64,000 bases of DNA. Source: Fibrobacteria bacterium (GTDB lineage Bacteria; Fibrobacterota; Fibrobacteria; UBA11236). Each line of letters begins with the position of its first letter. Positions within the stretch are counted from its first letter, which is position 1. The position numbers and the translations under genes are program-made. Below the pieces are notes generated by a model that made no database searches, was not told the DNA's origin, and worked only from the letters and a program-made list of their open reading frames with translations. Location of the stretch: positions 124,001 through 188,000 of the forward strand of contig JANYDA010000049.1 in NCBI GenBank assembly GCA_025360005.1, in the 5' to 3' direction. Positions 1-64,000 of this stretch are shown here, piece by piece.

Positions 1-569
1 CCTGCGTGGGCGGTGGAAGCAATGCCATGGGCATGTTCTACAACTTCCTGGACAAGCCTTCCGTGAAAATGATCGGCGTGGAAGCGGGCGGGCACGGCGT
101 GCTTACCGGCATGCACGCGGCGCGTTTCTCCGGCGGCACCCTGGGCGTTTTGCACGGGGCCAAGAGTTATGTCCTGCAGACGCCGCAAGGCCAGATCGCG
201 GAAACCCATTCCATCTCGGCCGGGCTGGATTATGCCAACGTGGGGCCGGAACACGCCATGTACCGCGATCTGGGACGCATCCGCTACACTTCCGCCACGG
301 ACGCGGAAGCCTTGGACGCGTTCGGCAAATTGAGCCGGTGGGAAGGCATTATCCCTGCGCTGGAAAGCGCGCATGCGGTAGCGGAGGCGTTACGGCTGGC
401 GCCTACGCTGCCCAAGGATGCGTTGCTGGTAGTCAACCTTTCCGGGCGCGGGGACAAGGATATGGCCACGGTATTGGCCGCCATGGAAGAAGTGAAGCGG
501 ACCTCGGCCCGGATGAGCGAAGGCGCCGGTAAAGCAGGCGAGAGCGTCCCGGAAATGCCGCGCGTATGA
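1..569 (+). CDS. trpB: Tryptophan synthase beta chain, 5'-truncated by the window edge
   Basis: Only the C-terminal ~188 residues are present; the frame is already open at base 3, so the start lies outside. The beta subunit condenses indole with serine using pyridoxal phosphate. The fragment opens with the Gly-rich phosphate-binding loop [10 protein letters not shown], which grips the PLP phosphate, and contains the family segments HSISAGLDY and VGPEHAMY, followed by the C-terminal block [13 protein letters not shown] and the [10 protein letters not shown] loop. These are strongly diagnostic of TrpB. Its stop overlaps the trpA start in an ATGA arrangement at 566-569, typical of translationally coupled trpBA, whose products form the alpha2beta2 complex that channels indole. 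The last ~25 residues after the GDKD loop look like a slightly extended tail. Confidence 0.97.
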
Positions 570-1378
570 GCAGCAACCGCATCGACTCCGCCTTCGCCAA
601 GCTTAAGCAGGCCAAGAAGAGAGCCTTTATCCCCTATCTCGCCGCAGGCGTGCCCGGCAGCGATGAAACCGTGGAAATCGTGCTGGAGCTGGAAAGGCTC
701 GGCGCCGACATCGTGGAGTTGGGATATCCTTTCTCGGATCCCATGGCAGACGGGGTAGTCAACCAAACCGCCGCCAACCGCGCCTTGGAACTGGGCGTGG
801 ACGCGGACGCGTATTTCGCCATGGTGGAGAAGATCCGCAAGCGCTCGCAAATCCCCCTCATCGTGTTCTCGTACCTGAATCCCATCTTCAAGCTGGGCTT
901 GGACGCCTTCGCCCGCCGCGCCAAGGCCGCCGGCATGGACGGGATGCTTTTGGTGGACATGCCGGTGGAGGAGTCGCTCGATCTGCAAGCCGTCTGCAAA
1001 CGGGAAAATCTTTCGCTCATCTTCCTGGTGGCGCCCACCACCACGGCGGAGCGCCTGGGGAAGGTGCTGGAAGGCGGCAGCGGATTCCTGTACTATATAT
1101 CCCGTACCGGGATCACCGGGGAGCAGAACAGTTTCCAAAAGGATTTCGCCGGCAAGGTGGCCGCCATCAAAAATGCCTCCAGCCTGCCCGTGGTGGTAGG
1201 GTTCGGCATTTCCACCCCGGACCATGTGCGCACGGTATGCGGCCTGGTGGACGGCGTTGTAGTGGGCAGCGCGCTGGTGCGCCGCACCCTGGAAAAGAAA
1301 CCCTTCGCGGAAATGCTCAAGGACATCACCGCCCTGGCCGCGCCCTTGATCGCGCCCACTAAGGAAGCATGGAACTGA
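566..1378 (+). CDS. trpA: Tryptophan synthase alpha chain
   Basis: 270 residues, normal for the family. The alpha subunit cleaves indole-3-glycerol phosphate to indole and glyceraldehyde 3-phosphate. Both acid/base residues are present: Glu51 in DIVELG and Asp62 in PMADG (Glu49 and Asp60 of the E. coli enzyme). The C-terminal phosphate-binding region [14 protein letters not shown] is also conserved. Two positions in the active-site loop are unusual: the family LGIPFSDP reads LGYPFSDP, and ADGPVIQ reads ADGVVNQ. The start is fixed by the ATGA overlap with trpB. The 3' end overlaps the chorismate mutase gene by 10 bases, so tryptophan and tyrosine/phenylalanine branch genes are expressed together. 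Confidence 0.97.
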
Positions 1379-1629
1379 GCGATTGGCGGGGCCGCATCGA
1401 CGCTCTCAACCAGCAATTGCTGGAATCGCTCAACGAGCGCGCCAAATGCGCGCAGGCCATCGCCGAACTCAAGAAGAAGAAGATGCTCCCCATCTTCGAT
1501 CCCCAACGCGAGAAACAGGTCTTCGACGCCGTGCTATCGCGCAACCAAGGCCCCCTCTCCGACGAAGCCGTCCGCCGCATCTTCGAGTGCATCATCGCCG
1601 AACACCGGCGCCTGGAGGAATCCACCTGA
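1369..1629 (+). CDS. Chorismate mutase, monofunctional AroQ type
   Basis: 86 residues, all-helical, matching the AroQ class that rearranges chorismate to prephenate, the first committed step toward phenylalanine and tyrosine. Typical features are the N-terminal RIDALNQQLLESLNERA helix with its Arg and Glu, the Lys-rich turn before FDPQREKQVF (family P.REKEVL) and the C-terminal helix RIFECIIAEHRRLE. An AAGGA Shine-Dalgarno lies just upstream (1361-1365). It overlaps trpA by 10 bases, and its TGA shares a base with the ATG of the next gene (TGATG), so it is translated in series with prephenate dehydrogenase. In many bacteria this domain is fused to PheA or TyrA; here it stands alone. Confidence 0.93.
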   Translation: MELSDWRGRIDALNQQLLESLNERAKCAQAIAELKKKKMLPIFDPQREKQVFDAVLSRNQGPLSDEAVRRIFECIIAEHRRLEEST

Positions 1630-2798
1630 TGGCTCGCTCCGGGGCTCCGGAGGCCAGTGGCTGGCGTCCCGAAAGCATCACCGTGGTAGGCCTGGGACTG
1701 TTGGGCGCATCGCTGGCGGAAGCGGTCCGCACGCGCTGGCCTTCCGTGCGCATCACCGCCGTATCCTCGGCGGCCACCCTGGAAAAGGCGCGCCGGGCCG
1801 GATTGGCGGACGTAACCTGCGAGTATCCCCGGATCGACGAGGCCCTGGCCGATGCGGATCTGGCGGTTCTGTGCACTCCCATCGGGCATATCAAAGCGAC
1901 CTTGGAAACCTGGGCCATGAAACCGCCCGTATGCAAGCCGGGCTGCATCATAACCGACGTGGGCAGCACCAAGGCGGAAATCTGCGCCCTTGGCCGCAGG
2001 GCTTTCCCCGCCCATCCTACCCATCCCGCCCATGCCCCGTATACCGGCGGCGCCGTTTTCATCGGCTCCCATCCCATGGCGGGAAGCGAAAAGACCGGCC
2101 TGGAAGCGCGCGATCCCCTTTTGTTCCAGAACGCTTCCTGGGTCATCTGCGCGGACGAAGGCCGTTCGGAAGCGGCCGATCGCCTGGAAGCCTTCGCGCA
2201 AGGGCTGGGCGCGCGCACTACGCGCATGCTGGCGGAGCTGCACGACAAGGTGGCCGCGCATGTTTCCCATCTGCCGCAACTGCTGAGCACGGCCCTGGCC
2301 AGCTATATCGGCGAACGCAAGACCGTGGTCGAGAATTGCCTGCAGATAGCGGGGGGCGGCTTCCGGGACATGACCCGCTTGGCGGCATCCTCCTTCTCCG
2401 TCTGGGAACCCATCCTGCGTTCCAACCTCCCCGCCGTGCGGGAGGTAACCGCGGGGTTTCGGGAGCACCTGTCGGCCCTGGAATCCGGGCTGGAGTGGGA
2501 TCTGGGCGCGGATTTCTTCCGCGAAGGCAATCGCTTGCGCTCGCAGCTTTCCACCGCCAAGAAAGGCTTCGCCGTCCCGCTTTCGGAGATCCTGGTGGAC
2601 CTGGAGGATAAGCCCGGTTCGCTGGTAAAGGCATTTGCCCCCTTGGCGGACGCGGGCCTCAACGTATTGGACGTGGAAATACTGAAAGTGCGCGAAGGCG
2701 AGGGCGGGGTTTTGATGATGGGATTCGGGAAAAGCGAAGAAGCGGCGAGAGCGATTGGTTGTTTGACCGCAACGGGTTTCAAGGCGAGGTTGAGGTAG
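1629..2798 (+). CDS. tyrA: Prephenate dehydrogenase with C-terminal ACT domain
   Basis: The frame is open from 1383, but the ATG at 1629 is chosen because it abuts the chorismate mutase stop (TGATG) and gives a 389-residue protein with a normal N-terminus. The enzyme oxidatively decarboxylates prephenate to 4-hydroxyphenylpyruvate with NAD(P). A Rossmann fold begins at ITVVGLGLLGASLAEA (GxGxxG), followed by VLCTPIG, DVGSTKAEI and GSHPMAGSEKTG, the classic prephenate-site segments. From about residue 320 an ACT domain follows (VPLSEILVDLEDKPGSLVKA), suggesting feedback control by an aromatic amino acid. A short Pro/His-rich insertion (HPTHPAHAPY) between the DVGSTK and GSHPMAG motifs is coded by a tandem-repeat-like stretch near 2020 and is probably a surface loop. 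Confidence 0.95.
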   Translation: MARSGAPEASGWRPESITVVGLGLLGASLAEAVRTRWPSVRITAVSSAATLEKARRAGLADVTCEYPRIDEALADADLAVLCTPIGHIKATLETWAMKPPVCKPGCIITDVGSTKAEICALGRRAFPAHPTHPAHAPYTGGAVFIGSHPMAGSEKTGLEARDPLLFQNASWVICADEGRSEAADRLEAFAQGLGARTTRMLAELHDKVAAHVSHLPQLLSTALASYIGERKTVVENCLQIAGGGFRDMTRLAASSFSVWEPILRSNLPAVREVTAGFREHLSALESGLEWDLGADFFREGNRLRSQLSTAKKGFAVPLSEILVDLEDKPGSLVKAFAPLADAGLNVLDVEILKVREGEGGVLMMGFGKSEEAARAIGCLTATGFKARLR

Positions 2799-2931
2799 AT
2801 ATGAATACGAAGAAGGTCCGGCATCCGGCGTCGGGCAAAATGCCCGGTCCCTGCACCCCGCAGCCAACCCGAATGCCTTTTCGCCATTGCTCTTTCCCGA
2901 TTCCCCTTCCTTCCTTTTCCCTTGCGCTCTG

Positions 2932-4374
2932 ATGGAGACTCTTTTGGAAAAGGAGACTCTTTTGGAAACCGCAGTCGAGATCAAGCGCAGCAAGCGCCTC
3001 AAGGGCCAACCGGTTTTACAGGGAGACGGCCTGACCGGCTTCCATGCCCTGTTGCTGGGCGCGCTGGCGGAGGGTCCCACCCGTTTGGAAAACCTTCCCG
3101 ATTCGCCCTGGTTCCGGGACATCCTGCAGGACTTCATCCGCATGGGCTATGCCCAGCAGGCCCTGGACGGGCATTGGACAATCCACGGGGGTAGCGCTCC
3201 GGTTTCGGGTGCGGAGCCCTTGCGCGTGCGCCACGAGGCGGAACTGCTCACCTTGGCCGGATTCCTGGCCGCCAAGGAATGCCGGCGCAAACTGGCCATC
3301 GATCCCGCCTGCGTATCGGGCGAAGCCATGGAATTGCTGGGCCGGATCCTGAAACTGGAAGGCGCGCCGGAACTGGTCGACCAGGACGTCATCCTGCTCT
3401 CCGCCCCTGCCGGATTGACTCCCAAGGCGGCGGCGCAATTGCGGCCGGCCGGTTCCGCATCCGCCGCCGCCAAGCCTTCCGATTTCGGTTGGGACGAATA
3501 CCAATCCAAGCTCGCCTTGCTTTCCTTCCACCTGGCTTCCGGCCGGGCCTTGGACTTGTCGCTTTCCAAGAGCGGCCCCGATTGGCTGGAAACCCTGGCG
3601 GCCCAATTCGGCGGGCCCATCCGCGTGGAGAAGAACGAAGCGCCCGAAGGCGATGAACTGGCGCGCCGGATAGCCCGGCAAATGCGGGCCGCGGGCAAGA
3701 CGGAAGCGCAGACGCGCATCCGCCTCTCCGCCGGCCCCAAACTCAAGGCGGTATCCTACACTATTCCCGCCGACATCACTTTGGCCTCGGCCTATTGCCT
3801 GGCGGCCACGCTCATCAAGGGATCCGATCTGACGCTGGAGAACGTGCCGCTCAATCCTTCGCGCGCGGGATTCATCTCGGCCCTGCGCCGCATGGGCGCG
3901 GACATCGAGGTGGTCAGCCGCCGTGAGAAGAACGGGGAAGGCCTGGGGCTTTTGCGCGTGCGCTCGGCGGACCTTTTCGGCAAACGCTTCGCCGCGGACA
4001 ATCACTCCGGCATGCGCGACGAGATCTTCCTATTGATGGTGGCCGCCGCCTTCGCGGAGGGCGAGACGGTGCTTCGCGACATCGCCTATCTGCGCAAGCA
4101 TGACGTGGATCTCCTGAAGGCCTTCACCTCCTCGCTCAAAGCCGCCGGTGTGGAGATAGGCGAGATCGAGGACGGCGTGGTGATCCGCGGCCGTCCCGAC
4201 TACGACGGCAGCGCCTACGATTGCATGGGCCATCCCGGCTTGGCGCTTGCCTGCCTGGTGATGGGCCTCAAGTCGCACGGCACTTCCACCTTGAAAGGCG
4301 CCTCCTGCCTGGACGGCCGGTATCCCGGCCTGATGGATCAGATGACGGCGTTGGGAACCGGAGACAAGCCATGA
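2932..4374 (+). CDS. EPSP synthase-like protein, apparently catalytically degenerate
   Basis: 480 residues from the ATG at 2932 (an upstream in-frame ATG at 2887 is possible). Position between tyrA and nadK and the repeated alpha/beta motifs (HALLLGALAEG, PADITLASAYCLAATLIKG, RAGFISALRRMGADIEV, RDEIFLLMVAAAFAEGETVLRDI, HPGLALACLVMGL) mark the EPSP synthase / enolpyruvyl transferase fold. However, the N-terminal PGSKSxSNR motif reads QGDGLTGFH (residues 30-38), so the PEP/shikimate-binding Lys becomes Gly33 and the Arg becomes His38. The GNAGTxxR loop is not recognisable, and the KETDR motif reads KHDVD (389-393), losing the Glu and Arg. The Asp of the DE motif (D363) and a Gln near EYQSK remain. 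It may be a pseudoenzyme or a heavily diverged aroA. Its stop overlaps the nadK start (ATGA). Confidence 0.75.
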   Translation: METLLEKETLLETAVEIKRSKRLKGQPVLQGDGLTGFHALLLGALAEGPTRLENLPDSPWFRDILQDFIRMGYAQQALDGHWTIHGGSAPVSGAEPLRVRHEAELLTLAGFLAAKECRRKLAIDPACVSGEAMELLGRILKLEGAPELVDQDVILLSAPAGLTPKAAAQLRPAGSASAAAKPSDFGWDEYQSKLALLSFHLASGRALDLSLSKSGPDWLETLAAQFGGPIRVEKNEAPEGDELARRIARQMRAAGKTEAQTRIRLSAGPKLKAVSYTIPADITLASAYCLAATLIKGSDLTLENVPLNPSRAGFISALRRMGADIEVVSRREKNGEGLGLLRVRSADLFGKRFAADNHSGMRDEIFLLMVAAAFAEGETVLRDIAYLRKHDVDLLKAFTSSLKAAGVEIGEIEDGVVIRGRPDYDGSAYDCMGHPGLALACLVMGLKSHGTSTLKGASCLDGRYPGLMDQMTALGTGDKP

Positions 4375-5342
4375 CGCGGAAAAAAACCGCCGGCCCGCAA
4401 GCGGATCCCATCTCGGCGCAAGACCCCCACATCACCTATCCGGAAAAGGACGTGCGCCATATCGGTGTGGTGGCCTTCGCGGGGAACATGGCTCCTGCCA
4501 TGGAAATCCTGCACCGCTTCGCGGCCGCGAATCCCGGCATCAAACTGTATCTCAACGCCTTCCTGAAGCCCTTCGCGCGCAAGGGAATAACGGTCAAGAC
4601 CGATGCCTTCCTCCGCACCAAGGCGGACCTGCTGCTTTCGCTGGGCGGGGACGGCACCTTCCTTTCCGTGGCCCGCATGGTGCGCGGCGCGGCCATCCCC
4701 ATCCTGGGCGTAAACCTTGGGCGGGTGGGTTTCCTGGCGGACGTGGCCCTGGGAAACCTGGAGCGCATCCTGGAGGAGATATTGCGGCGCGAATACAGCT
4801 ACCGCAAGCGCATGCTGCTTCACGTGGAGGTATTCAACGGTTCCAAACGCCTGCTGGAGGACATTTCCCTCAACGACGTGGCTTTCACGGGGCAGATGGG
4901 CCACCAGATGTTGGACCTGAGCGTAACGGCGCAGGGACGGTTCCTCACGGATTACTGGGTGGACGGCCTGCTGGTCTCCACGCCCACGGGATCCACCGCC
5001 TACGCGCTGTCCGCCGGAGGGCCCATCATCCATCCTTCCGCGGATTCCCTGTTGCTTACGCCCATGAATCCAACCTCGCTTTCCGTGCGGCCGCTGATCC
5101 TCCCGGACTATATGCGGGTGGGCGTGCGCAGCAACCTGGGACGTAACATGGAAGTCAACATGTTCGTGGACGGCCGCATCCAATTCAAGCTCAAGCCGGA
5201 GCACACCGTGTATATCCGCAAGCATAAGGACGGCGTGAGCCTGGTGCGCCCCAAGGGCGCATCCTATTTCGAATCCCTGCGTTCCAAGCTGGGCTGGACC
5301 GGCTCGCGCCGCTCGCGGGACGCCGCCGCGGAGGCCGCATGA
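4371..5342 (+). CDS. nadK: NAD kinase
   Basis: Phosphorylates NAD to NADP. The frame is open from 4221, but the ATG at 4371 is chosen from the 4-base ATGA overlap with the preceding gene, giving 323 residues. The diagnostic GGDGT nucleotide motif is at residues 92-96, followed by GVNLGRVGFLADV, an NDVAF segment (family NExxI/V) and the TPTGSTAYALSAGGPII block typical of NAD kinases. The C-terminal ~25 residues are basic then Ala-rich and look unstructured. It belongs to the trp-aro operon; 40 bases separate it from recN, leaving room for a ribosome binding site but no terminator. Confidence 0.96.
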   Translation: MTRKKTAGPQADPISAQDPHITYPEKDVRHIGVVAFAGNMAPAMEILHRFAAANPGIKLYLNAFLKPFARKGITVKTDAFLRTKADLLLSLGGDGTFLSVARMVRGAAIPILGVNLGRVGFLADVALGNLERILEEILRREYSYRKRMLLHVEVFNGSKRLLEDISLNDVAFTGQMGHQMLDLSVTAQGRFLTDYWVDGLLVSTPTGSTAYALSAGGPIIHPSADSLLLTPMNPTSLSVRPLILPDYMRVGVRSNLGRNMEVNMFVDGRIQFKLKPEHTVYIRKHKDGVSLVRPKGASYFESLRSKLGWTGSRRSRDAAAEAA

Positions 5343-5382
5343 AGCGGGAACGGAGGGAATATTCCCGCCCACGGAGGCAAGC

Positions 5383-7098
5383 ATGCTGCGTGAATTGAAG
5401 ATCCGCAACCTGGCCATCATCGAAAGCGCCGATCTGGAATGGGGCGCCGGCTTCACGGCCGTGACCGGCGAGACCGGCGCGGGCAAATCCATCCTGCTCA
5501 ACGCGCTCAAGTTCATCCTGGGCGCCAAGGTCAAGCCGGATCTCATCCGCCAGGGCGCGGACAAACTGAAGGTGGAAGCGGTTTTCGACATCCCCCCCGC
5601 CAAGGCCCTCAAGGCCGCATTGGCGCGTTTGGAGATCGACAGCGAGGGCGAAGACATCGTACTGGAACGCGAATTGACGCCTGCGGGCAAGAATCGCTGC
5701 CGCGTGAACGGATCGGGCGTGACCACCGCGGTCCTGGAAGAGATCGGCGCCCACCTGGTCGACCTGCACGGCCAGCACCATCAGCAATCGCTCCTCGATC
5801 CGGCCACTCATCTGGCCTTCCTGGACGGCTTCTCCAAGCTGGATGCCCAGGTCGAGGCGTATCACCGCGGTTACCGCGCATGGAAGGACATCGGCGATCG
5901 CCTGCGCGAGGCCGGCGACGGCGCGCGGCGCGTGCGCGAGCAATACGACTTTCTCAAGTTCCAGGCGAGGGAACTGGAGAAAGCTCCCCTGGCCGCGGGC
6001 GAGGAGGAGAGAATCGAATCCGAACTCAAGATGCGGAATTCCCTGGAACGGATCGGCGCCGGCCTACAATCCTCGCTGTCCATCCTGGAAGGCGAAGAGG
6101 GCGACGTGCTGGGCAAGGTGGTCCGGCTGCAAAAGGAACTGCTGGGCCTGGGGAAATTCCTGTCGCCCAATCCTTTCGAGGCCCACATGCAGCCGCTGGA
6201 GTCGGCGCGGGACGGCCTGGCCGATTTGCGTTCCGCCTTGCGGGCATACCGCCTGCCGCAAAGCGCGGACGCGGCGCGCCTGGACGAACTCAACGCCAGG
6301 CTGGCCTTGATCCAGAAGTTGAAGGCCAAGTACCATACCGATATGGCGGGTCTGGTGGAGTTGCGGGATCGCCGCAAACGGGAACTGGAAGGCTTCGAGA
6401 ATTCCGATGCCGATATCGACGGGCTCAAGGCCGGGCTCGCGGAAGCCTTTGTGCGCGCGCGCGCGCTTGCCGACGGGCTCAGCGGGCAACGGCACGACGC
6501 CAGCCGCGCCTTCGACATGAAGGTGAACAAGAACCTGCAGGGATTGGGGATGGAGGGCGCGCAATTCGAGACGCGCATCCGTTCGCTTGTCCCGGCCGGG
6601 GAGGCAGCGGGAGGGGAAGCCCGGGGTTCCGAGGATCCCGCGGGCCTCACCGCCACCGGCTACGACCAGGTGGAATATTTCCTGGCCGCCAATCCCGGCG
6701 AACCCGCCAGGCCCCTGCGGCAGATCGCCTCCGGCGGCGAAATCTCCCGCATCATGCTGGCCATCAAGTCCGCCCTGGCGGAAAGCGATCCCCGCCCCCT
6801 GCTGGTCTTCGACGAACTCGATACCGGTATCGGCGGGGTTACCGCCAACCGCGTGGGCGAATCCCTCAAGGAGCTGGCCGGCCACCACCAGCTTATCGTC
6901 ATCACCCATCTCCACCAGGTGGCGGCCCAGGCGGAACGCCAAAAGAAGGTGATCAAGGAGCTGGAGGGCGGCCGCACGGTAACCCGGGTGATACCCCTTT
7001 CGGCCAAGGAGCGTGTGCAGGAACTGGCGCGCATGATGGGCGACGAAAGCTCCCAGGCCACCCTCAAGCACGCCCGGGAACTCCTGGCCCAGCCTTGA
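5383..7098 (+). CDS. recN: DNA repair protein RecN
   Basis: 571 residues, normal length. RecN is an SMC-like ATPase that acts early in double-strand break repair. Walker A is TGETGAGKS at about 28-36, followed by the RecN-specific HLVDLHGQHHQQSLLDP segment; a long charged helical (coiled-coil) middle spans about 160-400. The ABC signature is ASGGEISRIMLA and Walker B is LLVFDELDTGIGG near residue 473-485, then VITHLHQVAAQA, all as in RecN. A GGAGGCA Shine-Dalgarno precedes the ATG at 5383. It is the last gene of the operon that starts upstream of the window; nadK-recN adjacency is common in bacteria. Confidence 0.97.
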   Translation: MLRELKIRNLAIIESADLEWGAGFTAVTGETGAGKSILLNALKFILGAKVKPDLIRQGADKLKVEAVFDIPPAKALKAALARLEIDSEGEDIVLERELTPAGKNRCRVNGSGVTTAVLEEIGAHLVDLHGQHHQQSLLDPATHLAFLDGFSKLDAQVEAYHRGYRAWKDIGDRLREAGDGARRVREQYDFLKFQARELEKAPLAAGEEERIESELKMRNSLERIGAGLQSSLSILEGEEGDVLGKVVRLQKELLGLGKFLSPNPFEAHMQPLESARDGLADLRSALRAYRLPQSADAARLDELNARLALIQKLKAKYHTDMAGLVELRDRRKRELEGFENSDADIDGLKAGLAEAFVRARALADGLSGQRHDASRAFDMKVNKNLQGLGMEGAQFETRIRSLVPAGEAAGGEARGSEDPAGLTATGYDQVEYFLAANPGEPARPLRQIASGGEISRIMLAIKSALAESDPRPLLVFDELDTGIGGVTANRVGESLKELAGHHQLIVITHLHQVAAQAERQKKVIKELEGGRTVTRVIPLSAKERVQELARMMGDESSQATLKHARELLAQP

Positions 7099-7356
7099 AC
7101 CCATCCCGCCGGCGTGGCCGTGGGCGGATTGCTGTTGGCGATTTCCGGGGCTTCCCAAGCCTACGCGGCGTTCCGCGATTCCGTGCCGCGCTCCAGACGG
7201 AGGATGGGAAAATAAGGATTCCCGACATCGGATGAATCCAGCGGGGATTCCCACCATCTGCGAAGCGAACCGGAGCGCCCGCTTTCCGTTTCGACTTGCC
7301 ATTCTGAAAGGCTCGGCCGATGGTCCGGCCATGAGAAAATCCTATACTTATGAAAC

Positions 7357-8571
7357 ATGGTCGACAAATCCGCCCGGACGGCCACAGCCGCCCCGGTACC
7401 TCCGGAAAGCCTGGAGCCTAAGCGTATCGCCGGTCGCGTCTGGGTCCTCACCAAGATGGGAACCTTCGTCGCTACCCTGGTGTGCCTCTTCCTGGACCGC
7501 CCTTTATGGGCCACCCTCTTCCTGTCGGCCTCCCTGATTATGGGTTTCTGGGCCTCCTTCAAGCTGGAGCACGAGGATATCGAACGGCCCATCGCGCTTT
7601 TCTGGCTGGAGCTGGGGGAAAAGCTGCTGGGCAATCTCATCTTCCTGGTGTTGTTCCTGCGCCTGCTTTGGGATCCCAACGAGCCTTTCCCCACCATGCT
7701 CTGCGGAGGCCTGGTCACGCTCACCCTGCGTAACATCTTCTACCTGATCTTCTCCATCGCCCTGCTCAAAGACCACCGCGAATTGCCGCTCAAGACCATC
7801 TGGGGCAAGATCACCACCTTGTCGCTGAACGTGACCATGATGCTGTACGTGTGGAACTCGGAGCATTATTCGCGCATCATGATGGTGGCGAGCATCCTCA
7901 TGATCATCGCCACCAGCATCGGCTACCTCTATTTCTATTACCGGGACGAGAAATCGCGCAACCCCGTGGGCCTGGCCACCCAGGTCACCTTCAGCCGCAT
8001 CCTGCTCTCCCCCGTATTCATCTGGGTCTTCTTCTACGACAACAACCTGGTGTACCAGGACAACCACCTGATATTCAAGATCCTGGCCGCCCTGCTCGCC
8101 ATCTTTTTCGTAGCCAGCGACGGGCTGGACGGCTACCTGGCGCGCAAACGGGGTGAGGTGAGCCAGCTGGGCAAATACCTCGATCCCTATTCGGACAAGA
8201 TCTCCAACATGGGCATCTTCCTGTGCTTCCTTGCCTCCGGCTACGCGGCCGTATGGATGGTGGCCATCATCTTCTTCCGGGAATCCACGGTAGAGACATT
8301 GCGCACCCTGGCCGCCGCCTCCGGCGTGACCATCGACGCGCGCCCCAGCGGGAAATGGAAAACCGCCTTGCAGGGAACCGCCATCATCACCATCCTGGTG
8401 CTGGAAATCGCGGACACGCTGCTCCGCCGCTATGCTCCGCACGTGCCCTATTGGCCGGACATCTGGGCCTATATCCCCTACACCCTGATGACCTTCGTGA
8501 CTTTATTCACCCTGGCCTCCGGCGTGGACTATTTCGTGGCGAATAAGAAAGTCCTGACGAAATATTTCTGA
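7357..8571 (+). CDS. CDP-alcohol phosphatidyltransferase with extended N-terminal membrane region
   Basis: 404 residues, about twice the usual length of PgsA-type enzymes. The C-terminal half carries the full catalytic motif of the family, D-x2-DG-x2-AR-x8-G-x3-D-x3-D: Asp255, Asp258, Ala262-Arg263, Gly272, Asp276 and Asp280. The reaction is transfer of a phosphatidyl group from CDP-diacylglycerol to an alcohol; glycerol 3-phosphate (PgsA) is the best guess but the acceptor cannot be read from sequence. The N-terminal ~200 residues hold about five hydrophobic segments (for example VATLVCLFLDRPLWATLFLS) not part of the core fold. A TATACT hexamer at 7343-7348 is 8 bases from the ATG, so if it is a -10 box the transcript would be almost leaderless. 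It converges with the next gene. Confidence 0.85.
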   Translation: MVDKSARTATAAPVPPESLEPKRIAGRVWVLTKMGTFVATLVCLFLDRPLWATLFLSASLIMGFWASFKLEHEDIERPIALFWLELGEKLLGNLIFLVLFLRLLWDPNEPFPTMLCGGLVTLTLRNIFYLIFSIALLKDHRELPLKTIWGKITTLSLNVTMMLYVWNSEHYSRIMMVASILMIIATSIGYLYFYYRDEKSRNPVGLATQVTFSRILLSPVFIWVFFYDNNLVYQDNHLIFKILAALLAIFFVASDGLDGYLARKRGEVSQLGKYLDPYSDKISNMGIFLCFLASGYAAVWMVAIIFFRESTVETLRTLAAASGVTIDARPSGKWKTALQGTAIITILVLEIADTLLRRYAPHVPYWPDIWAYIPYTLMTFVTLFTLASGVDYFVANKKVLTKYF

Positions 8572-8576
8572 AGCCG

Positions 8577-9398
8577 TCAGAATCCTATACCGGCGGTGGC
8601 CTTTAGCTGTCCCGCCCCTTGATCCGCCGTGTTCAACATATAGGTCAAAGCCAGCATAGGCTGGATCCGGGATCCCGTTTTCGGGGCCAGGGAAAGCGTT
8701 ACGGGAATGGTCGTGTGATTCGCCCCCAACACCGAGTAGTGGCTGAAAGCATAGCGGGCCATGGAAAGGCCGATGCGGATCTTGTTGCAGGCGAGATAAC
8801 CGGCGTGGATGGCCAGCGATGGCATGAAGATGTTTTCCATCCGCATCAGAGTGTCGCTTCCCGTATACTTGGTCTCGTACTCCCCCGAATCGTACAGGTA
8901 ATTGTCGACGATGGCGCGACTGAGCACATCCAATTGGGACAGGCCCATTCCCGCCCTTATATCCCACGGCCCCATTTTCATCCGGCCCCACAGCGTCCCT
9001 TCCACGCGGTGGTAGACTTCGCCATCGATGCCGGATAGCTCGGCGCAAAGGTTGGCGGCGAACCATTTTGAAAAAAAGGTGAGGTAGGCCCCGGAGGACA
9101 AATCCTCGAAGCGGATGCGCATATTGTCCGGAGCCTCGGGTATAGAGCGGGCCCCATCGCCTCCGGAACCGCTTTCAGCGGAAGTGCCCTTCGCAACGGG
9201 ACCGCGATTGCGGCTGATAGCGCCGCCGAATTTCCAGCCCAAAGAATCCTCAGCCGTGCTCATCAGGAGAGACGGCGAAGGATAGCTCAGCTCGATGGCT
9301 TTTACGCGGTGGGTCACCTCGGATGCGCAACCGATGCATAGCAAGGCGATGGGCGCGGCAAATAGACAGAGTGGAAAAGCGGAGGTAAAACGCAACAT
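8577..9398 (-). CDS. Putative lipoprotein with beta-barrel-like C-terminal half
   Basis: 273 residues, family not recognised. The N-terminus is a signal peptide with a lipobox (ALLCIGCAS; modified Cys near residue 24), so export and lipidation are likely. The C-terminal half alternates hydrophobic and polar residues in strand-length pieces and ends in phenylalanine (TAGIGF), as outer-membrane barrel proteins do. A lipid anchor plus a terminal barrel signature is an unusual combination; it could be a surface protein of a barrel-containing complex. It stands alone, converging with the phosphatidyltransferase gene and divergent from the TIGR02147 gene across an AT-rich gap. No clear ribosome binding site is visible. 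Confidence 0.75.
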   Translation of the reverse strand: MLRFTSAFPLCLFAAPIALLCIGCASEVTHRVKAIELSYPSPSLLMSTAEDSLGWKFGGAISRNRGPVAKGTSAESGSGGDGARSIPEAPDNMRIRFEDLSSGAYLTFFSKWFAANLCAELSGIDGEVYHRVEGTLWGRMKMGPWDIRAGMGLSQLDVLSRAIVDNYLYDSGEYETKYTGSDTLMRMENIFMPSLAIHAGYLACNKIRIGLSMARYAFSHYSVLGANHTTIPVTLSLAPKTGSRIQPMLALTYMLNTADQGAGQLKATAGIGF

Positions 9399-9636
9399 GG
9401 CAGTTCGACGTTCACTTAGGATAAAAGGTTACGTTATCAATACAGAACAAATTGGTGAAGAATACAAAGCCCTGGCTGTCGATAAAATGGCTTGAATTCG
9501 ATTTTTAGAGGTTTTTATCTACATATTATCCCAAAATACTTAATCAGAAAAAATTATACCGTTATCCAGTTTTGATGATTTGATTGACTTTTCCCGCAGA
9601 TGGGGGCATCTTTATGGGAAAGGAAAGCGCCTACCC
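9399..9636. promoter_or_regulatory. AT-rich divergent intergenic region with CGTTATC words
   Basis: This 238-base gap between a leftward lipoprotein gene and the rightward TIGR02147 gene is far more AT-rich than its neighbours, as expected of divergent promoters. It contains the heptamer CGTTATC at 9432-9438 and 9560-9566, the same word found three times in the gap at 11975-12300 before the second lipoprotein gene. No promoter hexamers with good spacing could be assigned with confidence. A GGAAAGGAAAG stretch at 9618-9628 is the probable Shine-Dalgarno of the regulator gene. Confidence 0.4.
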
Positions 9637-10500
9637 ATGGATGCGAAAGCCGCACCCCCGGAACCGGAACCCGGTCCGCCCAATATCTACCGCTACGATG
9701 ACTTCCGTGGCTTCCTCAAGGAGGCCTTCCAGCATCGCAAGGATCAGGACGGCGATTATTCCTACCGCAAATTCGCCAAGGACGCGGGCATCGCCAATCC
9801 GGGATATCTGCTCGACGTCATTGTAGGCAAGCGGACCTTGAGCGAGAACGCCATGGTGAAAACGGCCAAGGCTTTCGGACTGAACGATGCCGAAGGCGAA
9901 TTCTTCCGCCTGTTGGTGGACTTCGGGCAATCCAAGCAGGACGCCAAGCGCCAGGAAATCTACCAGGAGATTCTCTATCGGCGCAACCGCAGCCGTTTCG
10001 CCCGCCTGAGCCCCTCGCTGGTGAAGTATTATCAGGACTTCCATTATCCCTTGGTGTATAGCGCCCTGCACGCCTTCGACTTCCGCGGCGACTATGAGAA
10101 ATTCGGCGGCGTCTTCGATCCCGCCATCGCGCCAGGCTCCCTGAAGAAATACATCCGCGATCTGTGCGAGTGGGATCTGGTCAAGCAGGGGCCGGACGGA
10201 CGTTATACGGTAACGGAAGCCTTCGTGGAGCCGCCGGAAACCATGGGCGCCCTGGTGCGCCGCCTCAATCGCGAATGGATCCTGCAGGCCGCGGAATCCC
10301 TGTTCCGCCACGGCCCGGAGGATCGCCACGTCTCCACCTTGCTGCTTTCGGTGAGCGAGGACACCAAGAAAAAACTCCGGGATGAGGTGGAAGCTTTCCG
10401 CCGCCAGGTGTTGGATCTGGTAGCGCAGGATAAGGGCGCGCCTTCCGGCCTGATGCAATTGAGCTTGCAATACTTCCCCAAAACCAAAAAGCGGAAATAG
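9637..10500 (+). CDS. TIGR02147 family protein, putative transcriptional regulator
   Basis: The frame is open from a TTG at 9580, but the ATG at 9637 follows a purine-rich Shine-Dalgarno and is preferred; 287 residues. The family signature is clear: IYRYDDFRGFLKEAFQ, then a helix-turn-helix-like YSYRKFAKDAGIANPGYLLDVIVGKRTLSENAMVKTAKAFGLN region resembling a Cro/C1-type DNA-binding fold, then YYQDFHYPLVYSAL and the C-terminal LSVSEDTKKKLRDEVEAFRRQVLDL helix. TIGR02147 was defined on a paralogous set in Fibrobacter succinogenes; members also occur in Bdellovibrionota and neighbours. A regulatory role is inferred from the HTH-like region only. Four bases separate it from the following lipoprotein gene, so they are probably one transcript. 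Confidence 0.9.
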   Translation: MDAKAAPPEPEPGPPNIYRYDDFRGFLKEAFQHRKDQDGDYSYRKFAKDAGIANPGYLLDVIVGKRTLSENAMVKTAKAFGLNDAEGEFFRLLVDFGQSKQDAKRQEIYQEILYRRNRSRFARLSPSLVKYYQDFHYPLVYSALHAFDFRGDYEKFGGVFDPAIAPGSLKKYIRDLCEWDLVKQGPDGRYTVTEAFVEPPETMGALVRRLNREWILQAAESLFRHGPEDRHVSTLLLSVSEDTKKKLRDEVEAFRRQVLDLVAQDKGAPSGLMQLSLQYFPKTKKRK

Positions 10501-10504
10501 CCTA

Positions 10505-11974
10505 ATGCATATCCCTAGCCGTCGAAACCCGTTCCTGGCTTGCCTGCTGACCGCCGCCGGACTGTGCGGATGCATTTTCTCCACGGACAAGGTTGCGCAG
10601 GGCGGGGCGCAGGATTTCCCGAATACCGTTTCCCTGGGGCTGGCGGCCTCCCAGCACATCTCCGATCATTCCGACTGGGATCAATTCTCCGTGATTCCCT
10701 CCAGCCTGCCCACCTTCCAAAACGCGGACTCCCTGGTGATCGCTCCGGAAAGCCTGGACCAAGCCACGCCCAAGGTCGCCGCCGCCGTTGCGGCGGGCCC
10801 GCTCGCCAAAGCCTCGGCAACCTTCGTAGCTTCCGGTACCCGCTCGACCGCCGCGCTCAGCGACACCACCTACTGGGATCTCTCCGATACGGCCACCCTT
10901 CGGGTTGCCCGCCGCATCCGTGCGCAGGAAACCCTTTTCAAACTCAGGACGGATACTCTGGTGTACCGGTACGACGACAAAGCCAAGGACGATATAAAAG
11001 GCAATGAGCTGCTGCTTGAATCCAAGGGCGCCGAGGTCTGGAAGCTCACGGACAGGCGCCAGGCCTATCGTTACGAGAACACGGATTCCGCGGGCGGATT
11101 CAACCGCGCCGTATTCACCGAGCGCCAGCCCGCGCTGCTTCCGGCGGGATTCAAGGTCAAGGTTCTCATCATGACCCCGGGACCGGACGGCGACTTCGGC
11201 CTGGCCGCGGGTTCCGCCGCCAAGACCGACAATCGCCCCGCCTATTACTCCTATACCCGCACCCGCAGCAACGCGGATGGCACGCTGGACACTGTCGAAT
11301 CCTTCGACATCACGGACGCGGACGGGGACGGCACGCTCTGGGGCGACGGCGATTCCGGCATCGTGGACTTCCGCCAAAAGATCCCGTCCCCTGCGTTGCG
11401 CCCCAACGTGGACCTGGTGGTGCAGAAAATGCGCGCGATCCTTTTCAAGGATGAGCAGAAGACCTATCCCATCTCCTTCAAGGAAACCCGCGACGAGAAG
11501 GACGGCCGAAAGGTGGTCTTCGCCGTGCGCGGCGTGCGCGGCGGCGCCGATTCCACCTTCCAGGCCGGGGACACGGCCATGATCAGCGTACACGTCTATT
11601 TCCCCGCCGGCGCCAAGCTCACCGAGAAGCACACCCATTACAAGGTGGTGCTTTCCGGCGAACCCAAGAAGTACGCGGAGAACAAGCTCATCAAGTATAC
11701 CCTGGAAGCGGTGTGGACGAAGGACACGCTCACCACCAGCAAATTCATATTCACCCCGGACAATCCGGTTCCCTCCAAGGAACTTTCCATCACCGGGGAT
11801 TTGGAATGGAACACCGGCTTCGCCAATGGACATACCGGCCTGGCGGTGGGCCGTTTCGAGAACAAACTGATCGATGTGATCCTAACCGATAAGGACAAGG
11901 TCGGGAAGTCGCGCCGCTTTCATATCAAGTGGGATGCCAACGGTAAACCCTTGCAGCAGGAACGTTCGGACTGA
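10505..11974 (+). CDS. Putative lipoprotein, co-transcribed with the TIGR02147 regulator
   Basis: 489 residues of unknown family. A lipoprotein signal peptide is evident (FLACLLTAAGLCGCIFS; lipidated Cys near residue 20), so the mature protein should be anchored in an envelope membrane. The rest is Asp/Lys/Thr-rich with strand-like segments and a region rich in Asp-Gly turns around 270-290 (ITDADGDGTLWGDGDSG), which looks calcium-binding-like though no complete EF-hand or dockerin is present. Repeated KSKGAEVWKL-type charged strands suggest an all-beta structure. It starts 4 bases after the regulator stop and is followed by a strong terminator, so the two form a bicistron. Confidence 0.8.
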   Translation: MHIPSRRNPFLACLLTAAGLCGCIFSTDKVAQGGAQDFPNTVSLGLAASQHISDHSDWDQFSVIPSSLPTFQNADSLVIAPESLDQATPKVAAAVAAGPLAKASATFVASGTRSTAALSDTTYWDLSDTATLRVARRIRAQETLFKLRTDTLVYRYDDKAKDDIKGNELLLESKGAEVWKLTDRRQAYRYENTDSAGGFNRAVFTERQPALLPAGFKVKVLIMTPGPDGDFGLAAGSAAKTDNRPAYYSYTRTRSNADGTLDTVESFDITDADGDGTLWGDGDSGIVDFRQKIPSPALRPNVDLVVQKMRAILFKDEQKTYPISFKETRDEKDGRKVVFAVRGVRGGADSTFQAGDTAMISVHVYFPAGAKLTEKHTHYKVVLSGEPKKYAENKLIKYTLEAVWTKDTLTTSKFIFTPDNPVPSKELSITGDLEWNTGFANGHTGLAVGRFENKLIDVILTDKDKVGKSRRFHIKWDANGKPLQQERSD

Positions 11975-11998
11975 AAAAGGATACGCTTGCTGTTCCCC

Positions 11999-12026
11999 AA
12001 AGCCCCCATCTTGGGGGCTTTTTTAT
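11999..12026 (+). terminator. Rho-independent terminator after the 10505-11974 lipoprotein gene
   Basis: A near-perfect hairpin with arms AAGCCCCCA (12000-12008) and TGGGGGCTT (12012-12020) and a three-base loop is followed immediately by a T-run. It lies 25 bases after the stop codon and closes the regulator-lipoprotein transcript. Confidence 0.93.
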
Positions 12027-12300
12027 TGTCACCCCTTCTATTTCGTTATCACAATTTCAATTGGTCATCAATACCTCAAGCTCTTTTCCGGCTTAATTTC
12101 TCCACTTCGTTATCTATTTAAGCCTTATTAATATTCGTATTTATTCTCATATACCCTTTATTTAACGATTTTAAAGCATTTTGAATCTCCATTTCGTTAT
12201 CACATTGTATGCTTCTTATTGAATTCAGACCTGTTATCGGATATATTCTAAATGACACCACAACAAAGGGCTCACGGAAGCCCGCGAAAGGATGGATATC
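12027..12300 (+). promoter_or_regulatory. AT-rich leader with three TTCGTTATC repeats
   Basis: About 270 bases of AT-rich sequence separate the terminator from the next lipoprotein gene. TTCGTTATC occurs at 12042-12050, 12106-12114 and 12193-12201; the first and last extend to the identical 13-mer TTTCGTTATCACA. A related GTTATC is at 12233-12238. The core also occurs twice upstream of the TIGR02147 gene. The copies are direct and irregularly spaced (64 and 87 bases start to start), more like operator sites than a structural repeat. No gene fits here. A GAAAGG at 12286-12291 serves as Shine-Dalgarno for the ATG at 12301. Confidence 0.5.
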
Positions 12301-13071
12301 ATGAAACACTCCAAACTCACCCTCAGCTTGCAAACCTTGGCCCTGGGCGGAGCGGCCGCCTTGCTCTTCTCCGGTTGCATCACCAAGAACGAAGACGCCG
12401 CTTACGGCAGCGACGGAACCAGCGCCTACATGGCGTCGGAAGTGGATCAGATGGGTCAGGTATACGATCAGATTTCCCCGGACGGCGCCGCGGCCAAGAC
12501 TTCGGCATTCGGTCTCACCATCACCGGAGAGCTGGTGGTGGAACCGTTCGCCTACCACGATGACTGCGCCTGCTTCGTGCGGCACGCCACCTATACGGGC
12601 ATCCGCGGCTACGAACGCGACCGCGTGGACTCGGTGACCTTGATCGACTCCGCCGGCGCCACCATGAACGTGTTCAAGAGGGCCCAGGTCGCCAAAATCA
12701 TCCATAAGCGCAACGTGGTGAAGACCAAGGGCGCCAAGGAAGCGGATATCCGCTTCGACATCACCGTGGACATCAAAACGGATGCGGGCGTAAAGAAGGG
12801 CGTCTGGAACGGCACCATGACCGGTACCTTCGACGGCCAACCGTTCAAGAGCGGCAGCATGGATAAGGTGACGCGCACCTGGGCGAACGGCCGCTTCGGC
12901 TTCCCCGAGTCCGGCACCATCACCCTGGATCGCCCCGTATTGAATTTCCTGGCGGAGTTCCTGGGCGATGGCAGGATGAAGGTCACCATCACCAACAAGG
13001 TGAACAAGAAGATCCACGTCATCTGGGTGGACAAGGACTACAACGAAACGGATCCGGTGGAACAGCCCTAG
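12301..13071 (+). CDS. Putative lipoprotein
   Basis: 256 residues. The ATG at 12301 is preferred over the in-frame ATG at 12292 because GAAAGG ends directly against the latter but is correctly spaced from 12301. The signal peptide ends in a lipobox (ALLFSGCITK; lipidated Cys near residue 23). The mature part is a mainly beta protein: repeated amphipathic strands, a short Cys-x-Cys (DDCACFVRH) that could bind metal or form disulfides, and a C-terminal stretch rich in Lys/Val/Ile (MKVTITNKVNKKIHVIWVDKDY). No family recognised. It has its own terminator, and its leader carries the TTCGTTATC repeats, so it may share regulation with the regulator-lipoprotein pair upstream. Confidence 0.8.
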   Translation: MKHSKLTLSLQTLALGGAAALLFSGCITKNEDAAYGSDGTSAYMASEVDQMGQVYDQISPDGAAAKTSAFGLTITGELVVEPFAYHDDCACFVRHATYTGIRGYERDRVDSVTLIDSAGATMNVFKRAQVAKIIHKRNVVKTKGAKEADIRFDITVDIKTDAGVKKGVWNGTMTGTFDGQPFKSGSMDKVTRTWANGRFGFPESGTITLDRPVLNFLAEFLGDGRMKVTITNKVNKKIHVIWVDKDYNETDPVEQP

Positions 13072-13104
13072 TCCGGTCGGCCGTACGGTAACCTACAGGA
13101 TACA

Positions 13105-13138
13105 GCCTCCGGGATGCTTCCCGGGGGCCTTTCCTTTT
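13105..13138 (+). terminator. Rho-independent terminator
   Basis: Arms GCCTCCGGGA (13105-13114) and TCCCGGGGGC (13119-13128), paired with one G-T wobble around a TGCT loop, are followed by a pyrimidine run TTTCCTTTT. It lies 33 bases after the lipoprotein stop and just before the convergent outer-membrane gene. Confidence 0.8.
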
Positions 13139-13153
13139 ATGCGGGGCGGGGGC

Positions 13154-14938
13154 TCACAGCGATTTCCTGGCCACGATGGAAATCAAGGGGCCGCGCAGGT
13201 ATTTGTCCCCCAGCGGGAAATTCACGTTGAAGTGCTGGACGATTTTCTGGGTGGACTTGCTGCGGCCCAGCCGCAAACCCAGGCCGATGGAATAGTGCAA
13301 GTCGCCCGGATCGGCTTTCCTCCAGGTAGCATATGTGTTACCGGCGGAAAGATAGGCCGCGAAGGCGGGCACCATGGTCAGGATCTCGAACTCCGGATAG
13401 AGGCGCTGCTCCAGCGTGGCCGCCAAGCGGGCCTGGCCGGCATAATAGAAGCTGGGATAACCGCTGAGACCGTTCAACTCGCCCAAGGTCAATTGGGTAC
13501 TGGCGGGCGTGGCGAAGAGGCCGGTCCAGGATCCCGTCAACCAGGTGGACGTGAGCGGATGTTCCCGCACCGAGGTTTCCCACCAGAAGTCGGAACGCCC
13601 GTCGGCAAGGTCCCCGCCCGGCGAGAGGAAGGATTGCCAGGCATAGCCCGTGTTCACGTACCAGTCGTCCCCCGGGAAGGCCGTATAGACACCGTCCTGG
13701 GAGAAGCGGAAGTCATGGTCGCCCGCGCCCAGCCATTCCTGGTTCAGGGCAGCGCCCGCGGAAAGCCGCCAGCCGGTTTCCACGGATTCGTTCCACTTGA
13801 GGTTGCGGAAGTTCCGCAGCGACCTGTAGGCATAGCGGTATACGCCCACGGAGGCGCCGAGCAAGGCGTCCGTGCGCTTTTCCGGCGCGGCGGCGGAGGC
13901 GGGCAAGGGCGCGTAACGTAACAGGGAAGTGTCGGCCTTATCCAGGCCGCCCAGGTTTCCCAAGTTGTAATGGTCCTTGTAATGGAAGGTGGGGCCTACG
14001 TTGACCTTGAGATCGGTACCGTAGGACAGCGCGGCGGAAGCCATGATGTCCTGCGTGCCCACGCGGTCGAAGAGGCGCGCCACGTTGGCCGCGCCCGCCC
14101 GCTTTTTCGCGAGCGTGTCCGGCAGGGCATCCAGGGCGTTGGCGTCGAAATAGACCCGCTCGGAGGTTTCCACCGATGTGAGAACCAGCGAATAGGTGTA
14201 TTTATCCGTTCGCGAAAGCAGAGGCTTGCCGATACGCAGGTAGAGCGAATCCCCATCGGACAACCAGGCCGCGTAGGCGGATGCCTGCAGGTGCTGGGGG
14301 GTGAGGTTGTTGTTGCTGAAGATCAATTCGCGCGCGTCCCTTTCCAGGGTATGGCGGATGTCCCCGCCCACCTTGGTGCCGGTGCCGGCGAGATTGGTTT
14401 CGAACATACCGGCCGACCATAGCCATTCGGCGTCCGCAATCCTCCCCCACCGGCCATGGAACAGATCCCCGGCCCCCACGTTCATGGGCTGCGCGCTCAG
14501 GACGGGAGCCAAGGTCCACTGATCGAAGGTGGTGACTACAACGTCGCATTCCCCCGCGTCCGGCGGCCCCACCGTGATGATGGCATCGGAAAGGAATTCC
14601 TCCCCGCGCAAGGCGCGCTCGGTTTCGGCCAGCAGGTCCTTGGTTATTTCCCCGCCCTCCGCAAAGAGCAGGCGGCGGCGCAAAGTGGACACCCGGGAGA
14701 GGATATGCAGATCGTTGCCGAGATGGAAAACCATCCGGTCCAGATCGGTATGCACCACGGACCCTTCAAAGGCATCCCGGCGATCGAAGCGTATGGATCG
14801 CGCGCGCGCCCTGAATCCGTCGGGAAGATCCTTGGCGGAGGTGAAACCCGCTTCCGGCTGGAAGAAACGGGTTGCCGCGCAAGCGGGCGTGGCCAGGAAA
14901 GGGAACAGGGAAAACAGCGCGAGCAGGAGTAGCGGCAT
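13154..14938 (-). CDS. POTRA/Omp85-like outer membrane protein (second copy of a tandem pair)
   Basis: 594 residues. After a signal peptide (LLLLALFSLFPFLATPACAA) comes a conserved segment beginning FFQPEAGFTSAKDLPDGF, then a POTRA-like beta-alpha-alpha-beta unit (LLFAEGGEITKDLLAETERALRGEEFLSDAIITV, about 90-125), then ~450 residues of alternating strands with many Trp/Tyr, typical of a transmembrane barrel. Near the C-terminus LNGLSGYPSFYYAGQARLAATLEQRLYP resembles the Omp85-family segment GGxxxLRGY..xxGxxxxxxxxExR. The position-by-position match with the neighbouring protein shows a tandem duplication. Function is unknown: outer-membrane biogenesis, secretion or a surface-antigen-like role are possible. 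Only one POTRA is visible, fewer than the five of BamA. Confidence 0.75.
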   Translation of the reverse strand: MPLLLLALFSLFPFLATPACAATRFFQPEAGFTSAKDLPDGFRARARSIRFDRRDAFEGSVVHTDLDRMVFHLGNDLHILSRVSTLRRRLLFAEGGEITKDLLAETERALRGEEFLSDAIITVGPPDAGECDVVVTTFDQWTLAPVLSAQPMNVGAGDLFHGRWGRIADAEWLWSAGMFETNLAGTGTKVGGDIRHTLERDARELIFSNNNLTPQHLQASAYAAWLSDGDSLYLRIGKPLLSRTDKYTYSLVLTSVETSERVYFDANALDALPDTLAKKRAGAANVARLFDRVGTQDIMASAALSYGTDLKVNVGPTFHYKDHYNLGNLGGLDKADTSLLRYAPLPASAAAPEKRTDALLGASVGVYRYAYRSLRNFRNLKWNESVETGWRLSAGAALNQEWLGAGDHDFRFSQDGVYTAFPGDDWYVNTGYAWQSFLSPGGDLADGRSDFWWETSVREHPLTSTWLTGSWTGLFATPASTQLTLGELNGLSGYPSFYYAGQARLAATLEQRLYPEFEILTMVPAFAAYLSAGNTYATWRKADPGDLHYSIGLGLRLGRSKSTQKIVQHFNVNFPLGDKYLRGPLISIVARKSL

Positions 14939-14952
14939 GGATGGAATGGAGA

Positions 14953-16758
14953 CTACAGGCTTTGTTTGGCGCGGATGCTGAACCCGTACAGGAATTTATC
15001 CCAGAGGGATCCGTGTTGGAACTCCTTATCCAGCGGGAAGCTGAAATTGATGTGGTTGACCACCTTCTGCACGGACTTGCTCAATCCCATCCGCAATCCG
15101 AACCCGACCGAATAGTGGAGATCGGCCAGATCCATTTGCGAATAGCCGGGGAAGGTGTTGCCCGCATTCAGGAACACGGCGAAGGCGGGCACCAGGGTCC
15201 CCATCTCGAAGCTGGGGAAAAGCCTTTGCTCCGCTTCCATGAGCAGGCGGGCCTGGCCCGCGTAGTAGAAGTTGGGATAGCCGTTGAGGCCGTTGTCCTC
15301 GCCCAAAAGCAATTGCTGGCTTTGCCCGGAGGCGAAGAGGTTGTTCCAAGAAACGGCCAGATAGGAAGAAGTGATGGGAACGGGCTTCCATTGCATTTCC
15401 CCCGAAGCGTTGGCGGTGCCGTCATCGAACTTGCCGTCCGGACCCAGGAAGTAACGCATGCCGGCGTTGGAGTTGAAGAAGACTGCGTCCCACCAGGCAT
15501 TGTTGTAAACGGCGGAGTGGCTGAACAGGTAATCGTCGTTCTTGGCGCCCATCCACTCCTGGTTCTTGGCCAGCTTGGTGGAGAGGCGCCAGCCCGTTTC
15601 CAGGGTCTCGCTCCACTTGAGGTTGTTGAAATTCTGCACGGTCTTGTAAGCGTATTGGTAGAGGCTCAGGACGCCGCCCACCAGGTAATCGGTCCGCTCG
15701 TTGGGACGCCGCGCGCTTTGCGCCAAGGGCAGAGCGGCCACCAGGTCCGCATCCCTGGTATAGATGCCTATGGCCCCGTCGTTATAGCGATCATGCCTGT
15801 CGAAGGTGGGACTTACGCTGAGCTTGGTCCTATAGCCGTAGGAGCGCGTTACGCTCAGGTCCACATCGTGCGTGGCCACGTGGGCGAATTGCTCCAGGGG
15901 ATGGGCCACGCCGGCTTTTTTGCCCGCCAGACTGTCCGGCAATTCCTTGAGGCGGTTGGCGTCGAAGTAAACGTATTCGGAAAGCTTGACGGCGGAAACC
16001 GTGGCCGTGAACGCGTAACGGCTGTCGCGCGATTCCAGCGGCTTGGACAGGGACGCATACACGGAGTAGCCGTCGGAAAGCCAGGCGGTATGCGCCGCCA
16101 GGTGCAGCCGCTGATCGGTCAGGGCATTGTTGTTGTAGTCGAGCCAACGGGTGTCGCGGATCTGATCATGCCCCAGGAAAAAGCCCAGGCGTTGGCCCGT
16201 GCCGAAAAGGTTGCTCTCCACCGGCCCCAGCCAATAAACCCACTTTCCGCCCAATCGCTGTACGCTGAATCCCGGCACCGTGGTCCACTGATCGAAGGTG
16301 GTCACCTTGATATGGGCGGTCCCATCTTGCCAGGGCATCACTTCAATGATGGCATCGGCCAGGAACTCTTCCTGCCGCAGGGTTTTCTCCGCTTCCAACA
16401 AGGTTCCCTTGGTCACCTTGTCGCCTTCCTTGAACAGCAGCCGGCGCCGGATGGTGCCCGGCCGCGATTCGATGTGGAGCTTATTGCCCAAGTCGAACAG
16501 GTAGCTCTCCGCGTCGCTATGCGCGGTGCTGCCCTCGAAAGCGTCCTTGATGGCCAGTTGGATGGAACGGACCTGGGCGGAAAAATCCTCCGGCAAATCC
16601 TTGGCGCGGATGAAGCCTTGCGAAGGTTGGAAGAAACGATCGGCTTGCGCCTGCGCCGGATGCGGCGAGGCTGCGACGGCCATGCCCCATAGGACGCCTA
16701 AAGCGCGGATAAAGCCGCGGCTGAATGGGCGGGAATGGCCGGAACGCATCGGTGTCAA
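14953..16758 (-). CDS. POTRA/Omp85-like outer membrane protein (first copy of a tandem pair)
   Basis: 601 residues, the upstream paralogue of the adjacent gene, 14 bases away and surely co-transcribed. The layout is the same: signal peptide, FFQPSQGFIRAKDLPEDF motif, one POTRA-like unit (LLFKEGDKVTKGTLLEAEKTLRQEEFLADAII), a VTTFDQWTTVP segment shared with the paralogue (VTTFDQWTLAP), then a long barrel-like region with NGLNGYPNFYYAGQARLLMEAEQRLFP and a C-terminal AKQSL. Conservation is strongest in the POTRA/linker and in the last ~120 residues, and weakest in the middle strands, as expected if exposed loops diverged. The pair may form hetero-oligomers or handle different substrates. It ends 70 bases from rnpB, transcribed in the same direction. 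Confidence 0.75.
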   Translation of the reverse strand: MTPMRSGHSRPFSRGFIRALGVLWGMAVAASPHPAQAQADRFFQPSQGFIRAKDLPEDFSAQVRSIQLAIKDAFEGSTAHSDAESYLFDLGNKLHIESRPGTIRRRLLFKEGDKVTKGTLLEAEKTLRQEEFLADAIIEVMPWQDGTAHIKVTTFDQWTTVPGFSVQRLGGKWVYWLGPVESNLFGTGQRLGFFLGHDQIRDTRWLDYNNNALTDQRLHLAAHTAWLSDGYSVYASLSKPLESRDSRYAFTATVSAVKLSEYVYFDANRLKELPDSLAGKKAGVAHPLEQFAHVATHDVDLSVTRSYGYRTKLSVSPTFDRHDRYNDGAIGIYTRDADLVAALPLAQSARRPNERTDYLVGGVLSLYQYAYKTVQNFNNLKWSETLETGWRLSTKLAKNQEWMGAKNDDYLFSHSAVYNNAWWDAVFFNSNAGMRYFLGPDGKFDDGTANASGEMQWKPVPITSSYLAVSWNNLFASGQSQQLLLGEDNGLNGYPNFYYAGQARLLMEAEQRLFPSFEMGTLVPAFAVFLNAGNTFPGYSQMDLADLHYSVGFGLRMGLSKSVQKVVNHINFSFPLDKEFQHGSLWDKFLYGFSIRAKQSL

Positions 16759-16829
16759 GATACAACCTTACCATGCAAGGCAACAGACGGGCAATCCCCG
16801 GCCTTGGCCGGTAGGGCGGACGAAAAGGG

Positions 16830-17290
16830 AAGTGGGTCTATAAGCCGGGTTCTGTCTCAGGCGATCGGGAAGCCCGATCGCCTGGGATGATCATCCATCT
16901 GGGACGGCGGTTGCCCGCCGCCTCTAGCAACCTACCCGATGGCCTTCCGAAGCGGACCGCCTCGGGGCCTTGCCGGGTTTCCCCGCCAAGGCCTTGGTCA
17001 TCCTATTTGGTCTTGCACCGGATGGGGTTTACCCTGCCACTCCTGTCGCCAGGAATGCGGTGAGCTCTTACCTCGCCATTTCACCCTTACCGAGGGAATG
17101 GCCTTGCGGCCATTCTTCGGAGTTCCGCTTGCGCGGGACTCCGAACTTTCGGCGGTATATTTTCTGTGGCACTTTCCATCCCGTTTCCGGGTCTGGCCGT
17201 TAGCCAGCATCCTGTCCTGCGGTGCCCGGACTTTCCTCCAGAAGCCATCGGCGTTAGCCGATGGCCGCCAGCGACCATCCAACCCACTTC
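16830..17290 (-). ncRNA. rnpB: RNase P RNA (bacterial class A)
   Basis: Read on the minus strand, the RNA begins near GAAGTGGGTTGGATGG and ends near GCTTATAGACCCACTT, the ends pairing through GAAGTGGGT with ACCCACTT. It contains the universally conserved elements of RNase P RNA in order: GAGGAAAGTCCGGGC (CR-I), CACAGAAAATATACCGCC, GGTAAGGGTGAAA, GGTAAACCCCATCCGGTGCAAG, and the terminal AACCCGGCTTATAGACC. It forms the catalytic subunit that cuts 5' leaders from pre-tRNAs. About 460 nt, in the normal range. Exact ends may be off by a few bases. Confidence 0.96.
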
Positions 17291-17308
17291 CCATTTGAAG
17301 CGTCCAAG

Positions 17309-17314
17309 ATAATA
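17309..17314 (-). promoter_or_regulatory. Possible -10 box of rnpB
   Basis: On the minus strand TATTAT lies 18 bases upstream of the inferred RNase P RNA 5' end, a position compatible with a sigma-70 -10 element. A well-spaced -35 hexamer is not obvious, so this is tentative. Confidence 0.35.
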
Positions 17315-17396
17315 AGACCGCGGGTTCTTGCCCGGTGTAGGCAACTATTTGTGGTTTTCCGGCCATTTATTGAATTCGCTGCCGGCGCTTTTCGCC

Positions 17397-17402
17397 TATA
17401 CT
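17397..17402 (+). promoter_or_regulatory. Possible -10 box (TATACT) of the 17443 gene
   Basis: TATACT closely matches the sigma-70 -10 consensus and lies in the short gap between rnpB and the secreted-protein gene. A TTGAAT at 17370-17375 has a 21-base spacer, longer than ideal, so the -35 is uncertain. A start site near 17409 would leave a leader of ~34 bases. Confidence 0.35.
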
Positions 17403-17442
17403 AAGGAGAATCGGATTTCTTCCTTTCAACTTGGCGGAACTC

Positions 17443-19920
17443 ATGCATATCCCCTCGGTTTCCCTTTTCGGGTGCTTTTCCCTTCTGCTTCCCCTGGCCA
17501 TCGGCGCTCAGCCCACCATCCGGACGGACAAGGCTTATGAGGATACCGTCCGCATCCTTATCCTCTCCAACGACAGTGCGAAAGGGAATTGCAACCTGAC
17601 CAGCGGCGTGGGCATCAAGACCCGGAACTTCGTGCTCAAATCCCTCACCGGAATTCCGAACGTAAAGTACCTGGAATCACAAGCCGCCACTTGGGCCGAC
17701 GTCAAGGCCGCTTGGCCGGGGAAACTACCCCATGTCATCGTGCATGTGAACGCGGGCTGGTCCAGCGCCAGCGGCAACAACATCAACCAGATTTTGAACA
17801 CGGCGGCGGATTCCGCCATCGGGGTTGTCTCTATCGGCGATGACGCGGCCGCCTTCGCGGAAAAAACCTTCGGGTTCAAGAACGTGAACAACCAGCCCCT
17901 GCCCATGGGGGATGCGACCCAGTACCGCGATTCGACCACCAGCCTGTGGATGGACCTGGACGGCCGGGCCGACACCGTGGGCGGAGGCGGCATCATCCGC
18001 CATACCACGGACAGCCTGCATGTGCAAAGATTGTTCTTCAACCCCGAAGAACCGAACTTCGGCGCCGACCCGACGAAACGCTATCGCTGCCAGGAAGACG
18101 CCGATCAATACACGGTTGATCCCACCTACGCCGACAAGGTGACGTTCATGGGCTTTCAGCGGGCCTTCGACGGCAAGGATACCGTGGGCGGGGCCCGCAC
18201 CCTGCAGACCATAGTCTCGTTCCAGGACAACGTGCGCCGGGGCGTGGCGCTTTCCTATCAACCGCAATTCCTGGCGAATGAGCAGGCCGCGCACCAAATC
18301 GACTACGATGCCATCATCTACGCCTCGTTCGCGCATTTTTACCGCGATCCCTCCCTGCGCTTCACCGACGCGACCGGCCGGGCCCTGGCCCCCGGGGAAA
18401 CCTGGAGTCCGTCCCAGGGCAAGCTGTACTTGACCTTTACCGACGATTACGTGCGGGCGGATCTGGGCGAGGAAATACGCCTAGCCATCGCCAATGGGAC
18501 CGGGGCCGCGGACGCGGAAGCCATCGCCGTAGCGGCTCCCGTCAAGGCAACGGGAGGCAAGGGAGTGTGGCGGGCGGAAATCACGCTCGTGGAAAAGCCG
18601 GCGATCGCCTCCGATGGTATCGCCGAGGTTACCCTGCCCGCCGTCATCACCGCCACGGTCGCGTCGCACGACGAGAACGGCCTCCCCGACGGGGGCACGG
18701 CCACGGCCGTTTTGAAAATGAACATCGTGGCGGTGCCGCCGACCCCGGTGGATACCATCTTGGCCGCTTGGATGAAGGACAGCGACGGAAACGGCGCGGC
18801 CGACCAGGCCGGTTTCGTCTTTACCCATCCCCTGACGGCCTTGCCGTCCTCCATCGGGCCCGTGTATTGGAACGACGTGTCGCCCAAGCTGGCTAATCCG
18901 AAAGCGCCGCGCCTCAGCTTCTTGGCGGGCTCGGGGCAAACCGTGGTGATGGCGGACTTCGCGGGAGCCGAGTTTCCGGTCGGATTGACCTCCGTGCCGC
19001 CGGGCGGGCATCCGCAGGCGACTTTCCCGGCCGACGCCGTGTTCGGCGGGCAAATTCCCCTGCTGGCCGATTCGGTGGGACCGGTGCCGTTGTCCGCCGC
19101 TATCGCGCTGGGGAGCATCACGAGTCTGGCCGTGCGCCTCCCGGATACCTTGACGGTGACGATCAGCGAGGCTTTGCGCCCCAACCCCGCTTCCTTGATC
19201 CGTTTTGGCAAGCTGAAGGACGATCGTTGCCAGGATGCCCAGAGCGCGGCAAACCCGGTCCTGCTGGGAACCCCTACCGCGTCCGCGAATGGCCTGACCT
19301 ACTCCTTGGTCCTGGATCCCCAAGCAGCCAATCCGGTTTCCGGGGACTGCGCCTACCTGGGAACCGTCCTGGACCTGCCGGGCAACGGGCCTTCACCGCT
19401 CGGGGTGCGCATTGGGGGTCCGCAAGTCCCGCAGGCAATCCGCGCCGCTTCCGGCTATCCGGCGGTGTCCGGGGGCGGCACCAGTAACTTGGAGGTTACC
19501 TCGGGGAATTTACTGTGGATCCCCCCGGTAGGCTATGTCCCGGGAACGCCGTTCCAGGAAACGATCATGCCGGCGCCGGGGCAGCCCGCGTCGGGACGGG
19601 ACGCCACGCGGCAGATTCCGCTCTCCGACGGCACCACCTTGCTCAAAGTGGTGAGCGCCGGGAAATACACGGCCCGGGTCTTCATCTTCGACAATCTTGG
19701 GTTGTTCGTGAAAACGTTCAGCCAATCCTTCGGCTACAAAGGGGAGTTGGAAAACGCGGCGCGCCTGGAACCGCTGGGCTATAAAAGCTTTCTGGTCTGG
19801 GACGGAAGGGACATGAGCGGCAATCTCGCTGGGCAAGGCGTATACATCTGGAGAGTCGACTTCACCTTGGATGACGGGACCACCCATTCGAGAACGGTAC
19901 GCACGGGATTGCTGCGCTGA
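17443..19920 (+). CDS. Large secreted protein with FlgD-like C-terminal module
   Basis: 825 residues from the ATG at 17443 (a TTG at 17431 is in frame; a GGCGGA Shine-Dalgarno favours 17443). A signal peptide (LFGCFSLLLPLAIGAQP) implies export. Residues ~20-330 form an alpha/beta-looking region (TVRILILSND, HVIVHVNAGWSSASGNN, GVVSIGDDAA) resembling the putative ThuA-like or glutamine-amidotransferase-type folds seen in secreted Fibrobacter proteins, but I cannot name it. The middle is beta-rich with an ILAAWMKDSDGNGAADQ type linker common in Fibrobacterota surface proteins. The last ~90 residues (GKYTARVFIFDNLGLFVKTF ... NLAGQGVYIWRVDF) match the FlgD-like Ig / Por-sorting style module. No catalytic domain is assignable. 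Confidence 0.78.
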   Translation: MHIPSVSLFGCFSLLLPLAIGAQPTIRTDKAYEDTVRILILSNDSAKGNCNLTSGVGIKTRNFVLKSLTGIPNVKYLESQAATWADVKAAWPGKLPHVIVHVNAGWSSASGNNINQILNTAADSAIGVVSIGDDAAAFAEKTFGFKNVNNQPLPMGDATQYRDSTTSLWMDLDGRADTVGGGGIIRHTTDSLHVQRLFFNPEEPNFGADPTKRYRCQEDADQYTVDPTYADKVTFMGFQRAFDGKDTVGGARTLQTIVSFQDNVRRGVALSYQPQFLANEQAAHQIDYDAIIYASFAHFYRDPSLRFTDATGRALAPGETWSPSQGKLYLTFTDDYVRADLGEEIRLAIANGTGAADAEAIAVAAPVKATGGKGVWRAEITLVEKPAIASDGIAEVTLPAVITATVASHDENGLPDGGTATAVLKMNIVAVPPTPVDTILAAWMKDSDGNGAADQAGFVFTHPLTALPSSIGPVYWNDVSPKLANPKAPRLSFLAGSGQTVVMADFAGAEFPVGLTSVPPGGHPQATFPADAVFGGQIPLLADSVGPVPLSAAIALGSITSLAVRLPDTLTVTISEALRPNPASLIRFGKLKDDRCQDAQSAANPVLLGTPTASANGLTYSLVLDPQAANPVSGDCAYLGTVLDLPGNGPSPLGVRIGGPQVPQAIRAASGYPAVSGGGTSNLEVTSGNLLWIPPVGYVPGTPFQETIMPAPGQPASGRDATRQIPLSDGTTLLKVVSAGKYTARVFIFDNLGLFVKTFSQSFGYKGELENAARLEPLGYKSFLVWDGRDMSGNLAGQGVYIWRVDFTLDDGTTHSRTVRTGLLR

Positions 19921-19944
19921 AGGCCGCCGGGGCCAGGCTCCATC

Positions 19945-20499
19945 CTACGAATGTTCCGATGGATCTGTTTGCGATACTTTCAACAGCCGCTGGTAATCCT
20001 TGTCTTCCCGCAAGGCTTTCTCCAAAGCCTTGCGGCGCTTGTCTTCGCCGGCCCGGCATTGCTTGCCCCTCGTCTGCGCGTTAAAAGCGTCGTCGCAGGC
20101 TTTTTCCAGGGAGAACTTCTTCTCCATCTGCGCCTGGATCGCCGGGTCATTCGGATCGGACCCGATCCGCTTCGCTTCGCTCAGCTTGCGATCCACCTGG
20201 GCCCGCGCCGAATCGCCCGCGCGGCATTGCTGGAGGGATTGGGCCTTCTCGCGCTCGCACGCGCGGATCTCTTTTTTATCCGCTTCGCTTAGGATGCGCC
20301 GCGAGATGACCCGTTGCACGGAATCCAGGGAAAAAGCGGCGGAAGAGCTTTGCGGTAACTGGAGAGACTGGGACCGGATGGGAAGGTAAGCGAGGCAGAG
20401 GAAAGCGAGGATGGGGTTTCCCCGACGCGCAAGGCACGAGACCCGGCGAAACATGGCCGGAAAGTTCTTGGTTGCAAATTTCACTTCAGCCTCGCCCAT
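19945..20499 (-). CDS. Small exported Cys-containing, highly charged helical protein
   Basis: The frame extends upstream to 20922, but that part is a shadow of the permease gene. The ATG at 20499 has a strong AGGAGGAGAG Shine-Dalgarno and lies 11 bases after the permease stop; 184 residues. A signal-like hydrophobic stretch (ILAFLCLAYLPIRSQS) near residues 29-45 follows a longer than usual basic N-terminus. The mature part is almost entirely charged helix rich in Lys, Glu, Arg and Ala, with Cys in EIRACEREKAQSLQQCRAG, LEKACDDAF and GKQCRAG, suggesting a disulfide-linked periplasmic helical hairpin or coiled coil. No family recognised. Being last in the ABC transporter operon, it may be a periplasmic accessory of that exporter. 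Confidence 0.75.
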   Translation of the reverse strand: MGEAEVKFATKNFPAMFRRVSCLARRGNPILAFLCLAYLPIRSQSLQLPQSSSAAFSLDSVQRVISRRILSEADKKEIRACEREKAQSLQQCRAGDSARAQVDRKLSEAKRIGSDPNDPAIQAQMEKKFSLEKACDDAFNAQTRGKQCRAGEDKRRKALEKALREDKDYQRLLKVSQTDPSEHS

Positions 20500-20510
20500 C
20501 TCTCCTCCTA

Positions 20511-21194
20511 TCACACCAACCTCGGAAATTTTCTCCTCGCCGCCATAAAGCAAGCGATGGAGGCGGCAAACAGCGCGCCGATGAAACCCAGATAGATCAG
20601 GTTTGAATGGAAGAACAGCGCGGAGAAGGAAGTCACCGCGAAAAAGATCACCAGCATCACCACGCTGGTCATCTGCGCAGCGCCGCGTACGGATTCGGAA
20701 ACCAGGGAAAGGAGCGTGGCCAGGGCGCACAGGAACAAGGCCAGCACCGGTGTCATGAGCATGGCCTTGGCCACGTCCATCCCGAAACCGGGTTGCCAGA
20801 AGCCCTTGCAGACCAACATCGCGGCCATGATGCCCTGGCCCAGCCAGCCTACCATCACGGGCACCGGATACATTCCCATTACCTTGCCCCAGAACAGGGA
20901 ACCCATCTCCACCGGCAGGCACATCAGGATTTCCAAGGTGTTCCGTTCCTTCTCGCCCGCGAAGCTGTCCGCGCCCAGGGGCACCGCAGAACTGGGCGCC
21001 AGCACCGCCAGCATCAGGAGCAGGGAGCGCGCCAAGAGCAAGGTCTCCCGGATCGATCCCAGCGGTTGGAAGAAAACCGCATAAGCCTGCAGTCCCATCA
21101 GCAACAAAGGGGTGATGAGGAAGGGCAGCAGGAAGCGCGGCTCCTTGAAAATGAGGCGCAGCTCATGGCGTGCGATGCCGAGCGCGGCGGACAT
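20511..21194 (-). CDS. ABC-2 type transporter permease
   Basis: 227 residues with about six hydrophobic segments. The N-terminal amphipathic piece (ALGIARHELRLIFKEPRFLLPFLITPLLLMGLQAY) and the FAGEKERNTLEILMCLPVEMGSLFWGKVMGMYP motif are hallmarks of the ABC-2 membrane family, in which the conserved E.xxGTLExLLxxP loop contacts the ATPase. Its start directly abuts the stop of the ATPase gene (21195), so they are translated together as an exporter. Substrate unknown; polysaccharide, drug or lipid export and gliding-related GldFG-type transporters all use this architecture. Confidence 0.9.
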   Translation of the reverse strand: MSAALGIARHELRLIFKEPRFLLPFLITPLLLMGLQAYAVFFQPLGSIRETLLLARSLLLMLAVLAPSSAVPLGADSFAGEKERNTLEILMCLPVEMGSLFWGKVMGMYPVPVMVGWLGQGIMAAMLVCKGFWQPGFGMDVAKAMLMTPVLALFLCALATLLSLVSESVRGAAQMTSVVMLVIFFAVTSFSALFFHSNLIYLGFIGALFAASIACFMAARRKFPRLV

Positions 21195-22202
21195 CTAGGC
21201 GCCCACCAGGCGCTGGTACACGTCCGCCAGCGTGGTGCGGTAAGGCTCTACCGAGGCCACGGGGAGATTCCGATCCACCAGGGCCTTGATCATCTCCGGC
21301 ATGCGATCCCGCAGACCGGGGCCGCTGATGTCCACCAGGCCGGCTTCCGCGGGCGGGAATTCCATGCGCGCCGCGAAACCGCCGATAAGCCACGACAACT
21401 CTTCCGGCCGCACCGCGCGGGCGAAGCCTACGCGCGCTCGGCCCATCTCATGTCCAGAGTCGCCGTCCAGGATTTCCGCCCGCGTGCCCGCGCCCTTGAG
21501 GCTTCCTTGGGCCAGGAATCCGAAATGCGAACCCACGTTTTCCAATTGTTCCAGCCGATGGGTGGCCACCAGCGCGGTGGCCCCGGATTCTCCCAGGTAA
21601 CCGCGAAGGTACGTCAGCACCTGGCGTTGGGAAACCGGATCCAGGTGATCGGTAGGCTCGTCCCAAAGCAGGAGTTCCGGCCGATGCAGGAGGCTGCGAG
21701 CCAATTGCAGCTTCTGGCGGTTGCCCTGCGATAGCTTGGCCACGGGCTTGCCGTCCGGATCCAGGCCCAGCTCCGCGCACAGGCCGCGGATGCGGTCTTT
21801 CAGGTCCGGGATGGCGTAGAAGGATCCGAAGAAGGAAAGGTATTCCAACGTATTCAGGCGGCCGTATTGGCCGGGATTCTCGATGAGCACGCCCATGCGC
21901 GCCAGGCGGGCGCTGCGGTCCTTGCCGTTTCCGTTCCGGCCGTCGAATACGGAAATCGATCCCTCGGTGGGTTCCACCAAACCCGTGATGCAGCGCATCA
22001 AGGTGGTCTTGCCCGCGCCATTGGGCCCCAGCAGAACGAACAAGGCTCCTTTGGGGATGTCAAGATCAAAGCCGCGCAAGGCGTCCACGGATCCGCCCTT
22101 GGATCCGAAGGTAACGCACAGGCTACGTGCGGAAATCACGTCCGGGATCCGCGCGGAGGCCGCGGCTTGGGATGGCACGGCCATGGAAGACGGAGAGGGC
22201 AT
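21195..22202 (-). CDS. ABC transporter ATP-binding protein
   Basis: 335 residues. Walker A is GPNGAGKTT at 59-67, the signature is LSQGNRQKLQ (a KLSQGNRQKL variant typical of ABC-2 exporter ATPases), Walker B with the catalytic Glu is ELLLWDEPTDHLDP, and the switch His is in ALVATHRLEQLE. About 100 C-terminal residues follow the ATPase core (LIGGFAARMEFPPAEAGLVDISG..VYQRLVG), the usual small regulatory tail that ends in a DVYxRLV motif. The first ~20 residues are Ser/Ala-rich; an internal start cannot be excluded. First gene of a three-gene operon with the permease and a small exported protein. Confidence 0.93.
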   Translation of the reverse strand: MPSPSSMAVPSQAAASARIPDVISARSLCVTFGSKGGSVDALRGFDLDIPKGALFVLLGPNGAGKTTLMRCITGLVEPTEGSISVFDGRNGNGKDRSARLARMGVLIENPGQYGRLNTLEYLSFFGSFYAIPDLKDRIRGLCAELGLDPDGKPVAKLSQGNRQKLQLARSLLHRPELLLWDEPTDHLDPVSQRQVLTYLRGYLGESGATALVATHRLEQLENVGSHFGFLAQGSLKGAGTRAEILDGDSGHEMGRARVGFARAVRPEELSWLIGGFAARMEFPPAEAGLVDISGPGLRDRMPEMIKALVDRNLPVASVEPYRTTLADVYQRLVGA

Positions 22203-22274
22203 GGGGATAAAGATAGGAATACCGGCTGGGAGGCGCGGATTCCCACCGCCGCCCTGCGGGTCGCGGAGCTCCGC

Positions 22275-23642
22275 TCAACCGGAAATATGCATGGACTCGA
22301 CCAGCATGTCCGGAACCTTTACCGAGCTGAAGGAATCGGAGTATTCGTCGGAAAGGCCGCGGATGGCCATCAGCAAATCGAAGTAGTTGGAATTCAAGGT
22401 GATCTTGTCGACGGGCTTGATGCGCTTGCCCTGTTCGTACCAGAAGCCCTGCGCGCCGATGGAGATTTCCCCGGAGATGGCCGAGCAACCCGATCCGCCT
22501 TCCAGCTTGGTGACCAGCAGGCAACGGGGATACATGGCCAGCAACTCTTGCTGGGTTTTATCGCCCTTGTCCACAATGAAATTGGAGAAGCCCGTGCCCG
22601 CCTTGCCGGAATAGCCTCGCGAACCGCTGCCGGTGGGCGCCAGGCCGGCCTTCTTGGCCGACTCCAGGTTGTACAGGTAGGTTTGCAGCACGCCGGCCTT
22701 GATGACCTCGATGGGCGCGGTGACCACGCCTTCCCCGTCGAACAGATGGGATCCCGGCGCGCCCGGTATATGCGGGTTGCTGGTCACGTTGAGGAAAGGC
22801 ACGGCGATGGCCTGGCCCACCTTGCCGGTAAGGCGCGATTGCCCCTTCTGCACGGCCTCGGCGAAAAAGGGCGATCCGAACATGGACATGATGGAGGTGC
22901 TGACCCGGTTGGAGAAGACCACGGGATAGCTTCCGCTGGGGATGGATTCCGCCCCCAGCAATTCCACCGCCCGCTCCACGGCTTTGGCGGACATGAATTT
23001 GGGATCGAAGGAAAAGGAGCGCCCTCCGTTGGAGTAGACGCCCATCTTCTTATTGTCGCCTTGCTTGGCCACCACGCCTATGCCGGCGCTGACCACGTTG
23101 GAACGGGAGGAATAGGCAACGCCGTTGGAGTTGCGCACCATGGACATGCCCGAGGATCGGCTGACGCCCAGGTAAGGGATATTGTCGATGCGCGCGTCCG
23201 CCCGGCGCGCGATGGCCTCCAATTCCAGGCCCAGCGCCTTCATCTGATCGAGGGTGACCTCTTCCAGGGCCGGATTGTAGGACTTGAGATCGATTTTCGG
23301 GAGCTCGGCCGGGAAGGGCAGCTCCATTTCCACCGTGTCGGTCAAAAGGGTATGGCTCAAGGCGTCCTTGACCGTCTGGGTAATGGCCTCGCGGGACATC
23401 TTTTCCGTAAAGGCGAAACCCGGGCGCCTATCCTTGAACAGGCGGATGCCGATGCCGCGCGAGTTGGATATCTCCGTGCTCTTGACCTTGCCCTCGAAGA
23501 GCTCCAGCCCCATGCTCTCGGACTCGCCGACCACGGCGTCGTAGCCGTCCGCGCCCAGACGCTTGGCCTCCACGCCCATGAAATCGATGGCGTCCGCCGG
23601 AGACAGGGATTCGGCGCTTACGGACACTGCTTTTGCGATCAT
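22275..23642 (-). CDS. pmbA: TldE/PmbA-type subunit of the TldD/E metalloprotease
   Basis: The frame is open to 23723, but the ATG at 23642 forms an ATGA overlap with the tldD stop, giving 455 residues, the normal PmbA length. TldE lacks the zinc site and helps form the proteolytic chamber with TldD; the pair matures peptides such as microcins and degrades unfolded peptides. Recognisable segments include ESESMGLELFEGKVKSTEIS, SRGIGIRLFKDRRPGFAFTE, NPHIPGAPGSHLFDGEGV and the C-terminal GEISIGAQGFWYEQGKRIKPVDKITLNSNYFDLL. As expected for TldE, there is no HExxxH motif. Confidence 0.95.
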   Translation of the reverse strand: MIAKAVSVSAESLSPADAIDFMGVEAKRLGADGYDAVVGESESMGLELFEGKVKSTEISNSRGIGIRLFKDRRPGFAFTEKMSREAITQTVKDALSHTLLTDTVEMELPFPAELPKIDLKSYNPALEEVTLDQMKALGLELEAIARRADARIDNIPYLGVSRSSGMSMVRNSNGVAYSSRSNVVSAGIGVVAKQGDNKKMGVYSNGGRSFSFDPKFMSAKAVERAVELLGAESIPSGSYPVVFSNRVSTSIMSMFGSPFFAEAVQKGQSRLTGKVGQAIAVPFLNVTSNPHIPGAPGSHLFDGEGVVTAPIEVIKAGVLQTYLYNLESAKKAGLAPTGSGSRGYSGKAGTGFSNFIVDKGDKTQQELLAMYPRCLLVTKLEGGSGCSAISGEISIGAQGFWYEQGKRIKPVDKITLNSNYFDLLMAIRGLSDEYSDSFSSVKVPDMLVESMHISG

Positions 23643-25024
23643 CGTCCCCCCACCAGGATGTTGTCGACCTTGATGGTGGGCTGCCCCACCATCACCGGGA
23701 TGGAACCGGAAGAGGCCCCGCACATGCCCGCCGCCATTTCCAAATCGTCCCCGACCAGGGAGATGAGAGGCAATATATCCGGGCCCTTGCCGATCAAAGT
23801 GGCGCCGCGCACCGGCTCGGTAACCTTGCCGTTACGGATCAGGTAGGCTTCCTCCACCGCGAAGTTGAATTCCCCCGTGGCCGGGTTCACGGATCCGCCG
23901 CCCATCTTCTTGGCGTAGAGGCCGTTGTCGATGCCGCCGATCATGTCGCCCACCGGCGTGTTGCCGCGATCGATATAGGTATTGCGCATGCGCGAGACGG
24001 GCGCGTACTGGTAGGATTCCCGGCGCGAGCTGCCGGTGATGGCCGTGCCCGTTTCCTTGCCGCCTACGCGATCGGACATGTAGGTCTGCAGCATGCCGTC
24101 CTTGATAAGCACGGTCTTCTGCACGGGGTTACCCTCGTCGTCGATGTTCTGCGATCCCCAGGCGTTGCGGATGGTGCCGTCGTCGATGGCGGTCACGGAG
24201 GGGTGCGCTATCAGCTCGCCTACCTTACCCGCAAAGGGCGTGGCCTTGCGGCGCACGGCTTCCGTCTCCAGCAAATGCCCGCAGGCCTCGTGGAAAATCA
24301 CCCCGCCGAAACCGTTGCCCATCACCACCGGCATCTTGCCGCCCTTGACGTAGCCCGCGCCCAGCATCAGCACGGCGCGCTCGGAAGCCAGTTTGGCGTA
24401 ATGGGCGATGTCCAGGCTCTCGAAGAATTCGAAACCGCGGTGCGTGCCCGGCGCCTCGCTGGCGGTGAAGATCTCCCCGCCGGATTCCGCCGTCACGTTC
24501 ACGGTGAAGCGCGCGCGCGTGCGCGTGTCCTCCGTCCACAGGCCTTCGCTATTGCAGATGAGCACGCTGGAAACCACGTCCCCGGCGCGCGAATTGACCT
24601 GCACTATCTTGTCCGAATAGCCCCGCGCCACGTGATCGGCCAGCTTGATCAAATCCAGCTTCTTGTCCTGGCCTATCTCGCGCGGATCCTTGGTGATCTT
24701 GTGGCGGTTCTCGAAAACCTTGCCCACCAGTTTCACCGTGGGCGCGGAGGACAAGTTCACGATGATGCCGCGGCTGCGCGCCAGGTTATCGATCAGCTTG
24801 ATGATATGTGACTCTTCATCATTGCTGGTATGCGCGTATAGCACCTCGGTCCCGTATACCAGGCGGATGCCCACGCCGTAGTCGGTGCCGGCCGTGGCCG
24901 ATTCCACTTTGCGATCGCGGAAGGAAACCGACGCATTACGCGTTTCCTCCTCGAAGATTTCCACGAAGTCGGCCTTGCGGTCCAGGCCCGCTTGGATTAG
25001 GCGTTCCGCCTTGATTTTGTCCAT
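23639..25024 (-). CDS. tldD: Metalloprotease TldD
   Basis: 461 residues. The active-site motif HEACGH (HExxxH) is at 245-250, and the third zinc ligand is the Cys of the C-terminal MCGASSGSIPV segment, matching the His/His/Cys set known for TldD. DGTIRNAWGSQNIDDEGNP and RMRNTYIDRGN are further family motifs. With TldE it forms a cytoplasmic heterodimeric protease of narrow specificity. It is the first gene of the pair; a 108-base gap separates it from a divergent BNR-repeat gene. No peptide substrate gene is visible nearby. Confidence 0.96.
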   Translation of the reverse strand: MDKIKAERLIQAGLDRKADFVEIFEEETRNASVSFRDRKVESATAGTDYGVGIRLVYGTEVLYAHTSNDEESHIIKLIDNLARSRGIIVNLSSAPTVKLVGKVFENRHKITKDPREIGQDKKLDLIKLADHVARGYSDKIVQVNSRAGDVVSSVLICNSEGLWTEDTRTRARFTVNVTAESGGEIFTASEAPGTHRGFEFFESLDIAHYAKLASERAVLMLGAGYVKGGKMPVVMGNGFGGVIFHEACGHLLETEAVRRKATPFAGKVGELIAHPSVTAIDDGTIRNAWGSQNIDDEGNPVQKTVLIKDGMLQTYMSDRVGGKETGTAITGSSRRESYQYAPVSRMRNTYIDRGNTPVGDMIGGIDNGLYAKKMGGGSVNPATGEFNFAVEEAYLIRNGKVTEPVRGATLIGKGPDILPLISLVGDDLEMAAGMCGASSGSIPVMVGQPTIKVDNILVGGR

Positions 25025-25132
25025 CTATTTTTCCCGGGGATAGTCTGTTGAATTATAACAAAAACGGGATCGCGAATCCCGTGTCGCGTGCCCTGGCATC
25101 TTTGTTGCGCTTGTCGGGTGTAGAGGTGGAAA

Positions 25133-26398
25133 ATGAGAATTAAGGCCGGATTTCCTTTGGGTTACCGACTGATCGCGCAGGTATTGACCGCAGCTGGAAT
25201 CAATCTTTGCGCGGCCGCGGCGCCGGGCCTGAATCCCGGCCCCCCCTCCGCTGGGACGGAAACAATCACTGTCATGGCCGAGACTCCGCTGGCCTTGTTC
25301 GTGGGCATGTCCGGAGGCGGCTTATACCGTTCCCTGGATCATGGGAAGAGTTGGAATGAAGTGCTCCGGACCTATGGTTCGGCTTTCAGGGTTCTGGATT
25401 TTTCCGGACCTGTCCTAATCGCCGCTGCCGGTGAAGACTTGCATCTCCCGTACGCTTCTCCTATCGGCGAATGTCATCCTTTCCTTGTTCTTGAAAGTTG
25501 CATCCATGACGAAACCCAACGCGGGGGACTGTACCTTTCCAGGGACGGCGGCACCGGTTGGGAAGGGGCGGTCGAAAGCATCCCTGCAGATCCGCCTCCC
25601 CGGCTTTTGAACATTGGCGCGCTGGTCCGTAAGGCCGATACCCTGTTCGCCGCATCGCCGCGCGGCCTATACGTTTCTGAGGACAAGGGTGAAAACTGGA
25701 ACCTATACTCCCGCCGGGAGCCGAATCCGCAGGCCAACAACCCTTTCCTCAGCCCGCGCTTCGGCAGGAACTCCGTGCGGGCGTTGGAGTGGATTGACTC
25801 TACCTTGTTCGCCTTGACCGATTCGGCTTTATACGCCTCCACCGTGAATCTCAAACCGGGCTGGCAATACGATGCCCCTAACCAATGGAGGGAGATGCCC
25901 ATGCATGGGGAGGCTCTGGCGAAGCTGGGGAAATGGCTTTTCCTCTCCACCGCGGACGGGATGAAAAGGTCGAAGCCCGCCGGTGAATCCTGGCAGCCGC
26001 TGGCGGCCAGCCCCGTATCCCAACTGCAGGAGTTAGGGAACAAGCTTTACGGCGTGCGGGGGAAAGACGTGCTGGTCAGCGCGGATTCGGGACTCACCTG
26101 GTCGCGCGCCATGCCCGCGGCGCCGCAGGATATCCTATACCTGCTCCCGCGCCAAGACCATCTCTATGCCGCACTGGATACCCGCGGGGAACCTTGGATT
26201 TCCAGATCGGGAGATGCCTTTAAGCCCTTAGCGGACGGGCCCCATACCTTGGCGATAGAACCGGGTGGCGCTTTTTCCGCCGACCATGCGCAAGAATTCT
26301 TCCGGCATTCGGCGTTGAGGTGGAAAGGGGCGGCGGGCAACTGGCGCCGCTTAGACGGCCGCTTGACCGGGCCGCGATTTACGGAGAGGTTACCGTAA
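25133..26398 (+). CDS. Secreted beta-propeller protein with BNR/Asp-box repeats
   Basis: 421 residues with a GAGGTGG Shine-Dalgarno. The N-terminal hydrophobic stretch (YRLIAQVLTAAGINLCAAAA) is a signal peptide. The body carries repeated Asp-box motifs S-x-D-x-G-x-x-W: SLDHGKSW, SRDGGTGW, SEDKGENW and SADSGLTW, spaced roughly as in sialidase/sortilin-like beta-propellers. Between them are VGMSGGGLYRS and AASPRGLYVS propeller strands. No catalytic residues of sialidases are seen, so a binding or structural role is more likely. A perfect inverted repeat (GTAACG-CGTA-CGTTAC, 26395-26410) spans the stop codon and the gap to the convergent roadblock gene and may serve both as a hairpin, though it lacks a T-run. 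Confidence 0.8.
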   Translation: MRIKAGFPLGYRLIAQVLTAAGINLCAAAAPGLNPGPPSAGTETITVMAETPLALFVGMSGGGLYRSLDHGKSWNEVLRTYGSAFRVLDFSGPVLIAAAGEDLHLPYASPIGECHPFLVLESCIHDETQRGGLYLSRDGGTGWEGAVESIPADPPPRLLNIGALVRKADTLFAASPRGLYVSEDKGENWNLYSRREPNPQANNPFLSPRFGRNSVRALEWIDSTLFALTDSALYASTVNLKPGWQYDAPNQWREMPMHGEALAKLGKWLFLSTADGMKRSKPAGESWQPLAASPVSQLQELGNKLYGVRGKDVLVSADSGLTWSRAMPAAPQDILYLLPRQDHLYAALDTRGEPWISRSGDAFKPLADGPHTLAIEPGGAFSADHAQEFFRHSALRWKGAAGNWRRLDGRLTGPRFTERLP

Positions 26399-26414
26399 CG
26401 CGTACGTTACTGAG

Positions 26415-26900
26415 TCACTTGTCGCCGGGGAAAAGCAGATCGAGCTTGTCGGCCACTTGCTCGCCTCCGCCCATATCCGGCATCACGTCCGGAATGCCGT
26501 TATTCTTTACGTCTTTGAGGGCCGCGCCCAGCTTGGCCTTGGCCTGCCCGGCGATCATCTTCACCAGCCCCAGATTGGTGCGATCATCGAAGATGAGCAC
26601 CATGATCACGTCCTCGTCCACCAGCGAGATGTGGATGTTCTCCTTCTCCCCCTGATGGAACATGACCGAGAATTCGGTTTCCCCGATCAAGGTGGCGATG
26701 GCCTTGGTGGAAGCGAAACTGCCTGCCGCCAACGCCGCCAGGCTGGTCACGTTGATATTGGGGCTGAAGCCCACCTGGGAAATGAGATTGCCGTCCTTGT
26801 TGATCAACAGCACGTACGCGGAAGCGGATTCGGTGATGAGGTGCGACAGGATTTTGTTGATCCTGTCGATGTCCTCTTTGTACAAGACGAAATCGCCCAT
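26415..26900 (-). CDS. Roadblock/LC7-domain protein
   Basis: 161 residues. The roadblock/LC7 fold is recognised from the first helix (INKILSHLITESASAYVLLINKDGNLISQVG), then SLAALAAGSFASTKAIATLIGE, FSVMFHQGEKENIHISLVDEDVIMVLIFDDRTNLGLVKM, closely like MglB, the GTPase-activating partner of MglA. A C-terminal tail (LGAALKDVKNNGIPDVMPDMGG...LLFPGDK) is an extension. It lies directly downstream of the MglA-like gene, only 2 bases away, the arrangement expected of a GTPase and its regulator. Last gene of the operon that starts at 35662. Confidence 0.9.
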   Translation of the reverse strand: MGDFVLYKEDIDRINKILSHLITESASAYVLLINKDGNLISQVGFSPNINVTSLAALAAGSFASTKAIATLIGETEFSVMFHQGEKENIHISLVDEDVIMVLIFDDRTNLGLVKMIAGQAKAKLGAALKDVKNNGIPDVMPDMGGGEQVADKLDLLFPGDK

Positions 26901-26902
26901 GC

Positions 26903-28918
26903 CTACTTCTCTTTTTTGAAGAGCCCGTCGAAGAAGCCTTTTTTCTTCTCGCTGGGGTGGGGCAGTTTTTTCGTCTTGAACGAATCGTCCTTGGCCATGT
27001 CCTCGTAAGTGGTCACGATGCCGCTGTTATCTTCCATGTTACCGATCGATTTGCCGGAAGGAGGCGCATCCACGCCTCTGGGTTCGGGCCCCGGCGAGGA
27101 CAGGGTAGGATAAGGGGGCCCGCTTTTACCCGGAGCCAACGGGTACGCCGAGCCCGGATTGCCGAGCGGATTGCTGCTGGGCCCGAAACCGCCCGGTCCT
27201 TGACCGCCCGGTCCTTGACCCACGCCGAAGCCAGCGGAGCCGAATCCAGATGGGCCGGGAAGCGGATTGGGAGCACCGAAACCGGATGATGGCTGGTTTC
27301 CGAATCCGGCGGGCGGCCCACCAAACCCGGATCCGGGAGCGCCGAAACCGGCGGACGCGCCGCCGAAGCCTCCGGGAGCACCCGGACCGCCTTGCAGAGG
27401 ATTCTGCGCTCCGGGAGGATTACCGGGAGCGCCGGGAAAAGCCGCGGGGAAACCACCGCCCATAGGCGCGGCGCCCAAAGGGGATCCGGGTTTAGAACCG
27501 AAAGAAGAGGGACCGCCGGCACCGCTACCGAACGGATTAATCGGAGGCGGAGGCATGCCAGGAATGCCGAGAGGCGGATTGGCAGGTCCCGCTTTTAAAC
27601 CGGCGAAGGTTTCCACGAATGGAGACACCGGGATCCCGGCCGGGGCATTGAATCCCGTATTCCCCAATTGCTGCGGCATGCCCGGAATCGGGCCGGGACC
27701 GCCCATGGGCGGCTTGTTTTCGGCGGGAAAGCCCGGCTTATTCTGCGGAAAAGGAAAGGCCGCAGGCCCTTGGCCGGAAGCACCGGATCCGGGAGGGAGG
27801 CCGGGATTGCCGGAACCGCCGCCCAACGCCGCGAATGGATTGGCTGCGCCCCTACCGAATCCTTGCGGCGTCGCCGGAAAACCGCTGGGAGGCATACCGG
27901 GTCCGCCTGATGGGACAGGCCCGGTGATGGGCGCGGGCTGTTGCGCCGGGCCCGGAAAGCCGGCCGAGCTGGGAGGCCCGCCGGGATTGCCGAATGGATT
28001 GGCCGGCGCGGAAGGGAATCCGCCGAAGGCCGGTGCGCCGGGGCTGCCGAAACCGCCCGGCGGCCCGCTGAAGCCGCTGGGGGATTGGGGCACGTTCAAG
28101 GGCGCGCGCGGTGCGAGGGGAACTTGCGGGCCCGGGGCTGCGGGACGAGCGGGGAAAGGTTGCCCGCCACCAGGACCGCCTTGCGGAGGCGCGCCAAAGC
28201 CGGGGGAACCGAATCCAGGCTGCCCCGGCTGGGCCGGAGCTTGTCCGAATGCGGGCGGGGCCGGAGGCTTGGGCGCCGCAGCGGGGGCGGGATTTTCCGG
28301 ACGCACGGGCCGGCGCGTGCCCTGGAAGCCCGCGTACTTGGCATTGAACTTGTCGATCACGGATTTGCCGATGGCCTTGAGCGTGGTGAATACGCCCACG
28401 CCGGTTGCGGCGACGGCTTCGTAGTACGGAAGCTTGTGTTTGTTCACCAGCGAATTGAGCTGCTCGATCGGGTACACGTTCGGCAAGTCGCGCTTATTGT
28501 ATTGCAGGACCAGCGGGATGTTCTCGATGGAGTGGCCGTATTCGCGCAGGTTCTCCTGCAGGTTGGCGAAGCTTTCCAGGTTCTCTTGCAGCTTATCGAC
28601 TTGGGAATCCACCACAAAGACCACGCCGTCCACGCCGCGCAAAACCAGCTTGCGGGTGGCGTTGTAATAAACCTGGCCCGGAACCGTATACAACTGGAAC
28701 TTGGTGTTGAAACCTTTGATGGAGCCCAGATCCAACGGGAGGAAGTCGAAGAACAGGGTGCGATCGGTTTCGGTAGCCAGCGACACCATCTCGCTCTTGT
28801 CTTTATCCGGAATCTTGCGATGGATGATTTGCAGGTTGGTCGTCTTCCCGCTCAGCCCCGGACCGTAGTACACGATCTTGCAGCTGATTTCCCTGGTTGC
28901 GTAATTGATGGATGCCAC
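26903..28918 (-). CDS. MglA-type small GTPase fused to a long Pro/Gly-rich tail
   Basis: 671 residues. Residues 1-~197 are a complete MglA-family GTPase: P-loop GPGLSGKTT at 19-27, the intrinsic arginine finger and switch-I Thr at Arg53-Thr54 (TDRT), TVPGQ with catalytic Gln82, and NKRD at 141-144; these fall at the same numbers as in Myxococcus/Thermus MglA. Residues ~200-630 are low complexity, rich in Pro, Gly, Phe and Ala with recurrent NPF/NPL and GFG motifs, surely disordered. The tail ends with TTYEDMAKDD and a basic amphipathic peptide KKKGFFDGLFKKEK that could bind membrane. MglA is normally ~195 residues with no such tail. It is flanked by roadblock genes on both sides. Confidence 0.93.
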   Translation of the reverse strand: MASINYATREISCKIVYYGPGLSGKTTNLQIIHRKIPDKDKSEMVSLATETDRTLFFDFLPLDLGSIKGFNTKFQLYTVPGQVYYNATRKLVLRGVDGVVFVVDSQVDKLQENLESFANLQENLREYGHSIENIPLVLQYNKRDLPNVYPIEQLNSLVNKHKLPYYEAVAATGVGVFTTLKAIGKSVIDKFNAKYAGFQGTRRPVRPENPAPAAAPKPPAPPAFGQAPAQPGQPGFGSPGFGAPPQGGPGGGQPFPARPAAPGPQVPLAPRAPLNVPQSPSGFSGPPGGFGSPGAPAFGGFPSAPANPFGNPGGPPSSAGFPGPAQQPAPITGPVPSGGPGMPPSGFPATPQGFGRGAANPFAALGGGSGNPGLPPGSGASGQGPAAFPFPQNKPGFPAENKPPMGGPGPIPGMPQQLGNTGFNAPAGIPVSPFVETFAGLKAGPANPPLGIPGMPPPPINPFGSGAGGPSSFGSKPGSPLGAAPMGGGFPAAFPGAPGNPPGAQNPLQGGPGAPGGFGGASAGFGAPGSGFGGPPAGFGNQPSSGFGAPNPLPGPSGFGSAGFGVGQGPGGQGPGGFGPSSNPLGNPGSAYPLAPGKSGPPYPTLSSPGPEPRGVDAPPSGKSIGNMEDNSGIVTTYEDMAKDDSFKTKKLPHPSEKKKGFFDGLFKKEK

Positions 28919-28931
28919 GGGATTTCCTTGG

Positions 28932-29264
28932 TTACTTGATTAAAGGGCTCACTTGCGCGATTTCTACCCTGATTAATCCGGTATTGGCCTGGCTGTCCGC
29001 CAGCACGACCAGATACCCCAGTTCAATGACTTGCACGAAAAATTTGCCTTCGCTGGCCTCGATCATGGTTTGCATGAGGGATCCGGCTTGGGCATTGGAA
29101 ACGATCTTATTGGCCACCTGCTGCACTGACACGATCAAGGCGCTGATGAAGTCGGAGGGAACCGGGGTCCGGAAGTGGGAAACGATCTCAATCCCATCCG
29201 GACTGACGATGCTGGAGCCCTTGACGCCCTTGATCTGATTTATCCTCTCCAATATAGTTAACAT
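28932..29264 (-). CDS. Small roadblock/LC7-domain protein
   Basis: 110 residues, a single roadblock domain: MLTILERINQIKGVKGSSIV, SPDGIEIVSHF, then the central helix ISALIVSVQQVANKIVSNA and the paired strands GKFFVQVIELGYLVVLAD followed by TGLIRVEI. The size and pattern fit minimal MglB/RobL-type modules that dimerise and bind Ras-like GTPases. It lies 13 bases upstream of the MglA-like gene and 5 bases downstream of another roadblock-like gene, so all are on one transcript. Alternatives within the fold (LAMTOR, dynein light chain-like) are eukaryotic; GTPase regulation or scaffolding is the most likely bacterial role. Confidence 0.88.
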   Translation of the reverse strand: MLTILERINQIKGVKGSSIVSPDGIEIVSHFRTPVPSDFISALIVSVQQVANKIVSNAQAGSLMQTMIEASEGKFFVQVIELGYLVVLADSQANTGLIRVEIAQVSPLIK

Positions 29265-29269
29265 CTAAT

Positions 29270-29698
29270 TCAACCCCGTAGATAGCCGCGTGCATGCAAC
29301 AGTCGGGCGATGGCCTGCGCCCCACGTTCAATCCTGAATTTGAACAGCTCATAGCTGCCGCGGGTTCCAGTCACCACTAAAAAGAATTGGTTGGATAACT
29401 CCACGTTGATAATCAAATGGAAGCGGTTCTCGGTAAAGGTCACCGCATGATCCATCGGTCCCAGTCCCAGCATCGCGCAGCGTTCCAGGGACTCCATGAA
29501 CCCCGCCAGAAAATAAGGCGCTTCGATGAAAAGGCTTTCGTGGGTGTCTTCCCCGAATCCCACCGCCAAGCCTTCGCGATTATAAAGCGCAGCCCCCTGG
29601 ATCCCGTTCACCAGGCTCAGGTATCCCAGGCATCCATCCAGATCCTGGGACTCCACCAGCTTGTTGATATGGATGGGCCCGGATTCGATCTTACTCAT
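29270..29698 (-). CDS. Divergent roadblock-like protein
   Basis: The frame is open to 29734, but the ATG at 29698 (MSKIESG) overlaps the upstream gene by 8 bases and is preferred; 142 residues. The pattern is roadblock-like though divergent: an N-terminal helix (KLVESQDLDGCLGYLSLVNG), a GAALYNREGLAVGFG strand-turn-strand, a helix (YFLAGFMESLERCAML), then FTENRFHLIINVELSNQFFLVVTGTRGSYELFKFRIE strands and a C-terminal helix. It could alternatively be a profilin-like or other longin-superfamily fold. Placement between a TPR/roadblock-like gene and a clear roadblock gene supports the assignment. Confidence 0.75.
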   Translation of the reverse strand: MSKIESGPIHINKLVESQDLDGCLGYLSLVNGIQGAALYNREGLAVGFGEDTHESLFIEAPYFLAGFMESLERCAMLGLGPMDHAVTFTENRFHLIINVELSNQFFLVVTGTRGSYELFKFRIERGAQAIARLLHARGYLRG

Positions 29699-30869
29699 GG
29701 GGCGCATACTCCGCAGGGCGGCCGGCCTGCGCAAGCGCAGCGGCTTGCTTGCGGAAGGTGTTTTCCGCGCGCACGATGGTCAACAGCGATTGGTTGATAT
29801 GGCCCGTGATCAGGCCCATGTTCTCCGCGCCCGAATGGAAGGTGGTGACGGTAAGGCTATGGAAGGAAAAGCAGACCTTGTGGATGGAACCGCCGTCCAG
29901 GGAGGAACAGGCCGCCTGAATGGAAGCGGGCACCTCGTTCGGCAAAAAGCCCGCCAGCGTTTCCAGTTGGGGATTGCGGCAGGACGATTTGAGCGTGCCC
30001 GTCTCCGCGTTCCATACCAATATGGCATGGGTGTTCTGATCATTGGCCAAGGTCTGATAGATGCCCACGTCGCCGTCGGCTCCCGGAGCGGGGGCAACGA
30101 AAAGCGGGCGCGCGCCGGATGCCCCGGCCGCAACCGGCTGGGCGGGCGGAAGCGAACGGGAAACCACCGCGGGTTGGGAGGGAAAGGAAACCGGCTTGGA
30201 CGCGGGAGGGAAAGCGGGCCGCGCTTCCAGCAGGCCGGAAAGCGGCCTATCGTTGGCCTCCGACAGTGGATCCACCGCGGTGCGCAGATGACTGGCGGGA
30301 ATAGCCCCGGAGGGAGGCTGATGGCCTTGATCTTCGGAAACCTCTCCGTACGCCACGGGATAAGCCGAACTCTCGGCTGCGGCCGCCAATGCAGCGGCGG
30401 CTGCCATGGCGGCAGCTTGCTGATTGCCGAATAGGGAACCGGAAACCATCGGCGGCGCATCCAAGGGCGCGGCCGGGGAGTTTTCCGGAGAAGATGCCGG
30501 CTCCACAGCCGGACGGCCCTTGGCCCACTCCAGCCACTCGTGATAGATGCTGCCCTCCAGCAGGGACAATGCCACCATATCGTTGGGATGCTGATGCACG
30601 CGCGGCACCAGGCGTTTCTTGGCCATGGCGAACTCGCCTGTCTCGATGCCGATTTGGGCCTGCAGGTAAAAGACCATATCCTTGAACCGCGACGCCTGTT
30701 TCGCTTCCAGGCTGTGGAGCACGTGCACGGCCAGATCGTATTGCTTCCTGCGGATCAACAGGCATGCGTACGCCAAGGTGCTGGAACTTTGAATGAAGCT
30801 TTGGCAGATGACGTCATCGGCCAGCACGGCGGCGGCGGATTTGACTTCATGCATGGTTTCGGTCGTCAT
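29691..30869 (-). CDS. TPR-like protein with Pro/Ala-rich linker and roadblock-like C-terminus
   Basis: 392 residues in three parts. Residues ~10-115 are helical pairs (TLAYACLLIRRKQYDLAVHVLHSLEAKQ, KDMVFYLQAQIGIETGEFAMAKKRL, NDMVALSLLEGSIYHEWLEW) that read as two or three TPR-like repeats. Residues ~120-260 are a Pro/Ala/Ser-rich linker, with an Ala-rich run, probably disordered. Residues ~270-385 (VGIYQTLANDQNTHAILVWNAETG... VCFSFHSLTVTTFHSGAENMGLITGHINQSLLTIVRAENTF) have the strand-strand-helix pattern of a roadblock domain. The protein may bring several roadblock or GTPase partners together. It overlaps the next gene by 8 bases and starts 6 bases after the PATAN gene. Confidence 0.72.
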   Translation of the reverse strand: MTTETMHEVKSAAAVLADDVICQSFIQSSSTLAYACLLIRRKQYDLAVHVLHSLEAKQASRFKDMVFYLQAQIGIETGEFAMAKKRLVPRVHQHPNDMVALSLLEGSIYHEWLEWAKGRPAVEPASSPENSPAAPLDAPPMVSGSLFGNQQAAAMAAAAALAAAAESSAYPVAYGEVSEDQGHQPPSGAIPASHLRTAVDPLSEANDRPLSGLLEARPAFPPASKPVSFPSQPAVVSRSLPPAQPVAAGASGARPLFVAPAPGADGDVGIYQTLANDQNTHAILVWNAETGTLKSSCRNPQLETLAGFLPNEVPASIQAACSSLDGGSIHKVCFSFHSLTVTTFHSGAENMGLITGHINQSLLTIVRAENTFRKQAAALAQAGRPAEYAPHE

Positions 30870-30875
30870 CGCTCG

Positions 30876-31961
30876 TTACTTCAGTATGAAGGCCTTCTCG
30901 CTGATCTTGCGATAAAAAGGGATTCCGGTGCCGGAGCCCGATATTTCCCTGCTGCTCAACGCGCCGTCCTCCGCCAAAGGCTTGAGACTTTTCGGCAAGG
31001 TATCCGTCCTGGCGGCATGGTCGATCAAAAAAGCCTCCATGTTGTCCCTCGCCATGGCATGGGAAATGGCGGATTCATAGTCGTCCGGATCCTGCCACTC
31101 GGTCCCGGTCTGCTCCACCGCGCCCACCATCCAGATAGAAAACAACCGCACCGCCGTCGCGCAAACCAAGAACAGAACGGCGATTCCTATCACCATGGCC
31201 GTTTTGCGATCCTTTTCGGATTGCGGATCCGCTTGGACGGAGGCCTCATGCCCCTCGCTCGCGTCCTTGACCGGGGCGATAAATCCGCCGCGCCATAAAT
31301 TTACCATGCATTCCGCAAGCCGGAAAGAGCCAAAAGGCACCAGCTTGGATATTTGGACCACATTCATCCTGGCATCCACCAGGCCCAGGACCGAGCGATC
31401 CCAGCTCAGCTGATCCCCGTCATAAGGCCTCCCGGTGGGCCGGAATACCATTTTCTGGTCCGGCAGCGCCTCTTTGAGCCGCGGCCATTCGTCGATACGG
31501 CGCATGCCTTCCATGCAGGCGAACTCGGTGGAGATGTTGAGTTGGGCGGAAACCGGGGCCTTGCCCCCGCTCCCGAACTCGTAGCGGCCTTTCATCCAGC
31601 CGAACAATTCGCACACCATGTCCTCGGTGATGATTTGCAGCCACTCTTTGCGGTCTTCCTCCTTCAGGAACCCCTTGGCGGTCAGAGTGGCGAGCAGGGA
31701 GCGATCCATGTCCCGGGAAATAGCCTCCAGTTCCATCATCTCCTGTTTGCCGAGCCGGCCGGTCTCGATGAGGATTTCCTTTATCTTCCCCTCCGGGGAT
31801 TCCCCGTTGACACGCACGCCCATCAGGTTTCCGGCCGAGATGAACAGCTCGGCTTTTTCCTTACCGTCGTTCAAAGCCAGCACGCCGGTCTTGCGCTGCT
31901 GCAGCAGCAATTGCAGAACGTCGGCCAGCGAGAAATCCTTGAGTTCGCCCGAGAGGATCAT
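30876..31961 (-). CDS. DUF4388 (PATAN) domain membrane protein
   Basis: The frame is open to 32414, but the ATG at 31961 makes an ATGA overlap with the upstream gene and gives 361 residues beginning exactly at the domain. The N-terminus (MILSGELKDFSLADVLQLL, QQRKTGVLALNDG, AELFISAGNLMGVRV) is a textbook PATAN/DUF4388 domain, seen in PatA-type regulators and many delta-proteobacterial and cyanobacterial signalling proteins. A helical and winged-helix-like middle (LVPFGSFRLAECMVNLWRGGFI) follows, then one transmembrane helix (AMVIGIAVLFLVCATAVRLF, about 245-265) and a ~90-residue exterior tail. A membrane signalling adaptor is the likely role; the order PATAN-TM-tail implies the PATAN domain is cytoplasmic, on the side of the GTPase. 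Confidence 0.85.
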   Translation of the reverse strand: MILSGELKDFSLADVLQLLLQQRKTGVLALNDGKEKAELFISAGNLMGVRVNGESPEGKIKEILIETGRLGKQEMMELEAISRDMDRSLLATLTAKGFLKEEDRKEWLQIITEDMVCELFGWMKGRYEFGSGGKAPVSAQLNISTEFACMEGMRRIDEWPRLKEALPDQKMVFRPTGRPYDGDQLSWDRSVLGLVDARMNVVQISKLVPFGSFRLAECMVNLWRGGFIAPVKDASEGHEASVQADPQSEKDRKTAMVIGIAVLFLVCATAVRLFSIWMVGAVEQTGTEWQDPDDYESAISHAMARDNMEAFLIDHAARTDTLPKSLKPLAEDGALSSREISGSGTGIPFYRKISEKAFILK

Positions 31962-34213
31962 CGCGTCACCGCCCGCTCCGGCGCCGTGGGCGCCGGCGTA
32001 ACGCCGCCCAAATCCAGCGGGGTCCTGAGCTGCTTGAGGTTGAAGACGCCATATAGGCAGGCGAGCGGCAGGAGCGGAAGCCAACGCAAAGGGCCCAGCA
32101 CAAAGGAAGGATATTCCATTACGGCATGGTTGAGGCCCCACGATGAGCCGATCAATAGCGAGGTGGTCAAAGGCAAAAAGAAACCGCCGCCGCCCAGGTA
32201 CAGGCGCCCGCTGCCCGGGAACACGGCGTTGAGGGCGGAGGCGATACGCACCCTCACCAACGCGGAACGGTTCCGCAGGCGGGAAACCAATTCCAACCGG
32301 ATACGGTTCTCGTGCACGCCGGCAACGGTCTTGAAACAATTCTGGCAATGGACTCCCTTGCGGCAGGTGCGGCACATGATGCGCCCGCAGATCTTGCACT
32401 CGAACAGATCCCACCCGTGCGTGTTGCGGGAGTAGTGGCGGAAACGGAAGAAGAGCGCCAGCGCCGCTGCGATCACGGCTCCCAGCAACCAGGAACCTTG
32501 GATATCCTGGATGCCGGCATGCACCGGCACGCGCAGGAAATCAAGATTCAACAGGGCCCGCCAGGAGGCCTGCCAGGCTTGGCCCATGCGCAGCATTGGA
32601 TCCATGGACTTGCGCGTGGCCGGATAGACGGGGAAGTTCTCGTCATTATCCTTGAGCCATTGCGTCACCCATTGGGCGTCCAGGTCCGCCGCTTCATCCA
32701 GGAATTTCTTGTGCTTGGAGGAATTGTTGTTGTACAGCTCCGCCTGGCTGGAATTGAACCACGTCTCCACCAGGTTCGGCGCTTCCCGCCGGGCCCGCTC
32801 GAAAATGGAAACCGCCTTGGGGTACTCGAAGGCGGCCATATCCAGATTGCCGGCGTTGAGAAGGGCGAAGGCGTTGCCCTGATCGATGCGCGATGCGTCG
32901 CGGCCATACTCGGCGGCGCGGAGGTAATTTCCCTGTTTCTTGTATTGCAGGGAAAGCGCCAGGGCCCGGTAAAGCGAATCCTCATGGCCATGAATGGGGA
33001 AGGATAGGGAGCGATCGGAAAGCGAACGCTCATAGCCCCGCGACCAGGCCTGATGATAGAGGTTCACCGCGAAACGCGGATCCAGGTGGCGGCCCATGGA
33101 CTGTTCCCACATGACCAGGAAAGGCACCAGGGCGATGCCCATCACCACCACCTTGAGAATGGCTTTTTCGTCGGGGCTGCAATGTTTCCACAGCAGCATG
33201 GCGCCCAAGAGCCCCAGCACCACGTAGCCGGCGCCGCCCACGGCAAGGCTCAGCGGGACCATGGCGATGGCCAGGTAACGTACGCGTAACTCCACCGCTT
33301 CGGGCATCTTCTCCGTCCAGGGATGGGCGATGCGAGGGAAATGCCGGATGAAGAGCACCAGCAGGCCCAACGCGCCGAAGATGCCCAGCGCCAGGCGCAG
33401 GCAGCGGGACACGTTGATGAGGAATAGCGTCTGGACATCGTAGTAACGCAGCAAGCGCAAGGTCTCGCCCAGGGAAGTCCAGACGAAACCCAGGTCCCAC
33501 CCCAACGGAGAATGTTCCCGGAAATGCAAAATCAGGTTCTGGTAGGGAACCCATGGGCAGAGCGGGTCCAAGCGCTTGGCGAACTCCATGCCCTGGCGCG
33601 CCACCTGGAAATGGCCTTGGCGGATGGTCTCGAGCACCTTCCACAATTCCAGCTTGGCCAGATCGGGTACGCGCATATAGCCCTTTTCCAGCATGCTCCG
33701 GTGCACTTCCATCTGCCAGGAGTGCGCCCTTTGGTACATGCCTACCTGACCCAGGATGCGCGCCAACTCGAAATTGAGACCCAGGTTCCCCTTGGCCTGC
33801 AAGGCCGCGGCCGCCAGATCCTGTTCTCCCGCGCCCGGCCTGGATTTCTCCGCCGCCACGCCCAGAGCGAAGTTGGCCCACATGATGCCCAATGCCGATT
33901 GCGATTGGCTGCCCGGCACCGGCGTGGTGGCTGCGGCTTCCGCGGCCGTGGTGGGAGTGGCCAGCGGCCGCAACTGCCCGATGAGGAGCATGCGCTCGCC
34001 TTCGCTGGCCTCATTGCGGAAAAGCTTTTGCGCTGCGGGATACCGCTTCTGGAAATCCCAACGGGATGCCACCGCCTCGCGCAAGGATTCCATCACCCCC
34101 GGTTGCGCTTGCAACGGACCGGCTATGGCCGATGCGATCAGGACCATGATCTTCATGCGCGTGTTCACTGCGTTACCCCATCCCCGACGTAAAAAAGCGG
34201 ATAGGCTCCGCAT
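31958..34213 (-). CDS. Polytopic membrane protein with TPR region and zinc-ribbon-like Cys cluster
   Basis: 751 residues, family not recognised. An N-terminal signal/anchor (MKIMVLIASAIAGPLQA) precedes a helical extracytoplasmic region (~40-265) with repeat-like helices. About three transmembrane helices lie at ~275-380 (LALGIFGALGLLVLFI, YLAIAMVPLSLAVGGAGYVVLGLLGAMLLW, ILKVVVMGIALVPFLVMW), followed by TPR-like repeats (SLYRALALSLQYKKQGNYLRAAEYGRDASRIDQGNAFALLNAGNLDMAAFEYPKAVSIFERARREAP) and another TM helix near 600. Then CKICGRIMCRTCRKGVHCQNC supplies seven Cys in CxxC-type pairs, a likely zinc-binding module, and three C-terminal TM segments. Its stop overlaps the PATAN gene (ATGA), so it belongs to the same operon. 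Confidence 0.72.
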   Translation of the reverse strand: MRSLSAFLRRGWGNAVNTRMKIMVLIASAIAGPLQAQPGVMESLREAVASRWDFQKRYPAAQKLFRNEASEGERMLLIGQLRPLATPTTAAEAAATTPVPGSQSQSALGIMWANFALGVAAEKSRPGAGEQDLAAAALQAKGNLGLNFELARILGQVGMYQRAHSWQMEVHRSMLEKGYMRVPDLAKLELWKVLETIRQGHFQVARQGMEFAKRLDPLCPWVPYQNLILHFREHSPLGWDLGFVWTSLGETLRLLRYYDVQTLFLINVSRCLRLALGIFGALGLLVLFIRHFPRIAHPWTEKMPEAVELRVRYLAIAMVPLSLAVGGAGYVVLGLLGAMLLWKHCSPDEKAILKVVVMGIALVPFLVMWEQSMGRHLDPRFAVNLYHQAWSRGYERSLSDRSLSFPIHGHEDSLYRALALSLQYKKQGNYLRAAEYGRDASRIDQGNAFALLNAGNLDMAAFEYPKAVSIFERARREAPNLVETWFNSSQAELYNNNSSKHKKFLDEAADLDAQWVTQWLKDNDENFPVYPATRKSMDPMLRMGQAWQASWRALLNLDFLRVPVHAGIQDIQGSWLLGAVIAAALALFFRFRHYSRNTHGWDLFECKICGRIMCRTCRKGVHCQNCFKTVAGVHENRIRLELVSRLRNRSALVRVRIASALNAVFPGSGRLYLGGGGFFLPLTTSLLIGSSWGLNHAVMEYPSFVLGPLRWLPLLPLACLYGVFNLKQLRTPLDLGGVTPAPTAPERAVTR

Positions 34214-34228
34214 CCGCGCCGGTTTGCA

Positions 34229-35662
34229 TCATGTCTGAGCCTTGAGCCCGTACTTCTCTATTTTCCTATAAAGAGTGGAAATATCCAATCCGAGAATCTT
34301 GGCCGCAGTGGGCTTGTGCCAATGGTTTTGCGAGAGTACCCAGAAAATCCACGCTTTCTCGATTTCATTCAGAGTAGGCGCCAATCCCGGCGGATAAAAT
34401 CCGGGCGGATAAAATCCGCTTTCCGAAGAGGCGCCCGCGCCTTCAAATCCCGCCACGCCGCTGTCGCCCGGGCCGGGAGAACCGCCGGTCGAGGCCGCGC
34501 CGCCCGCCTGGGCCGGAGACTTCAAATCCAATTCCAGCGTCTCGATGGTCCCGCCCGTGCTGAAGGCGATGGCCCGTTCCACCGCATTCTCCAATTGCCG
34601 CACGTTGCCCGGCCATGCATAGCCTTCGATCATGGCCAGCGCCCCGGGCGTGAACGCCTTGCGGCCATGCGCCTTGCGTTGCAGGAAATGGTTGGCCAGC
34701 AAGGCTGCGTCATCGCCGCGTTCGCAAAGGGAGGGCGTATGGATGCGCAGGACGTTCAGGCGGTAATAGAGATCCTCGCGGAAGCGGCCCTGGGCCACCG
34801 CATCCTCCAGGTTCACGTTGGTCGCCGCCAGCAGGCGCACGTCGATGCGCGCGGAAGCGGTGCCGCCGACGGGAGTGATCTCGCGCTCCTGGATCACGCG
34901 CAGCAGCTTCACCTGCGTCCGTATGGGCATCTCGCCTATCTCATCCAGGAATACCGTGCCGCCTTCGGCCACCGCGAACAGGCCCTCTTTGTCGGCGTGC
35001 GCCGAGGTGAAGGCTCCCTTGACGTGCCCGAACAACTCCGACTCCAGCAGGTTTTCCGAAAGCGCGGAGCAATTCACCACTACGAACGCTTTATGCGCGC
35101 GCAGGGATTTCTGGTGGATCAATTTCGCCACCAGTTCCTTGCCGGTGCCGCTTTCACCCGTGATGAGCACGGTACTTTCGGATGAGGCGATGGCATCGAT
35201 GCGATCGCGGAGTTGGCGCACGGCCGGCGATTGTCCCACCAATTCAACGCCCTGGCGGCGGATGAAATTCTTCAACTCGCGGTTCTCGTCTTCCAGCACG
35301 CGCGTGGCCACGGCCTTTTCCACAACCTTTCCCAGGAAGACCATCTCGAAGGGTTTGGAGATGAAATCGAAGGCTCCCAACTTGACGGCTTCCACGGCTT
35401 TCTCCACGGTGCCGTAAGCGGTCATTACCACCACCGGCAGGCGCGGATAGCGCTCGATCAGGGATTTCACCACCGTCAGCCCGGACTCGGGGCCCAAAGT
35501 GAGGTCCACCATGGCCAACAAGGGCTCGGGGCCCTCCATGCGCTTAAGCGCATCGGCTAAACTATGGGCCGAAACGGGGGCATAACCTTTTTTCTCAAAG
35601 AAAACTTCCAGTAGCCCGCAAAGGGATACCTCGTCATCGACGATGAGGACCGGCGGTTTCAT
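34229..35662 (-). CDS. NtrC-family sigma-54-dependent response regulator
   Basis: 477 residues in three domains. The receiver has the acidic pair Asp9-Asp10, phospho-acceptor Asp53 and Lys103. The AAA+ domain has Walker A GESGTGKE at 169-176, the sigma-54 contact loop at 216-221, Walker B GTVFLDEIGE, and the R-finger region. The C-terminal Fis-type HTH (KPTAAKILGLDISTLYRKIEKYGL) binds enhancer DNA. The contact loop reads GAFTSA instead of the usual GAFTGA. A Pro/Gly-rich linker (with a tandem GFYPP repeat near 34390) joins AAA+ and HTH. It is the first gene of the leftward MglA/roadblock operon, 15 bases before the next gene; no histidine kinase is adjacent. Confidence 0.95.
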   Translation of the reverse strand: MKPPVLIVDDEVSLCGLLEVFFEKKGYAPVSAHSLADALKRMEGPEPLLAMVDLTLGPESGLTVVKSLIERYPRLPVVVMTAYGTVEKAVEAVKLGAFDFISKPFEMVFLGKVVEKAVATRVLEDENRELKNFIRRQGVELVGQSPAVRQLRDRIDAIASSESTVLITGESGTGKELVAKLIHQKSLRAHKAFVVVNCSALSENLLESELFGHVKGAFTSAHADKEGLFAVAEGGTVFLDEIGEMPIRTQVKLLRVIQEREITPVGGTASARIDVRLLAATNVNLEDAVAQGRFREDLYYRLNVLRIHTPSLCERGDDAALLANHFLQRKAHGRKAFTPGALAMIEGYAWPGNVRQLENAVERAIAFSTGGTIETLELDLKSPAQAGGAASTGGSPGPGDSGVAGFEGAGASSESGFYPPGFYPPGLAPTLNEIEKAWIFWVLSQNHWHKPTAAKILGLDISTLYRKIEKYGLKAQT

Positions 35663-35885
35663 TCCGGCAATTATCGCACTAATAGACCAAGGAGTCGCGT
35701 GCGGAAACGCAGTATGTACGGGAAGAAGAAGGGGTTACGGGACGAAGAAGGGATTAGGGGTAGGGATTCGGGTTTGGGGGGCGAGTCTTGCGCGTTAGGC
35801 GGAAGAGAGTTGGACCGGAGGCCGGAAATTTTCTCTTTCCCTAACCCCCTAGCCCTTGGCCCCTAATACTCCGTTGGGCTTTCCT
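35663..35885. repeat. Gap with two opposed G-quadruplex-type tracts
   Basis: Between the response-regulator start and the rpsT stop lies a 223-base stretch with strong strand bias. The plus strand carries five G-runs at 35750-35781 (GGG, GGGG, GGG, GGG, GGGGGG with loops of 2-4 bases). The minus strand carries four at 35839-35863 (GGGG, GGG, GGGGG, GGG). Both fit the G3+N1-7 quadruplex pattern, and the two tracts are imperfect inverted repeats of each other with TTAGGG-like units. The second lies in the likely 3' untranslated part of the rpsT message; the first lies upstream of the regulator promoter region. Confidence 0.55.
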
Positions 35886-36146
35886 CTACTTCTTGGAAGC
35901 GATCAGCGCGTGGATCTTGCGCTTGTAGTTGCTGACGGTGTTTTTGGTGATGCCGCCGCGGTTGCGGCGAGCGGCCTTGTCCAGCATGGAGAAGAAAGCC
36001 GGCACTTCGGCCAGGATAACTTCCTTCTTATCCGCGGTGCGGATCTTTTTCAGGCTGGTTTTGATGGCGGAACGCACCGCCCGGTTGGCAAGACGGGCCT
36101 TTTCCGAGGTGATGACCCTTTTGATGGCAGATTTATGATTTGGCAA
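35886..36146 (-). CDS. rpsT: 30S ribosomal protein S20, with TTG start
   Basis: 86 residues if translation starts at the TTG at 36146, giving the family N-terminus MPNHKSAIKRV exactly; the longer frame to 36209 has no family support. An ACCGGAGGCT Shine-Dalgarno lies at correct spacing before the TTG. S20 binds 16S rRNA helices 9 and 44 and is an early assembly protein. The sequence is Lys/Arg/Ala-rich (RLANRAVRSAIKTSLKKIR, FFSMLDKAARRNRGGITKNTVSNYKRKIHALI), typical of S20. E. coli rpsT also starts with UUG, used in its autoregulation, so a rare start codon may be a conserved control feature. It is a single-gene unit. Confidence 0.95.
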   Translation of the reverse strand: MPNHKSAIKRVITSEKARLANRAVRSAIKTSLKKIRTADKKEVILAEVPAFFSMLDKAARRNRGGITKNTVSNYKRKIHALIASKK

Positions 36147-36262
36147 ACGAGCCTCCGGTAACTTTTTTAATCGGCTGGTAAACTTAACCTTATTGGGCGG
36201 TTTTTCCAACTCCCATTATGGAAGGGGGTTAACCCCTGGCAGCAGCGCGCCGCCCCCAACCC

Positions 36263-36919
36263 TCAGCCCGGGTAAAGCCAAACCGGAACATTGAAAAGGG
36301 CCAAAACCGGGTGGATCAGCGGCCTCCACAGTCGAAACCAGAGAGAGATCAACCCATGGCCGCTTCCCAAGGCCTCAAAAGCCACAATCGCCACCAAAGG
36401 GAAAACCCCCAGCTGGGCCATTTTCGCCTCGAAGGCATCGGCCACTTTATCGGACATGAAGGCGGTGACGATTTTGGATCCGTCCAAGGGTTGGATGGGC
36501 AGCAGATTGAAAATGGCCAGGCTGAAATTCACGCTGATGAAGGTGGAAAGCATCAGGTACCACCCGGATCCGATGACGGAAGCGGCGAAGACGAAGTAGA
36601 GGATGCAACCGAAAAAGGCCAGGATCAGATTGGAGAGGGGGCCGGCGAAGGCGACCAGGGGCATTCCGGAGCGGGGATTTCGGATATTGCGCGGATCCAC
36701 CGGCACCGGCTTGGCCCAACCGATGGGCATCCTGCTGAATATCAGCAGGGAACCCAGCGGATCCATATGCACCAGCGGATTAAGGGAAAGCCGGCCCATG
36801 CGCTTGGCCGTATCATCGCCCAGCCGAAAAGCGACCCAGGCGTGAGCCGCCTCATGGAAGGTGAGGGAAATGGTCAGGACAAAAAACCGGAGCAATAGGA
36901 TGGGCAATTCATCGAGCAT
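36263..36919 (-). CDS. Site-2 protease family (M50) membrane metalloprotease
   Basis: 218 residues. The zinc motif HEAAH is at 22-26 (HExxH) within a transmembrane segment, and the third ligand lies in the LLPIQPLDGSK segment, the NPLDG-type motif of M50 proteases. About five hydrophobic segments are present. The short form without PDZ domain resembles the YwhC/SpoIVFB-like M50B subfamily found beside housekeeping genes. The natural substrate is unknown; these enzymes cleave transmembrane segments of regulators or small membrane proteins. It lies 30 bases after folC in the same direction, likely co-transcribed from accD-folC. Confidence 0.92.
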   Translation of the reverse strand: MLDELPILLLRFFVLTISLTFHEAAHAWVAFRLGDDTAKRMGRLSLNPLVHMDPLGSLLIFSRMPIGWAKPVPVDPRNIRNPRSGMPLVAFAGPLSNLILAFFGCILYFVFAASVIGSGWYLMLSTFISVNFSLAIFNLLPIQPLDGSKIVTAFMSDKVADAFEAKMAQLGVFPLVAIVAFEALGSGHGLISLWFRLWRPLIHPVLALFNVPVWLYPG

Positions 36920-36949
36920 GATGGGAAAAGTTACAAAAGTGGGGGGCTT

Positions 36950-38335
36950 TCAGCCTTCGCCCAGGAATTGGCGGAACCAGGCCAGTCCGGAATAGCGGGG
37001 GAGTAACATGGGAATGACCTCTCCCAGGAGGTATAGGGAGCCGCAGGCTACCACCAGATCGAAACCGCCGGCCGTTGCCCCGGCCTCCGCTGGGTTCCCG
37101 GAAACGGCCAGCAGGCTTTCCAAAGCCGCAGGCTCGAGCGGAAAGGCGCGCAGGCCCACGCGCTCCTCCGGGGCCAAAGCTTCGCGCAATTCGGGATAGG
37201 CCAGCGCGCGCGGGAATTTTCCGTCCAAGGGCAGGAAATACACTTCCGCCGCGAACCCGCGGATGCTGCGATAGACGGACGCGTAATCCTTGTCGCGCAT
37301 CATGGAGAAAAGCGCCAGGATGCGCAGTCCCGGGAATTCCCTCCGTACATGAGCCGCCAAGGCTGCGATGCCGCCCGGATTGTGGGCCCCGTCCAGCAAG
37401 AGCGGGAGCATACCGGGTTCCGTGAGCAATTGCGTGCGTCCGGGCACGCGGGAGGCTTCCAGGGCCGGGATCAGGACGTCCGCGGAAGGCAAGGGTCCTT
37501 TGAGAAAGGTCTCCATGGCCACCAGGGACAAGGCCAGGTTGTCGCGCTGGTGCGCCTCCGTCCGCAGCGGAGAGGGTAACGTGTAGGTGGCGTACCTTCC
37601 CTGGAACGTAATGGATCCGCCGGCTTCGCTCCAGGGGAAATCCCCCATCGCCAATACGGGGCTGCCCGCCGCGGCCGCCTTTTCCCGCAGTTCCGCCAGC
37701 AGGTGCGGCCTATCCTCCTGCACCACCATGGGGACGCCCGGCTTGAGGATGGCTATCTTCTCGCGCCAGATGGCCTCCACCGTATCGCCCAGGATGGCGG
37801 TATGATCCAGGGAAATCGACGTGACCGCGGTCAGGGCCGGCAGTACGGCGTTGGTCGCGTCCAGCCGGCCTCCCAGGCCGGTCTCCAAAACCACGGCCCG
37901 GCAAGCGCAGGCCCGGAACCAGTCCAGCGCCAGCGCGGTGACGCATTCAAAATAGGTGGCATTCAATTCCAGGATCGGTTCCATCGCCTGCCGCAGCCAT
38001 GCCACAATCCACTCCGCCGGGACGGGATCCCCGTCGATGAGGATGCGTTCGCGGAAGCTGACCAGGTGCGGCGAAGTATACAGGCCCACGCGCGTGAAAC
38101 CCGCGGCACGCAGCAGCGCGGCAAGGTTGGCGCATACGCTGCCTTTGCCGTTGGTGCCCGCCACATGCAGGAAGATCATCCCGGCGTCCGGACGGCCGAG
38201 CCTGTCCAGCAAGGCGTTGATGTTTTCAAGCCCCAGCTTGATGGAAAACTGGTTGCGCCGGAACAGGAAATCCAGGCAGTCGCGATAGGTTTCCGGGAGC
38301 GGGGCGCGCTGCGGTGTGGGATCGGAAGCGGTCAT
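36950..38335 (-). CDS. folC: Dihydrofolate synthase / folylpolyglutamate synthase
   Basis: 461 residues, Mur-ligase superfamily. The ATP-binding loop is HVAGTNGKGS at 57-66; then FRERILIDG, the ETGLGGRLDATN block (Mg and ATP site), SISLDHTAILGDT and DGAHNPGGI, all diagnostic of FolC. It adds glutamate to dihydropteroate and folates. It lies 16 bases downstream of accD, a gene order (accD-folC) seen in many bacteria including E. coli. The start ATG lacks a strong Shine-Dalgarno, suggesting translational coupling with accD. Confidence 0.95.
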   Translation of the reverse strand: MTASDPTPQRAPLPETYRDCLDFLFRRNQFSIKLGLENINALLDRLGRPDAGMIFLHVAGTNGKGSVCANLAALLRAAGFTRVGLYTSPHLVSFRERILIDGDPVPAEWIVAWLRQAMEPILELNATYFECVTALALDWFRACACRAVVLETGLGGRLDATNAVLPALTAVTSISLDHTAILGDTVEAIWREKIAILKPGVPMVVQEDRPHLLAELREKAAAAGSPVLAMGDFPWSEAGGSITFQGRYATYTLPSPLRTEAHQRDNLALSLVAMETFLKGPLPSADVLIPALEASRVPGRTQLLTEPGMLPLLLDGAHNPGGIAALAAHVRREFPGLRILALFSMMRDKDYASVYRSIRGFAAEVYFLPLDGKFPRALAYPELREALAPEERVGLRAFPLEPAALESLLAVSGNPAEAGATAGGFDLVVACGSLYLLGEVIPMLLPRYSGLAWFRQFLGEG

Positions 38336-38351
38336 GGCCGTCCGGGGACGA

Positions 38352-39188
38352 TCAGATGAAGTGGGACAATACCGACGCCAAGGTGTCCTTGAGCTGCTTG
38401 CGCGGAACGATCATGTCGAGCATGCCCTTCTCAAGAAGGAATTCCGCGCGTTGGAACCCGGGCGGCAGGTTCTGCCGGATGGTTTCCCGGATCACGCGCT
38501 CGCCCGCGAAACCGATCAAGGCTCCCGGTTCCGCGATATTGATATCGCCCAGCATGGCGAAACTGGCGGTGACTCCGCCGGTGGTGGGGTTGGTCATCAC
38601 GGAAATGTAGGGAAGCCCGGCCTTGTGCAATTGCGCGATGATGGCGGAGGTCTTCCCCATCTGCATCAGCGAAAGCGAACCCTCTTGCATACGCGCGCCG
38701 CCGGAAGCGGCGACCACGATGGAGGGGATCTTCATCTGCAGGCCGCGCTTGAGCACGCGCGCTATCTTCTCGCCTTCCACCGAACCCATCGATCCGCCGA
38801 TGAAGCGGAAGTCCATCACGGCCATGCTGGTCTTGATCCCTTTGATCTCCCCGATGCCGGCCACCACGCCCGAGTGCGCGCCGGTGTTCTTCTCCGCGTC
38901 GTGCAGGCTGTCCTTGTACTTCTTCTTGGCCGTGAACTTGAGCGGATCGGTGGATCGGAGATTGGTATCCATCACCTGCCAGGTGCCCTCGTCCATGAGG
39001 AGCTTCACGTAGTCGTTGGCGCCGATGCGGAAATGGAAGCCGCAGTGCTCGCACACGTATTTATTGGCCGCCAACTCCTTACGGTAGAGGATTTCCTTGC
39101 ATCCGTCGCACTTCACCCAGAGGTCAACAGGGGTATCCCTCTTGATGAGCGTGCCGATGCCGGATTTAGCTTTGCGGAACCATTCCAT
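38352..39188 (-). CDS. accD: Acetyl-CoA carboxylase carboxyltransferase subunit beta
   Basis: 278 residues, normal length. The N-terminal zinc finger Cys27-x2-Cys30 ... Cys46-x2-Cys49 is followed by the crotonase-fold carboxyltransferase domain: GEIKGIKTSMAVMDFRFIGGSMGSVEGEKI, ASGGARMQEGSLSLMQMGKTSA, NPTTGGVTASFAMLGD and EPGALIGFAGERVIRETI. It carries out, with AccA, the transfer of carboxyl from biotin to acetyl-CoA to make malonyl-CoA, the first step in fatty acid synthesis. First gene of the accD-folC-(M50) unit. Confidence 0.97.
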   Translation of the reverse strand: MEWFRKAKSGIGTLIKRDTPVDLWVKCDGCKEILYRKELAANKYVCEHCGFHFRIGANDYVKLLMDEGTWQVMDTNLRSTDPLKFTAKKKYKDSLHDAEKNTGAHSGVVAGIGEIKGIKTSMAVMDFRFIGGSMGSVEGEKIARVLKRGLQMKIPSIVVAASGGARMQEGSLSLMQMGKTSAIIAQLHKAGLPYISVMTNPTTGGVTASFAMLGDINIAEPGALIGFAGERVIRETIRQNLPPGFQRAEFLLEKGMLDMIVPRKQLKDTLASVLSHFI

Positions 39189-39306
39189 TACGTCGCTTAC
39201 CGGTCCTTGAAAACAAGAAGGGAACTAAGATAACCAAAGCGAAAAATCCCGTCACCCGCAGGGGAAAACGGCCTGCCAGAGCGGATTTGGGAGGGTTAAA
39301 CGAGAA

Positions 39307-39855
39307 TCAAGAGGCCATGGAGACGCGCCAGTAGATGTAGTCGCTCCAGGACTGATGCGGCGTTTTGAAGCTCAACTTGTTCACCAGATTGCGCGGCGCG
39401 GCCTTGGTGAGCTTGGGCGCATACGGCTCCTGCAACATGTTCAACTCGCCCTTCTTCCAGCGCTTGTTGCCTTTGCGGTTGTTGCACGTCATGCACGCCG
39501 CCACCACGTTCTCCCAACTGGTGCCGCCCCCGTGGCTGCGCGGGATCACATGGTCGATGGTGAAGCTGGCCATGGTCACCTTGACCCCGCAATACACGCA
39601 GCGCCCTTTATCGCGCGCGAAGATGTTCTTGCGGTTGAAGGGCAGGAAGTTGGTGAAGTTGCGCGGCATGACGCGCATGTCCAGGCATTGGATGATGGAG
39701 GGGATGCGCATGGAGAAGCGCGGTGACCGGACGATCTGATCCTCGTATTCGGCGATGACGATGGCCCGCCCCAGCGACCAGAGGGTGATGGCCTTCTTCC
39801 ATGACACTATGTCCATGGGAATACCGGCCATGTTGAGAGCCAATGCTTCAATCAT
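39307..39855 (-). CDS. HNH endonuclease family protein
   Basis: 182 residues from the ATG at 39855; the frame runs on to 40167 and an ATG at 40026 would add 57 residues that do not look like the family, so 39855 is preferred. The HNH core is FARDKGRCVYCG, TIDHVIPRSHGGGTSWENVVAACMTCNNRKGNKR: zinc-binding CxxC pairs, the D-H pair and N...N. The N-terminal LALNMAGIPMDIVSWKKAITLWSLGRAIVIAEYED is the domain shared by the stand-alone chromosomal HNH proteins found in many bacteria, whose role is unknown; they are not linked to a methylase. No restriction partner is nearby. The gene is monocistronic. Confidence 0.88.
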   Translation of the reverse strand: MIEALALNMAGIPMDIVSWKKAITLWSLGRAIVIAEYEDQIVRSPRFSMRIPSIIQCLDMRVMPRNFTNFLPFNRKNIFARDKGRCVYCGVKVTMASFTIDHVIPRSHGGGTSWENVVAACMTCNNRKGNKRWKKGELNMLQEPYAPKLTKAAPRNLVNKLSFKTPHQSWSDYIYWRVSMAS

Positions 39856-40146
39856 GGGTAAAGTCCCGTCCGGGCCGGCGCTCGCGCCGAAAGTGGGATG
39901 GGCATGGAGATTGGGAAAAGGATCGCGATCGCCTGCCGGCAAAACCCCGTCCAGCGCATCGTAACGCAATGCGCGGGATAGTGCGGCATCTCGAAGACTT
40001 CGGCATAGGGACCATGCGCCTTCCATTCCAATTCTACTAAACAACCCGGCGCTAGGCATCTGGAAAATAGCGGCGGGCATGCCTCGCGGGAGGCCATCAC
40101 CTGTTATTTTTTGGGACGGATTTTGGAATCGAGAGGAGGAAGGAGC

Positions 40147-40590
40147 ATGGCCAAGACCACCAACCACGGGGGCTGGAGGGAAACCGCGGCGGCAGCCCTG
40201 ATGCTGCTAAGTTTTTTCACGCCATGGATTTACTCCATGGGAGCGCCCGTGGCGGGCTACGGGATCCGGGAGCGCTTGGCCGGTCCTCATCGGCTCATCT
40301 CCGCCTTCAGCGGCGGTTCCCGCATCAGCCAGGACTATCGCCTGGCGCTGTTCTTGTATGCGATACCGGTAGGCGCGGGATCGATCCTGGCGCTGCTGGC
40401 GCTGCGCCGTTATCGGGCCTGGATGGGATTCTTGGCCGGTGCCTCGACCGTGGGCGCGTTCCTGTTCCTGCGCGGCGAGGTGGCTGCCATGCCTTTCCAT
40501 CGCCTGGGCTTGGGCCCTTACCTTGCCATGATTGCCGGGATGGGATTGGCCCTGCTGCCGGTGATACGCATAGCTGCGGGCAAAGGCTGA
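40147..40590 (+). CDS. Small four-helix membrane protein of unknown function
   Basis: 147 residues from the ATG at 40147, preceded by a GAGGAAGGAGC Shine-Dalgarno. Four hydrophobic segments are visible: AAALMLLSFFTPWIYSMG, LALFLYAIPVGAGSILALLAL, WMGFLAGASTVGAFLFL and GPYLAMIAGMGLALLPVI. Between the first two is a polar loop of about 35 residues. No family recognised. It converges with the sugar dehydrogenase gene; a GC hairpin (GGCGCC..GGCGCC, 40591-40606) follows the stop but has no T-run. Confidence 0.7.
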   Translation: MAKTTNHGGWRETAAAALMLLSFFTPWIYSMGAPVAGYGIRERLAGPHRLISAFSGGSRISQDYRLALFLYAIPVGAGSILALLALRRYRAWMGFLAGASTVGAFLFLRGEVAAMPFHRLGLGPYLAMIAGMGLALLPVIRIAAGKG

Positions 40591-40668
40591 AGGCGCCCGG
40601 AGGCGCCGCGATCGGAGGATAGCGCCCATGGACGTAACATTGATGCTACTGGCGGGGACTCGATACGA

Positions 40669-42384
40669 TCAGGGGAAGTGGGCGATCCTGCCCGTGAAGA
40701 TTCCTTCCTGGCTTTCCACGCGCAGGAAATAATTTCCCGGCTTGGAACCGGACAACAGGTTCGCTACCCGGTATTCCCTGGGCCCTTGACTGGAGAAGGA
40801 GCGGACGGCTTTTCCGGAGATATCGTACAGCGCGAAGGCGAAACCGCTTTCGCCGCGCACGGAAATCAGGCCATCCGCGATCTCCACCCGCGGGCCGCGG
40901 GCCATGGATTGCGCCAGGAAACGGGCCAACGAGGTGGGAGTTTCCTGTTTCAGGGACGCATCCTGGCATGTGCCTTTGTATTCGATGCGGTAGATGCCGG
41001 TGCAGGCGTCCGCCGTGTACCAGGTGCCGCAGCTGTAATTGAGGTAATAAAGCGCGCCATCCGGTCCGGCTTGGAAATCCAGGGGCTTGTTGAAGTTGGG
41101 GCTGAGGTTCTTGAATACGTCCACGGCGGCGCCGCTTTGCTTCCCGTCTTCCGTCAGCTTGATGGCCTGGATGGAGCCCACATCGAAGTCGGTGACGAAC
41201 CAGATACGGTTGAAGTTGGGAGGAAGCTTCACGGACGATTGGAGGCCGCCGTCGTAACGGTAGATGGGGCCCGTCATGGCGCAGCTATGGGCATACGAAT
41301 GCGTGCCGGTGTGGGCGGGAGGCAATTCCGGGATGGCCACGCCGGGCAGCGGATTCACCGGAGCATCGGGCTTCAAGGGGGACCAATCGGCCCAATTGGC
41401 GTTGTCGATCTTTTCGGAGGAATAGGGATTCACCTTTTGCACGTGGTTGATGGAGGTCCAAAAGGGCCAGCCGTAGTAACCGGAAGCGGTCGCGACATTG
41501 TGTTCCTCCGTCCATTTGGCGGTATCGGGGGTGCCACGCGGCTCCTGATCGGGACCGCAATCCCCCCAAACGGCCCAGCGCCGCACCGGGTCCAGGGTCA
41601 ATGTATATGCATTGCGGATGCCTTTCACGAAGACCTCACGCCTGGCCTTGGCGGAATCACGGTAGCTGGCCGCCACGGCGGTCTTGCCGGCATCGTCGAA
41701 ATACTTGGCCGAGGTCTCCCACAGGTTACCTGCGGGAATGGAATAGGTGCCGTCTTCCTTGGGATGGATGCGCAGGATGCTGCCGCGGAGGCTGGCGGTA
41801 TTGGCCGGCCCCTGGAGCGTGGTCTCATTGTCGCCGGCGTTGATCCACAGATCCCCGTAGGCATCGAAGCGCATGGCTCCGGAAGTATGCCATCGGCCGC
41901 GGACGCTGGGGATTTCCAAGAGGATCTTTTCCGTGCCCGGCTGCAGGGCGAAGGTGGCCGCATCCAGGTTGAAGCGCGAAATACGGAAGCTGGCGCCGGA
42001 GGAGTAATAGGTGAAGATCCGCTTCTTGTTCCTGAAATCCGGATCGAGCGCGAAGCCCACCAGACCGTCTTCTTTGGTGGTCGCCAGGTTGGGGATGGTG
42101 CCCAGCACCCGCACAAGCTTGGTCTTGGCGTCGTAATACTTGAGGGCGCCTTTGCGCTCGATGAAAAAGATATTGACGTTGCCCTGATCGTCCATCTGGA
42201 AATCCATCTTCAGTGGCTCGAATATATCCGCGCTGTTGGTCCTGCTGATCACGGTGGTGACCGAGAAATCCTTGTCCGCGGTGGGCGCGCAATTTGGATA
42301 GGTGAATTGGGCATGCGTGAAGCCCGTTGCCAAAGCGATCGCAAGCGTAACGCCGCGAACCGCATTATTGAAGTAAGTAAACAT
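40669..42384 (-). CDS. Secreted PQQ-type sugar dehydrogenase-like beta-propeller with C-terminal sorting-like domain
   Basis: The frame is open to 42438; the ATG at 42384 follows GGGGGAAA and starts directly at a signal peptide (NAVRGVTLAIALATGFTHAQ), giving 571 residues. The central ~400 residues resemble the glucose/sorbosone dehydrogenase (GSDH) propeller: EDGLVGFALDPDFRNKKRIFTYY, RWHTSGAMRFDAYGDLWINAGDN, KGIRNAYTLTLDPVRRWAVWGDCG, DFQAGPDGALYYLNY. After a Cys-rich GTCQDASLKQ hinge, the C-terminal ~75 residues (GFAFALYDISGKAVRSF ... PGNYFLRVES) match the Por-sorting/FlgD-like module common on secreted Fibrobacterota and Bacteroidota proteins. Likely a periplasmic or surface oxidoreductase acting on sugars; PQQ use is inferred. 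Confidence 0.85.
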   Translation of the reverse strand: MFTYFNNAVRGVTLAIALATGFTHAQFTYPNCAPTADKDFSVTTVISRTNSADIFEPLKMDFQMDDQGNVNIFFIERKGALKYYDAKTKLVRVLGTIPNLATTKEDGLVGFALDPDFRNKKRIFTYYSSGASFRISRFNLDAATFALQPGTEKILLEIPSVRGRWHTSGAMRFDAYGDLWINAGDNETTLQGPANTASLRGSILRIHPKEDGTYSIPAGNLWETSAKYFDDAGKTAVAASYRDSAKARREVFVKGIRNAYTLTLDPVRRWAVWGDCGPDQEPRGTPDTAKWTEEHNVATASGYYGWPFWTSINHVQKVNPYSSEKIDNANWADWSPLKPDAPVNPLPGVAIPELPPAHTGTHSYAHSCAMTGPIYRYDGGLQSSVKLPPNFNRIWFVTDFDVGSIQAIKLTEDGKQSGAAVDVFKNLSPNFNKPLDFQAGPDGALYYLNYSCGTWYTADACTGIYRIEYKGTCQDASLKQETPTSLARFLAQSMARGPRVEIADGLISVRGESGFAFALYDISGKAVRSFSSQGPREYRVANLLSGSKPGNYFLRVESQEGIFTGRIAHFP

Positions 42385-42522
42385 TTTCCCCCGATTCCCT
42401 CCCGGAAATCCCCCGAGCAAGGTTGAATCTAGGACCAACTAGTGGGGATTGCGTGTAATCTTTGGGCATCGATATGTACAGATTGCGTATTGACCCGCTT
42501 CCGGCGGCTTGAATTGGAAGGG
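42385..42522 (-). promoter_or_regulatory. Upstream region with two ACGCAATC boxes
   Basis: In the gap before the leftward sugar dehydrogenase gene, GATTGCGT occurs twice on the plus strand (42447-42454 and 42481-42488), read as ACGCAATC in the transcribed orientation and 34 bases apart, about three helical turns. They sit 60-105 bases upstream of the start codon, where an activator or repressor could bind. No confident -10/-35 pair was found. Confidence 0.3.
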
Positions 42523-43980
42523 CTATGAACCATGGCCGCCACCTTCCCGCGTGAGTGCGGTGGGAAACGCCGGCAGCCGGTCGGCGGCTTCGCCGAAAAG
42601 CATAAGCAATGGCAGGATGGCGGGAAGAGCGTAGCGGGTGAGGCCAATCTGAACCGCCGCCACAAGGGCCAGATAAAAAACCGCACCGAGGGCCGGAACC
42701 AGCAACACCAAACGGTTGCGGCGCCATACCAGCAGGTGCATCGAACCGGCCGTCAGTAAAAGCCATAATGCCGGATGGATGATTCCCAATTCAAGACGGC
42801 GCAAGACGGCCGGCGCGCGCGATTCCGGATCCAGCAGGGAAGCGGGAAAGATATCCTCGCATTTCCGCGTCAGACGGGAAATCTCGTTGGCGAAGGACGC
42901 CAGGTAACTTTCCGGGTACCTCATGGCCCAATCCAGGGAACGGCCGCGCAGGATACGATCGCTCGCCAGGATTTCCGCCGCATCTGCCGAGCCAAGCTTG
43001 CGCTCCAATCGATGCGGCAGCGCGTTTACGGACCAAGGCATGTCATGCGTGAAGCCGGTTTGCCAGGGCGGGCATTCCCGGCGCGCATCCGGCAGGTAGC
43101 CCTCCACGAAATCCCATTCCCGCGATCGCGGATCGCTCAGGCCGTAGTAGGCCGCATGGGTATACAGGTTTACCCCCAAAGCGACCGAACGCCGGTACGC
43201 CCCGTGGCGGATTCCGTTATAGCAAGCCCCCGTTTCCGCCAGCAGCAGGCCGGCCAGGATGGGGATGCCCAGCGACCGTAACACGCGTATGACCCCTTGG
43301 GCTGCGGGCGCTTTCCCCTGGGGGCGCGCTGCCAGCGATCCAACCGCCGCGCGGTATGCGAGGACCAGGACCGTCATTCCCACCACCAGGGCGATGGAAA
43401 GATCCGCTGCCTGCCGCGTCAGGGTGGTCAGCCCGGCGGCCAGGCACATGGCGGCGAACTTGGGCGCCGAATACCGCGAGAGGACGTCCGCCGCCAGTAC
43501 CAGGAAAGCCGCGAACAAAAATGCGAAAAGAGCGGTATCGAAAATGGCCAGGGGGGCGGAAAGCCACAAGGAACCGAAAAGAAAGAGGAACAGGACGTAC
43601 GCCCGGGTGACGGGCTTCCATCCGCAAATGGCCGCGAAGCGCAAAAGCAATCCGCCCATGCCCAGCTTAAGCGTGCATTGCCAACCCGTAGCGGCCTTGA
43701 GCGCATGGAAAGGCGCCAGGAAGCAAGGGTAGAGCTTGGGCCGGAACAGGATGGCGCGCAGATCGGTTTCCAAGCCATGTGCCAGCCGGAAAAATCCCAG
43801 GCTATCGGGGTTATCCAGGTTGGGCCGGCTTTGCCTCCATAAGGCGAACTGCATGGCGGCGCCGGCGAGAAAAACCAAGGGAACGCCCCAGAAGCGGAAG
43901 GCCGGGACGCGTGCCAGGACCGCGAACGCCGTCCATAACAGGGCAAGAGGCAGGAGCTGGTAGATCAAGAAATGGCCCAT
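42523..43980 (-). CDS. Polytopic membrane protein, possible GT-C-type glycosyltransferase
   Basis: The frame is open to 44043; the ATG at 43980 starts at a membrane segment and gives 485 residues. About ten hydrophobic helices are present, with a large polar loop at ~285-390 (LYTHAAYYGLSDPRSREWDFVEGYLPDARRECPPWQTGF...). The overall shape, an N-terminal LARVPAF loop and a first extracytoplasmic loop with acidic residues (NLDNPDSLGFFRL), resembles GT-C glycosyltransferases such as ArnT or DUF2029 proteins that use polyprenyl-phosphate sugars, but the DxD/ExD signature is not certain. Alternatives are a wzy-like polymerase. It stands alone between the sugar dehydrogenase and the ybbP-like gene. 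Confidence 0.6.
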   Translation of the reverse strand: MGHFLIYQLLPLALLWTAFAVLARVPAFRFWGVPLVFLAGAAMQFALWRQSRPNLDNPDSLGFFRLAHGLETDLRAILFRPKLYPCFLAPFHALKAATGWQCTLKLGMGGLLLRFAAICGWKPVTRAYVLFLFLFGSLWLSAPLAIFDTALFAFLFAAFLVLAADVLSRYSAPKFAAMCLAAGLTTLTRQAADLSIALVVGMTVLVLAYRAAVGSLAARPQGKAPAAQGVIRVLRSLGIPILAGLLLAETGACYNGIRHGAYRRSVALGVNLYTHAAYYGLSDPRSREWDFVEGYLPDARRECPPWQTGFTHDMPWSVNALPHRLERKLGSADAAEILASDRILRGRSLDWAMRYPESYLASFANEISRLTRKCEDIFPASLLDPESRAPAVLRRLELGIIHPALWLLLTAGSMHLLVWRRNRLVLLVPALGAVFYLALVAAVQIGLTRYALPAILPLLMLFGEAADRLPAFPTALTREGGGHGS

Positions 43981-44153
43981 CGCAGCAGGATGCCTTCCGC
44001 ACGGGTGCAACGCCCGCCCAATACCAGGTTCACTCCGGTTCAACCGCTATTGTATGCCACCGTACCCGGGAATGCAACCGCGCCGCAAGCGCAACGCTGA
44101 GGGGAGAAAGCTTGGGTCGCAGCGACGGCCGCAAACGCGCTGGGAACGGAGGC

Positions 44154-46871
44154 TCAAGGCCTGGTCAAGGAAAGCAATCCGCGCAAGGGTTGGCCGGCGC
44201 CGCGGAAGGCGGCGTAGAGGGAGCACAATAGACCCACCGCCAGGGAGGCGCCCGCGCATACCAGAAAGATGAGGGGATTGGGGATCCAAGGCACCTGCCA
44301 TACCACCAGATCGATGATCCAGGCAGCGGCCAGGCTCAGCAGATATCCCGTCACACCCGCCAGCAGGCAGAAGCCGGCGTAATGCGCCAGGAACAGGCGG
44401 GCCAGGCGGGCGCGCGGCTCCCCCAACGCTCGCAATAACAGGATGGTTCGTTGGTTTTCCGAAACCAGCGCGTCCACCACCAGCCAGAGGATGGCCAGGC
44501 CGATGAGGAGCGCGAAGCCGGATAGAAAACGCACCAGCCAACTCAACTTGCCCAACGTCTCAACCGTCTTGCCGATCACGTCTTTCAGGTTCAGGATGGT
44601 CACATTGGGGAACGCTTCGCTTACGCGGTTCTGGACGGCTTCCGCTTCATCGGGCGGGATCTGCTTGATGGTTCCCAGGAAACTCTTGGGCGCATCGTCC
44701 AGGGCTCCCGGTTGGAAGAGCACGAAAAAGTTCGGCTGGAAGGACGCCCACCGCACCTGGCGCAGGCTGGTAATCCTGCCTTCCACCTCCACGCCCTGCA
44801 CGTCGAACACCAGCACGTCGCCCAGCTTCAGGCGCAGGCGCTTGGCATAATCCTTTTCCATGCTGACTTCCGGAATCGCGCCTTCCGCCGCCCGCCCCTG
44901 CCACCACTTGCCGGCGACCAGGGTTTCCGCGTCCGAAAGCGTGTCGCGATAACTGAGGTTGAATCCCCGGTTGCGGAATTGTTGCCGGTTCCGCGCCTCC
45001 AGGGTCGCGCGTCCCCGCCGGCGGCCGGCCTCCGCTCCCGGATGCCGCCCCGCGGCCTTGCCGTCCTGGGTAACTGATCCGTTACCCTTCCCTTTCCCGT
45101 CTTCGTCCTCGTCCCGCTTGAAAGGTTCGCCGTTCACCTTCTCCAGGCGCGCCCGCACCATGGGCGAAGGCAGATCCAACGATCGGCCCAGGGACTTGAT
45201 GAGCGCCTGGAGGCCCGGCAATTGCTCCTCCTGGATGTCGAAAAGGAAAAGCTGCGGGATGACGCGCCCCTTGGGAACGCTGATCTCATCCAGGATCAGA
45301 TCCTCCAACTGCGGGACCAGGCAGGAGGTGAAAGCGACGAAGCCCAAAGCCGCGAAGGCAAGCAGGGACTTCTCCCGACCCCAGCGGATGGACCCGAGCA
45401 CGATCCTCACCGCGTAACCCAGGCGCGACCGTAACAGCCATAATACCCTGAAGGCGGCCCATCCCAGCGCGCCGAGCAACAGGAAGGCGCCTCCCATGGC
45501 GCCCACGGACAGCGCGCTAAGCAGCCAGGAGCGGCTGTCCGCCATGGCCAAGGCGAAAAAGAAGGCGCCTTGCGCCAGGAACAAGGCGATGCGGGGCAAC
45601 ACCCCCAGGGGCGCGGATTCCAGCGGCTTGATCAAAGTGGCCGGCGGGATCCTCCCCAGCCCCGCGAAACCGGTGAAGCCGAACAGCAGGGAAGTCAGGA
45701 TGGCCAGCGCCAGGCCGACGGCGAAGGTGGCCCAGGGCAGGCTGGAAGGGATATCGATGCGGTAGAGCGCATGGATGAGCAAGGGCAGCCCGATGCTCCA
45801 GACACGCGCCAGCGCCATCCCCAGCAGCGCCGCGAGGGAAGAGAGGAACAGGTTCTGGGCGACGTAGATCCCCACGATGCGCTTCCGCGATGCGCCCAGG
45901 GTGGCCAGCACCGCCACGGTTTTCCGTTCCCCTACCAGATGGTGCCGGAAGAAGAAAGCCGCGCCCACGGCGGAAAGCAGAAAGGCGGACAGGCTGAGCA
46001 TCTTGAGGAAAGCCGTTACCATGTTGAAGCTGCGGCCCAAATCGGAACCGGAATCCGTGTACGCGGACACATCCACTTCCGGATCGGAAAGCGCATCGTC
46101 CAGACCGTCCCGCACCGCATCCGGATCGGTTCCCGGCGGCAGCATGAAAAACCGGTATCGGAAAATGCGGCTGCCCTTCTGCTCCAGTCCGGTCGCCGGC
46201 ATATCCGCCAAGGGAATGTATACGCGGCTCCCCATCTCCCAGAAATCGAAACTGCCGCCGGGCTTGGCCGTGTATTCATCCCGGATGACGAAGTTCTTGG
46301 CGCCCAGGCTTACGCTATCGCCGACGCTCAGCTTCAAAGCGGCCAACAACTCGCGCGGGACCAGGATTTCCCCGCTGCGGAAATCCTCCATCCGTCCCGA
46401 CCATGCGCCTTTACCCGCCCCCGCGAATGCGAACGCGCCCACCAATGGATAACCGGGAGAGATGGCCTTGACCTGCACCAAGCGGCTGGCGCCCGCGCTG
46501 CCGCCGGATCCCGGGACGCCCACCCCCGGATCCTTTGCCGGCGTGGCTCCGGAAGCCGTGCGCCTTATCCCCGTTATTCCCGTTATCCCCGTGGCGCGGA
46601 GCATGGAAAGGAAACCCCACACTTCCGCTTTCTTGGCGGATGCCGGGATCCATTTAGCCAGCGCTTCTTCTTCCGCGCCCGTGAAGGGGCGACGCACCTG
46701 AACGCGCAAATCCGCTTCCAGCAACTCCTTGGATTTGACGCGGATCTCTTCCCGGAAATTCCGGGCCAGGCCGTTCACCACCAGGAAGACGGAAAGGCCC
46801 AGGGCATAGATGGACACGAAGGAGATCCAGGCTCCCCGCTTATGCTTGAGTAGACGCAGGAAGAGCGGCAT
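44154..46871 (-). CDS. ybbP: FtsX-family ABC transporter permease, YbbP-like
   Basis: 905 residues. Architecture is that of YbbP/type VII ABC permeases with a duplicated FtsX domain: an N-terminal helix (WISFVSIYALGLSVFLVVNG), a large extracytoplasmic domain (~50-290), three TM helices (~300-400), two further helices in the middle, a second large extracytoplasmic domain (~540-740) and three C-terminal TM helices (GFALLIGLAILWLVVDAL, GFCLLAGVTGYLLSLAAAWI, FLVCAGASLAVGLLCSLYAAF). A short tandem repeat of the ITG type (near 46560-46600) lies in the first external domain. With the adjacent ATPase it forms a mechanotransmission-type complex, in E. coli linked to lipid-related functions via tesA. 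19 bases separate it from ybbA. Confidence 0.88.
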   Translation of the reverse strand: MPLFLRLLKHKRGAWISFVSIYALGLSVFLVVNGLARNFREEIRVKSKELLEADLRVQVRRPFTGAEEEALAKWIPASAKKAEVWGFLSMLRATGITGITGIRRTASGATPAKDPGVGVPGSGGSAGASRLVQVKAISPGYPLVGAFAFAGAGKGAWSGRMEDFRSGEILVPRELLAALKLSVGDSVSLGAKNFVIRDEYTAKPGGSFDFWEMGSRVYIPLADMPATGLEQKGSRIFRYRFFMLPPGTDPDAVRDGLDDALSDPEVDVSAYTDSGSDLGRSFNMVTAFLKMLSLSAFLLSAVGAAFFFRHHLVGERKTVAVLATLGASRKRIVGIYVAQNLFLSSLAALLGMALARVWSIGLPLLIHALYRIDIPSSLPWATFAVGLALAILTSLLFGFTGFAGLGRIPPATLIKPLESAPLGVLPRIALFLAQGAFFFALAMADSRSWLLSALSVGAMGGAFLLLGALGWAAFRVLWLLRSRLGYAVRIVLGSIRWGREKSLLAFAALGFVAFTSCLVPQLEDLILDEISVPKGRVIPQLFLFDIQEEQLPGLQALIKSLGRSLDLPSPMVRARLEKVNGEPFKRDEDEDGKGKGNGSVTQDGKAAGRHPGAEAGRRRGRATLEARNRQQFRNRGFNLSYRDTLSDAETLVAGKWWQGRAAEGAIPEVSMEKDYAKRLRLKLGDVLVFDVQGVEVEGRITSLRQVRWASFQPNFFVLFQPGALDDAPKSFLGTIKQIPPDEAEAVQNRVSEAFPNVTILNLKDVIGKTVETLGKLSWLVRFLSGFALLIGLAILWLVVDALVSENQRTILLLRALGEPRARLARLFLAHYAGFCLLAGVTGYLLSLAAAWIIDLVVWQVPWIPNPLIFLVCAGASLAVGLLCSLYAAFRGAGQPLRGLLSLTRP

Positions 46872-46890
46872 ACGCGGCGCGCCCGGACCT

Positions 46891-47544
46891 TTAACCGAAA
46901 CGGCCGAGGTGCAAGGTGAGGATGCGGGAGCAGCGCGCGGCCAGCGCTTGGTTATGCGTGACCACCAAGGCGGTGAGGCCTTGTTCGGCGATGAGCGAGA
47001 AGATCAGGGATTCCACCTCCTCCGCGGTGGACTCGTCCAGGTTGCCCGTGGGTTCATCGGCAAAGAGCAGGCGCGGATCGGCGGCGAGAGCGCGCGCGAT
47101 GGCCACGCGCTGTTGTTCGCCCCCCGACAGTTGATGGGGATAATGGCGCGCCCGCGCGGCGAGCCCCACCCGTTCCAACAAAGCATCGGCTTTGGGCCCG
47201 GGTTGTTTGTCCCCTTGGATCTCCAGCGGCAAGGTCACGTTTTCCCTGGCCGTCAGGGACGGCACCAGATGGTATTCCTGGAAGATGATACCCATGGATT
47301 TGCCCCGCAAGCGAGCCAGGGCATCCGCCTTGATGCCTCCCAGATCCTGCCCGTCGAAGAACACTTGCCCGCCATCCGGGGATTCTAGACCGGCCAGCAA
47401 ACTCAACAGCGTGGTCTTGCCGCTGCCGGACTGGCCCAGAATGGCTACGCTCTCCCCTGCCGCGATGCTCATATCCAGTCCATGCAGGACGCGGGTGGCG
47501 CCATAGGTCTTGGAGAGGTTTCGCGCGGTAAGAATGGCAGTCAA
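46891..47544 (-). CDS. ybbA: ABC transporter ATP-binding protein, YbbA-like
   Basis: The frame runs to an ATG at 47595, but that ATG sits inside the terminator hairpin of the upstream MFS gene, so the TTG at 47544 (giving MTAILTARNLSKTYG, the usual family start) is more likely; 217 residues. Walker A is GQSGSGKTT at 37-45, the signature is LSGGEQQRVAIARAL, Walker B ADEPTGNLDESTAEEV, and the switch region VVTHNQALAARCSRILTLHLG, all typical of the LolD/YbbA/MacB class that drives FtsX-like permeases. Its partner is the following 905-residue permease. The start codon remains uncertain as no strong Shine-Dalgarno is seen. Confidence 0.9.
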   Translation of the reverse strand: MTAILTARNLSKTYGATRVLHGLDMSIAAGESVAILGQSGSGKTTLLSLLAGLESPDGGQVFFDGQDLGGIKADALARLRGKSMGIIFQEYHLVPSLTARENVTLPLEIQGDKQPGPKADALLERVGLAARARHYPHQLSGGEQQRVAIARALAADPRLLFADEPTGNLDESTAEEVESLIFSLIAEQGLTALVVTHNQALAARCSRILTLHLGRFG

Positions 47545-47569
47545 TGGATGTCCCGGAAAAGGGCGATCC

Positions 47570-47609
47570 CCTAAAAATACAAAACCCCGCCGCATTCCTG
47601 CGACGGGGT
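47570..47609 (-). terminator. Rho-independent terminator of the MFS transporter gene
   Basis: On the minus strand, arms AACCCCGTCGCA and TGCGGCGGGGTT (one G-T mismatch) around a GGAA loop (plus coordinates 47582-47609) are followed by a T-rich tail TTGTATTTTTA. It lies ~65 bases beyond the MFS stop and ends just before the ybbA start. Confidence 0.85.
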
Positions 47610-47672
47610 TCCGCGGGCCCTTGGACCCGGATGGCTCGGGCGGCAGGGCCGCCCTAAAGGTTAGGCTAAGGG

Positions 47673-48920
47673 TTAGGCATGGACGTAGGCCGGCGACTTG
47701 GCGCCGGTCGCGGTCTTCTCGTTCGCTTTTATCTTCTTTACCCAGAACACCAGGATGGTGAACGCGACAACCAGGACGACAGGAAACAAGGCCACCTTGG
47801 CCAGGGTGGCCTGTCCGGCGAAGAGCTCGGCAGCGTCGCCGGTCAATCCGGCGGCGGTAGCTGCGGTCTTGTTGGCGTCGATCCAGTGGCCCAGGATGGG
47901 CTGGAACACGAAGGAAGAGAACATCCCGCAGGAGCCCACGATGGACAAACCCAGCGCACCGCTCTTCGGGATCTTGTCGGCGATGAAGCCGATCATATTG
48001 GGCCAGAAGTAGGCGATGCCCAGGCCGAAGACGGCCGCGGACACGTAAGCCATGCCACCGGTCGCCTTGCTGAGCAGGAACAGGCCGATCGTCGCCAGGA
48101 CAGCGGAGCCGAGCAGCACGCCCGCCTGATCGAACTTGCCGACGACGTTACCGCCGAAGTAGCGCGCGATGGTCATGAGGCCGAAGGTGAGTGCCAGGAT
48201 GAACATGGGCTGCGCGCCGCTCTTCGCCAGGATCAAGCTGACGAAAGAATTGGGGCCGAACTCGGACGAGGCCGTGATCACCATGCAAGCGCACATGAAG
48301 AGGAACAGGGGCGAGAACATGGCCTTCAGGTTGCCGGCCAGCGAGCTCTCTTGCACGAACTTGGACATCGGGAAGGTCTGGCCCCAGAAGGCGATCGCAT
48401 AAGCGATGGTGGGAACCAGGATGACGGCGATTTGGGACTGCCAAGACATATGCGCGTCGGTCATGAACTTGGAAACCAGCGAGCCGATGACGATGCCGCC
48501 GGGGAACCACATATGGAAGCGGTTCATCTTCTTGCTCATCTCGACCCCTTCATAGGCGTCGGCGATCATGGGATTGCAGGCCGCTTCGGTGCAGCCGTTG
48601 CCCAAACCGATGAAGAAGGTGGAAACCAGCAGGCCGAGATAGCTGTGGGCGAAAATGGTCAGCAGGATGCCCAGGGTGTGGGCGAAGAACGCGAATTGCA
48701 TGATGCGCTTAGGGCCGATCTGTTTGTAGAACAGGCCTCCGACCAACATGGAAAGGGGGAAGCCGAAAAACCACATGCCGTTGATGAAGCCCAATTGCTC
48801 GGCCGTGAACTGGTATTCCGTACCCAGCTGCCCTAGAATGCCAGCGCGGATACTGAATGAGAAGGCCGTGGTAATCAGGGCAAAACAGCTGGCATAAAAG
48901 AGCCTGTTCTTATTTTCCAT
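47673..48920 (-). CDS. MFS transporter, FucP-like sugar permease family
   Basis: 415 residues from the ATG at 48920, which has an AAGGAAAG Shine-Dalgarno; the longer frame to 48998 reads into the leader. Twelve hydrophobic segments are visible. The segments FINGMWFFGFPLSMLVGGLFYKQIGPKR (conserved loop 2-3 G-x3-D/P-R-x-G-R-like motif), FIGLGNGCTEAACNPMIADAY and RFHMWFPGGIVIGSLVSKF resemble fucose/glucose-galactose permease relatives (NHE of the FGHS group). Substrate probably a sugar or sugar acid; not provable from sequence. It has an AT-rich ~230-base leader and its own terminator, so it is an independent unit lying between tesA and ybbA. Confidence 0.88.
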   Translation of the reverse strand: MENKNRLFYASCFALITTAFSFSIRAGILGQLGTEYQFTAEQLGFINGMWFFGFPLSMLVGGLFYKQIGPKRIMQFAFFAHTLGILLTIFAHSYLGLLVSTFFIGLGNGCTEAACNPMIADAYEGVEMSKKMNRFHMWFPGGIVIGSLVSKFMTDAHMSWQSQIAVILVPTIAYAIAFWGQTFPMSKFVQESSLAGNLKAMFSPLFLFMCACMVITASSEFGPNSFVSLILAKSGAQPMFILALTFGLMTIARYFGGNVVGKFDQAGVLLGSAVLATIGLFLLSKATGGMAYVSAAVFGLGIAYFWPNMIGFIADKIPKSGALGLSIVGSCGMFSSFVFQPILGHWIDANKTAATAAGLTGDAAELFAGQATLAKVALFPVVLVVAFTILVFWVKKIKANEKTATGAKSPAYVHA

Positions 48921-49155
48921 ATGTGCTTTCCTTCGCCATTTGAGTTTGGACGGTAAAATGTACTGCAAATCGTTTATTCCATCTATGGAGGTTGGCAAGA
49001 TTTGTTGGATTCCCTGTATTTCCAGATTCCAAGCTCATATAAAAGCTTCAAATTTCAATAAACCACAAGGATAAACAAGGGTCACGGAAGAATCTTCCGC
49101 GACAATTCGTCCCGTTTTTAAAGTGAGATGCGTCACGAAGCGGCAGGCATCGGGG
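48921..49155 (-). promoter_or_regulatory. AT-rich leader of the MFS gene with a 15-bp palindrome
   Basis: The gap between the tesA stop and the MFS start is markedly AT-rich, as expected of a promoter. It contains the palindrome CGGAAGA-A-TCTTCCG at 49085-49099, which has no following T-run and so looks more like an operator than a terminator. An imperfect AAGCT..AGCTT dyad lies near 49033-49050. Specific -10/-35 elements could not be fixed. Confidence 0.35.
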
Positions 49156-49794
49156 CTAAGGCTGGTCCGCAAGCAGGGTTTTGAAAAAGCGAAACAGGTT
49201 CTCCGCGATCCTTTCGTGCCCGCGCTCGTTGGGGTGCATGCCGTCGGCCTGGTTCAAATCCGGCTCGCCGGCCACGCCCTCCAAGAGGAATGCGACTAAA
49301 GGAACCTTGTATTTGGCAGCCAGATCCGGGTATATCTTCGCGAATGCGCTCGCGTACTCGGCGCCGTAATTGGGCGGCACCTTCAAACCGGCCAATACCA
49401 CTTGCCAATGCTTCTCCCGGCAATAACGCAAGGCCGCTTCCACGTTCTTGCGCGTCTCTTCCACCTTTACGCCGCGTAGTCCGTCATTCGATCCCAACGC
49501 CAGCAGGACCAGATCCGGCTTGGCCTTTTGGTACCACTGCAATCGGCGCAATCCGCTGGCGGAAGTGCTCCCGCTCGATCCGCCGTTTATGACCTGAATC
49601 CCGGGCCGCCATTGTTTCAGCTTGCCGTCCAGCCTGGCAGGGAAGGCATCGTCCTTTTCCACGCCTAATCCTTCCGTGAGGCTGTCCCCCAGAATGAGGA
49701 TCTTGTATCCCGATTGCGCCGCTTGCCGGGCCGGGACGGCGATGAAGAAAAGGGCCAATGCCGTATAGGTTAAGGAAGGTATGCGAATGCTCAA
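49156..49794 (-). CDS. tesA: SGNH/GDSL hydrolase, TesA-like
   Basis: 212 residues. After a signal peptide (LTYTALALFFIAVPARQAA) the four SGNH blocks appear: GDSLTEG with the nucleophile Ser38, the oxyanion Gly in the NGGSSGST segment, GSND in block III, and DGMHPN with catalytic Asp183 and His186. The match to TesA/arylesterase enzymes is good, so it should cleave acyl esters or thioesters in the periplasm. In E. coli tesA lies next to ybbA-ybbP; here the same three genes are neighbours with an MFS gene in between. It is probably transcribed separately from the MFS gene. Confidence 0.92.
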   Translation of the reverse strand: MSIRIPSLTYTALALFFIAVPARQAAQSGYKILILGDSLTEGLGVEKDDAFPARLDGKLKQWRPGIQVINGGSSGSTSASGLRRLQWYQKAKPDLVLLALGSNDGLRGVKVEETRKNVEAALRYCREKHWQVVLAGLKVPPNYGAEYASAFAKIYPDLAAKYKVPLVAFLLEGVAGEPDLNQADGMHPNERGHERIAENLFRFFKTLLADQP

Positions 49795-49921
49795 TGGTAC
49801 TTGCCTATCGATTGGAGTTCCCGGCCCCGGGTTCCCTGCCGAGCCCCGGACGGGCGTCCCGGAATCGGTCTTGTATATTGGGAGCCGGACAGCGCGATAA
49901 TCATCGTTAATAATATAAGAG

Positions 49922-50120
49922 GTACACAGGCGAAAGCGGATTGCCCCAAGGGATCCTCATGCGCCAAGGCTCACGCCAAGGGCGCGCATGCGAAAGCGGA
50001 TTGCGCCAATGCGCCAAGCATAAGGAAGGCGAAGCCAAGGCGGTTCCGGAAAAATCCGATGCCGGCAAGCCCGCGGAAAAGCCCGCGGAAGAGGTTAAGG
50101 CCGATACCCATCCAGGTTGA
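49922..50120 (+). pseudogene. Remnant of a small Cys/Lys/Ala-rich protein gene with a frameshift
   Basis: Frame 1 reads GTQAKADCPKGSSCAKAHAK then GAHAKADCAN, a Cys-, Lys-, His- and Ala-rich sequence. A one-base slip at about 50009-50010 would continue it in another frame as CAKHKEGEAKAVPEK followed by SDAGKPAEKPAEEVKADTHPG and a stop at 50118-50120. The continuation of composition and Cys spacing across the shift suggests a single original gene with a one-base deletion. There is no start codon or signal peptide in frame; upstream is an AT-rich patch (ATAATCATCGTTAATAATATAAGAGG). The original was perhaps a small exported Cys protein. A base-calling error in the assembly could mimic the shift. 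Confidence 0.5.
49930..50004 (+). repeat. 15-bp direct repeat, 60 bp apart
   Basis: GCGAAAGCGGATTGC occurs at 49930-49944 and again at 49990-50004, exactly 20 codons apart within the remnant gene; in frame it encodes AKADC both times. It probably reflects an internal duplication of a 20-residue Cys-containing unit. Confidence 0.75.
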
Positions 50121-50170
50121 GATCAACCCCGGTCAAGTTGGATAATAAGAGACGGTACCGGCGTGCGGGT

Positions 50171-51025
50171 TTATCCCAGTTGGCGCCCGGAGAAATACCA
50201 GAGAGTGAAGGCGGCCACAACGATGCGGTACCAGCCGAAACCTTTTAGGGTGTGGCTGGCCAGAAAGCGGATGAAGAAACGGATCGCGAACCAGGCCGAT
50301 ACGAGCGAGACGACAAAGCCCAAGGCGAACAAGGGCGCATCGGAGGCGTGCAGGAACCCGCGGCTCTTGTATAGATCGTAGCCGGTGGCCGCGATCATCA
50401 CGGGCACCGCGGCCAGAAAGGAATATTCCGCCGTGGTCTTGCGATCGATGCCTTTGATCATCCCGCCGATGATGGTGGATCCGGATCGGGACATCCCCGG
50501 CCAAAGCGCCAGGCATTGGAACAAGCCTACCCATAAGGCTTCCTGCCAACCCAGGGAATCCAACCCGGTTTTCCTGGGCGCGGGCCGGAACCTTTCCACC
50601 AGGATCAAGCCCGCCCCGCCCACGGCGAGTCCGATGGCCACCGTGATGGGATTGAAGAGATGATCCTTGATATAGTGATGCGCGAGCTTACCCGCCACCA
50701 ATGCCGGCAAGGTGGTCAAGGCCAACAGACCCAGGCCGCGCCAGCCGGAGAACCCCGTTCCGGCCGTCGCATCCACCGTATCCGCGATGTTACCCGGGGC
50801 GGGGACGCCTGAGCGTCCCGGAATCAAGGCCAGGAAACGGTCGCGGTACAATCCCACCACGGCCAGAATGGCGCCCAGCTGGATGAAGATCTCGAAAGCG
50901 TCCGCGCGCGGACCGGTGAACCCCAGCAAATGTCCGGCGATGATCATGTGCCCGGTGGACGAGACGGGGATGAACTCGGTCAAACCTTCGATGATGCCGA
51001 TGAGGGTAGCGAGGCCGTATAACAT
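50171..51025 (-). CDS. uppP: Undecaprenyl-diphosphatase UppP (BacA)
   Basis: 284 residues from the ATG at 51025; the frame to 51148 overlaps the ABC gene and adds a non-family N-terminus. The signature motifs are EGLTEFIPVSSTGH (residues 13-26) and PGMSRSGSTI, carrying the catalytic Glu, Ser and Arg residues; about eight hydrophobic helices are present. It recycles undecaprenyl diphosphate to the monophosphate lipid carrier for peptidoglycan and polysaccharide synthesis, and its overexpression gives bacitracin resistance. It lies 44 bases after the ABC ATPase gene and may be read from the importer operon. Confidence 0.95.
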   Translation of the reverse strand: MLYGLATLIGIIEGLTEFIPVSSTGHMIIAGHLLGFTGPRADAFEIFIQLGAILAVVGLYRDRFLALIPGRSGVPAPGNIADTVDATAGTGFSGWRGLGLLALTTLPALVAGKLAHHYIKDHLFNPITVAIGLAVGGAGLILVERFRPAPRKTGLDSLGWQEALWVGLFQCLALWPGMSRSGSTIIGGMIKGIDRKTTAEYSFLAAVPVMIAATGYDLYKSRGFLHASDAPLFALGFVVSLVSAWFAIRFFIRFLASHTLKGFGWYRIVVAAFTLWYFSGRQLG

Positions 51026-51069
51026 GGAGGCTAAGGTAAATAAAAAACCGCGGCTTGCACACGCGGGCT

Positions 51070-52164
51070 TCAGCCGCGCAATCGTCCGGCGAGTTGTTCC
51101 AGGCTGGTGAAAGAGCCCAGCGCGGTTCCGGTAGCGGTTGCGAAACAACGCCAGACGGATCCGCCGGCGCCTGCCTCGGCGGCGATGCGAATGGCCGCGC
51201 GCGCCTCGCCGCTTCGGCTTTTGCCTTCACTCTCGTCTACTATGCCGTAGCCTTCCCGCTCAAGCGCGCGCGCGGTCCAATGCACCAGCACCGGATCGCC
51301 GGAGAGGACGGCCCATTTATCCGGGTGGCCATGGATGCGGAATTGCCCGTTCGCCTTGTCGAAAGCCACGTCGCCTTGATCGAATACGGAAGCGATGGCT
51401 CCGGCCAGGGCCAGGTCCTCGGGGGTGCCGCAACGGACGGGGCCGCCCGGAGGCATCAGCCACAGGCGATCCGCCGCGCGCATGGCCAGGTCCAGATCAT
51501 GCGTGGATAGCAGCACCGCGCGCCCGCGAGCGCGCGCCAGGTTGCGGAGGATGCGGATGGTCTCCACCCGCCTGGGCAGATCCAGGAAGGCCGTGGGCTC
51601 GTCCAGCAAGAGCAGGGCCGGTTCCTGGGCCAACGCTCTGGCCAGCATCACGCGCTGCTTCTCGCCGTCGCTCAGCTCATCGAACAAGCGCGCCCGCAAT
51701 TCCCAGGCGCCGGCGGCTTCCAGGCCCGCGCGCACGGCATCCTTGTCGCTTTCCCGCATACGTCCCGTCCAACCGGTATGCGGATGCCGGCCCAGAGCGG
51801 TTAAAGAATGCACGCTCAGGTTGCCCGCCTCCATGCGTTCGGTCAGTACGATGGCGGTTTTGCGCGCGCGCCCTTCCGCGGTCAGCCCGGCGAAATCCTC
51901 CCCGTCCACCAGGATGCGTCCGGCCAAGGGCGTTTGCAAGCCCGCCAGCGTGCGCAGCAAGGTGGATTTGCCGGCGCCGTTGGGGCCCAGGATGCAGACC
52001 AATTCCCCGGGCCGCAATTCCAGATCGAGCCCGGACAACACCCGCCGCTCTTCCCCGCCCCCCGTTCCGCCGCGCGCGGCCCGGTATCCCACCGCCAGGC
52101 CTTCGGCCCGCAGGCGCGGGATCGTTCCCGGGGCCGGAGTATCATGCAGGTTACCTAGGGGCAC
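51070..52164 (-). CDS. FecE/BtuD-type ABC transporter ATPase with C-terminal extension
   Basis: 364 residues. Walker A GPNGAGKST at 60-68, then RKTAIVLTER (Q-loop variant with Glu/Thr), LGRHPHTGWTGR as in iron-siderophore/B12 ATPases, signature LSDGEKQRVMLARAL, Walker B LLLLDEPTAFLDLPRR and LLSTHDLDLAMRAADR. The last ~110 residues (AFDKANGQFRIHGHPDKWAVLSGDPVLVHWTARALEREGY ...) form a small alpha/beta domain seen on some Bacteroidota-type FecE/BtuD homologues and absent from enteric ones. It works with the FecCD permease (4 bases upstream) and the substrate-binding lipoprotein. Confidence 0.92.
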   Translation of the reverse strand: MPLGNLHDTPAPGTIPRLRAEGLAVGYRAARGGTGGGEERRVLSGLDLELRPGELVCILGPNGAGKSTLLRTLAGLQTPLAGRILVDGEDFAGLTAEGRARKTAIVLTERMEAGNLSVHSLTALGRHPHTGWTGRMRESDKDAVRAGLEAAGAWELRARLFDELSDGEKQRVMLARALAQEPALLLLDEPTAFLDLPRRVETIRILRNLARARGRAVLLSTHDLDLAMRAADRLWLMPPGGPVRCGTPEDLALAGAIASVFDQGDVAFDKANGQFRIHGHPDKWAVLSGDPVLVHWTARALEREGYGIVDESEGKSRSGEARAAIRIAAEAGAGGSVWRCFATATGTALGSFTSLEQLAGRLRG

Positions 52165-52168
52165 GGCT

Positions 52169-53227
52169 TCATTCGTCCCGCGCCGCGCGGCGGCGCAACA
52201 GCACCCAGATGACCACGGGCGCCCCCACCAAGGCGGTGACGGCGTTGAGAGGCAAGGTACGATCGCCCCCGGGCAGCCGGGAGGCGAGATCGGAGGCCAA
52301 CGACATGGATGCGCCCAGCAGCAGGCAGGCGGGAATCAGCACGCGGTGATCGGCGGTGCGGAAAAGCCCCCGGCACAGATGCGGTACGGCCAGGCCCAGG
52401 AAGGCCACCGGACCGCAGAAGGCCGTGACCGCTCCGGCCAACAGGGAAGTGCTTGCCAGCAGCAGGCCGCGCAGGGCCTGGATGGGCACGCCCAGGCTGC
52501 GCGCGTAGGTCCAGCCCAGGAGCAGGGCGTTGAGGGGCTTGGCGCAGGCGGCCGCCATGGCCACCCCGGCCAAAACGGCGCAGGTCAGCACCGGCAATTG
52601 GGCCCAGGTAACGCCGGCGTAACTGCCGAAGCCCCAGAAGGTGAAGGCCCGGATCTGTTCGGCGCCGCTGAAGGCCTGGAGCACGCTGACCAGGGCCCCC
52701 GTCAATTGCCCGAACATCAATCCCAAAATGAGCAAGGTGGAATTGCTTTGCACGCGCCGGGCCACGGCCAGGACCAGCAGCATCACCAGGGCCGCGCCCG
52801 CCACGGCGGAACCGGCCACGCCCAGTTGCGCCCCCATGCCGCCCAGGGCCGGCACGCCCGGGATGTCCCGCAGCCCGGCGCCCGCGAGCGCGCCGGTGAA
52901 AACCGCCAGCGCCACGCCCAAGGTGGCCCCGGAGGAAATCCCCATCGAATAGGGTCCCGCCAAGGGGTTGCGGAAGAGGGTTTGCATTTCCAGTCCGCTC
53001 AACGCCAAAGCGGATCCGGCCAGCACGGCCGTAAGGCACCGCGGCAGGCGGATCTGCCACAGGATACGGTCCCACACGGGATTGGCGGCCGGATGTCCCA
53101 GCAGGCTTGCCACCGCTTGTCCCACGGGAATGGTCACGGAACCGGAGGCCAATCCCAGGCAGAATAAGCCCGCCAGCATTACCGCCAGGGCGGCCAGCCA
53201 AAACCAGGTGCGGCCGGATGCGCTCAT
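52169..53227 (-). CDS. FecCD-family ABC transporter permease
   Basis: 352 residues with about ten transmembrane helices. Diagnostic segments of the FecCD/BtuC family include RLPRCLTAVLAGSALALSGLEMQTLFRNPLAGPYSMGISSGATLGVALA, TFWGFGSYAGVTWAQL and CGPVAFLGLAVPHLCRGLFRTADHRVLIP, followed by the C-terminal LPLNAVTALVGAPVVIWVLL. It forms the channel for iron-siderophore, heme or cobalamin import; the sequence alone does not decide among these. Its ATG overlaps the stop of the binding-protein gene (ATGA at 53224-53227). Confidence 0.94.
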   Translation of the reverse strand: MSASGRTWFWLAALAVMLAGLFCLGLASGSVTIPVGQAVASLLGHPAANPVWDRILWQIRLPRCLTAVLAGSALALSGLEMQTLFRNPLAGPYSMGISSGATLGVALAVFTGALAGAGLRDIPGVPALGGMGAQLGVAGSAVAGAALVMLLVLAVARRVQSNSTLLILGLMFGQLTGALVSVLQAFSGAEQIRAFTFWGFGSYAGVTWAQLPVLTCAVLAGVAMAAACAKPLNALLLGWTYARSLGVPIQALRGLLLASTSLLAGAVTAFCGPVAFLGLAVPHLCRGLFRTADHRVLIPACLLLGASMSLASDLASRLPGGDRTLPLNAVTALVGAPVVIWVLLRRRAARDE

Positions 53228-54444
53228 GCCGCTCCCGGCAGCCTGCGGTACCAGCGCAATTTATACCCGGGCAGCAACTCCGGATGCAGGATGGCAATCA
53301 GGTCGGCCAAGATCCAATCCGGCCGCGAGGCGCCGGTCTCGAAAAAGTCCCGGCCGCCGCCCTCGCATTGGATGGCATCGTTGGTATAGATATGGCCTTC
53401 CTTCCAGGGTTTGAAAAAAGCGTTGCGCGGATCCTTCGCCTTGGCGTCGGCCAAGTTCCTCCAATCGCCCGCATTCAACCAGAAATCCGCGCCTGCGGCC
53501 CGTCCCAACACGGCTTCCATGTCCAGGTGGAGGCTTCCCTTGGTGGTGTCCGCGCCCCACAGATAATCGGCGCCGGCATCCGCCAGCAGGCGCGCCACAT
53601 AGGTGCGGCCTCCAGCCATCCACCAAACGCCCCCGAACGGCGCGCCTACCATCACCGTGGGCCTATGTGCGGCCGTGCGCGCCAAGGCCGCCAAGGCCCG
53701 ATAGGCGCTGTCCACTTGCGCGAAAGCGGAATCCGCCCGGAACCCCTTGCCGAAGAACGCGGCCGTGAACTTGATCCACTCGGCCCGTCCAAGCGGCGTC
53801 TCTTCCATATAGGATCCTTCAATGACGGCGGGAATCCCGGTCTCGGCCAATTTGGCCAGGCCGCCGTCGGAGGAGTTGCCCACCACATAGGTGAAGATGA
53901 GATCCGGCCTAAGCGCTAGCACCGCTTCCAGATCCAGCCGTACGTCCGCGCCCACGTCCTTGATGCGGCCGGACCGCAAGCGCGCGCGGATCTCCGGGCT
54001 GCATACGTAACGCCCCCCGCCCAATCCCACCAGCGCGTCCAGGGAGCCCACGCTTTCCAGATGCGGGAGATTGGTGGTGGTCAAGGTGACCGCTTTGCGC
54101 ACGGGCGTATGGATAAGGATACTGCCGGGGATCGTCTTCCCTGCGGCAGCATACCGGCCTTGGGTATCGCCGGGGTTTCCGGGCGCCAACAAATAGGTGA
54201 ATTCGACCTTCGCTCCCTGCCAGGGATTATGCACGGTCAGCACGGTGGTATCGCCGCGGCTTTCGATGCTGAAGCCGGTGGCGTAGACCGTAGGGGCAGC
54301 GGGCTTCCGGGAAACCGGATTCGCGGCAGGCCGCGCCCAATCGCCCGTGGCGGGTTGGTCCGGCTTCCCCTTCGCATCATGTCCGCATGCGGACATCAAG
54401 AGGCAAGCGGACAAGCACAGCGATCGAAAGGCGAGGTTTTCCAT
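53224..54444 (-). CDS. Substrate-binding lipoprotein of the FecCD-type importer (BtuF-like)
   Basis: The frame is open to 54558, but the ATG at 54444 begins a lipoprotein signal (LCLSACLLMSACGHD; lipidated Cys19), giving 406 residues. The fold is the class III periplasmic binding protein: an N-terminal lobe with LPHLESVGSLDALVGLGGGRYVCSPEI, RIKDVGADVRLDLEAVLALRPDLIFTYVVG, ETGIPAVIEGSYMEETPLGRAEWIKFTAAFFGK, joined by a long helix to VMVGAPFGGVWWMAGGRTYVARLLADAGADYLW and the second lobe. It delivers its ligand, such as a corrinoid, heme or siderophore, to the permease. It is the first gene of the importer operon and is preceded by a highly structured leader. Confidence 0.9.
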   Translation of the reverse strand: MENLAFRSLCLSACLLMSACGHDAKGKPDQPATGDWARPAANPVSRKPAAPTVYATGFSIESRGDTTVLTVHNPWQGAKVEFTYLLAPGNPGDTQGRYAAAGKTIPGSILIHTPVRKAVTLTTTNLPHLESVGSLDALVGLGGGRYVCSPEIRARLRSGRIKDVGADVRLDLEAVLALRPDLIFTYVVGNSSDGGLAKLAETGIPAVIEGSYMEETPLGRAEWIKFTAAFFGKGFRADSAFAQVDSAYRALAALARTAAHRPTVMVGAPFGGVWWMAGGRTYVARLLADAGADYLWGADTTKGSLHLDMEAVLGRAAGADFWLNAGDWRNLADAKAKDPRNAFFKPWKEGHIYTNDAIQCEGGGRDFFETGASRPDWILADLIAILHPELLPGYKLRWYRRLPGAA

Positions 54445-54545
54445 CAGGTCCCGGAGAAAACCTGCAAATATAGCTCCCCGACCGGCGCATCCCGCCGCTG
54501 CGCGCGCGCCGGTTCCATACGGCGCCTTTCGCCGAGCTATATTTG
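54445..54545 (-). promoter_or_regulatory. Structured 5' leader of the importer operon, possible riboswitch or operator
   Basis: A perfect 12-bp inverted repeat, CAAATATAGCTC / GAGCTATATTTG (54465-54476 and 54534-54545), encloses two internal hairpins: ACCGGCGC / GCGCCGGT (54481-54488, 54506-54513) and GGCG / CGCC (54521-54524, 54530-54533). Together they form a clean three-way junction. Directly after, on the minus strand, CAGGT (54464-54460) pairs with ACCTG (54449-54445), placing the CCGGGA region in the loop and the start codon at its foot. Such a layout suits a cis-regulatory RNA. I find no B12-box-like sequence, so it is not a standard cobalamin riboswitch. A divergent-promoter operator is an alternative. 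Confidence 0.5.
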
Positions 54546-54658
54546 TTATTATTCGCAAGGTCCCCTTGGCCGAGGGGAGCCCGTCGACGAGCGCGGCTGA
54601 AGCAAAGATCCGTTCGGACCCCTTGCGGTGAATCAGCAGAATTGGAATCGTAGATACC

Positions 54659-55537
54659 GTGAATTCGCCTAATCGCCCTACCCGTCCCCATCCCCCCTCC
54701 CCGTCCGACCAGGAGGCGCCAGTGTCGCCATCGGCGGACGGAACCGCGCAACCGGATCCACAGGGCGGATCCGCCGGCGCCGAAAGGCCGCTAGGCGAGA
54801 AGCTGGATCATTTCTACCGCAGCCGCAAGGAAGAGGGCGAGATGCAGACCACGGAGATCCCCATCTCCATGCTGATGGCGCTCGACAAGCTGGTGCGCAT
54901 CTCGGAACGGCCGCTCGACGCGAATACAGCCCCATCCCCGCATGTACTGGAGCCGGAGCGCAAGAAAAATTCCACCGTTCGCGATTTGAGCGGGCACCTT
55001 AAACGCGTGGCCGCCTACGCCAAACTCCTGGCCCTCAAGTACGGCATGCCGGAGCAGGAGGCCAACTTCATCAAGCAAATCGCCCCCATGCACGACATCG
55101 GCAAATGGGCCATCCCCGAATCCATCCTGCAAAAGCCCAGCGCCTTGACCCCGGAAGAATGGGAGATCATGAAAACCCACACCCAGATGGGCTTCGAGAT
55201 GCTGAAGGATTCCAAGCTGGACGTGCTGCAGATGGGTGCCCTGGTGGCCATGCAGCACCAGGAGAAGTTCGACGGGACGGGATATCCAAAGGGCCTCAAA
55301 GGCGAAGAGATCCACATCTACAGCCGCATTACCACGGTGGCGGATGTATTCGACGCCTTAGGCAGCGAGCGCTCCTACAAGCAGGCTTGGGCGGTGGTGG
55401 ATATCATCCAGTATTTCGCGGAAGGCCGCGGCACCCATTTCGATCCCCGGTTGGTCGATTTGCTGCTGCTCCACATGGACGATTTCCTGGCCATCCGTGG
55501 TGAGTTCCCCATTTCGGCGACTGGAGAAGACGGCTAA
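54659..55537 (+). CDS. HD-GYP-like domain protein
   Basis: 292 residues from the GTG at 54659; an ATG at 54842 is a later alternative. The first ~60 residues are Pro/Ser-rich and disordered. The HD domain runs from ~105: His113, the HD pair His145-Asp146 with Lys149 (MHDIGK), His174 and the HxxxxDGxGYP block at 200-210 (HQEKFDGTGYP), followed by SRITTVADVFDALGSERSYK and GTHFDPRLVDLLL, all as in HD-GYP cyclic-di-GMP phosphodiesterases. The GYP tripeptide is present, though the family HH of HHE is QH here. No sensor or receiver domain is attached. A receiver gene lies next to it in the opposite direction. Confidence 0.9.
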   Translation: MNSPNRPTRPHPPSPSDQEAPVSPSADGTAQPDPQGGSAGAERPLGEKLDHFYRSRKEEGEMQTTEIPISMLMALDKLVRISERPLDANTAPSPHVLEPERKKNSTVRDLSGHLKRVAAYAKLLALKYGMPEQEANFIKQIAPMHDIGKWAIPESILQKPSALTPEEWEIMKTHTQMGFEMLKDSKLDVLQMGALVAMQHQEKFDGTGYPKGLKGEEIHIYSRITTVADVFDALGSERSYKQAWAVVDIIQYFAEGRGTHFDPRLVDLLLLHMDDFLAIRGEFPISATGEDG

Positions 55538-55576
55538 GGATCATCGCTCAGGGACGCCGCATCCCCGCTAGCTTTC

Positions 55577-55951
55577 TCAAGCCGACTGGATCAGGCCTTC
55601 CACCTGGCCGATCAGGGCATTGAGGCGGAAAGGTTTTTGCAGAAAAGCCACGCCGGGCATCTCCAAGGATTTATGGATGGCGGCGTTGTTGGAGCCGGTA
55701 TAGCCGGACATGAAAATCACCTTCAGTTCGGGATGGATGCGGCGCAGCTCGATCACCAGCTCCGAACCGCTCATCTGGGGCATGACCACGTCCGTCAGCA
55801 CCAGGTCCACGGGCCTGCCGTTGCGCTTGAGAACTTCGAGGGCCTCGATGCCTTGACTGGCTTCCAACACCTGGTAACCCTTTATCTCCAGGAGCTCGCG
55901 GATGAGTCCGCGCAGCATATCCTCGTCTTCGACGAGCAGGATGGTCTTCAT
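55577..55951 (-). CDS. Single-domain response regulator (CheY-like)
   Basis: 124 residues forming one receiver: acidic pocket Glu8-Asp9-Glu10 (LVEDED), phospho-acceptor Asp54 (LVLTDVVMP), Ser82-Gly83 in IFMSGYT, and Lys106 in FLQKPF. The MSGYT/KPF pattern is typical of receivers coupled to hybrid histidine kinases. No output domain, so it acts by protein contact, as in CheY or phosphorelay carriers. It converges with the HD-GYP-like gene with 39 bases between the stops; whether they share a pathway is unknown. Confidence 0.93.
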   Translation of the reverse strand: MKTILLVEDEDMLRGLIRELLEIKGYQVLEASQGIEALEVLKRNGRPVDLVLTDVVMPQMSGSELVIELRRIHPELKVIFMSGYTGSNNAAIHKSLEMPGVAFLQKPFRLNALIGQVEGLIQSA

Positions 55952-56071
55952 GTCCGCTTAAGATACCCGGATCGGGGTATTCCGGATACGTAAATATTCC
56001 GGTTTGAGTTGTGATTCCCGTACATTTTATGCGGAAGTGGGGATGGGCGATGATCCCCGGAAAAGCGCGGC

Positions 56072-57265
56072 TCATTCCAGGGTCAGTTTTTTGAACTGCA
56101 TGGCGCTGTCTAGGGAAGCCTCCGCGAAGAAGCGTACCGTACCCAGCATTCTTCCCGTCTCCGTCTCCACGCGGACCTCCCAGCGCCCGGGGCTCAGGTT
56201 GCGTTTGAAAGTATATCCGCGGAATCCGTCTTTGCGGCCGCCGCTGATGGGAAAGCCGATGCGGGAAGCCTGGACCCATTCCTGCTTGCGGGTATCCCGG
56301 TACAACCAATTATGATAGAGGGTGCAATGGATGCCGGTGGGCAGGAAGACGGAAGTGAAGCAGTAGACTTTTTCCCCGTTGCGCTGCCGGACCACGGGCT
56401 CGGATCTCCGCCACGATTGGTAGAAGGGGAGGATTTGCATTTCCGCACGGTAGGCGCCGTCTTCATGGGTGAGATTGCGGCAGATGGCCAGGTTTTTCTT
56501 GACCAGGGGAACGGGCGGGATGGCATTGCAAAGATAGAGCAAAACCAGGGCGCAGGCGGTGCCCAGGATGGGCCAGAGCGATCCTTCGGCTTTTGGGGAC
56601 AGGGCTTTCAGCAGGTACACCATGCCCACCCCTGCAGCCGTGCTCACGAAGAACCAAGCCGGATGGATGCTGTGGAACAGGTGCGGCAAAGCGAAATTGG
56701 AGAAGAGGATGGCGCATAGGCCGAACAGGGTCCAGGTCAACGTGAAGCGATGGTAATGGCTTTCCAGGAATTCGTTCAGGATCAGCAGCGCCACCAGCGC
56801 CATCACCAGTAGGAAGCTGGGCAGGTAACTGGAGCTGAGGAAGTAGAAGATGACCAACGCGCTGAACATGCTGCCGAACAGGAACTGCAATGCGAAGGCG
56901 GGCCCGTCCGCGCGCGCCCACGCCAGGATTTTCTCCGCGGCGGACTTGCCATTCCGGGTGGCGGGATCGCCCTGCGGATGCGTTGCCTCCGCCGCAGCTT
57001 GGACCCCCCCCGGGGTCCGGGCGGGAATCCCGGGCGGGATTTCCCCTTCCATTTCCGCTTCCTTGTGTCCATGCATGAAACCGCGCCGGCCCATGACGAT
57101 AAGGATGCCGCCTGCCGCCAAAAGATATCCCAGCAGGATGAACAGATCCAAAGCCTGGATGGAGCGGCCCAGGGTGATCGCGTCCCAGAGAAAGCCCCCG
57201 AAGAAGGCGAGGGCCGGGAAGGCCGCCTTGGCGCGATTGAACAATGGGGCAAAAGGTTGCTTCAT
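56072..57265 (-). CDS. DUF2914-domain membrane protein
   Basis: 397 residues from the ATG at 57265 (the longer frame to 57388 overlaps the divergent gene). About six transmembrane helices occupy residues ~15-260 (LAFFGGFLWDAITLG, ALDLFILLGYLLAAGGILIVM, FLFGSMFSALVIFYFLS, FLLVMALVALLILNEFL, WTLFGLCAILFSNFALP, WPILGTACALVLLYLC). A soluble C-terminal part ends with the DUF2914 signature: CTLYHNWLYRDTRKQEWVQASRIGFPISGGRKDGFRGYTFKRNLSPGRWEVRVETETGRMLGTVRF. This fold is thought to be an extracytoplasmic beta-sandwich; its function is not known. It shares a ~120-base divergent promoter region with the 57387 gene. Confidence 0.88.
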   Translation of the reverse strand: MKQPFAPLFNRAKAAFPALAFFGGFLWDAITLGRSIQALDLFILLGYLLAAGGILIVMGRRGFMHGHKEAEMEGEIPPGIPARTPGGVQAAAEATHPQGDPATRNGKSAAEKILAWARADGPAFALQFLFGSMFSALVIFYFLSSSYLPSFLLVMALVALLILNEFLESHYHRFTLTWTLFGLCAILFSNFALPHLFHSIHPAWFFVSTAAGVGMVYLLKALSPKAEGSLWPILGTACALVLLYLCNAIPPVPLVKKNLAICRNLTHEDGAYRAEMQILPFYQSWRRSEPVVRQRNGEKVYCFTSVFLPTGIHCTLYHNWLYRDTRKQEWVQASRIGFPISGGRKDGFRGYTFKRNLSPGRWEVRVETETGRMLGTVRFFAEASLDSAMQFKKLTLE

Positions 57266-57386
57266 GGCGGCCGGGGATGAAAGGTAAGGGAAATGCTCGC
57301 GGAAAAATTTATAACTTTCGGAGGGATGCGACTGCCCTCCATTGGCCCCGCCGCCCTCCTGTTGCACCGCTCCCACCGGGATTCCC

Positions 57387-58181
57387 ATGTCGCTTAAGCC
57401 TTACTACATGATCGCGGGAACCTCTCCCCAGCCCCAATTCCTGCTCAAGGATCCGGCCGGCCGCGAATACGGCGTGGTGGAACACTACGAAACCGATCGG
57501 CTGCGATCGGGTGGACACATCCTGTTGGAATTCCTCGGCCGGGATCCCGCCGTCAAGGCGCGGCCCATGATCTGGGTGGACCTGGAGAAATGGAGCGTGC
57601 TGCCCGGGCACGGCAAGAACCTGCCCGACGAGGAATTCGAGCCCGGTCTGGACGCTTATTTGCAGATCTTTCCCGAATCCGAACGGGAACTCCGCCGCGA
57701 TCGGGCCCGCCAGGCCTTGCGGTTCGAATTGATCCGGCTGGCGGAACAGGGCTACAGCGTGGCGTACCAGGAGATGTTCCCGGGCGAGTTGGCCAAGGAA
57801 GATTTTCCGACCGTGCGGGTGGCCGGCGAGGATTTCATCGTGGATGATCAATATCTCATCCAGCCGGGCGATTTCCGCAACCAAGTCACCCTGGTGTTCG
57901 TGGAAGATCGCAAGATGGGCAAGGATCCCGCCGCCACGGCCTTGCTATGCAATTGGCTGTTCGGGGAGGGTTATGAAATTTTGCAATCCCGTTTCAGCGA
58001 TCCGCAGGCGCAGCGCGCCGTACAGGCATTGGTGGAAAACGCGGAGTTGGAAAAGATCTACCGCGAACGCCTGGCCAAAATGCGCCGCGAAGGCGTAATC
58101 CTGGGGGTGAAAGCCAAAGGTTATTCGCCCACAATACCCAAGGGCGCCGGAGACGGGCACGCGGAAGGCGGCCCGCGATGA
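57387..58181 (+). CDS. Conserved-looking protein of unknown function, coupled to ppc
   Basis: 264 residues from the ATG at 57387 (MSLKPYYMIAG); the frame upstream to 57342 lacks support. No signal peptide or membrane segment. It is a mixed alpha/beta cytoplasmic protein: an N-terminal strand-rich region (PQFLLKDPAGREYGVVEHYETDRL, MIWVDLEKWSVLPGHGKNLPDEEFEPGL), a central helix (ERELRRDRARQALRFELIRLAEQGYSVAYQEMFPGEL), a FIVDDQYLIQPGDFRNQVTLVFVED strand pair and a helical C-terminus. I do not recognise the family. Its TGA overlaps the ppc ATG (58178-58181), so it is expressed with PEP carboxylase and may be a regulator or chaperone of it; this is inference. Confidence 0.75.
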   Translation: MSLKPYYMIAGTSPQPQFLLKDPAGREYGVVEHYETDRLRSGGHILLEFLGRDPAVKARPMIWVDLEKWSVLPGHGKNLPDEEFEPGLDAYLQIFPESERELRRDRARQALRFELIRLAEQGYSVAYQEMFPGELAKEDFPTVRVAGEDFIVDDQYLIQPGDFRNQVTLVFVEDRKMGKDPAATALLCNWLFGEGYEILQSRFSDPQAQRAVQALVENAELEKIYRERLAKMRREGVILGVKAKGYSPTIPKGAGDGHAEGGPR

Positions 58182-60880
58182 AGCGCATGGATCCGCGCTT
58201 GCAGTCCTTCAATGAGCTGGTGGCCATGAAATACCAGCTTTATAACGGGCTCTTCCTGGGCCTCCCCTTCGAGGATCTGGCCGACACGGGCGTGCAATTG
58301 CCCTTGTTCGCCAAGGCCTGCCGCGAGAAATTGCAAGCGGGGAAATCCCCCGCCGAAATCGTGGAGCAGTTCTTCCGCGAGCGGCCCGGAAAAACCGGCT
58401 TTGAAGCCAAGCTGAAGATCCTTTTCAAATTCCTGCAACTGGTGGAAAGGCAGGTGGTGCTCTTCGACGCGCTGGAGGACGCGGCCTTCTCCTCCGTCAA
58501 CGATCTGGCCGGGCCCGGCAGCCTGACCCATTTCCTGGCGCGCGTGCAGGAACAGCGCAAGCAGGACGTGCTGGAAAAGGAATTGGCGGACTACCGGATC
58601 CGCATCGTCCTCACGGCGCATCCCACGCAATTCTATCCGGATTCCATCCTCGGCATCATCACGGATCTGAAAGAAGCCATCGACGGGGATAAGCTGCCCG
58701 TGATCAACGATTTGCTATTGCAGATGGGTAAGACCCGCTTCCAGAACCGCCAGCGGCCCACACCCGTGGAAGAGGCCCGCAGCCTCATCTGGTACCTGGA
58801 GCACATCTTCTACCGCACCCTGCCCGCCATTTCCGATCGGCTGGTGGCGGCCTTAAGCGAGGATCGCCAGGATCCTTTCCTGCATCGGCCCAAGGTGGAG
58901 CTGGGGTTCTGGCCGGGCGGCGATCGCGACGGTAACCCCTACGTTACCAGTGAAACTACACTCAAGGTGGCGCAGGCCCTCAAGGCCAGCATCCTTTCCC
59001 TCTACCTGCAAGACCTGGAAAAGCTGTTGGGCAGGCTCACCTTCGACGGCGTCATCCAACCGTTGCAGGCCGTGCGCGATCGCGTGGAAGAGACTCTCGC
59101 CCACGGGCCCAACGCCTACGCCGATGCGGACTCGCTCCTGCGGGACCTGAGACCGCTGCGGCTGGAAATCACGGACAACCACCAGGGTCTTTTCGTAGGC
59201 CTGTTGGACGAATTCATTTACAAGGTGCAGACATTCGGTTTCCACTTCGCGGCCCTGGACATGCGCCAGGACAGCCGCATCCACCGCTCCGCCCTGGAGG
59301 AAATCCTGGCGCGCGTGGGCGAAGGCGCGGGCCGCGCGGCCAAGCCCCAGCGCAAAGGCAGTTGGCCCCGAAACGGCGGGGAAAGCCCCGAGGCGGCGTC
59401 CAGCGCCTCGGCCGAATGGCGCGCCGAATGCAAAGGCTATGCCGACCTCCCTGCGGAAGGCAAGCTGGCGATGCTGGAACGCTGCCTGCGCGCGGCGGAT
59501 TTGCAAGCCGATTTCAATGCGGATGAAATCGATCCCTTGGCGCAGGACACGCTGGCCTCGTTGTCGGCCGTCCGTTCCATCCAGAAAGCCAACGGAGAGC
59601 GCGGCCTCAACCGGTACATCATCAGCCAATCCAATTCGGCCGTCAACGTGCTGGAGGTGATGGTGCTGGCGCGCCTAGCGGGGTGGAAAGCCGGGCAAAT
59701 AGGCTTGGACATCGTCCCCCTCTTCGAGACCATCGACGATCTCGTCCATGCGGAAGCCATCATGCGGCGGCTGTATGCCTTGCCCGCTTACGCGGAACAC
59801 CTGGCCCAGCGCGGCCGATGCCAGACCATCATGCTCGGCTTTTCGGATGGCACCAAGGACGGCGGCTATATCACGGCCAACTGGTCCATCCACAAGGCCA
59901 AGCGCGATCTCACGCGCGTCTCACGCGAGGCCGGCGTGCGCGTCACCTTCTTCGACGGCCGCGGGGGCCCGCCCGCGCGCGGCGGCGGGAACACCCACAA
60001 GTTCTACCGCTCCCTGGGCGCGGACATCGAGCATGGGGAAATCCAGCTTACCATCCAGGGCCAGACCATCAGCTCCAACTTCGGCACCCCGGAAGCCGCG
60101 CGCTTTAACGTGGAACAATTGCTCACCGCCGGATTGGAAGACAAACTCTTCCCGCCGGAGACCCCGGATCTTGCTCCTGAGGACATCCGCCTGCTGGATC
60201 GCCTTTCCGACCGGAGCCTCGACGCATATCTCCGCTTCCGCCAGGATCCGCTCTTCCTCCCGTACCTGGAAGAGATGACGCCGCTGAGCTATTACAACAT
60301 GCTGAACATCGCCAGCCGCCCCACCCGGCGCAAATCATCGTCCTTACGCTTCGAGGATCTGCGCGCCATCCCGTTCGTGGGCGCCTGGAGCCAGATGAAA
60401 CAGAACATCCCCGGCTTCTACGGAGTGGGAGTGGGCCTTTCCAAGCTCATGGCCAAAGGCGGCCGCCGCCGTCTCGTGGAATTGTACCGCTCGTCGCTTT
60501 TCTTCCGCACCTTGGTCGAGAACGCCATGATGAGCCTGTCCAAATCCTACTTCCCGTTGACGCGCTACCTGGATAAGGATCGCAAGTACGCCCGCTTCTG
60601 GCGCCGCATTTTCAAGGAAGCCACCGAAGCCAAGAGCCTCCTGAAGGAGATCACCGGCCAGGTGCGCCTGATGGAGAATAATCTCGCGGTGCGCGAATCC
60701 ATCCATCTCCGCGAACGCATCATCCTCCCTCTCCTCGTAATCCAGCAATATGCCATGGGCATGGTCAAGGCGGTACGCAAGAATCCCGATGCCTATCCCA
60801 AGGGAGCGCTGGATGCCTATGCCAAAATGGTGGTCAAATCCATGGCCGCCAACATCAACGCCGCCAGGAATTCCGCTTAG
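58178..60880 (+). CDS. ppc: Phosphoenolpyruvate carboxylase
   Basis: 900 residues. PEPC carboxylates PEP with bicarbonate to oxaloacetate, the anaplerotic step that feeds a reductive branch to fumarate and succinate. Key motifs: LTAHPTQ with His148 (family VLTAHPTE; Glu replaced by Gln), FWPGGDRDGNP near 245-254, FFDGRGGPPARGGGNTHKFYRS near 590 (family FHGRGGxxxRGG), GFSDGTKDGGY (family GYSDSxKDGG) and a Gln/Ser-rich QTISSNFG. An insertion of ~45 residues rich in Ser, Glu and Lys (GAGRAAKPQRKGSWPRNGGES...) lies near 385-425. Divergence from the enteric enzyme is high, but the catalytic His, Arg and metal-ligand regions are present. Coupled to the preceding gene by ATGA. Confidence 0.95.
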   Translation: MKRMDPRLQSFNELVAMKYQLYNGLFLGLPFEDLADTGVQLPLFAKACREKLQAGKSPAEIVEQFFRERPGKTGFEAKLKILFKFLQLVERQVVLFDALEDAAFSSVNDLAGPGSLTHFLARVQEQRKQDVLEKELADYRIRIVLTAHPTQFYPDSILGIITDLKEAIDGDKLPVINDLLLQMGKTRFQNRQRPTPVEEARSLIWYLEHIFYRTLPAISDRLVAALSEDRQDPFLHRPKVELGFWPGGDRDGNPYVTSETTLKVAQALKASILSLYLQDLEKLLGRLTFDGVIQPLQAVRDRVEETLAHGPNAYADADSLLRDLRPLRLEITDNHQGLFVGLLDEFIYKVQTFGFHFAALDMRQDSRIHRSALEEILARVGEGAGRAAKPQRKGSWPRNGGESPEAASSASAEWRAECKGYADLPAEGKLAMLERCLRAADLQADFNADEIDPLAQDTLASLSAVRSIQKANGERGLNRYIISQSNSAVNVLEVMVLARLAGWKAGQIGLDIVPLFETIDDLVHAEAIMRRLYALPAYAEHLAQRGRCQTIMLGFSDGTKDGGYITANWSIHKAKRDLTRVSREAGVRVTFFDGRGGPPARGGGNTHKFYRSLGADIEHGEIQLTIQGQTISSNFGTPEAARFNVEQLLTAGLEDKLFPPETPDLAPEDIRLLDRLSDRSLDAYLRFRQDPLFLPYLEEMTPLSYYNMLNIASRPTRRKSSSLRFEDLRAIPFVGAWSQMKQNIPGFYGVGVGLSKLMAKGGRRRLVELYRSSLFFRTLVENAMMSLSKSYFPLTRYLDKDRKYARFWRRIFKEATEAKSLLKEITGQVRLMENNLAVRESIHLRERIILPLLVIQQYAMGMVKAVRKNPDAYPKGALDAYAKMVVKSMAANINAARNSA

Positions 60881-61005
60881 GACCGAAGGCGGCCCCGCCT
60901 CAAACAGCATCTATAACGCGACGTCGTGGACAAAGCGGACTTAGACATTCTCGGCAGATCCGTGTATAGCACCACCAACAAAAGGGCCGACGGAACCGAT
61001 CTGTA

Positions 61006-61045
61006 TATGCAATGCATCGCCAAGATATGCAATGCATTGCCAAGA
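61006..61045. repeat. 20-bp tandem duplication
   Basis: TATGCAATGCATCGCCAAGA (61006-61025) is followed directly by a copy differing in one base (61026-61045). It sits in the 225-base gap between ppc and the small envelope-protein genes, which otherwise shows no convincing gene; ATGCAT-type palindromes inside each copy are probably incidental. Confidence 0.7.
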
Positions 61046-61105
61046 CCAAAATCCTGTGGGCAGTCGGAATCGCCGCCCGCCTTATTCGACCTCGTTAACG
61101 GAAGG

Positions 61106-61753
61106 TCAGAATCGCAGTCCCATTTTCACGGCGTAGTATGGCAGCTCGACGTAATGCCCGTGCATCTCCGCGCGGGATTTCTCCGCCTCTTCTTTGGTCT
61201 CGAGACCCATGAACTCGGAGTAGGAGCGCTTGGAATCCGTGCCCAAAGGCACGGCCATGAAGGAGATGTCCACGCGATTCTTGAGCACCAGCCCCAATTC
61301 GCCCATCAATCCCCCGTGCCCGCCCACGGAGATGTCGTAGAACCCGCCCACGCCTCCCTTGTATTGGATATCGTCCGTGGGCTTCCCGTAGTACAGATCC
61401 ACGGAAGCCTTGGGGACGGGGAGCAGGATTTGGAAGCCGTAGAATCCCAGCGTCCCGGCGATGCGGGTCTGTTCATCGGGATTGCCGAAGATGTGGCTGT
61501 ACCACAGATCCGAGATGGGAACGTTGAAGGTGGATAGGGAGATGGGGACCTTATTGAACACATACCCGAATCCGAATCCCCAATAATTCTGCTGGCTGGA
61601 TACGGACGTGTCGCCGGACGCTTTGCCCGGAGCCGCAGGCGCGGCCGGAGCCGCGATCTTGGCGCCTTGTTCATCGCCAGATTGCGCGGCGGCGGGAAGT
61701 ACGCTCAAAGCCAGCAGGGCGATAGCGGAAGCGAGTTTGCTTTGGAAAGACAT
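61106..61753 (-). CDS. Outer-membrane-like exported protein
   Basis: 215 residues from the ATG at 61753, which has a good AAGGAGAAACC Shine-Dalgarno; the frame to 61918 overlaps the upstream gene. A signal peptide (SAIALLALSVLPAAAQS) is followed by an Ala/Pro-rich segment (AAPAAPAAPG). Then alternating strands with Gly, Tyr and Trp (NYWGFGFGYVFNKVPISLSTFNVP, IAGTLGFYGFQILLP, GLMGELGLVLKNRVDISFMAV) end in KMGLRF. The C-terminal Phe and strand pattern predict a small outer-membrane barrel. It lies 13 bases downstream of another envelope gene, so the two are co-transcribed. Family not recognised. Confidence 0.72.
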   Translation of the reverse strand: MSFQSKLASAIALLALSVLPAAAQSGDEQGAKIAAPAAPAAPGKASGDTSVSSQQNYWGFGFGYVFNKVPISLSTFNVPISDLWYSHIFGNPDEQTRIAGTLGFYGFQILLPVPKASVDLYYGKPTDDIQYKGGVGGFYDISVGGHGGLMGELGLVLKNRVDISFMAVPLGTDSKRSYSEFMGLETKEEAEKSRAEMHGHYVELPYYAVKMGLRF

Positions 61754-61766
61754 GGTTTCTCCTTGG

Positions 61767-62273
61767 TTAAAAGCGCCAGGCCAATTGCAAGCCCGGCGGA
61801 TCGGAAGGGTTGAGGTTGACGGAAAGCCGCGAGTCCGCATCGGCTCGGACTTGCATGACCGATAACGCCAAGTCCGCCAGATTGACGGCCCCGAGCAGGT
61901 AGTAGTAGACGGCCGCATCCTTAGGCGGGGTATTCTTGTCCGAGCGGATTCTAACGATCGTCCCGATCAGGACGGCGTCGGCGAGGGTGAAGGCCGCGCC
62001 CTTCTGCGGTTCGGAGGTGAGGTAGAATCCGCTTAAGAGCGGCAAGGCCCCCAGCACGGCGGCAAGGAATGGATCGGAGCTTTGCTTGCGGGTTTTCGCC
62101 GTCGCGCCCATCACCAGGATTGGATCCTTTTCCGCGAGTGAAACGGAAGCCGGCGTTTCCGGTACCGTTACCGTCTCCCGCATGCCAGGCACGCCTTGCG
62201 CCCCCGCCGAAAACGGCAAGCCCAGCACCAGGCAAAAGAAGGGAAAGAGGGCTTTGAGCCGCCAGGGAAACAT
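61767..62273 (-). CDS. Small exported membrane-associated protein, DUF5683-like pattern
   Basis: 168 residues from the ATG at 62273 (preceded by GAGGTAACGAAG); the 608-residue frame reading further upstream is a shadow of the fumarase gene. A signal peptide (LFPFFCLVLGLPFSAGAQG) precedes a region with two hydrophobic helices (LAAVLGALPLLSGFYLTSEPQKGAAFTLADAVLIGTI and YYLLGAVNLADLALSVMQV) and a C-terminal LQLAWRF. The order resembles the DUF5683/P-loop-poor envelope proteins common in Bacteroidota and Fibrobacterota, with the terminal Phe of outer-membrane proteins; this is a tentative match. It precedes the small barrel gene in one operon and diverges from the fumarase gene. Confidence 0.65.
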   Translation of the reverse strand: MFPWRLKALFPFFCLVLGLPFSAGAQGVPGMRETVTVPETPASVSLAEKDPILVMGATAKTRKQSSDPFLAAVLGALPLLSGFYLTSEPQKGAAFTLADAVLIGTIVRIRSDKNTPPKDAAVYYYLLGAVNLADLALSVMQVRADADSRLSVNLNPSDPPGLQLAWRF

Positions 62274-62441
62274 CTTCGTTACCTCGGGATTCGCGTTTCC
62301 GGTACCGGCCGCCCCCAGGGCTTCGCCGTCCGTTCTGTGTATCTGACGCGCAGGGATGGCGCGATTGTTACCCGGCCGGGAGACTGGACTTCCCCCCACC
62401 CCGCCTGTCCGCTCATGGAGACTTTTTCCTAAATTTCGGTT

Positions 62442-64000
62442 ATGCCTGAATACCGTTATCATCCTCCCTTCCCCGCCGGTCAAGATGAGACCCGGTACCG
62501 CCTGCTCAGCAAGGAGTTCACGGCCGTGGAGCGCTTCGGCGGCAAGGAGATCCTGCGCGTCGATCCGGAAGGCCTGAAACTCATGGCGCAAGCCGCCTTT
62601 ACGGACGTCAACTTCCTGTTGCGCTCCGCGCACCTGGGGAAACTCAAAGCCATCCTCGAGGATCCGGAAGCCTCCGACAACGATCGTTTCGTGGCGGATA
62701 CCCTCCTCAAGAACGCCGTTATCGCCGCCAAGGGCCAACTCCCCTCCTGCCAGGATACCGGCACCGCCATCGTGATAGGCGAAAAGGGCGAGGCGGTATG
62801 GACCGGCGGCAATGATGAAGCGGCGATCGAGGAAGGCATCTTCCGCACCTACCAAAAGGAAAACCTGCGCTACTCGCAGATGGCCCCGGTTTCCATGTTC
62901 GAGGAAAAGAACACCGGCAGCAACCTCCCCGCCCAAATCGATATCCATGCCGGCCACGGCGGCCAGAGCGGCCACGGCGGCGAATACCATTTCCTCTGCC
63001 TGGCCAAAGGCGGCGGCTCCGCCAACAAGACCTTCCTGTTCCAGGAAACCAAATCCCTGCTCAACGACAAGTCGCTGGAGAAATTCCTGCGCGAAAAACT
63101 CTTCTCGCTGGGAACGGCGGCCTGCCCGCCTTACCATCTCGCCGTCGTCATCGGCGGCACTTCGGCGGAAGCCACCCTCAGGGCAGTCAAGCTGGCATCG
63201 GCCGGATACTATGATAACCTGCCTGTTACGGGGTCCGGCGATGGCCAGGCCTTCCGCGATCCCGCCTGGGAAGAACGCATCGTCAGGCTGGCCCAGGAAA
63301 GCCGCATCGGGGCCCAGTTCGGCGGAAAATATTTCGTGCACGACGTGCGCGTATTGCGTCTGCCCCGGCATGCGGCCTCCTGCCCGGTCGGCATCGGGGT
63401 CAGTTGCAGCGCGGACCGCAACATTAAGGCCAAGATCACCCGGGACGGGATTTTCCTGGAGCAATTGGAAACCGATCCCGCGCGCTTTCTGCCGGCCTCG
63501 GGCACGGGAGCGGGGGCCGGCGCGGACACCAAGCCCATCGCCATCGACCTCAACCGCCCCATGGCGGACATCCGCGCGGAACTGGCGCGCCATCCCATCA
63601 AAACGCGCCTCAGCCTATCGGGCCCATTGATAGTGGCCCGCGACGTAGCCCACGCGCGCATCAAGCAGATCCTGGATTCGGGCGGCCCCATGCCCCAATG
63701 GCTCAAGGATCATCCCGTCTATTATGCCGGACCGGCCAAGACCCCGGAAGGAATGGCTTCGGGAAGCTTCGGACCCACCACCGCCGGCCGCATGGACGGC
63801 TATGTCGATGAGTTCATGGCCAAAGGCGGCAGCCTGGTCATGCTCGCCAAGGGCAATCGTTCCCCCGTGGTCCGCGACGCCTGCGCCAAACACGGCGGCT
63901 TCTATCTGGGATCCATCGGAGGCCCGGCCGCCATCCTCGCGCAGGAGAACATCCTCAAGGTCGAGGTCGTCGACTTCGCCGATCTGGGAATGGAGGCGGT
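62442..64000 (+). CDS. Fumarate hydratase class I, 3'-truncated by the window edge
   Basis: About 519 residues are present from the ATG at 62442; the gene runs off the end. It matches the iron-sulfur, heat-labile class I fumarases that interconvert fumarate and malate. The alpha domain has the CQDTGT motif (Cys103, a 4Fe-4S ligand), [14 protein letters not shown] and [14 protein letters not shown], carrying the other cluster Cys; the beta domain is seen in [17 protein letters not shown], a typical class I segment, and [14 protein letters not shown]. Alpha and beta domains are fused, as in FumA/FumB. It is divergent from the small envelope operon. A class I fumarase next to PEP carboxylase fits a reductive branch toward succinate, though the proximity may be chance. 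Confidence 0.95.

Follow-up and report, generated by a model that had tools for sequence, protein, structure and literature searches.

A putative pseudoenzyme descended from class II EPSP synthase is retained in the aromatic operon of Fibrobacterota

The class II EPSP synthases (EPSPSs), which include the CP4 type and the AroA half of TyrA-AroA fusions (NCBIfam family NF011381), are by profile and by tree the closest relatives of a protein, here designated AroX, that is encoded beside tyrA in Fibrobacterota. AroX occupies the same place by tyrA as the AroA part of those fusions and the class II aroA of Thermovirga, but it is without the catalytic residues, carries an insert of approximately 20 amino acids with an invariant Arg, and has a fast-evolving domain A. 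HisZ, a paralogue of histidyl-tRNA synthetase, is itself catalytically inactive and serves to activate HisG (PMC10998830). The likeness to AroX lies in the role in an amino acid pathway that is proposed for AroX; however, the folds are unrelated, and binding and activation have been demonstrated for HisZ, whereas for AroX the evidence is operon linkage. The fungal repressors QutR and GaaX derive from the AROM protein of the shikimate pathway, and their catalytic function is thought to be lost, as stated in two reports (PMC10512348, PMC6528562). Like AroX as proposed here, they are shikimate pathway enzymes repurposed as regulators, but they stem from kinase, dehydratase, and dehydrogenase domains rather than from EPSPS, are eukaryotic, and have a known partner. 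In the open-access literature, we found no description of AroX or of an EPSPS-derived pseudoenzyme. PMC3937554 was rejected as a precedent for an aroA paralogue because aroA there denotes DAHP synthase. AroX would be an inactive paralogue maintained within a biosynthetic operon, a kind of protein already known, and the family models file it as an EPSP synthase.

The window is a stretch of 64,000 nucleotides from a Fibrobacteria bacterium (contig JANYDA010000049.1). An earlier note on this DNA had placed an EPSP synthase-fold open reading frame (ORF) at 2932-4374 between tyrA and nadK. This was borne out, with tyrA upstream and nadK downstream in the order trpB-trpA-CM-tyrA-AroX-nadK-recN, where CM is chorismate mutase. 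The features are as follows.

6-569: trpB, with which a run of trp genes enters the window
566-1378, + strand: trpA, last gene of the trp run (ORF list; same gene order in relatives)
1369-1629, + strand: AroQ-type CM (ORF list; 88 bits to PF01817 in genome G000)
1629-2798, + strand: tyrA, prephenate dehydrogenase (ORF list; homologue census)
2932-4374, + strand: AroX, putatively a catalytically degenerate, class II-derived EPSP synthase paralogue of 480 amino acids (profiles, alignment, tree)
3019-3045, + strand: QGDGLTGFH, AroX residues 30-38, in place of PG[SD]KSxSxR, with loss of E. coli K22, S23, and R27 (alignment)
3637-3711, + strand: basic insert specific to AroX, residues 236-260, absent from catalytic EPSPSs (alignment, dN/dS)
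4096-4113, + strand: KHDVDL, AroX residues 389-394, in place of xKExDR, with loss of K340, E341, and R344 (alignment)
4231-4239, + strand: HPG, AroX residues 434-436, in place of DHR, with loss of H385 and R386 (alignment)
4371-5342, + strand: nadK, whose start codon overlaps the AroX stop
5383-7098, + strand: recN, flanking gene (ORF list; loci of relatives)

The start of AroX was taken as the ATG at 2932, and an alternative open TTG lies at 2887. AroX and nadK overlap by 4 bases (ATGA). The gap between tyrA and AroX in the window is at least 88 bases, compared to a few bases in most other loci. The tyrA product presumably ends in an ACT-like C-terminal stretch. A scan of positions 1-9500 for promoters and terminators yielded no excess over shuffled sequences.

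The genome (G000, 98% complete) encodes three PF00275 proteins: a class I AroA, MurA, and AroX. The canonical aroA that the earlier note had proposed looking for elsewhere is thus present, on another contig (L001, contig C41), with PGSKSISNR, GNSGTSMR, KETDR, and DHR all intact. This class I enzyme, which belongs to the same superfamily as AroX and is expected to carry out the EPSPS reaction, matched AroX in the genome search only locally (28 bits). Because an intact class I aroA and murA are found elsewhere in the genome, AroX is an extra paralogue rather than the EPSPS of the cell, and it is almost certainly not an EPSPS at all. The catalytic AroA itself varies in the phylum: it is of the class I PGSKS type in the class to which the window belongs (L001, L037-L044) and of the P[PAS]SKSHTIRA type outside that class (L077-L099). 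The active AroA seems to have been replaced within the phylum while AroX persisted.

AroX scored 99.1 bits against the Pfam EPSP synthase model PF00275 (cutoff, 22.8), which makes it a member of the superfamily, and PF00275 was matched by 33/33 aligned AroX sequences (E ≤ 0.01). Against the NCBIfam aroA equivalog TIGR01356 the score was 128.8 bits, below the functional AroA threshold of 287. With the Pfam score above and the NCBIfam aroA score far below the cutoff, AroX is homologous beyond doubt yet not at the level of a functional AroA. The match to the MurA model TIGR01072 was 31.3 bits, compared to a cutoff of 393.

The alignment bore out most of what had been read from the letters: QGDGLTGFH stands where class I and class II enzymes carry PG[SD]KSxSxR, no GN[AS]GT-like stretch is present in AroX, and the counterparts of Lys22, Arg27, Glu341, and Arg344 are all substituted (G33, H38, D391, and L394). 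The reading of KETDR as KHDVD was correct in that the motif is replaced, but its register was off by one residue: K340-E-T/S-D-R344 aligns with H390-D391-V392-D393-L394. Glu341, the acid/base residue of the E. coli enzyme according to PMC7144000, is therefore Asp in AroX. Arg124, His385, and Arg386 are also substituted in the window AroX, so that K22, S23, R27, R124, K340, E341, R344, H385, and R386 have become G, L, H, G, H, D, L, P, and G, respectively. Gln171 and Asp313 are retained.

Thirty-three AroX sequences, hand-picked from the 155 found for a spread of genera across the phylum (alignment A3), were compared with 37 catalytic EPSPSs: 10 of class I, 20 of the SKSHTIRA type from other Fibrobacterota, and 7 of class II. 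Three Fibrobacterota sequences were left out, L088 for a long N-terminal overhang and L080 and L081 for KECDR in place of KETDR, the latter two being otherwise intact. Among the catalytic enzymes 18 polar columns were invariant, although invariance of KE[ST]DR and DHR was built in for the 28/37 sequences that had been chosen for those motifs, and these columns are independent in the other 9 rows (E. coli, the AroA of the same genome, and the 7 class II sequences). Only D242 was broadly kept in AroX (32/33). D343 was kept in 20/33 and D313 in 12/33; Q171 and S244 were kept in 4/33 each, and the remaining 13 polar columns in 0 to 3. We take K22, S23, R27, R124, D313, K340, E341, R344, H385, and R386 (E. 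coli numbers) to form the phosphoenolpyruvate (PEP) and shikimate-3-phosphate (S3P) site. R344 was found in 3/33 AroX sequences, E341 in 2/33, K22 and S23 in 1/33 each, and R124, K340, H385, R386, and R27 in none; of these ten residues the window AroX retains D313 alone. D242 (AroX D281), present in all EPSPSs aligned, is taken as a structural residue. As the losses are common to 33 AroX proteins from across the phylum, the alignment indicates that loss of the active site is more than a chance event.

The AroX sequences formed one clade (33/33) in FastTree phylogenies of 201 and 410 columns, with local support of 0.98 for domain B and 1.0 for both domains. This clade was sister to class II EPSPS, represented by a small set (n = 7), rather than to either catalytic AroA type of the phylum (class I or SKSHTIRA). 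The profile scores of AroX from the class of the window ranked in the same way: 388 against class II, 341 against other AroX, 221 against the SKSHTIRA type, and 180 against class I. The score against MurA, which was part of the profile comparison only, was 56, from a profile built on one sequence. The higher score to class II than to other AroX fits with the long branch of the latter. The best NCBIfam match was the TyrA-AroA fusion family (NF011381), which all 33 AroX proteins matched, and living class II genes occur in similar company, with an aroA adjoining tyrA on a Thermovirga plasmid and a tyrA-aroA fusion on a Pseudomonas plasmid. The tree, the shared position, and the shared insert point to a common origin of AroX, and on these sequence comparisons AroX is placed by descent in the class II EPSPS clade.

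Of 167 Fibrobacterota genomes searched with the profile built from the 33 AroX sequences (A3), 155 had a match with an E value of 5e-70 or better; in the other 12 the best E value was 2.5e-26 or weaker, or there was no match. An earlier profile, made from 23 sequences of the class of the window, had given strong matches in 122/126 genomes of that class. Seven of the 12 genomes without AroX are less than 90% complete (G102, G106, G118, G122, G126, G128, and G149), and in four of these (G102, G106, G118, and G122) a missing contig is likely because no TyrA match was found there either. The other five (G151-G155, of which G152 is 69% complete) make up family f8. Among genomes with completeness of ≥90% and contamination of ≤5%, AroX was found in 85/89, and the 4 misses were all in f8. 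The matches are open frames, with a minority of the matches listed containing one stop; in the two cases in which the DNA was inspected (G021 and L064), the stop lies just 5' of the start codon. A scan of viral contigs found no relatives of AroX, and in the plasmid records (25/37 inspected) and phage records (10/10 inspected) that were matched, the annotated genes were ordinary aroA or tyrA-aroA.

A short turn of the catalytic EPSPSs (near residue 210 in E. coli) is lengthened in AroX by approximately 20 residues, in which an ELxRR- or PIxRR-like core precedes a basic stretch; this insert is present in 33/33 sequences. The Arg/Lys-rich stretch reads RRIARQMRAAGK in the window and RRMRFLQQKRK in L109. 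R246, the second Arg of the pair, is the sole polar residue invariant in 33/33 AroX proteins, and at 90% conservation the only polar columns are R246 and D281. Conservation is lowest in domain A, where most of the missing cleft motifs would lie: no column there reaches 90%, compared to eight in domain B. An AlphaFold2 model (window with L034-L036) had a mean pLDDT of 46 and a pTM of 0.26, too low for surface mapping or a meaningful fold comparison, with a low-confidence hint of a helix at 238-253 in the insert.

Domain A also varies in extent. Part of it is deleted in the AroX of genus g11 (L055, 367 amino acids), in which the insert and domain B are kept. AroX of genus g1 (L045, L046, L047, and L034-L036) has a long Ala/Pro/Glu-rich expansion near window residues 150-175, giving proteins of approximately 558-617 amino acids versus 480 for the window copy, which is almost without the expansion.

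Purifying selection on AroX was similar to that on its neighbors. Across six genus pairs (Nei-Gojobori), dN/dS was 0.11-0.25 for AroX, 0.14-0.26 for tyrA, and 0.14-0.22 for nadK, and in Fibrobacter-type AroX it was 0.04-0.24 (ten sequences; the 32/45 pairs that were >70% identical); many dS values exceed 1, so these ratios are rough, and no pair approaches 1. Within AroX, in three pairs that include the window, the ratio was lowest in the insert (0.02-0.07), compared to 0.10-0.17 in domain B and 0.15-0.23 in domain A.

The neighborhood was compared in 36 AroX loci. nadK is downstream in 34/36 (exceptions L051 and L115), tyrA upstream in 33/36 (exceptions L107, L131, and L132), and a CM gene is within 33/36 (exceptions L112-L114). 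In the three loci without tyrA, AroX is placed after CM; at L132 the contig ends and CM is a fragment. In the class of the window and in L107, CM is of the short AroQ type, and the remaining loci have a type of approximately 250 amino acids. The PF01817 match of the long CM was weak or none (L108-L111, L115, L116, L131-L134, and L136). Three genomes (G147, G161, and G166) have AroX without an adjacent tyrA and no TyrA match anywhere. One of them, G166, reported as 100% complete, has CM-AroX-nadK (L107) and no TyrA match at E ≤ 1e-5.

Family f8 has the reverse arrangement. TyrA was found in 4/5 of its genomes (none in G152). In two loci (L127 and L128) tyrA directly precedes nadK and AroX is absent; in L129, tyrA is present but AroX and nadK were not found, and L130 ends just past tyrA. 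A midpoint-rooted tree of NadK, RecN, and TyrA placed f8 within the phylum next to AroX-bearing families, so that by parsimony f8 lost AroX. As f8 keeps TyrA with AroX gone, TyrA appears to work without AroX. TyrA as an obligate partner is weakened both by f8 and by the three genomes with AroX and no adjacent tyrA, and rates of AroX and tyrA evolution gave no TyrA-specific signal (partial r of -0.04, with nadK and recN controlled; 16 genomes). CM is also absent beside tyrA in the f8 loci, but long-type CM is encoded elsewhere in 4/5 f8 genomes (G151, G152, G154, and G155, not G153), so the operon was scattered, and nothing specific about CM as an obligate partner follows from the co-absence. 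The operon position of AroX, taken alone, could be inherited from an ancestral map.

Lost catalytic residues, purifying selection, and an active paralogue elsewhere make the assignment of AroX as a pseudoenzyme well supported, as far as comparison of sequences can carry it. The earlier note had also offered a strongly diverged, glyphosate-insensitive EPSPS, whose equivalent residues would come from elsewhere in the protein, and the near full-length match to the class II profile and the retention of D313 in the window AroX and in 12/33 sequences are compatible with such an enzyme. This proposal did not hold up: the window AroX is without K22, R27, R124, K340, E341, R344, H385, and R386, domain A offers no conserved set of Lys or Arg replacements, and a complete AroA is present in the genome, so that an active EPSPS is scarcely credible. 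A decaying relic that is held by its place in a translationally coupled operon is also highly improbable. The clean loss of AroX from two f8 loci, with tyrA and nadK spared, and the fast evolution of domain A are what a relic might show; however, dN/dS was 0.04-0.25 in all computed pairs, as for tyrA and nadK, the frames are open, and the gene persists in nearly all of the good genomes.

AroX is most likely kept for a noncatalytic job. Because catalysis appears lost, constraint is like that of tyrA, translation is coupled with that of aromatic genes, and the insert is constrained, AroX most likely acts by binding a partner or ligand rather than by making a product. What is bound divides the remaining readings. 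An enzyme for a different substrate, which the earlier note had raised, is kept here as part of a wider alternative, a neofunctionalized small-molecule binder or enzyme with a new ligand site formed by the insert and domain B. Among sequences from the class of the window, R246, D281, R311, R320, E378, and R419 are invariant in 23/23, and the mean frequency of the top residue in domain B is as high in AroX of that class as in catalytic EPSPS (0.54 versus 0.53). Across the 33 AroX proteins, however, only R246 and D281 survive among polar columns at 90%, D281 corresponds to the D242 that all catalytic EPSPSs retain as well, and domain A is without any such column and is partly deleted in g11; we consider a new ligand site unlikely, though it keeps some weight. 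Binding of nucleic acid by the insert, with AroX as an autoregulator acting on the mRNA or DNA of its own operon, would suit a stretch that is rich in Arg and Lys across the phylum and is the most constrained part of the protein. Basic helices serve in protein binding too, though, and no nucleic acid-binding domain was detected apart from a marginal HTH_33 match in 1/33 sequences (E value, 0.006), which leaves autoregulation improbable. Of the regulatory pseudoenzyme that had been suggested from the letters, the pseudoenzyme half is upheld by the canonical aroA elsewhere, the family-wide loss of the site, and purifying selection, and the regulatory half is an interpretation.

The interpretation that we favor is a noncatalytic subunit. 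The aromatic operon of ancestral Fibrobacterota, CM-tyrA-aroA-nadK, would have carried a class II EPSP synthase. An aroA elsewhere in the genome may then have taken over the reaction and made the operon copy redundant, and the sites for PEP and S3P would have been lost from this copy in a single event. The copy would have acquired a short basic, probably helical insert, after which purifying selection kept it. As a subunit or adaptor, AroX may use the Arg-rich insert together with its conserved second domain to bind CM and/or TyrA, and once bound it could tune one or both enzymes in the way that HisZ acts on HisG. Loss of the site, a single origin by class II EPSPS, retention across the phylum, operon linkage, selection, and the insert were observed; from these we infer the order of events, binding as the function, and the choice of partner enzyme. 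The complete sequence, ending in a dead class II aroA retained as a subunit that tunes the CM/TyrA branch, is offered as a tentative model whose chances fall somewhat short of even. A broader claim, that AroX is a phylum-wide, EPSPS-derived regulatory subunit of this branch which possibly touches NadK as well and predates the split of the Fibrobacterota classes, is possible but rather doubtful; the same doubt applies to the part of it in which the dead fold and its Arg insert would serve as a protein-binding module.

Since Pfam labels AroX an EPSP synthase, counts of aroA or predictions of glyphosate sensitivity that rely solely on family hits would be wrong for Fibrobacterota. The insert, being conserved, and f8, in which the gene was lost naturally, offer direct handles for probing the role of AroX. 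If a role is shown, AroX would be a bacterial shikimate pathway enzyme turned noncatalytic, in parallel with HisZ and the fungal AROM-derived repressors.
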